DNA from: a bacterium
Lineage (GTDB): Bacteria > Thermosulfidibacterota > Thermosulfidibacteria > Thermosulfidibacterales > JALWSI01
DNA length: 24,308 nucleotides
Direction of reading: 5' to 3'
Assembly (NCBI GenBank): GCA_027080315.1
Contig: JALWSI010000095.1
Location: 1 to 24,308, forward strand
In this document: one piece after another, positions 1 through 24,308 of the stretch
Layout: each line of letters starts with the position of its first letter
Numbering within the stretch: the first letter of the stretch is position 1
Notes under the pieces: generated by a model
What the model saw: only the letters and a program-made list of their open reading frames with translations
The model's database searches: none
Told to the model about the DNA's origin: nothing
Position numbers and translations under genes: made by a program

Positions 1-129
1 CCGCCTTACAGCGCGATATATGCCCTCTATGCCCAAACCCGTCTCCTTCTCTGCTGGTCTATGACTTTCAACCTACCAGAGGGAGACTTGGCTTTGAAGA
101 AAGGTTTTACAACAAAGACGGAATATTAA
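1..129 (+). CDS. Possible 3' end of a + strand gene (partial)
   Basis: Frame 1 is open from the window edge to a TAA at 127-129, giving about 42 residues ending in ALKKGFTTKTEY. The stop lies one base before a strong intrinsic terminator, the usual arrangement for a gene end. I do not recognise the product. Frame 3 is also open past this point (to about 188) and could be the coding frame instead, or the stretch may be non-coding. The call rests on layout only. Confidence 0.25.
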   Translation, partial: PPYSAIYALYAQTRLLLCWSMTFNLPEGDLALKKGFTTKTEY

Positions 130-168
130 CTCGGGGGCGGAAAGTTAACTATCCACCCCCGGGTTTTA
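130..168 (+). terminator. Intrinsic terminator at left edge
   Basis: A GC-rich stem pairs 132-141 with 152-161 (CGGGGG against CCCCCG, one C-A mismatch, then GGA with TCC). The loop region contains the palindrome AGTTAACT, and TTTT follows at 164-167. It would end a + strand transcript entering from the left. Read on the other strand it has only a weak T-rich tail, so it may stop the leftward gene at 185-2068 less efficiently. Confidence 0.6.
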
Positions 169-184
169 TGTCTGCAATCTTCGT

Positions 185-2068
185 TTAAGGCAGCTTCAGA
201 ATATTTACCGTAACCTCCCAGGGTATAGCGCTCCAGTCCACACCTGAGAAGTCGTCTGGAACGCTTGAAGGAACCACCAAAGTGTACCAGTAGTGATCGC
301 CAGAGGGCATGGAGTCGGTTGAGGTGTTCAGGATGACAGTGTTGGGCACTATGCCCTTAACCTTGGTCTTCCACGACGACAGCTTGTCAGGGGGTTGGTA
401 CTCAATGGCGTTGCTGCTGGTGATGTAGAGAAGCCTTGAGTAGTCGTCTGGAAGCTGGGCGGCTATGAAGATCTTAACCTCGTAGGGGGTGGTTCTCTGG
501 GCGTTCACAAAGGGCGGGAAGGATGCCTGCAGTTTAAAGTGGCTGCCGCCAACAGCGGCGTCTCCAAACCCTAAGTAGGTTCCTTTTATGGGCTCAGGGG
601 TTTGAGGCGGGCTGTTTATTGTGCGCACAACTGCTCGTCCCAGTACCCAGCCAGGTAGGGGATTGCTTCCTCCTCCTGTGCCGTTGTCGCCACCGGTATC
701 TCCTTCGCCAGTGTCTGTTCCATTGTCTCCGCCAGTGTCTCCACCCCCACTGGGAGTAGCTGCTCCTTCGTAATCAACGGCCTTTATCGTGGTTCCTATT
801 CCAAATGCTGTATCGCACGCTCCTCCCACAAATGCTCCACCGTTGGCGTCCACAGCCACGTCTCCAGCGTAATCCACTCCACCGGATTCTGTGTCGCACA
901 CGTCATCCCATTGCACAGCTCCACTGGCTGCAGAGTAGGCTCTCACCCTCCAGTCAGCATCAGAGCCGTTGCTGCTGTACCCCATTGCCACCACTATCCC
1001 GTGGCCTGTGGCCACTTTCATCAAACCATCGTCTCCCATGGTGCTGTCGTATGGAGCAGACCACCTTTTGGCTCCTGTGGAAGAGTCGTATGAGACCAAG
1101 AACCAGTTCTGGTCTCCCCCTCTCGTTTTGTATCCTCCAACAACCACGTTGCCCTTCTCGTCAATGGCCACAGAGATGGCTGCATCGTCACCACCATCAC
1201 CGTTTATCTGGTCAGACCACTTCAAGGTGACTGTGGAGCCTGACACCTGATAGAATAGGACCTTCCAATCGTAGTCTCCTGCGGCTCTTTTGGCTTTGCC
1301 CACCACCGCCACGTTTCCGTCGTCGTCCACAGCTAAGGCAGAGGGATAGTCGTCTCCGTTTCCGCTGTTGAAGGTTTCGCTCCAGAGCGTTGTCCCGGAG
1401 GATGAATAGGCCTTTACCTTCCAGTCTAACTGGCCGCTGTTCTCTTCCTGGGCAAGGACGATCACGTTGTCGTTCTTATCCACCTTCACCCTGCCAACAA
1501 CGCTTTTGGTGAGGCGGCTCCAGAGAATCACATTTGAGGAGGAGAAGAAGTAAACCATGCCGTAGTAGAAGCTTGAGGTGGAACCTTTGGTCTCTCCAAC
1601 CCCAATTATGTTTCCATGGCTGTCCACTGCCAGATCAAGCATGATGTCATCGCCGTAGTCGCAGGTGAACTCCCTAAGCTTGGTTCCTGAGGACGAGAAC
1701 TTCACCACCTTCCAGTCCCGGTCGCTTCCGTTGTTCTCGTATCCCCCCACAATCACGTTGTCGTTGTTGTCAACCACCAATGCTGCCAAGAGGAACTTTT
1801 TGGATGGCTCCGATACATCGGCCTCCCAGTTTTTGTTGCCATTGGAGTTAAAGCTGATCACATGAGCGTATGAGTTAGAGATGCTGCTGTCAAAGATGGT
1901 GTAGGCAAATATACGGTTGCCCTGGCTGTCTATGGCCACCTTGGGGGAAGAGTAGTAATTGCTACCGTTGGACTCCGACCACTCCCAACTCTGGTCTCCC
2001 ATGGCAGACCAGGAGAGCCCCGAGAGACCAAAGACCAAAAGAACCAAGAATACCACCACCCTCCTCAT
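185..2068 (-). CDS. Secreted beta-propeller-like repeat protein with unrecognised C-terminal domain
   Basis: A 627-residue protein. Residues 1-21 are a signal peptide (basic MRR, hydrophobic core, cleavage near SWSA). Residues about 24-435 contain roughly seven degenerate repeats of 50-60 residues with the pattern DW+V+.YSSSG...W...GDD..LAVD..GNVVVGGY, which resembles SBBP/PQQ-like beta-propeller blades. Residues about 438-470 form a Gly/Asp/Thr/Asn linker with GGDTGGDNGT occurring twice. Residues about 471-627 form a separate domain that I do not recognise, rich in beta-type sequence and ending VTVNILKLP. There is no sorting motif or transmembrane anchor, so it is probably exported or on the surface. 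The ATG at 2068 has AAGGAGG seven bases upstream and a sigma70-type promoter behind it. The role is unknown; propellers of this kind often bind ligands or proteins. The divergent flagellin neighbour does not fix a function. Confidence 0.85.
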   Translation of the reverse strand: MRRVVVFLVLLVFGLSGLSWSAMGDQSWEWSESNGSNYYSSPKVAIDSQGNRIFAYTIFDSSISNSYAHVISFNSNGNKNWEADVSEPSKKFLLAALVVDNNDNVIVGGYENNGSDRDWKVVKFSSSGTKLREFTCDYGDDIMLDLAVDSHGNIIGVGETKGSTSSFYYGMVYFFSSSNVILWSRLTKSVVGRVKVDKNDNVIVLAQEENSGQLDWKVKAYSSSGTTLWSETFNSGNGDDYPSALAVDDDGNVAVVGKAKRAAGDYDWKVLFYQVSGSTVTLKWSDQINGDGGDDAAISVAIDEKGNVVVGGYKTRGGDQNWFLVSYDSSTGAKRWSAPYDSTMGDDGLMKVATGHGIVVAMGYSSNGSDADWRVRAYSAASGAVQWDDVCDTESGGVDYAGDVAVDANGGAFVGGACDTAFGIGTTIKAVDYEGAATPSGGGDTGGDNGTDTGEGDTGGDNGTGGGSNPLPGWVLGRAVVRTINSPPQTPEPIKGTYLGFGDAAVGGSHFKLQASFPPFVNAQRTTPYEVKIFIAAQLPDDYSRLLYITSSNAIEYQPPDKLSSWKTKVKGIVPNTVILNTSTDSMPSGDHYWYTLVVPSSVPDDFSGVDWSAIPWEVTVNILKLP

Positions 2069-2099
2069 TGCTCATCCTCCTTCAAAACTGGAGATTACA

Positions 2100-2126
2100 T
2101 CGCACATGCCTAAGTTTTAGGTGCGA
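2100..2126 (-). promoter_or_regulatory. Leader hairpin of the secreted repeat protein gene
   Basis: TCGCA at 2100-2104 pairs with TGCGA at 2122-2126, and CCTAA at 2109-2113 pairs with TTAGG at 2117-2121. A four-base bulge (CATG) separates the two stems. It lies just downstream of the predicted start of the leftward transcript, inside its about 60-base leader. It could stabilise the mRNA or bind a regulator; no known riboswitch is recognised. Confidence 0.4.
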
Positions 2127-2138
2127 CTAATTGGCCTC

Positions 2139-2167
2139 ATTTTACTACCGAATGAGCTGGTAGTCAA
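2139..2167 (-). promoter_or_regulatory. Sigma70-type promoter for the secreted repeat protein
   Basis: On the minus strand, TTGACT (complement of 2162-2167) is followed after 17 bases by TAAAAT (complement of 2139-2144). Each box matches 5 of 6 consensus bases with ideal spacing. Transcription would begin near 2132, giving a leader of about 64 bases before the ATG at 2068. Confidence 0.6.
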
Positions 2168-2247
2168 AGCCACAAAACACCATATATTCAGGGCTCCCTT
2201 GGCCATGAGAACAAGATATTGAAATTTTCTCAAAAAATTTTTCCACA

Positions 2248-2300
2248 CCCCCTTGCAATGAAAGGGGGCGGGATGTATCTATTATGCAGATACCTGCCCC
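2248..2300 (+). ncRNA. Alternative-hairpin RNA element upstream of a terminator
   Basis: Hairpin A pairs CCCCCTT (2248-2254) with AAGGGGG (2262-2268). Hairpin B pairs GGGGCGG (2265-2271) with CTGCCCC (2294-2300) and GTATCT (2275-2280) with AGATAC (2288-2293). A and B share bases 2265-2268, so they exclude each other. The segment AAAGGGG (2261-2267) can also pair with CCCCTTT (2303-2309) just before the terminator stem. This looks like an attenuator, a small RNA body, or an insulating structure. I match it to no known riboswitch class and see no convincing promoter directly before it. Confidence 0.4.
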
Positions 2301-2310
2301 TTCCCCTTTA

Positions 2311-2339
2311 GGGGGACCGCAAGTGGTCCCCCATTTTTT
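2311..2339 (+). terminator. Intrinsic terminator between the two divergent genes
   Basis: GGGGGACC (2311-2318) pairs perfectly with GGTCCCCC (2325-2332) around the loop GCAAGT, followed by A and then seven T (2333-2339). This is a textbook rightward terminator, yet no + strand gene precedes it. It therefore ends either a short untranslated RNA or a conditional leader, or blocks rightward read-through into the flagellin gene. Confidence 0.75.
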
Positions 2340-2384
2340 ATGCCCTTTCCAAAAGGTTGATGCCTTTTGTGCAGATTTTGCTCC

Positions 2385-2411
2385 TCAAGGAATCCTTTCC
2401 CTCTCCGATAT
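2385..2411 (+). promoter_or_regulatory. Sigma28 (FliA/SigD)-type flagellin promoter
   Basis: TCCGATAT at 2404-2411 matches the SigD -10 consensus GCCGATAT at 7 of 8 bases. TCAAGGAA at 2385-2392, exactly 11 bases upstream, fits the -35 position, where the consensus begins TAAAG. Transcription would start near 2418, leaving a leader of about 52 bases that contains the CsrA-like hairpin. Flagellin genes are usually read by this sigma factor, so position and content agree. Confidence 0.6.
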
Positions 2412-2436
2412 GAGGGATAGGCAAGGACGCTAAAAT

Positions 2437-2463
2437 CCCCTACACGGATGTAGCTGTAGGGGG
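2437..2463 (+). promoter_or_regulatory. CsrA-like hairpin overlapping the flagellin ribosome binding site
   Basis: The segment 2440-2451 (CTACACGGATGT) matches the CsrA/RsmA in-vitro consensus RUACARGGAUGU at 10 of 12 positions. GGA sits in the loop of a small hairpin (TACA 2441-2444 with TGTA 2449-2452). The same TACA can instead pair with TGTA at 2455-2458, within an eight-base-pair stem CCCCTACA/TGTAGGGG (2437-2444 with 2455-2462) that buries the AGGGGG ribosome site. A second AGGA lies upstream at 2424-2427. Confidence 0.5.
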
Positions 2464-2469
2464 TAAGCA

Positions 2470-4494
2470 ATGCTGAGCATCAACACCAACTTTGGAGCGC
2501 TTTATGCCAAAAGCGCTTTAGACACCGCCACAGAAGCCCTTAACAGAAGCATTCAGAGACTCTCCACTGGCAAAAGGGTGAACTCTGCTGCTGATGACCC
2601 GGGAATGGTGGGCTACATAGCCCGCATGAGGTCTCAGGTTAACGGTCTTAATCAGGCCTACACCAACATTGAGACGGGAAACGACCTTATTCAAACCGCC
2701 AGCGATGCCCTGTCGGGCCTTGACTCCATGAGCACCCTGCTGCAGCAGATGCGTTCACTTGCCGTTGAAGCTGGTAATGTGGGCACCCTTACCACCAGCG
2801 ACCTGCAGGACATACAGAGTGAGATGGAGTCTTTGGTGCAGGACATAGACAGGATCTCTCAGCAGACCGAGTTTAACACCAAGAGGCTTCTAAATGGAGA
2901 TGCTGTGGCGGTAATAAACGTCTCTTCTCCAGATGTGGAGGTTTACGCCACCGGCGAGGTTAGCGACACCTCGCTTCTTCTAACCAGCGTGACGGCGGCC
3001 ACAAAGTCAAAGGTTCAGGCTGATGCCACCATAAGCAACAAGATGCCCACAGCCCTGACCAACTCAGACGATGCCACTGCAGACAAAGGAGAGGCAGTGT
3101 TCAATGTTGCCACAACCGCTGCAACCTTTGATGCCGACTACGACATAATCTTCACCCCCGATAGCTCAAGCTACGACTTTGTTGTCTATTACGCCTCTTC
3201 GGGGGCAACAGTGGGAAGCGGCACCTTTGGAACGGCTTTCACGGACCCCAACAACAGCGGGGCAACCATCACCATCAACAGCGGAAGCTCAACCATCTCA
3301 AGCGGCTACAAGGGCATTTGGCATGCCGACACCGATCCTTCAAACAACACGGCGCAAGAGGGAAACAGGGCGGCATCGGCCACCATCACCTTGGACGACC
3401 TCTCTGACACCGCGGTGTTGAACGACACCTTCACCGTGGAGTTTGACTGGGTGAACAACCAGCTCTCTTACACGGTGCTTGACAGCGATGGAGAGGCCCA
3501 GGGCCCGTGGGTGGCAAACGGAGAGCAGTTCGTCTCTTACTCCTCCTCAAAGCTGGGGGGCAGTAAGTTCACCCTCTCCTCCAACGTGACCCAGACGGGA
3601 TTCACCGGTGCTCCAGGCAAGGGAGACAGGTGGACCTTCACCTTCAAGGAGTACTCTGGGCTCACCTCTCAGGGCACCATAGCCATAGAGGTGGGAAGCA
3701 GCAGCTACACCGTTACCTGGAACAGCACCGACACCATTGAGCAGCTGAAGAATCGCATAAACAGCGCCGCAGGCTCTGACCTCACCGCCTACTTTTCAGG
3801 AGGGGCCTCTCTTCTCACCCTTGAAGCAGAGGAGACGGGAAGCGATCACGCCATAAGCGTGAGGGACGTTTCAGGCAATCTGGCCCTGATTATGGGGTTT
3901 CAGCAGGTGAGCGGCACCGGTACCGATGCCTCCTTCTATGCCAATGGCACCAGGTACGGCCCCCAGAGCAGCAACCTTTTCACCGGTGTGGCCAATAACC
4001 TGGTTATCGGGCTTAAGGAGGGGCTTGAGGACGAGGATGTAAGTATAAGCGTTAGGGACAACAGACAGCTTCTGCATGTTGGTCCAAACGCAAGCCAGAC
4101 CCTCTCTTTCTACATACTGAGAACTGACTCCCTCACCCTTGGACTCAAAGACCTTGAGGGGAACTACACCTTTGATGTTACGGAGAGCGGAGGGGCAGAG
4201 AAGGCCATCTCGCTGATTGATGAGGCCCTTCAGAAGGTGTCAGACGAGGCCAGCAGACTCGGGGCCTACCAGAACAGGCTCACCTACGCAGCGGGCTACA
4301 CAAGCAAAGCCGAGCTTACGGCCACAGAGGCCTTGGGAACGGTGGAGAACGCCGACTACCCCGAGGAGCTCATCAACCTCACCCTTAACCAGATCAAACA
4401 GGAGAGCTCCACTGCCATGCTGGCCCAGTCAAACCTGCAGGCACAGAGGGTGTTTGAGCTCCTCTTTGGAGGTGGAATGAGCACCATCTCTTAG
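2470..4494 (+). CDS. fliC: Flagellin with a large central insertion
   Basis: A 674-residue filament subunit. The N-terminal D0/D1 region (1 to about 145) is conserved, with INTNFGALYA, RLSTGKRVNSAADDP and ISQQTEFNTKRLLNG. The C-terminal D1/D0 region (about 585-674) has EALQKVSDEASRLGAYQNRL, then LAQSNLQAQRVFELL. Between them lie about 430 variable residues rich in Ser/Thr/Asp, expected to form surface domains. Within these, residues about 400-477 (TIAIEVGSS..., TIEQLKNRINSAAG, ISVRDVSG) resemble the flagellin-IN/FliD hook-like motif. There are no cysteines or signal peptide, as expected for flagellar type III export. The protein is longer than minimal flagellins of about 280-500 residues. No other flagellar gene is in the window. 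The ATG at 2470 follows a ribosome site (AGGGGG, 2458-2463) that can be hidden in a hairpin, so translational control is likely. A sigma28-type promoter lies at 2385-2411. Confidence 0.96.
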   Translation: MLSINTNFGALYAKSALDTATEALNRSIQRLSTGKRVNSAADDPGMVGYIARMRSQVNGLNQAYTNIETGNDLIQTASDALSGLDSMSTLLQQMRSLAVEAGNVGTLTTSDLQDIQSEMESLVQDIDRISQQTEFNTKRLLNGDAVAVINVSSPDVEVYATGEVSDTSLLLTSVTAATKSKVQADATISNKMPTALTNSDDATADKGEAVFNVATTAATFDADYDIIFTPDSSSYDFVVYYASSGATVGSGTFGTAFTDPNNSGATITINSGSSTISSGYKGIWHADTDPSNNTAQEGNRAASATITLDDLSDTAVLNDTFTVEFDWVNNQLSYTVLDSDGEAQGPWVANGEQFVSYSSSKLGGSKFTLSSNVTQTGFTGAPGKGDRWTFTFKEYSGLTSQGTIAIEVGSSSYTVTWNSTDTIEQLKNRINSAAGSDLTAYFSGGASLLTLEAEETGSDHAISVRDVSGNLALIMGFQQVSGTGTDASFYANGTRYGPQSSNLFTGVANNLVIGLKEGLEDEDVSISVRDNRQLLHVGPNASQTLSFYILRTDSLTLGLKDLEGNYTFDVTESGGAEKAISLIDEALQKVSDEASRLGAYQNRLTYAAGYTSKAELTATEALGTVENADYPEELINLTLNQIKQESSTAMLAQSNLQAQRVFELLFGGGMSTIS

Positions 4495-4525
4495 GCTTTA
4501 AGGCTTTGGAGGCCTGAATGCTGGT

Positions 4526-4554
4526 GAGAGAACTTTAGATGTTGGGTTCTCTTC
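4526..4554 (+). terminator. Weak hairpin between convergent flagellin and hemY genes
   Basis: GAGAGAAC (4526-4533) can pair with GTTCTCTT (4546-4553) around a 12-base loop. No real T-run follows on either strand, so it may be a weak or Rho-assisted stop. It is the only inverted repeat of note in the 66-base gap between the two convergent genes. Confidence 0.25.
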
Positions 4555-4560
4555 TCGTGC

Positions 4561-5949
4561 TTAGTGAAGGGGGTTGCCCATGATGCTGTGGGCAACCTCT
4601 TTTGCGTTCTTCACGCAGTCGTTGAGCCCGATGCCCCTGTAGGCGTTGCCCCCCAAAAAGAGCCCCCGCAGCTGCTTCAGGATCTCCTCAATTCTCTCAA
4701 GCCTCTTCTGGTGCCCCACAACGTACTGGGGTATGGCCTTTGGGTACCTGAACACCTCTGTGAAGAGGGGATCCGCTTCTATGCCCATGGTGATTCTTAC
4801 CCCCTCTTTTGCCAGCTCCATGAGCTCGTTATCCTCTTTCATAGCCAGCTCAGGCTGACGGGCCCCACCTATCATCACCCTTAGTAGCACCTTCTCTTCA
4901 GGGGCCCTGTTGGGGAAGATGGATGAGTCCCATAGTACCCCAAGAATGGGTAGCCTTTCGCCTCTGGGCACCAGTAGCCCGAAACCCTCTGGTCTGCCTA
5001 CCTCTGCTTTGCTGTATCCCAATGCCACCACCCCCATAGGGGCGTAGGGAATGGCCCCAAGTTCGTCAGCAAGGGAGGGGCTTAACCCTCTCACCATTGC
5101 GGCTGCGGCGTAGGCAGGGGCGGCTATGAGCACTTTTCTGGCCTCAAACCTCTTTCCCTTAGAGGTTAAAACCATAAACCCGTTTTTCTCCTTTTGTATG
5201 GATTCAACAGGACAACCGGTTAACACATTGTTTTTGAGCCTTTTTGAGATCTCCTTTGGCAAGAAGCCCACCCCGCTTTTAAAGGAGGTGAGCTCTCCCG
5301 ATGGTCCTGCAGGTCCTCCGGTTCTTCTACCCTCTCTCTTTCTCTCCCGTTTTAGGGCAATCATGCCCCTGATGAGGCCACCGTACTCTCGCTCAAGGTT
5401 GTGAATGGTGGGAAAGGTGCTCTTCAGGCTCACCTGATCCGGGTTTCCCGCATACACCCCTGCCACCATGGGATCCAAAAGCCTCTCCAAGACTTCTCTT
5501 CCCAGACGCCTTATGGCGAATATGGAGAGGCTCTCGTCCACCTCCCTCTTTAAGGGAGGCATAAAGAACTCCCCCAGCATCCTCAGCTTTCCCCAGGGAG
5601 AGAGGATGTTTGAGGCAAACAGGAACTTTACGGGGTTGAGGGGAATCTCCCGCAGCTTTCCCCCGGTGTAGATGAAACGCCTTCTGGTCTCGTCACTGCT
5701 GGGCAGCAGCTGGTCCTCTATTCCCAGCTCTCTGCATAGCTCAAGGGTGTGGGGCTTGTTGGTGAGAAATCCGTTGGGACCGTGCTCAACGATGAAGCCC
5801 TCATGGTAAGATGTCTGCATGGTTCCCCCCACCACAGGGGCGCCTTCGCACACAACCACCTTCCATTGGGGCCTCTCTTTGCCAACAAAATAGGCGGTGG
5901 TGAGCCCCGAGATTCCTGCCCCAACCACCAAGAGATCTACCTTATCCAT
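4561..5949 (-). CDS. hemY: Protoporphyrinogen oxidase, FAD-dependent HemY/PPOX type
   Basis: Oxidises protoporphyrinogen IX to protoporphyrin IX, the next-to-last step of classical haem synthesis. The N-terminus carries the FAD dinucleotide-binding motif VVGAGISGLTTAYF, followed by GGTMQTSYHEGFIVEHGPNGF, typical of the HemY/PPOX family. The C-terminal FAD-binding end is LGGNAYRGIGLNDC. Length (462 residues) fits the family. It is unrelated to the flavodoxin-like HemG of E. coli. I choose the ATG at 5949: AAGGAGG lies about 12 bases upstream, whereas an upstream TTG at 5958 is only three bases from it. The ATG overlaps the end of hemH by eight bases, so the two are translationally coupled and act in consecutive steps. 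Known HemY enzymes use oxygen, although some tolerate other acceptors, which is of interest if the host is anaerobic. Confidence 0.95.
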   Translation of the reverse strand: MDKVDLLVVGAGISGLTTAYFVGKERPQWKVVVCEGAPVVGGTMQTSYHEGFIVEHGPNGFLTNKPHTLELCRELGIEDQLLPSSDETRRRFIYTGGKLREIPLNPVKFLFASNILSPWGKLRMLGEFFMPPLKREVDESLSIFAIRRLGREVLERLLDPMVAGVYAGNPDQVSLKSTFPTIHNLEREYGGLIRGMIALKRERKREGRRTGGPAGPSGELTSFKSGVGFLPKEISKRLKNNVLTGCPVESIQKEKNGFMVLTSKGKRFEARKVLIAAPAYAAAAMVRGLSPSLADELGAIPYAPMGVVALGYSKAEVGRPEGFGLLVPRGERLPILGVLWDSSIFPNRAPEEKVLLRVMIGGARQPELAMKEDNELMELAKEGVRITMGIEADPLFTEVFRYPKAIPQYVVGHQKRLERIEEILKQLRGLFLGGNAYRGIGLNDCVKNAKEVAHSIMGNPLH

Positions 5950-6889
5950 CTTTATCAAAGGCCTCCTTCACCAGAGCGCTCCATCCTTCAATGAGCAGGG
6001 GATGGTCGTTCAGGGCATCCACCACCTGGTACCCTGAGAAGCCAAGCTCTTTGGCCAGCTCTGCGTAAACCATCTTCAGCTCGTAGAGGGTCTCAAAGTG
6101 CTCAGAGATGAAGGATACAGGCACCACCAAGACCCTGGGAACCCCTCTCGCCTTCAGCACCCTCAGGGCCTCTTCAACGCTTGGACCCAACCACTCAACA
6201 GGCCCCACGGCGCTCTGGTAGGCTATGGTGTGCTTTGGATGGCCCAGACGCTTCACTATTGACCTCACCGAGGCAAGCACCTGATTGGGATAGGGATCCC
6301 CCTTCTTCACCCACCTTTGGGGTATGCTATGGGCCGAAAAGAGCAGGTAGGGTTCCATCTCCATGTGGGGTGCTATCTGCTCCACCCAGGCCTCTATGAA
6401 GCCATCAAGGGTGCACCATTCCTCAATCTCTATGAGCTTGATCCCTCTCTTTTTCGCGGCGTTTTTAGCCATTTTCAAGGCAGAGGCTGTGGTGGTGTAA
6501 GAGAACTGGGGATAGAGTGGAAGCACCACCCCCTCTTCCACACCAGCCCTGCGTAGCCCGTCCATGGCCTCTTCAACCGAGGGTTTTGAGTACTGCATTC
6601 CAACAACCACAGGCAGGTTTGTGGCCCTTGAGAGGGCAGTGGCCTGCTTCTCTGAGATCTCTTTGAAGGGAGAGAACCCTATCTCTTTGTAGTGTCTGGC
6701 TACGTTGGGAGCCCTGAGGGTGGAGATAATGTATGCCAAGGGTATTCTAATGGCCTTTGGCAGGGGTAGGATGGAAGGATCTGAGAAGAGCTTACGCAAA
6801 AAGGGGCGTATCTCGGCTTTTTCGGATACGCCCCCCATTCCTACGAGAATGACGCCCCGTTTGGGGATGGCCTCTTTCTGGCTTTTCAA
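5942..6889 (-). CDS. hemH: Ferrochelatase
   Basis: Inserts ferrous iron into protoporphyrin IX (or coproporphyrin III in the alternative route) to form haem. The 315-residue length is normal for a bacterial enzyme. Visible signatures are the N-terminal GVILVGMGG, the metal-binding histidine in LLFSAHSIPQRW, YQSAVGPVEWLGPS, and the acidic active-site loop PVSFISEHFETLYE. No C-terminal membrane anchor is seen. The start is TTG at 6889, overlapping the TGA of the upstream lipoprotein gene as TTGA, a coupling like the common ATGA. The next gene, hemY, overlaps its end. Upstream hemE, often found in hemE-hemH-hemY operons, is absent here. The haem is needed by the window's multihaem cytochromes. 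Confidence 0.96.
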   Translation of the reverse strand: MKSQKEAIPKRGVILVGMGGVSEKAEIRPFLRKLFSDPSILPLPKAIRIPLAYIISTLRAPNVARHYKEIGFSPFKEISEKQATALSRATNLPVVVGMQYSKPSVEEAMDGLRRAGVEEGVVLPLYPQFSYTTTASALKMAKNAAKKRGIKLIEIEEWCTLDGFIEAWVEQIAPHMEMEPYLLFSAHSIPQRWVKKGDPYPNQVLASVRSIVKRLGHPKHTIAYQSAVGPVEWLGPSVEEALRVLKARGVPRVLVVPVSFISEHFETLYELKMVYAELAKELGFSGYQVVDALNDHPLLIEGWSALVKEAFDKDG

Positions 6890-7323
6890 TACCTGTTCTC
6901 GGTCTTCTCGCTTTCGCAGACCTCTTTTATCTCGTCGTTCACCAGCTTGCCGTCTTTCCAGGTGCGGGTGCGCACCTTGCGGCAGTGGGTCTGTTCGTTG
7001 GGAGGACCCACTGGTTCTGCCTGAACAACGGTGTGACCGTTATCGGCCCTGTAGGTGACTGGCTGGTTCTGGGCCGCCGCCTCTCTGGCTGCCCTTGTGT
7101 TTATCTCCGTTAGGGTTCCCCCAAGCAGAGCTCCTATGGCGGCTCCTATGGCGGCTCCTCTCCAGGGATTACTCTTGTCTATCAAGGCTCCAACTCCTGC
7201 TCCTCCAGCGGCTCCTATTCCCGCACCCTGATAGGTGCGCTGGCTGGTGGCGCAGGATGTGGCAAGAAGCCCACAAAATAGCAGGGCCACCACCACAGCC
7301 AAAGGTCTTTGGGTTCTTCTCAT
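6886..7323 (-). CDS. Glycine-zipper probable lipoprotein
   Basis: A 145-residue envelope protein. The signal peptide ends at LLATSC, a plausible but imperfect lipobox (Ala at -3), with Cys24 as the lipidated residue. Residues about 33-72 are a glycine-zipper segment (GAGIGAAGGAGVGALI, then GAAIGAAIGALLGGTL), as in the Rickettsia 17-kDa antigen/YMGG group of outer-membrane proteins. The C-terminal part is hydrophilic, with two cysteines (THCRKV and KEVCESE) that could form a disulphide. The precise role is unknown; such proteins are linked to envelope integrity. The ATG at 7323 has GGAGG eight bases upstream and a good sigma70 promoter. It is the first gene of the operon with hemH and hemY, an unusual partner for haem genes. 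Confidence 0.82.
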   Translation of the reverse strand: MRRTQRPLAVVVALLFCGLLATSCATSQRTYQGAGIGAAGGAGVGALIDKSNPWRGAAIGAAIGALLGGTLTEINTRAAREAAAQNQPVTYRADNGHTVVQAEPVGPPNEQTHCRKVRTRTWKDGKLVNDEIKEVCESEKTENRY

Positions 7324-7358
7324 CCTCTCTCCCTCCTCTAAATACGCTTTGTGGTTTT

Positions 7359-7386
7359 AGTATATTCCCACACCACAAATTTTCAA
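7359..7386 (-). promoter_or_regulatory. Sigma70-type promoter for the lipoprotein-hemH-hemY operon
   Basis: On the minus strand TTGAAA (complement of 7381-7386) is followed after 16 bases by TATACT (complement of 7359-7364). Both boxes match 5 of 6. Predicted transcription start is near 7352, about 29 bases before the lipoprotein ATG. Confidence 0.6.
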
Positions 7387-7395
7387 TTGGGTTCG

Positions 7396-7424
7396 TTGAA
7401 AAGGCAAGAGGCGGTTGTTACATT
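7396..7424 (+). promoter_or_regulatory. Sigma70-type promoter for the diguanylate cyclase operon
   Basis: TTGAAA at 7396-7401, a 17-base spacer, then TACATT at 7419-7424 (5 of 6 and 4 of 6 matches). Transcription would start near 7431, just before the GGAGGA ribosome site at 7441-7446. It lies back-to-back with the promoter of the haem operon, with the two -35 boxes nine bases apart. Confidence 0.45.
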
Positions 7425-7454
7425 GTAAGTAGCATTGAAAGGAGGACACCTTGG

Positions 7455-8540
7455 TTGACGAAAGAGAGAGAAGAGATAATAGCCCATGCAGAATCAGGAG
7501 AGTTAACCAGAAAAGAGGCAATAATAATCTCCGAGGCAGCCAGACTCTCGCTTAAACACCTCGTCTCTGAGGGTATTCCTCCTATTCCTCGGTTCTTCTC
7601 ACCTTGGTTTTATGCCTACCTTGATCTCATTCTTGAGGGTAAAGAATCCCCTTCGGCAGAAGAGGCGGCCCAACGCTACCAAGGGATAGTGAAAGAGGGC
7701 ATGCCTCGTCCTCTCTCTGAGGAAGAGATGATGAACATCTTCTCTATACGGGAAGAGACCAAGGAGGCTGTGAAAGAGGCTGGCAAAAAGATAGTTAAGG
7801 CCATAGAGATCATGGAGGTTCACGACGATGCCCTCAGGCAGCACGAGGAGAGCATCTCTTCAACCAAGACCATAAACTCTTTGATGGAGCTGATTGATGC
7901 TTTGCGCAAAGAGATTCAGGATCTTAGAGAGCTTAACCAGTCCACCCAGCAAGAGCTGAGGAAGTCAGCAGAGACTATTAGCGCCATAGAGGATCGCCTT
8001 AAGAAGAAGGAGACAGAGGCTCAATACGATCCACTCACTGTGGTGGCTAATAGAAGGCTCTTTGACAAAAAATTGAGAGAGCTCATGGTGTTGAGAGAGT
8101 CAAAAAACATACCCTGCTCTCTCATCATGCTGGATGTGGATGACTTCAAGAGGATAAACGACCTCTACGGGCACAGGGCAGGAGACGAGGTTCTGCGATC
8201 TATAGCCTTGGCTTTGGAGAAGGAGCTTAGAACCGAGGACATGGTGGCCCGATATGGAGGTGAGGAGTTTGTGGTGCTGCTCCCTGACAACGATCTGAAA
8301 GACGCCAGCTCTGTGGCTGAGAGGCTGAGAGAGAGGATAGAGAAGCTCTCTATACCTTTTGATCCCTCTTCAAACATATCGGTGACAGTGAGCTTGGGGG
8401 TTGCTGAGGTGCATAAGGGAGACACACCTGAGGAGGTGGTGGCCAGGGCAGACAAGGCCATGTACTTAGCAAAAAAAGAAGGTAAAAACTGTGTCAGAAG
8501 CGAGAGGGATCTCGCAAGAGCTGGCGATCTTGATCAATAA
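7455..8540 (+). CDS. Cytoplasmic diguanylate cyclase (GGDEF) with unrecognised N-terminal domain
   Basis: Makes the second messenger c-di-GMP from two GTP. The 361-residue protein has a C-terminal GGDEF domain (about 190-350). Landmarks are DPLTVVANRRLFD, LDVDDFKRINDLYGHRAGDEVL, the catalytic GGEEF at 268-272, and a product-inhibition I-site R259-T-E-D262 exactly five residues before it. Before this, residues about 100-190 are a charged, probably coiled-coil linker. Residues 1 to about 100 (EREEIIAHAESGELTRKEAI, IPRFFSPWFYAYL) match no domain I know. No signal peptide or membrane span is seen, so it is cytoplasmic. The chosen start is TTG at 7455, with GGAGGA eight bases upstream. The frame stays open further left but without a ribosome site and across the lipoprotein gene. 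It probably heads an operon with the next two genes (19-base and 3-base gaps). Confidence 0.93.
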   Translation: MTKEREEIIAHAESGELTRKEAIIISEAARLSLKHLVSEGIPPIPRFFSPWFYAYLDLILEGKESPSAEEAAQRYQGIVKEGMPRPLSEEEMMNIFSIREETKEAVKEAGKKIVKAIEIMEVHDDALRQHEESISSTKTINSLMELIDALRKEIQDLRELNQSTQQELRKSAETISAIEDRLKKKETEAQYDPLTVVANRRLFDKKLRELMVLRESKNIPCSLIMLDVDDFKRINDLYGHRAGDEVLRSIALALEKELRTEDMVARYGGEEFVVLLPDNDLKDASSVAERLRERIEKLSIPFDPSSNISVTVSLGVAEVHKGDTPEEVVARADKAMYLAKKEGKNCVRSERDLARAGDLDQ

Positions 8541-8559
8541 GGTTGAAGGAGGAGGGTCT

Positions 8560-9303
8560 TTGAGAACCAGAATAATAGGATGGGGGATTTTACTGCTTGT
8601 GGTTTTGGTCTGTGTTCAGCCTGTTGTGGCTTCTGATTACTTCAAGAAGGCCATGGACGCCTGGAAGACCGTGAACCCGGGAGGAGGCGAGGCGAGTCTG
8701 AGCGAGAAGGAGCTTGATGGTGGTCTTAAGGATGCCCTTAAGGTGGGGGCGGAGAGGGCTGTTAAGATGGCCTCTAAACCAGGAGGGTTTCTGAACAACC
8801 CGGAGATCCGCATTCCTCTTCCCGGTCAGCTTAATACAGTGGCCTCGGTTATGAGAAAGATGGGAATGGGGGCCAAGGTGGATCAGTTTGAGGCAAGCAT
8901 GAACCACGCGGCAGAGAAGGCCAGCGCCAAGGCCCTTCCCATATTTATGGATGCCATTAAGGGTATGACCTTTGAGGACGCCAAGAAGATCCTTAACGGT
9001 GGAGATAACGCCATTACGGAGTTTTTCAAAGAGAAGACCACGCCCCAGCTAACCGAGGCCTTCAAGCCCATAGTGCACCAGTCGGTGCAAGAGGTGGGTG
9101 TCACCAAGCAGTACCAGGATCTAACCGGTGGCCCTTTAGTTGGTAACTTTGTTAAGAATAGCAATTTTGATCTGGATAACTATGTGACCAGCAAGACCTT
9201 AGACGGATTGTTTCACCTGCTTGGAGAGCAGGAGAAGGAGATAAGGCACAATCCTGCAGCCCGTACCACAGAGCTCTTGAAGAAGGTGTTTGGGAGCAAG
9301 TGA
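8560..9303 (+). CDS. DUF4197 family periplasmic protein
   Basis: A 247-residue exported protein of unknown function. A signal peptide (MRTRIIGWG, hydrophobic core, cleavage around VVAS) is followed by the complete DUF4197 pattern: GLKDALKVGAERAV, GGFLNNPEIRIPLPG, FEASMNHAAEKAS, MTFEDAKKILNGGDNAITEFF, then FDLDNYVTSKTLDGLF and HNPAARTTELLKKVFG at the end. The start is TTG at 8560, seven bases after GGAGG; the longer reading from 8491 would put 23 extra residues before the signal peptide and overlap the cyclase gene. It lies between the cyclase gene and msrA with very short gaps, so the three are probably co-transcribed. No enzymatic motif is visible. Confidence 0.9.
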   Translation: MRTRIIGWGILLLVVLVCVQPVVASDYFKKAMDAWKTVNPGGGEASLSEKELDGGLKDALKVGAERAVKMASKPGGFLNNPEIRIPLPGQLNTVASVMRKMGMGAKVDQFEASMNHAAEKASAKALPIFMDAIKGMTFEDAKKILNGGDNAITEFFKEKTTPQLTEAFKPIVHQSVQEVGVTKQYQDLTGGPLVGNFVKNSNFDLDNYVTSKTLDGLFHLLGEQEKEIRHNPAARTTELLKKVFGSK

Positions 9304-9306
9304 GCC

Positions 9307-9804
9307 TTGTCTGAGAGAGAGCTCCAAAAAGCTACCTTTGCTGCAGGCTGTTTTTGGGGTGTAGAGGAGGCCTTCAGAAAGCTGAAAGGAGTGGTTTCTA
9401 CCAGGGTTGGATACACAGGGGGATGGACCCAGAACCCTACCTACCAGGAGGTCTGCACCGGAGAGACAGGCCACGCAGAGGCGGTTGAGATCACCTTTGA
9501 TCCGTTGGTGATAAGTTACGCTGAGCTTGTTGAGCACTTTTGGAACATTCATGATCCAACAAGCCTTAACCGTCAGGGATGGGATGTTGGTACCCAGTAT
9601 CGTTCTGCCATATTCGTCCACTCAGATGAGCAGAGGGATATTGCCGAGGCTTCCCGAAGAAGGCTTGAAGATTCTGGGGTGTACAAGGAGCCCATAGTTA
9701 CAGAGATCGTTGAAGCAAAGGAGTTCTGGCCTGCTGAAGAGTATCATCAAGGCTACTATGCCAAGAGAAGAAGAGGGGTGGTTAAGATCGTCCCGGCCGA
9801 GTAG
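9307..9804 (+). CDS. msrA: Peptide methionine-S-sulfoxide reductase
   Basis: Repairs oxidised methionine by reducing the S-sulfoxide form. The catalytic motif is GCFWG, with Cys15 as nucleophile. It is followed by [43 protein letters not shown] and EEYHQGYY, the complete MsrA domain. The 165-residue length corresponds to the core domain without a fused MsrB. Only one further cysteine is seen (Cys50, in the position of E. coli Cys86), and the usual C-terminal resolving cysteines are missing, so recycling probably uses Cys50 or an external thiol. There is no signal peptide, so it is cytoplasmic. The start is TTG three bases after the DUF4197 stop, with GGGAG ten bases upstream, implying coupling. 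Confidence 0.96.
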
Positions 9805-9813
9805 CCTTCTATC

Positions 9814-9843
9814 TTGACTAAAGGATTTGAAACAGGATACAAC
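9814..9843 (+). promoter_or_regulatory. Possible promoter for the octahaem cytochrome gene
   Basis: TTGACT at 9814-9819 is followed after 18 bases by TACAAC at 9838-9843 (5 of 6 and 4 of 6 matches). It sits in the 79-base gap after msrA and would give a leader of about 35 bases before the ATG at 9884. Read-through from the msrA operon is also possible because no terminator separates them. Confidence 0.4.
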
Positions 9844-9883
9844 CCATTGTCGCTGAAAAACTTTTAGGAAAGGAGGTAGTTTT

Positions 9884-11119
9884 ATGAGGAGGGTAGGAGT
9901 TTTTTTGCTGGCGTTGCTCTTCGTTGCAGCTGGGGTCTCAATTGCCCAGGCAAAGCCTTCCAGCTGTGAGGAGTGCCACAAGAAGGTGACTCCCGGAGCC
10001 GTGAAGGACTTCAACAGGGGTAAGATGTCAAAGTATCTCACCTGTAAGTCCTGCCACGGCAGCGCACATAACAGCGCTTCTGATGCTGCAAAGGCAGAGC
10101 TTCCAACCATTAGCACCTGTAAGAAGTGCCACAGCACACAGGTGAAGCAGTACATGAGCGGCAAGCACGCTTTGGGTCTGCTTCCCATCACCGCTTTCCC
10201 TGGCTTTGCCCACAAACAGCCAAAGGCATTTATTGCGGGACAGAAGGGCTGCAACGGGTGCCACAACCTTGGAATCACCGACGAGCATGTGAGGGACAAG
10301 ACAGAGTTCCGCAAGTACTACAAGTACGGAATGGATTGTCAAAACTGCCACACCCGCCATGCCTTTTCCAAGAAAGAGGCTCTTCAGCCCGAGGCATGCA
10401 ACAGCTGCCACACCGGGTTTGACCATGCCCAGTGGGAGTTCTGGTTCCACTCCAAGCATGGGGCTGCCTATGTGACAGATCGCAAAGCCCACAGAGGGCC
10501 CACCTGCCAGGATTGCCACATGCCCAACGGAAACCATAAGGTTATGACCGCCTGGGGATTCTTGGCTTTGAGATTGCCCGAGAGCGACAAGGAGTGGTTG
10601 GGCTACAGGGTGACAATCTTGAAGGCCCTTGGCGTGCTTGATGCCAATGGCAAGCCCACCAAGAGGCTTGAGCTTGTGAAGGCCGCAAACCTTGCCCGTC
10701 TGGACAAGAAGAGCTTTGATGAAGAGAGAGCCAGGATGCTGGCCAACTGTGAGAAGTGTCACTCTGCCACCTTTGCCAAAGAGAACCTTAAGAACGCAGA
10801 TCTCATGATAAAGGCGGCAGACAAGCTCTTTGCCGAGGCCATAGAAACTGTGGCTGGCCTATATCGTGATGGCATAATCAAGAAAAAGACCAATCAGGCC
10901 ACCTGGCCCTACCCCGACCTGCTCAACTTCTACGAGGTTGACACACACATTGAAGAGATCCTCTATGAGATGTTCATGGATCACCGTATGAAGACCTTCC
11001 AGGCCGCCTTCCACATCAATCCCGATTACACCACCTGGTACGGATACGCCAAGCTGAAGAAGGATCTGGTGGAGATCAAGGAGCTTGCAGCCCAGATGAG
11101 GAAAGAGGCTGGCAAGTAA
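9884..11119 (+). CDS. Octahaem c-type cytochrome, hydroxylamine oxidoreductase-like
   Basis: A 411-residue periplasmic electron-transfer or redox enzyme. Signal peptide residues 1-23 end at AQA. Eight CXXCH haem sites occur at 28-32, 54-58, 79-83, 123-127, 152-156, 172-176, 208-212 and 289-293, with many extra histidines as possible second ligands (H62, H95, H110, H135, H159, H181, H189, H192, H203, H218). The haem count, the long gap before the last haem and the helical C-terminus with HRMKTFQAAFH and PDYTTWYGYA (380-389) fit the HAO/octahaem family. Members oxidise hydroxylamine or hydrazine, or reduce nitrite/hydroxylamine. At 411 residues it is shorter than the Nitrosomonas enzyme (about 550). 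Whether it has the cross-linking tyrosine of true HAO cannot be judged without alignment, so direction and substrate remain open. AGGAGG lies seven bases before the ATG. No NapC/NrfH-type partner is adjacent. Confidence 0.85.
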   Translation: MRRVGVFLLALLFVAAGVSIAQAKPSSCEECHKKVTPGAVKDFNRGKMSKYLTCKSCHGSAHNSASDAAKAELPTISTCKKCHSTQVKQYMSGKHALGLLPITAFPGFAHKQPKAFIAGQKGCNGCHNLGITDEHVRDKTEFRKYYKYGMDCQNCHTRHAFSKKEALQPEACNSCHTGFDHAQWEFWFHSKHGAAYVTDRKAHRGPTCQDCHMPNGNHKVMTAWGFLALRLPESDKEWLGYRVTILKALGVLDANGKPTKRLELVKAANLARLDKKSFDEERARMLANCEKCHSATFAKENLKNADLMIKAADKLFAEAIETVAGLYRDGIIKKKTNQATWPYPDLLNFYEVDTHIEEILYEMFMDHRMKTFQAAFHINPDYTTWYGYAKLKKDLVEIKELAAQMRKEAGK

Positions 11120-11137
11120 GATTTGAGTTCTGAAGGT

Positions 11138-11168
11138 AGGGGCCTCCTTGCAAGGAGGCCCTTTTTTA
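11138..11168 (+). terminator. Intrinsic terminator after the octahaem cytochrome
   Basis: GGGCCTCCTTG (11140-11150) and CAAGGAGGCCC (11151-11161) form a perfect inverted repeat, followed by six T (11162-11167). It is a strong rightward terminator, so the radical SAM gene that starts 52 bases later probably needs read-through or its own promoter. Confidence 0.85.
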
Positions 11169-11219
11169 TGCTTGATTAAGCCTTCGCAGTTGAGGGTTGC
11201 TGAAGTGAGGAGGAGATGT

Positions 11220-12092
11220 ATGCGGTACGAAGAGCCTGTCTTTAGACCTCCAAGTGAGGCGAGATCTTTAATTTTACAGGCCACCATAGGATGCTCTCAC
11301 AATAAGTGCACCTTTTGCTCAATGTACAACACCAAGAGGTTCCGTGTGCGCCCGTGGGAGGAGCTTGGTCCAGAAATTGAGAAGATAGGAAGGGAGTATC
11401 CCTTCGTTAAGAGGGTCTTCATTGCTGATGGAGATCCTCTTGTGATTGAGACCCCGTATCTGCTCAAGATAGTGGAGACCCTTTACTCAAATATTCCATC
11501 ATTAGAGAGGGTTGCCATCTACGCCACGCCTCAGAATTTGCTGGATAAGACCGAAGAGGAACTGAAGGCTTTAAGGGAGAGGGGGCTAAAGCTCATCTAT
11601 CTTGGCATAGAGAGCGGAGATGATGAGGTGCTCAAAGAGACCAGAAAGGGTGTGGATTCCAAACAGATGGTGGAGGCGTGCAGAAAGGCGATAAATGCCG
11701 GTTTCACCCTTTCCACCATGGTGATACTGGGGCTTGGTGGAAGGGATAGATGGAGAGAGCACATAATAAACACAGCCAGGGTGGTGAATGCCATAGGACC
11801 CCATTACCTGGCTGCTCTAACCCTCATGGTCTTTCCCAGGACACCTCTTCACATCAAGGTGCAGAAAGGTGAGTTTAAGATGCCCACCATGCGCCAGATC
11901 ATGGAAGAGATGAGACTCTTGGTAGAACTGGTTGAGGTGCCCACCATATTTCGTTCAAACCATGTCTCCAACCTCTTGTCCATAGGGGGAACCCTTCCCA
12001 GAGACAGAGCCGTTGTGCTTCAGCAGATCCAAAGCGCCATTCAAACAACCCCTGAAGCTCCTCTGCCCATGGAGTACCAAGGGGCCTTTTGA
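11220..12092 (+). CDS. Radical SAM protein with CX4CX2C cluster motif
   Basis: A 290-residue radical S-adenosylmethionine enzyme of unknown substrate. The iron-sulfur motif is GCSHNKCTFCSMY, with CX4CX2C spacing instead of the usual CX3CX2C. The remainder is a standard radical SAM barrel (about 15-225): VFIADGDPLVIE, LKLIYLGIESGDDEVL and STMVILGLGG fit the SAM-binding and barrel-strand regions of the COG1032-type (Elp3/MiaB/NifB fold) proteins. No B12-binding domain, TRAM domain or second cluster motif is visible. The ATG at 11220 has GGAGG six bases upstream; longer readings from 11148 begin inside the terminator and are rejected. It sits between two multihaem cytochrome genes, which may be chance. 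There is no signal peptide, so it is cytoplasmic. Confidence 0.9.
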   Translation: MRYEEPVFRPPSEARSLILQATIGCSHNKCTFCSMYNTKRFRVRPWEELGPEIEKIGREYPFVKRVFIADGDPLVIETPYLLKIVETLYSNIPSLERVAIYATPQNLLDKTEEELKALRERGLKLIYLGIESGDDEVLKETRKGVDSKQMVEACRKAINAGFTLSTMVILGLGGRDRWREHIINTARVVNAIGPHYLAALTLMVFPRTPLHIKVQKGEFKMPTMRQIMEEMRLLVELVEVPTIFRSNHVSNLLSIGGTLPRDRAVVLQQIQSAIQTTPEAPLPMEYQGAF

Positions 12093-12198
12093 TCCGTTGT
12101 AGCACAAAATGTGGCTTGTATCCTGCGCTTATTGTGTCTATCTTGTGCACATCCCTTGATGTGAGGGGATGTTGAGATGGATATGGAGATAATCAGTG

Positions 12199-12227
12199 TT
12201 GACAAGGTTTGCCAATGGGCATAGATA
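12199..12227 (+). promoter_or_regulatory. Possible promoter for cytochrome c3 gene
   Basis: A perfect -35 box TTGACA at 12199-12204 is followed after 17 bases by TAGATA (12222-12227), a poor -10 box (3 of 6). Such an unbalanced promoter often depends on an activator. The palindrome at 12247-12258 lies just downstream. Confidence 0.35.
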
Positions 12228-12246
12228 GGGAGCACAAAGGTTGAAA

Positions 12247-12258
12247 GGGAATATTCCC
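12247..12258. promoter_or_regulatory. 12-bp palindrome, possible operator
   Basis: GGGAATATTCCC is a perfect 12-base palindrome located about 20 bases after the predicted -10 box and just before the cytochrome c3 ribosome site (12271-12278). A repressor bound here would block the promoter; as RNA it could form only a short hairpin. No known regulator is assigned. Confidence 0.35.
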
Positions 12259-12285
12259 CGAAACAGATGGAGGAGGTGAACCAAT

Positions 12286-12645
12286 ATGAGAAAGGGATTT
12301 TGGAAGGGTGCTCTGGTTGCGGTGATGTGTTTGGCCTTTGTGGGCGGTATCAGCACATTCGTCACTGCAGGTTCCAAGGGTGCGGCAACCTACACATTGG
12401 ACAAGTGCCAGAAGAGGAAGGCTCCTGTTGCCTTCAATCACGAGGCCCATCAGGGGCGTACCTCTTGCAAGACCTGCCATCACAAGATGGAGAAGGGTAA
12501 GGATGCAAGGGCATGCTTTGAGTGCCACAAGTGCAAGAAGGGAGCAGCTCCCTCGGCTGCATCTGCTTTCCACCACACTTGCAAGGGTTGCCACAAGAAA
12601 GAGCACAAGGGTCCCACCAAGTGTTCTGGTTGCCACAAGAAGTAG
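12286..12645 (+). CDS. Tetrahaem class III cytochrome c (c3 type)
   Basis: A small, very basic periplasmic electron carrier of 119 residues. Signal peptide 1-28 ends at VTA. Four CXXCH sites lie at 61-65, 77-81, 99-103 and 113-117. The order FNHEAH (52-55), then CKTCHH (61-66), matches cytochrome c3, where these extra histidines supply second axial ligands; H96/H97 and H107 are further candidates. In sulfate and metal reducers such proteins shuttle electrons from hydrogenases or formate dehydrogenases to membrane complexes. Many lysines suggest docking to acidic partners. The ATG follows AGGAGGTG by seven bases. It is monocistronic, judging by its own leader and terminator. With the octahaem cytochrome 1.2 kb upstream it may share a periplasmic electron pool, but this is inferred. 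Confidence 0.92.
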   Translation: MRKGFWKGALVAVMCLAFVGGISTFVTAGSKGAATYTLDKCQKRKAPVAFNHEAHQGRTSCKTCHHKMEKGKDARACFECHKCKKGAAPSAASAFHHTCKGCHKKEHKGPTKCSGCHKK

Positions 12646-12668
12646 TTTACAAGAGATAGTTCAAGATG

Positions 12669-12699
12669 AGGGCGCCTTTAAAGGCGCCCTTTATTTTTT
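12669..12699 (+). terminator. Intrinsic terminator after cytochrome c3
   Basis: GGGCGCCTTT (12670-12679) and AAAGGCGCCC (12680-12689) form a perfect inverted repeat followed by the T-rich run TTTATTTTTT (12690-12699). It ends the c3 transcript. The hairpin also faces the convergent histidine kinase operon, but on that strand no T-run follows, so any effect there is weaker. Confidence 0.85.
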
Positions 12700-12721
12700 C
12701 AATTTCCTTTGTTGCCTTAAC

Positions 12722-15595
12722 TCAATCAAGTATGGGAGAGAGTGCCCTTTGTAGTTCTTTGAATGCCTCGCTGTAGTCAAAGTCTGGGCTCTCTTCTTCT
12801 GCCATCTTCTGGATCTTGAAGCATAGCTCAGAGAGGTTGACCATTCCAAGGTTTGCAAGCGAACCCTTAAGGGTGTGGGCAATGATGCGAAGTGAATGGT
12901 AGTCTCCTGCTTCTATGGCATTATACGCGTTACTAAGGTGTTTTGTTATGGATTTTCTGGCCACCTTTAAGAGTTCGTTTATGTCTTCTTCTCCTATCCC
13001 GTACGCATTGGATAGATGGGTTTTAACCTCCTCAATGGACACCACAAGAGAGTCCTTAGCCTCTTTTTTTGAGGGTGGTGCTTTGCTCTCGTGGCTGTGG
13101 ATGTCGTCCTGGTGGGCCATTCCGAGGAGATTCGCTATCACCTCTCTAACCTTGGAGATCTCTATGGGTTTAGAAAGATGGCCATTCATGCCTGCCTGAA
13201 AGCACCTCTCCTTATCCTCTTTGAAGGCATGGGCCGTCATTGCGACAATGGGGATCTGTTCTCCTTGCAACTTTGAGATGAGGGCTTCGGCGTCAAAGTT
13301 TGAAGAGCACCCTGTCTCTTCAAGGATTCTCGTTATGCCTCCTTTGTCTCCCTTCTCGCATGCCCTAAGAATCTTGGTGGCTGTTAGTCCGTCCATGTTG
13401 GGCATCTGGATATCCATGAATACGAGGTCAAACCCTTTCTCAGACAGTAGCCTCAGGGCCTCAACACCGTCTTTGGCCAGAGCCACCTTGTGTCCCTCTT
13501 TCTCAAGAAGGGTCTTTACCAGCATCTGGTTCATCTCAACGTCTTCAACCACCAGAATCTCAGCCGCCTTGTTTTCGGGCAGGCTATTGGAGACTTTCTC
13601 AGGGGATGCGGTCTTTACCTCTACCTCTTCAAAAGCGTTCTTTATCGCTTCAACCAGGGTTCTGGGAAACACCGGTTTTGCAACGCAGCCTCTAATGTTC
13701 TCCAGATGATGCTCTCCTGCCCATTCACAGCCCAGCATCTCCCAGGCCAACACTAAAATGTCGGTTTGTTTGTTGGTACGGCTTATTGTGGTGGCGAGTT
13801 TTTTGCTCATCACCTCTCCATCAATCAGAACCAGGAACCTCTTTTCTTCCCCACCTGCAGACATGTTCAGCAGCTCTTCCAGACTGGCAGGGCTTTTCTC
13901 GTAGTGCACATCAAACTCGTGCCTCTTCATGCAGTGGAGCAAAGGAGCGATTATCACCTCTTCTGGCGATATAAGAAAGATCTTTGTGGTAGAGGCTATC
14001 TCTTTACAGTTTTTAGCAAAGACCGGATCCTCCCATTCTACAATCTTTAGGGGAAGTTCAAAGTAGAAACTGCTTCCCTCTCCTTCTGCACTCTCCACCC
14101 ATATTCTTCCCCCCATCTTCTCAACGAAGTTCTTGCAGATAGAGAGCCCTAATCCCGTGCCTCCAAACTTTCTAACAATGGACCCGTCCGCTTGGGTGAA
14201 AGGGTTAAAGATTGAGGAGATCTTCTCTTCTGGTATCCCGATGCCCGTATCGGATACCCAGAATCTAAGGGTTGCAGAGGATTCGTTCTTGTCTATCACC
14301 GAGCATCCAAGAACCACCTCTCCTTCTGAGGTGAACTTGATAGCGTTATCAAGGAGGTTTCTAAGAATGTGTCCCAGTTTAACAGAGTCGCCTTCTACCT
14401 TGTAGGGAATGTCGGTCTCAGGGTCAAAACCCAACAGAAGACTCTTCTTTCTCGCAGAGGGGATGAACAACCTTATGGTCTCTTCTAATAGGGTCTCAAG
14501 GTCAAAGGGGTGCTGGTCAACCTCAATCCTTCCCGACTCTATCTTTGCCAGGTTTAGAATGTCGTTTATCAATATCAACAACGTGCTACCAGCAGATCTT
14601 ATGTTTGACAGGTAGCTTCTCTGTTCGGGACTCATGGGGGTCTCTTCAAGAAGCTGGGCAAGCCCAAGAATGGCGTTGAGGGGGGTCCTTAGCTCATGAC
14701 TCATGTTGGCAAGAAATTCGCTCTTTGCTTTGTTTGCTGCTTCTGCTTCCTCTTTTGCTTTTTTCAGGTTTTCTACTGCATCTTTTAGCTCTTTTGTCCT
14801 TTTTTCAACCTCTCTCTCAAGCTCCTCTCTATGGGCCTCCAGTTGACGGTCTCTCTTCTCTATCTGGCTGAGCATCTCGTTGAACCACTCCACCAACTCT
14901 CCTATCTCGTCGTTGCTAACCTTCTCTCCTCGCAGAGAGTAGTCTTGAGTGGCAGATACCTTCTTCATGGTTGTTGTCAAAGAGAGGATAGGCTGAGATA
15001 TGAAAGGCTGCATCTGCTCTGCCAAAAGGTAGGCGATCAATATGGAGAAAAGGAGCACAATGAGAGACACAATCAAAGTACTTTTTGTGGTGTGGTAGAG
15101 CTGAGAGAGGTTGCTTATGACCACAACGTCCCCTAAGTAGGCCGACTTGAATCTAACCTCAGAAACCCACTCCATTCTGCCTTCTTTCAAGGCCTCCCAT
15201 AAAGGCTCGGCCTTTCGCACCCTCTCTTTAAATCTATCTCTTTCTTCCTTAAGAACCTTCTCTATTTGAGATGGAGGGACATTGTTTTTGCTGTAAACCG
15301 CCAATATACGCCCATCTTCTGTGAAAACGGCTGCTGATGTGATGCTTTCAACGGCTTTAAGGCTGTTCAAGGTGTCCTGAGCGGCGGTCTTGTCATTAAA
15401 AGTTAGAGCTGCCACGCAGTTCTCGCCCATTACTTTGCTCAACGAAGAGAGATTCTCCACCATGGTCTGGTAAGATGTGAATAGTTCTACTAACAGAACC
15501 GAACCCACAGCCAGAAGAAGCACGGTTGTGCTTGTCAGCAGCATGATGAGGGTTAGTTTTGAGGAGATCCTCATGTTGGCGATAAGTCTTCTCAT
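12722..15595 (-). CDS. Hybrid sensor histidine kinase: CHASE8-like sensor, HAMP, kinase, two receivers, HPt
   Basis: A 957-residue inner-membrane kinase carrying a whole phosphorelay. TM1 is about 14-37; the periplasmic sensor about 38-170 ([18 protein letters not shown]) resembles the CHASE8 domain of YfiN; TM2 is about 172-193; HAMP about 194-248 is followed by a coiled coil to 290. HisKA has the phosphorylated His300 (SHELRTP); the ATPase has [13 protein letters not shown] (449-453) and GGTGLGLS (478-485). A first, degenerate receiver (about 537-657) keeps Asp592 and Lys640 but lacks the acidic pair. A second receiver (679-825) has E684/D685, Asp728 and Lys809, with an extra 30-35 residues around 745-778. 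A C-terminal HPt domain (855-957) has His907 in AHTLKGS. It has no DNA-binding output, so a separate response regulator must receive the signal. It is the last gene of the operon, three bases after the yfiR-like gene. Confidence 0.95.
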
Positions 15596-15598
15596 TCT

Positions 15599-16171
15599 CT
15601 ATTTTACCACCCTTTGTGAGAGCCTTAAAAGCTTTGAGCTTATGAAGATGCCCGCTTTTTGAGCTGATCTTAGGTTCACCTCAAACCGTATCTTACCCTC
15701 TATCCTTACCAGTCCTATCATCACACCGTTATCAACTGCTTCCGGAAGATCGCTAATGGTGAGTATACCATCTTTCTCACACCCTTTCACCATCTCCTTT
15801 ATTCTCTTTTCGCTCCCATTTGCCAAGAACAGCACCTGGCATGCCTTTGGATCGCAGTGAACGGAGCACTCTTTTAACCGTATAACCTGGTCATTCACCC
15901 TTTTCCCCTCTAAGGATTTAAGGGCTTCTCCCATAGGAGAGTTACCTTCAATGCAGATGGTGATCTCAGAGCTATCTTTAGGTAGCCTCACGAACTTTAA
16001 AAAGTTGTACACAAAGGCCGCCTTTAGGAGGTGTTCTTTGGTGACAGGCTCTTTTGCCATGAGGGGCTGAGAGAAGTAGGGGGTTACCCCCATAAGGATC
16101 CCCAAGATTATGGAGAGCATGAGGCCTTTTTCACCCCTGCTTAGTTTTTTACTGCCTCTGTTCAGAACCAT
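15599..16171 (-). CDS. YfiR family (DUF4154) periplasmic regulator
   Basis: A 190-residue protein with an N-terminal hydrophobic segment (about 17-39, cleavage near LMAK) and a YfiR/DUF4154 domain. Visible are LKAAFVYNFLKFVRLP (49-64), ITICIEG (70-76), the Cys-rich CSVHCDPKAC (102-111) and the C-terminal GVMIGLVRIEGKIRFEVNL with RSAQKAGIFISSKLLRL. In Pseudomonas, YfiR sits in the periplasm and represses the diguanylate cyclase YfiN by binding its periplasmic sensor, responding to redox and envelope signals through disulphides. Cys73, 102, 106, 111 and 131 here could play that part. The gene overlaps the end of the second receptor gene by ten bases and precedes the kinase gene by three, so the simplest inference is that it controls that kinase's YfiN-like sensor. 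Confidence 0.88.
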   Translation of the reverse strand: MVLNRGSKKLSRGEKGLMLSIILGILMGVTPYFSQPLMAKEPVTKEHLLKAAFVYNFLKFVRLPKDSSEITICIEGNSPMGEALKSLEGKRVNDQVIRLKECSVHCDPKACQVLFLANGSEKRIKEMVKGCEKDGILTISDLPEAVDNGVMIGLVRIEGKIRFEVNLRSAQKAGIFISSKLLRLSQRVVK

Positions 16172-18207
16172 ACCGACACCTTTGCATAGATGCTTCTTTC
16201 AACCTCTGATGGGGGCTGTTCAGCCAGCAGGGGGGTTAGCTCCAAATGGTGATTGTCAAATAGGTTCCTGCCTACAAGGGAGATCTCCAGGTTATTAGTG
16301 GGTCTCCATCCTATGCGAGCGTCAAAGGCCACATAGGAGTTCACTTTGTACGTGCGGCTGACATACCTGAGCCACCAGTCCAGCTCTAACCCATGGGGCA
16401 GGTCCATTAAGGACCTTACAGAAAGCTGATGTTGTGGGGTTTTATGCTCTTCAATATCCTCATCGTAAAGCTTAAAGAGGTTACTGTGGTTGGACCACAG
16501 GTGCATGTGGGTGTAGGTGTAAGCGGGTTTAATGGTCCACCAAGGGGTGACCTTTATGTTAGAAGAGACCTCTGCACCGTACACCTCACCATCCATAAGG
16601 TTAGAGACAGTTACGGGATACTCAAGGTGTGGAATAGGGCCTTGTTTGAACCTCACCTTTGAGGGTGCTTTTAGTCCTATTAGATGGTTGTAGTTGTTGT
16701 AGTAAAAGGCCAGATCAAGGTCTATTCTGGGAGAGATAGAGAGCCTTGCTCCTAACTCGTAGGCCCAAAGATCCTCAGAGACCAGATCCTGGTCTCCTTT
16801 GAGAGGTATTTGGAAAGCGAAGGGCCTATTGGGAGTTGGACCGTAGAACATACCGCACCACCTCATGTCCTGAGTGAGCATGTCAGGGGTGTGAACAGCC
16901 CTTGAGACTGCCCCCCACAGGCTTATCTTCTTGCTCACCTTGAGCAAGGCCCTGAAAGAAGGCTGAACCTCCCAGTCTGTGTAGTGGTTATGCTCAAACT
17001 TTGAACCCAGAGTTAGGATCAACCGGTCTTTCATGAGAGAGATCTTGTCTTGAATAAAGAGATTAAATGTCTCGTCCTTACGGTGGGGATTCTCAAAGGC
17101 CATGTACCACTTGGCGTCCACATCCTCGTCATCAAGGCGGTATCCAGCACCAACCATCAAAGAATGGTGCTTTATGGGAGAGAATAGGTACTGAGCCTCA
17201 ATGTCAAAAGTGTCAACCCTGCTGTTAAAGTCGTATCGGTTCCAATCTGAGTACTGGTAGTACGATCTTAGAGAGAAGGTGGAACCGTTGGAGAGATGAT
17301 GGGTCCATTTTAAATTGATATCTCCATTGCTTATGTTCATGTGGCTGTTGTGTCTTGTTTTGTAGGGAGGATAATAGGAGTAGATATTTCTTGAGGTTGC
17401 CTGTCTGCTCCAGTACAGGTCTCCAAAAAGAGAGACCTCATCATTGGTGCCATACCAGTCAACTCTGCCGCCCCCTCTGTAATCGTACCAGTCGTCTTTA
17501 GTTTTGAAACTGGAGGTACCTGCAGAGCTGTCTCTGCTTATTCCATTGAGATAAAGCCTGTAAAAGGTGTTATCACCCACCCTTCCGCCATATCTAAGAT
17601 ATCCAAATCCCCTCTCTTCGTTGCCTCCTCCAAACGAAAGGTGCAGACCTTGTGTGTCTTCTGCCTTCTTGGTGATTATGTTGATTATCCCGTTTACCGC
17701 GTTGGCGCCCCACACTGCCCCTCCGGGACCTCTAACCACCTCTATCCTTTCTATCTCTTCAAGGGGAATGTCGTTCTCACTCCAGTTCACTGTGGGGAAG
17801 ATGGCAGAGTAAACGCTTCTTCCATCAATGAGGAGCAGTATCTTGCTGGTGTAGTACTCTTCATTGAACCCTCTTATGCTAACGGCCCATGTGTTAGAGT
17901 ATCCCTGTGCAACATCTACTCCGGGAACCATCCTGAGCAGATCGGCCACATGGGTGGCCCCTGAGCGGCGGATGTCCTCCTGGGTGATAACGAAGACCGC
18001 TGCAGCCGTATCTTTCAGGCTCTGGGGCCTCTTGAAGGCCGAGGTGACCTCTATGTTCATGAGGTCCTCCAGACCCATAGAGAGATAACGGTTGTACAAT
18101 GTCTTTGCCTTTGCTGCTCCGCAGAAGAGCAGGGTGAAGAAGATCCCCAAGGCTCCGTATAGGCAGCCATGCATAAAGAGGTTGGAATGTCTCAAACCCA
18201 TGTTCAT
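16162..18207 (-). CDS. TonB-dependent outer-membrane receptor (second of a tandem pair)
   Basis: A 681-residue outer-membrane barrel receptor. Signal peptide residues 1-34 end at AKA. A leading segment MGLEDLMNIEVTSA (44-57) may hold the TonB box. The plug domain (about 60-175) has AAAVFVITQEDIRRSGA, LLRMVPGVDVAQ, WAVSIRGFNEEY, LIDGRSVYSA and IERIEVVRGPGGAVWGANAV. The rest is a 22-strand-type barrel ending in YAKVSVWF, with the terminal Phe used by the BAM machinery. The substrate is unknown; no siderophore or cobalamin genes are nearby. It is a clear paralogue of the preceding gene, which ends four bases upstream, and it overlaps the yfiR-like gene. The absence of an N-terminal signalling (STN/FecA-type) extension argues against anti-sigma signalling. 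The ATG at 18207 has GGAG about 11 bases upstream. Confidence 0.95.
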   Translation of the reverse strand: MNMGLRHSNLFMHGCLYGALGIFFTLLFCGAAKAKTLYNRYLSMGLEDLMNIEVTSAFKRPQSLKDTAAAVFVITQEDIRRSGATHVADLLRMVPGVDVAQGYSNTWAVSIRGFNEEYYTSKILLLIDGRSVYSAIFPTVNWSENDIPLEEIERIEVVRGPGGAVWGANAVNGIINIITKKAEDTQGLHLSFGGGNEERGFGYLRYGGRVGDNTFYRLYLNGISRDSSAGTSSFKTKDDWYDYRGGGRVDWYGTNDEVSLFGDLYWSRQATSRNIYSYYPPYKTRHNSHMNISNGDINLKWTHHLSNGSTFSLRSYYQYSDWNRYDFNSRVDTFDIEAQYLFSPIKHHSLMVGAGYRLDDEDVDAKWYMAFENPHRKDETFNLFIQDKISLMKDRLILTLGSKFEHNHYTDWEVQPSFRALLKVSKKISLWGAVSRAVHTPDMLTQDMRWCGMFYGPTPNRPFAFQIPLKGDQDLVSEDLWAYELGARLSISPRIDLDLAFYYNNYNHLIGLKAPSKVRFKQGPIPHLEYPVTVSNLMDGEVYGAEVSSNIKVTPWWTIKPAYTYTHMHLWSNHSNLFKLYDEDIEEHKTPQHQLSVRSLMDLPHGLELDWWLRYVSRTYKVNSYVAFDARIGWRPTNNLEISLVGRNLFDNHHLELTPLLAEQPPSEVERSIYAKVSVWF

Positions 18208-18211
18208 CTAT

Positions 18212-20281
18212 TCAGAATCTCCATGTGATCTTTCCAAAGAAGCTGCGTTCCACCTCGCCTATTCCCTGTGTTGTAATGTTTGGTCTAAACTCCGGATGTC
18301 TGTTGTCAAGCAGGTTGAAGCCGGACAACGACACCTCAAGATTCTTTAAAGGTTTCCACAGGATAGTGGCGTCCACTGCGAAATAAGATGGGATCCCATT
18401 TCCCCACAGGTTATCTGAATACCTAAACCAGGTGTTCAGAGAGAGTTTTGAAGAGATGTCCATGCTTGAGCGAAGAGAGAACTGGTGACGAGGCATTCTG
18501 CCTTCTTCTTCATTTTCGGGGAATAGTTGGGAAAAGGTCTTGTGAGAGTAATGTAGAAACATTCTGCCAAAGGTGAAGGCTCCTTGAAGCCTCCACCAGG
18601 GGGTGATCTCAAAATTAGCTACAGACTCAAATCCGTAGCTTTCTGCATCTCCTAAGTTGTCAAACGCTCCCTCTGCCTGAAGGTGAGGAACAGGCTCGAA
18701 ACTTATGCCTTTATAAACGGGGGTTCTGACGGCTAAGAGTTTTCTGTATTTGTTGAAATATAGCGAAGCGCTAAGGGTGAATCTTTTAGAGACCTTACTT
18801 CTTATGCCTGCTTCGTACGCCACCACCGTTTCGCTATCCAGATGTCTGCTTCCTTTTCCTATTAGTGCCAAAGGGAGAGGCCTGCTCGTACCTTTTGGAG
18901 GCAAGGTTGTAAAGAGATAAGAGATGCTTTCTCTGCCGAAGTCTGGGGTTCTTACGGCTCTTGATACTGCGGCCCACAGACTCGTGGAGGTTGTGAGGTG
19001 CCATAGAAGCCTTGCGGTAGGTTGAATCTCCCAATCGGTGAATGGATTGTGGCTAAATCTGGATCCAAGTGTCAGCTTTAACTTAGGAGTGAAACCAATC
19101 TCGTCCTGAAAGTACAGACTGTAGAAGTGGTCCCTTCTCTTGGCCGGGTAAAAGCCTATCTGACAGGTGTTCAAAAAATGGGACCAAGTGTGGCGGTACT
19201 CTCCTCCAATGGTCATTAGGTGAATCCCCAAAGGCATTCTGTATTGAGCTTCAAGGTCTAATGTGTTGGAGACAAAAGAGTAGTTCTCGTACTTTCGTCC
19301 TTCGTTCCAGAAGTAGCCTTTTAGCATAAGCTGAGAGTCTTTGGAAAACTGGTGTTTCCAGGTTGCCATAAGATGTCCAGCATTGGCTCTCATCTTGTAT
19401 TTAAGCTCTTTTTGATACGGATACTTTAGGGTTGCAGTGAAATAGTCTTTACCTCTGTGGGATTTGATCAGGTCTCCTGTAAAGACAAGAGTGTCCTTAG
19501 GGGTAGGTTGTGAGTCTATTCTGATTCCTCCATTCAGGTAATTCCAGTCATCATTGGCAGAGCCATCCCAATTCCATTTAGATGAGTCTCCTTTTACTCC
19601 CTTTCCATAAATCCTGTAGAAGGTGTTGCTTCCTAGTTTTCCGCCGTATCTTAGAAAGAGAAGGTTTTCGTCTTCGTTGCCAATTCCGGAGGAAAGATAG
19701 AATCCCTGGGTATCTTTTGCGTTTTTGGTGATAATGTTCACTATGCCGTTAACAGCGTTTTCACCCCACAGGCTGCCGCCGGGACCACGGATCACCTCTA
19801 TGCGTTCAATGTTGTCAATGGGGATCAGGTGTTCGTCCCAGTAAACACCTGATGAGATAGGAGAGTATATGCTTCTTCCATCTATGAGCACCAACAATTT
19901 ATTTGCAAACTCCTCGTTGAATCCCCTTATGCTCACTGCCCAATTGTCGGCGTTTATCTTGGCAACCTGCACCCCTGGAACCATACGCAAAGCCTGAGGT
20001 ATGCTGGTGACCCCTGTGCGTTTCAGGTCATCCTGAGTGATCACAAAGACCGCTGCTGCGGTGTCTGAGAGGGGTTGCTGACGCTTTGAGGCAGAGGTGA
20101 CCTCAATCTGCATAAGCTGTTCAAGGCTCATGTTGAAATAGCTCTCTTTTGCAGGGGATTTGTAGGCAGAGCCAAGTAAGAGCAGTTGCACCATTAAGAC
20201 GAAGATGGCGAGTCTGCGAACCATAGCAACATTTGATAAGATGCCTCTGCACTTAATGCTCATGAAGGGTTTGTCACCCAT
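18212..20281 (-). CDS. TonB-dependent outer-membrane receptor (first of a tandem pair)
   Basis: A 689-residue receptor and the first gene of the four-gene operon. The signal anchor lies at about 21-40 after a longer N-tail; the ATG at 20281 is favoured by GGAGG in the leader, although Met20 would give a more usual signal peptide. MSLEQLMQIEVTSA (51-64) is the possible TonB-box region. The plug (about 67-180) has AAAVFVITQDDLKRTGV, ALRMVPGVQVAK, WAVSIRGFNEEF, LIDGRSIYSP and IERIEVIRGPGGSLWGENAV. The barrel ends in FGKITWRF. It shares domain order and many barrel motifs with the next gene, consistent with an old duplication and divergence. No strong promoter box is seen in the 112-base gap before it; a weak TTTACA with TACACA at 17-base spacing is the best I find. 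The ligand is unknown. Confidence 0.95.
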   Translation of the reverse strand: MGDKPFMSIKCRGILSNVAMVRRLAIFVLMVQLLLLGSAYKSPAKESYFNMSLEQLMQIEVTSASKRQQPLSDTAAAVFVITQDDLKRTGVTSIPQALRMVPGVQVAKINADNWAVSIRGFNEEFANKLLVLIDGRSIYSPISSGVYWDEHLIPIDNIERIEVIRGPGGSLWGENAVNGIVNIITKNAKDTQGFYLSSGIGNEDENLLFLRYGGKLGSNTFYRIYGKGVKGDSSKWNWDGSANDDWNYLNGGIRIDSQPTPKDTLVFTGDLIKSHRGKDYFTATLKYPYQKELKYKMRANAGHLMATWKHQFSKDSQLMLKGYFWNEGRKYENYSFVSNTLDLEAQYRMPLGIHLMTIGGEYRHTWSHFLNTCQIGFYPAKRRDHFYSLYFQDEIGFTPKLKLTLGSRFSHNPFTDWEIQPTARLLWHLTTSTSLWAAVSRAVRTPDFGRESISYLFTTLPPKGTSRPLPLALIGKGSRHLDSETVVAYEAGIRSKVSKRFTLSASLYFNKYRKLLAVRTPVYKGISFEPVPHLQAEGAFDNLGDAESYGFESVANFEITPWWRLQGAFTFGRMFLHYSHKTFSQLFPENEEEGRMPRHQFSLRSSMDISSKLSLNTWFRYSDNLWGNGIPSYFAVDATILWKPLKNLEVSLSGFNLLDNRHPEFRPNITTQGIGEVERSFFGKITWRF

Positions 20282-20393
20282 GGCAGCCTCCTCCCCTAAA
20301 AAACATTTAGCAGGCTCCTACAAACGCTCACAAACAGCAGCATGTGTAACAAAAGGGGGTGTGCCTGTAAATAGAAGAGAGGAGGATGGTTAT

Positions 20394-21026
20394 CTAAACA
20401 TATCTCATTTTGCATGATTCCAAAACCGCTGAGACTGCTTTAACCACTTTGGGGTGCAGATTCTCTGGGGGTAGCGTTGCATCCAGGATCACAACACTGG
20501 ATTCCCTCTGCCCCTCTTTCAAAAAACCCTCCCTAACCCTGCTGAAGAACTCTTCGTCTTCGCTCTCCAAACGATCCTCTTTACAGCCCAAACGAGAGCG
20601 CAGCTCTTCAACTGGCAGATCAAATAGAAGGGTTAGATCTGGTTTCAGTTGATCAACTGACCACCGGGTCACCACCTCAAACACCTCTTTTGAAAGGCCC
20701 CGGCCGTAGCACTGATAGGCTAAGGTTGAGAGATAGAACCTGTCGGTGAGCACCACCTGGCCCTTCTTAAGGGCCGGCAGTATAACCGTTTCAACGTGCT
20801 GGGCCCGGTCTGCAAGGTAGAGAAGCAGCTCGGCCTTGGGCACCGGACCTGGAGACATGTGAAGCAGAAGGCGGCGTATCTCTTCCCCCAGCGGAGTCCC
20901 TCCCGGCTCTTTGGTGGTGATGTGAGGAATTCCTTTTTTTTCAAGATGATGGGAGAGCATTGAGAGCTGGGTGGTCTTGCCGCAGCCGTCTATGCCCTCA
21001 AAGGCAATGAGAATTCCTCTTTTCAT
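20394..21026 (-). CDS. tmk: Thymidylate kinase
   Basis: Phosphorylates dTMP to dTDP for DNA synthesis. The P-loop is FEGIDGCGKTT close to the N-terminus, followed by TKEPGGTPLGEEIR, the substrate-binding LTDRFYLSTLAYQ and a LID region near RLGCKEDRLES. The 210-residue length fits the family. I choose the ATG at 21026, which gives the standard MKRGILIAFEG N-terminus; a GTG at 21047 would add seven residues but has no better ribosome site. Its neighbours argB and nnr on the same strand suggest a housekeeping operon, with a 60-base gap to argB. In other genomes tmk often sits beside holB; that gene is not seen here. Confidence 0.96.
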   Translation of the reverse strand: MKRGILIAFEGIDGCGKTTQLSMLSHHLEKKGIPHITTKEPGGTPLGEEIRRLLLHMSPGPVPKAELLLYLADRAQHVETVILPALKKGQVVLTDRFYLSTLAYQCYGRGLSKEVFEVVTRWSVDQLKPDLTLLFDLPVEELRSRLGCKEDRLESEDEEFFSRVREGFLKEGQRESSVVILDATLPPENLHPKVVKAVSAVLESCKMRYV

Positions 21027-21086
21027 GCTAAGTACGGTTCTCTTCACAGCTTAAGATGGCTCTTAACACCAAAAAGCCTTTCTATG

Positions 21087-21968
21087 TCACACTATCTCCG
21101 TTCCTATCCCGCTGTCGGTGAATAGCTCAAGGATGGTGGCATGGGGCACCGTGCCCTTGATGATGTGGGCCTTTTTAACCCCGTGCTCCAAGGCAAACAT
21201 GGCGGCCCTTGCCTTGGGTATCATGCCCCCTTTGATCCTTCCGTCTTTAATCATGGGCTCAACCTCTGCCTTGGATAGGGTTGAGATGAGATTACCATCT
21301 CCATCCAGGATGCCGTCCACATCGGTCATGAATATCAGCCTCTCGCAAGAAAGGGCGGCGGCGATGTTTCCCGCTACCCAGTCTGCGTTGATGTTGTAGG
21401 TTGTGCCCTCTTCGTCCACCCCCACCGGGGCAATCACGGGAATGAATCTGCTGTTCTCAAGAGTGGCGATGAGCTCAGGGTGCACCTGGGTCACCTCTCC
21501 CACATGGCCGAGGTCAATGATCTCAGGGGCCTGACCCATAGGGGCCTCTTTGGTGATCACCATCTTCTTCGCCGTGAAGAGCCCTCCGTCCTTGCCCGTC
21601 AGGCCAACGGCCCTGCCCCCGTGCTTGTTGATGAGGGCCACGATCTCTTTGTTCACCTTACCACCAAGCACCATCTCAACCACGTCCATGGTCTCTTCGT
21701 CGGTGACCCTCATTCCCTCCACAAAGGGGGTCTCTTTGCCCATCTTGTCCAAGGTCTTACCTATCTGAGGCCCTCCGCCGTGAACCACCACGGGGTTGAT
21801 GCCAATGTACTTCATTAGCACTATGTCTTTGGCAAAAGAATCTTTCAGGCTTTCGTCCACCATGGCGTGGCCCCCGTACTTGACCACCACGGTTTTGCCG
21901 AAGAAGGCCCTTATGTAGGGCAAAGACTCAAGTAGTATGTTGGCTCTTTCAATCAGTCTCTGGTCCAA
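21087..21968 (-). CDS. argB: Acetylglutamate kinase
   Basis: Phosphorylates N-acetyl-L-glutamate, the second step of arginine synthesis. Signatures run in order: [56 protein letters not shown] and [10 protein letters not shown]. The 293-residue length is normal. An N-terminal helix of about 28 residues precedes the KYGG strand, as in arginine-inhibited hexameric enzymes (Pseudomonas, Thermotoga); this suggests feedback inhibition by arginine, but it is inferred. The start is TTG at 21968, with GAGGAG eight bases upstream. The first 16 bases overlap the end of the nnr gene, so translation is probably coupled. No other arg gene is present. Confidence 0.97.
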
Positions 21969-23509
21969 TCTGCTATCTCCTCTATTGCATCGGGCAATGC
22001 GCCCAGCATGTCTCCTGCGATCATTCCGTACTCTCCGCTCATCTCTGTGGCAAGCTCTCCCGCTCTTCCGTGAAGGTAAACCCCTGCCCAGGCAGCTTCT
22101 TCAGGGGCTATACCCTGGCAGACGAGTCCACTGATTATCCCTGTTAACACGTCTCCGCTGCCCCCAGAGGCCATCCCCGGGGTTCCTGTGGGGTTGATGT
22201 AGCAGACCCCATTGGGCAGGGCGGTGATTGTGCCTGCCCCCTTCAGCACCATGATCACCCCAAACCTCTGGGCAAACTCCCTTGCCATCTCAAGCCTGCA
22301 CTCCTGGATCTCTTTTGCAGAGATGCTGCAGAACCTGGCCATCTCTCCGGGATGAGGGGTGAGGATTACAGGTGCCTTTGCCCTCTTTAGCACCTCTGGC
22401 TCTTCAGCCACTAAGTTGATGCCGTCTGCGTCAATCACCATGGGCACCTCAAGCCTCTCCACCAACGAGAGCATCAGGCTCTTGGTGGATGGATCGGTGC
22501 CCATACCGGGCCCCATCGCCACAGCGCTTTTGCCCTCAGTTAGCTTCAGAACTTCCTCCAAGGCGTCTGCCCCCAGTCCCCCGTTGGGAGCCTCAGGCAA
22601 CGGAGCGCTCATGGCCTCCATCACCGCCGCCTCAAAGGCCAGGTTGAGCCCTGCGGGAACCCCTGCGGTGACGAGGCCCGCTCCTGTTCTCAGGGCAGCT
22701 AAGGATGCCATTATTCCTGCCCCCAGCTTGCCGGGGGAGCCTGCCAGCACCAGAAGGTGGCCGTATCTTCCCTTGTGCGCCTGGGGAGGACGCTTGGGAA
22801 AGAAGGGCAGCAGGTCTCTGTCCTCAATCAGGTAGTTCTCAAAAGAGGCCTCCTCCACATAGGCGGGAGGAATGCCTATGTCCACAACCACCACCTCTCC
22901 CACAAGCTCTCTGGCGGGGTAGCACCAGTGGGCCACCTTGGGTAGACCAAAGGTGACAGACAGCTCGGCCTTCACAGCGGGCCCGGGGATGGCTCCAGAG
23001 TCAGAGGAGAGCCCCGAGGGGATGTCAACGGCAACCACAGGCACACCGCTTGAGTTGATGGCCTCTATGGCCTCTGCAGCCAGTCCCCGGGCACCGCTTG
23101 AGAGACCGGTTCCCAAGATGGCGTCAACTACCAGGTCGGTGTTGTCAAACACCCCCTGAAAGGCCAAAGAATCCTCCACCTCAATGAGGCCCTCGGGAGA
23201 GAGCTGTTTCCACACCCTGGCGTTGATGAGGGCGTCGCCTTTCAGGTTCTCCAGCTTTGTTAGCAGCAGCACCTTTGGATGTGCCCCCAGTCTTCTGGCC
23301 CAGCGGGCCACAACGAAGCCGTCTCCACCGTTGTTACCCTTGCCTGCAAATACCAGAAGCCTTTTTCCTCTCAGGCCAAATCGTTCTTCAATGGCCTTCA
23401 CCACCCCCCTTCCCGCGTGCTCCATGAGCACCACTCCGGGGATACCAAGGCCGTTTATGGTTCTGTTGTCTAAGCTTCTCATCTCTTCGGCGGTGCAAAG
23501 GGGTATCAT
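21953..23509 (-). CDS. nnr: Bifunctional NAD(P)HX epimerase / ADP-dependent NAD(P)HX dehydratase
   Basis: Repairs hydrated NADH and NADPH: the N-terminal YjeF domain epimerises R and S forms and the C-terminal ribokinase-like domain dehydrates the S form using ADP. The N-domain (1 to about 215) has [37 protein letters not shown] and [12 protein letters not shown]. The C-domain (about 235-510) has [53 protein letters not shown] and the catalytic [17 protein letters not shown]. The 518-residue length is normal for the fused enzyme. The ATG at 23509 has GAGGAG close upstream. It lies 59 bases after mnmG and overlaps argB. Confidence 0.96.
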
Positions 23510-23568
23510 TGCTTCTCCTCCTCACTCCCTCGTTTCGCTGGTATCACTAACACAAAAGATGAAGCGAA

Positions 23569-24308
23569 TCACTCCGCTTCCTTCTCCTTTCTCCTCAGTA
23601 TCTCCAGGTGCACCATGAGGGCAGAGATCGCTGCAGGGGTGACCCCTGAGATGCGAGAGGCCTGCCCAAGAGATCGGGGCCGTATCTTTTGCAGCAGCTC
23701 TTTCACCTCGTTTGAGAGACCAGAAACCTGCTGGTAGTCCAGATTTTGGGGAATCAGCATGCGTTCAAGGTGTTTAAACTTCTTCACCTGCCTCTCCTGT
23801 CTCTCAAGGTAGCCCTCGTACTTGCAGAGAATCTCAACCTGGCGGATCACCCTTTGAGGCATTCCTTTGGGAGCCATGCCCATCTTTTGAAGATGGGCGT
23901 AAGAGACCTCAGGGCGTTTGAGGAGCTGGTCCAGAGAGACCGGCTCCTCAATGGTGGAGGAACCTGTCTCTTCCAGCACCTGGTTCACAATGGATGAGGG
24001 TTTAACGAAGCTCTTCTTCAACCTCTCCACCTCAGCGGAGATCATGCGGCGGCGCTCCTTCATCTCCTCAAAGGACTCTCTGTTCACCAATCCCAGCTGG
24101 TAGCTCTTCTCCATGAGACGCAGGTCGGCGTTGTCCTCCCTGAGAAGAAGGCGGTGCTCGGCCCGTGATGTGAAGATTCGGTAGGGTTCTTGAACCCCTT
24201 TGGTGACCAGATCGTCCACAAGCACCCCTAAGTAGGCCTCTGAGCGATCCAGAATGAAGGGAGGCCTGCCCTGAACCTTGCAGGCTGCGTTTATTCCTGA
24301 CCAAAGCC
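23569..24308 (-). CDS. mnmG: tRNA U34 carboxymethylaminomethyl-modifying enzyme MnmG, 3' part
   Basis: Works with MnmE to modify the wobble uridine of several tRNAs. Only the C-terminal 245 or so residues are in the window; the frame stays open to the right edge. The visible part has SGINAACKVQGRPPFIL, DRSEAYLGVLVDDLVTKG, EPYRIFTSRAEHRLLLREDNADLR, CKYEGYLERQ and the C-terminal domain LLQKIRPRSLGQASRISGVTPAAISALMVHLEI, all diagnostic of MnmG/GidA. An apparent methionine start at 24225 is internal. The FAD-binding N-terminus lies outside. A six-pair hairpin (23561-23580, GAAGCG/CGCTTC) covers the stop codon, with a short T-run on the minus strand that could give partial termination before nnr. 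Confidence 0.97.
   Translation of the reverse strand, partial: LWSGINAACKVQGRPPFILDRSEAYLGVLVDDLVTKGVQEPYRIFTSRAEHRLLLREDNADLRLMEKSYQLGLVNRESFEEMKERRRMISAEVERLKKSFVKPSSIVNQVLEETGSSTIEEPVSLDQLLKRPEVSYAHLQKMGMAPKGMPQRVIRQVEILCKYEGYLERQERQVKKFKHLERMLIPQNLDYQQVSGLSNEVKELLQKIRPRSLGQASRISGVTPAAISALMVHLEILRRKEKEAE

Follow-up and report, generated by a model that had tools for sequence, protein, structure and literature searches.

A cluster of two TonB-dependent receptors, a YfiR-family protein and a CHASE8 hybrid kinase as a possible route from the outer membrane to a phosphorelay

We analyzed a window of 24,308 nucleotides (the whole stretch of DNA considered here) in which four minus-strand genes follow one another head to tail, from position 20281 down to 12722, in the order TonB receptor, TonB receptor, YfiR/DUF4154 protein and hybrid kinase. 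The intergenic spacings, in cluster order, are 4, -10 and 3 bases. A preliminary description had proposed this packing and these four products; the gene coordinates confirm the former, and each of the parts is backed by Pfam. The features referred to below are the following.

20394..21047, minus strand: thymidylate kinase gene (tmk), context only, the last gene of a conserved YjeF - amino-acid kinase - tmk string
20282..20393, no strand: gap of 112 bp between tmk and the cluster, the junction where same-order relatives are without the cluster
18212..20281, minus strand: TonB-dependent receptor, gene 1, 689 aa, with signal peptide, pre-plug motif MSLEQLMQIEVTSASKRQQ, plug and barrel (Pfam)
16162..18207, minus strand: TonB-dependent receptor, gene 2, 681 aa, with pre-plug motif MGLEDLMNIEVTSAFKRPQ (Pfam)
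15599..16171, minus strand: YfiR/DUF4154 periplasmic protein, 190 aa, with signal peptide (Pfam, AlphaFold2 model)
12722..15595, minus strand: hybrid kinase, 957 aa, with TM1, CHASE8, TM2, HAMP, HisKA, HATPase, degenerate REC, REC with insert, and HPt
15020..15490, minus strand: periplasmic CHASE8 sensor of the kinase, approximately residues 36-192, with the last part of TM1 and the first part of TM2

The two receptors are 42% identical over their length, and both carry the Pfam Plug and barrel domains (plug E about 1e-24). The ATG of the first is preceded by a ribosome-binding-site-like sequence, GGGGAGGAGG. A promoter and terminator scan returned promoter-like sites that were no more numerous than in shuffled sequence. 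Since ExbD genes were found in the host genome, the cluster receptors could be energised. No gene for YfiB, an OmpA-like lipoprotein, is present between positions 12722 and 21047.

We compared the locus with its counterparts in the same order. DUF4154 was found in none of the eight relatives, and the cluster is missing from all of them; those whose contigs are long enough retain the YjeF - amino-acid kinase - tmk string, next to which the cluster was not detected. The GC content of the cluster is 0.46-0.49, versus mostly 0.52-0.59 in the flanking genes, and the closest sensors to the window CHASE8 domain come from Deltaproteobacteria MAGs (48% identity to that of locus L132). From these sequence comparisons, the operon looks horizontally acquired in its host. 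Contamination of the contig is unlikely, as the flanking genes are about 42-73% identical to those of the order's other genomes and keep the same gene order. The absence from the eight relatives, the insertion next to a conserved gene string and the GC difference would also fit a recently acquired passenger that is non-functional or degenerate. We consider this very improbable, given four intact frames, the retention of catalytic residues and the tight gaps and overlaps. Beside the cluster, a radical SAM gene stands between genes for a multihaem cytochrome (9884-11119) and a small cytochrome c of class III (12286-12645); the cytochromes suggest an anaerobic redox lifestyle. Genes for a ferrochelatase (5942-6889) and an amine-oxidase family oxidoreductase (PPOX-like; 4561-5958) were also seen.

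The assignment of the third product to the YfiR family, made at first from the letters of the DNA, proved sound. The protein matches DUF4154 (PF13689) with an E value of 1.4e-38 over profile positions 3-142 of 143, and when its AlphaFold2 model (mean pLDDT 86.9) was compared with the PDB by Foldseek, the best 15 matches were all YfiR (E about 1e-8 to 4e-7; top matches 4yn9/4yn7). The hydrophobic pocket of YfiR mostly stays hydrophobic across the YfiRs compared. In Pseudomonas aeruginosa YfiR, the Cys71-Cys110 pair is redox-active and the Cys145-Cys152 pair is essential for folding (PMC4655355). Cys73 and Cys111 of the window protein align with the former pair, which is kept in 73 of the 135 YfiRs from the loci, that of the window included. 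The latter is absent from the window protein and, among 137 sequences, occurs only in P. aeruginosa and E. coli; it is therefore a mark of the canonical YfiR subgroup, not of the family as a whole.

These cysteines bear on a reading in which YfiR itself would be the sensor of redox or envelope stress, through the Cys73-Cys111 disulfide and its folding state, while the kinase would report YfiR loss and the receptors would be regulated targets. In agreement with this reading, reduction destabilises P. aeruginosa YfiR (PMC4655355), the window protein has the equivalent of the redox-active pair, the folding-essential pair is confined to Pseudomonas and E. coli, and the multihaem and class III cytochrome genes lie nearby. 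However, the equivalent of Cys71 is missing in about half of the linked YfiRs, and we regard the reading as improbable. Redox as the general signal of the module was rejected, because the pair is missing in nearly half of the YfiRs.

The kinase had been credited with a CHASE8-type sensor followed by HAMP. Indeed, it matches the CHASE8 profile (PF17152; E 2.5e-16), and a model of residues 1-256, covering the sensor and HAMP (pLDDT 92.4), shows a LapD/WalK-like periplasmic PAS (Cache) fold between two transmembrane helices, with HAMP following. The best structural matches of the sensor model (Foldseek; VIA-align Z) were a WalK model (16.0), the LapD ortholog CdgS9 (10.9) and solved WalK sensors (approximately 10.7), and the sensor domains of LuxQ and WalK are among the closest solved folds. 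The predicted fold is thus not one unrelated to CHASE8; a LapD-like fold has been proposed for YfiN itself (PMC3838380). Mutations at YfiN positions 66-68 and 70 abolish YfiR control (PMC3838380). By alignment, these positions correspond to A62, A63, L64 and F66 of the window kinase, which together with D68 match the stretch 66-72 of YfiN, where YfiR-insensitive mutations cluster. Among the periplasmic columns of 120 CHASE8 proteins, F66 ranks first in conservation and D68 third. When all eight listed YfiR-insensitive sites were pooled, the conservation enrichment was modest (p 0.035).

The remaining Pfam matches of the kinase are HAMP (E 4e-6), HisKA (6e-22), HATPase (1.5e-31), REC (7e-28) and HPt (4e-11), and the catalytic motifs MSHELRTP (298), GTGLGL (479), LVFMDIQMP (724) and AHTLKGS (906) are kept. 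The output is therefore HisKA-HATPase-REC-HPt with conserved His, Asp and His, as in BarA-type tripartite hybrid kinases, from which the window protein differs in its sensor domain; no GGDEF output is present on it. The order HisKA-ATPase-REC-REC-HPt given in the preliminary description was right, but only the second REC is recognisable. The stretch of about residues 540-660 is missed by profiles and recognised only when aligned with the REC1 of relatives; in this degenerate first receiver the acidic pocket is lost (VDDN to ISPE), and only the Asp- and Lys-like positions are kept. The second REC is intact, with an insert of about 32 residues (approximately 748-780) that splits the Pfam match. 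A similarly split match was seen in hybrid kinases of the same genome on contigs C217, C184 and C193, which suggests that the insertion is lineage-specific.

To survey the gene order, we collected 60 YfiR neighbourhoods from a domain-wide genome collection and 80 named loci, which were annotated with custom-built profiles. The collection was scanned for YfiR with a 5-row alignment, as a 17-row alignment was too diverse. The domain-wide census comprises the 30 loci with YfiR at E < 1e-20, mostly one per genome; the named loci were picked by the sequence pattern KAAF[LV]YNF and are not an unbiased sample. In the census, YfiR stands next to a CHASE8 kinase in 22 of the 30 loci, next to a same-strand TonB receptor in 20 and next to both in 14, and CHASE8-GGDEF beside YfiR was found in none of the 30. 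The corresponding counts for the 80 named loci are 56, 52 and 33, with CHASE8-GGDEF in 10. Overall, the survey returned 94 YfiR-adjacent CHASE8 kinases versus 10 CHASE8-GGDEF proteins. Groups with the arrangement include Desulfobacterota, Myxococcota, Nitrospirota, Nitrospinota, Acidobacteria, Verrucomicrobia, Lentisphaerae, Schekmanbacteria, Omnitrophica, Armatimonadota and Proteobacteria. A YfiR-kinase locus was also found in Geomonas silvestris, a cultivable carrier (L206). The gene order is thus not limited to this strain, and its recurrence in dozens of genomes of other phyla places the four-gene cluster far beyond chance. This type of cluster is probably a common, barely described route for signals from outside to inside.

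Several of the loci depart from this layout. Tandem receptor-YfiR arrays occur at L144, L163, L146 and L194 (Geobacter UBA698; Nitrosomonas and betaproteobacteria), as if several inputs fed one output: at L144 (Geobacter UBA698), two TonB-YfiR pairs stand ahead of one kinase, and at L163 the order YfiR, TonB, TonB, YfiR, TonB adjoins REC-GGDEF. In Marinobacter (L136, L138, L140, L145, L151, L158, L160, L166, L168, L170 and L175), YfiR is followed by a CHASE8 kinase, REC and REC-GGDEF, with no same-strand upstream TonB receptor. YfiR adjoins a chemoreceptor output at two loci, a CHASE8-HAMP-MCP protein at L195 (Verrucomicrobiota) and an MCP-like protein at L003 (genome G056). At L263 (G062:C1024), a receptor of the SLEELM type described below lies directly ahead of an HPt-bearing hybrid kinase with no YfiR, a possible YfiR-free version of the module. 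Natural fusions of YfiR to a receptor or to a kinase were not found among the loci analyzed.

In 20 of the 56 named kinase loci, the kinase has a REC-GGDEF gene at most 1 kb away, so that many such relays probably end in c-di-GMP. No REC-GGDEF gene is linked to the window cluster; the host genome encodes a REC-GGDEF-EAL protein (C193) and a REC-REC-GGDEF protein (C229), both unlinked, as candidate relay partners. On contig C193 of the host genome (G000), the REC-GGDEF-EAL gene (L210:4897-6684) is convergent with that of a 1270-residue HPt hybrid kinase (L210:6687-10499), a paralogue of the window kinase; the REC-GGDEF-EAL protein is a candidate shared partner.

The abundance of kinases bears on the proposal, made in the preliminary description, that a Yfi switch had been rewired to a phosphorelay. 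As a direction of change, this proposal is not supported. The kinase is the widespread form, and kinase, HPt, GGDEF-EAL and MCP outputs of YfiR, for the most part in modules lacking YfiB, were known from Malone et al. (2012; PMC3375315). In a tree of CHASE8 sensors, GGDEF outputs are scattered among kinases and need at least five changes, two of which are forced by well-supported branches; E. coli DgcN sits on a long branch and is poorly placed. Because kinases dominate, GGDEF outputs are scattered and several outputs were known, rewiring is the wrong framing. A direction from a GGDEF ancestor was rejected on these grounds, for a tree with no known root and weak deep branches, and on the same unrooted tree the reverse change, from kinase to GGDEF, is likewise not established. 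Malone et al. put forward the YfiR-PAS/HAMP core as a module of older origin that serves several outputs (PMC3375315). The kinase form of the YfiR module is in itself not new.

We then considered the receptors. Those adjacent to YfiR come from one subfamily and share a peptide, LSLEELMxIxVTSxSK, at about residues 40-65, between the signal sequence and the plug. Among 95 aligned receptors, its key Leu is conserved in 97%, Glu in 89% and Met/Leu in 92%. A third receptor of the host genome, which is not linked to YfiR, has the classical TonB-box-like EEVVVTATR instead. An STN/Secretin-like N-terminal domain is absent, as Pfam gives only Plug and barrel, with at most about 70 residues (signal peptide included) before the plug. 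Among the receptor matches listed, the genomes with a receptor of this subfamily nearly coincide with those that have DUF4154 (26 of 30 versus 7 of 357; p 5e-30). The co-occurrence query was built from YfiR-linked receptors; with the five genomes that supplied or hosted queries left out of the 387, the Fisher p, again among the matches listed, was 7e-25. Shared lifestyle or co-inheritance may account for this co-occurrence. Orphan copies (e.g., L245, L257 and L259) rule out that the motif is exclusive to YfiR-linked receptors. Together with the receptor-free YfiR-kinase pairs of Marinobacter, they indicate that neither strictly needs the other.

The TonB-YfiR input was also present in 8 of the 10 GGDEF loci of the named set. 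As it is the same for kinase and GGDEF outputs, the receptor and YfiR would both belong to the input. Distances in 71 triples correlate at 0.78 between YfiR and CHASE8, and at 0.45 and 0.50 between each of these and the receptor. As the sensor follows YfiR more closely than the receptor does, the receptor may be an exchangeable client and not a partner. These data allow an alternative in which the receptors only import a nutrient, e.g., a metal chelate, and the YfiR-kinase pair senses redox (Cys73-Cys111) or the imported substrate and regulates how the operon or other genes are expressed; their linkage would then reflect co-regulation, with no physical signal from receptor to YfiR. The tighter co-variation of YfiR and CHASE8, the receptor-free pairs of Marinobacter, the YfiR-less receptors carrying the motif and the redox-type cysteines in just over half of the YfiRs, including that of the window, all accord with it. 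We nevertheless find it doubtful, though far from negligible, as it leaves unexplained why the receptors belong to one subfamily with a near-invariant periplasmic peptide, and why this subfamily tracks DUF4154 across genomes.

The reading that we favour over co-regulation, because of the common input in GGDEF loci and the close YfiR-CHASE8 correlation, is one in which the receptor takes the outer-membrane role of YfiB, YfiR acts as adaptor and the kinase is the output. In P. aeruginosa, YfiR forms a bridge from YfiN to the outer-membrane protein YfiB (PMC4655355); as it shuttles there between the sensor and an outer-membrane partner, and the receptors are the only candidates for such a partner here, this layout points to the receptor model. 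We infer this signalling path with about an even chance of its being right. The shared pre-plug peptide, the co-occurrence of the receptor subfamily with DUF4154, the conserved F66, the mostly hydrophobic YfiR pocket, the REC-GGDEF neighbours and the ExbD genes are also in line with it. Periplasmic YfiR would bind the CHASE8 sensor at its conserved A-A-L-x-F-x-D helix, for which contact-site conservation and the correlated divergence of the two proteins speak indirectly, and lock the kinase in one state, and a TonB receptor would fill the position held by YfiB in Pseudomonas. Ligand binding or transport would alter the exposure of the periplasm-facing LSLEELMxIxVTSxSK peptide, so that YfiR is captured or released. 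The freed kinase would autophosphorylate, and the phosphoryl group would travel via the second REC and HPt to a response regulator that is a protein of its own. For many relatives, the adjacent REC-GGDEF protein would have this role, with c-di-GMP often the output; for the window kinase, the regulator would be encoded by an unlinked gene.

This layout can be set against known systems. In FecA-FecR-FecI and FpvA, an outer-membrane receptor is thought to signal via a periplasmic partner to an inner-membrane regulator, as proposed here; the window differs in having no STN domain, FecR or sigma factor, and a short peptide, YfiR and a histidine kinase instead. In LuxP-LuxQ and YycH-WalK, the state of a kinase is set by an extracytoplasmic partner protein. 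The LuxQ and WalK sensor folds are close to that of the window sensor, whereas the partners are LuxP and YycH rather than YfiR, and no TonB receptor is involved. YfiBNR (TpbB) of P. aeruginosa and YfiR-DgcN-YfiB of E. coli share with the window the YfiR fold, the CHASE8-HAMP sensor, the adjacency of YfiR and sensor, the sensor block AAxxFxD and a nearby gene for an outer-membrane third partner. Where these systems have GGDEF and the lipoprotein YfiB, the window has kinase, REC and HPt domains and TonB receptors, respectively, and its YfiR is without the Cys145-Cys152 pair. The divergent Yfi modules of Malone et al. (2012; PMC3375315) share with the window the conserved hydrophobic contact residues and a YfiR that adjoins a YfiN-type sensor with histidine kinase output, with no YfiB. 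In that paper, "TonB" has no occurrences, and the receptor subfamily and the pre-plug peptide are absent. Searches of the main texts of open-access papers found no description of a TonB receptor link to YfiR modules; the link, the receptor subfamily and the peptide appear to be new.

A broader proposal is that this TonB subfamily signals generally, by an undescribed mechanism, through the pre-plug peptide and YfiR to CHASE8 kinases, diguanylate cyclases and chemoreceptors, with YfiB-YfiN as a local variant in which a lipoprotein replaces the receptor. We put this forward tentatively, as somewhat short of even in likelihood. Most YfiR systems are without YfiB. For their signal and outer-membrane partner, a TonB subfamily that accompanies YfiR in many phyla provides a concrete candidate, together with a short peptide to mutate. 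The receptor link would give a function to a group of TonB receptors that is common, and, judging from how often a REC-GGDEF gene stands beside the kinase, c-di-GMP is probably still under the control of many such relays.
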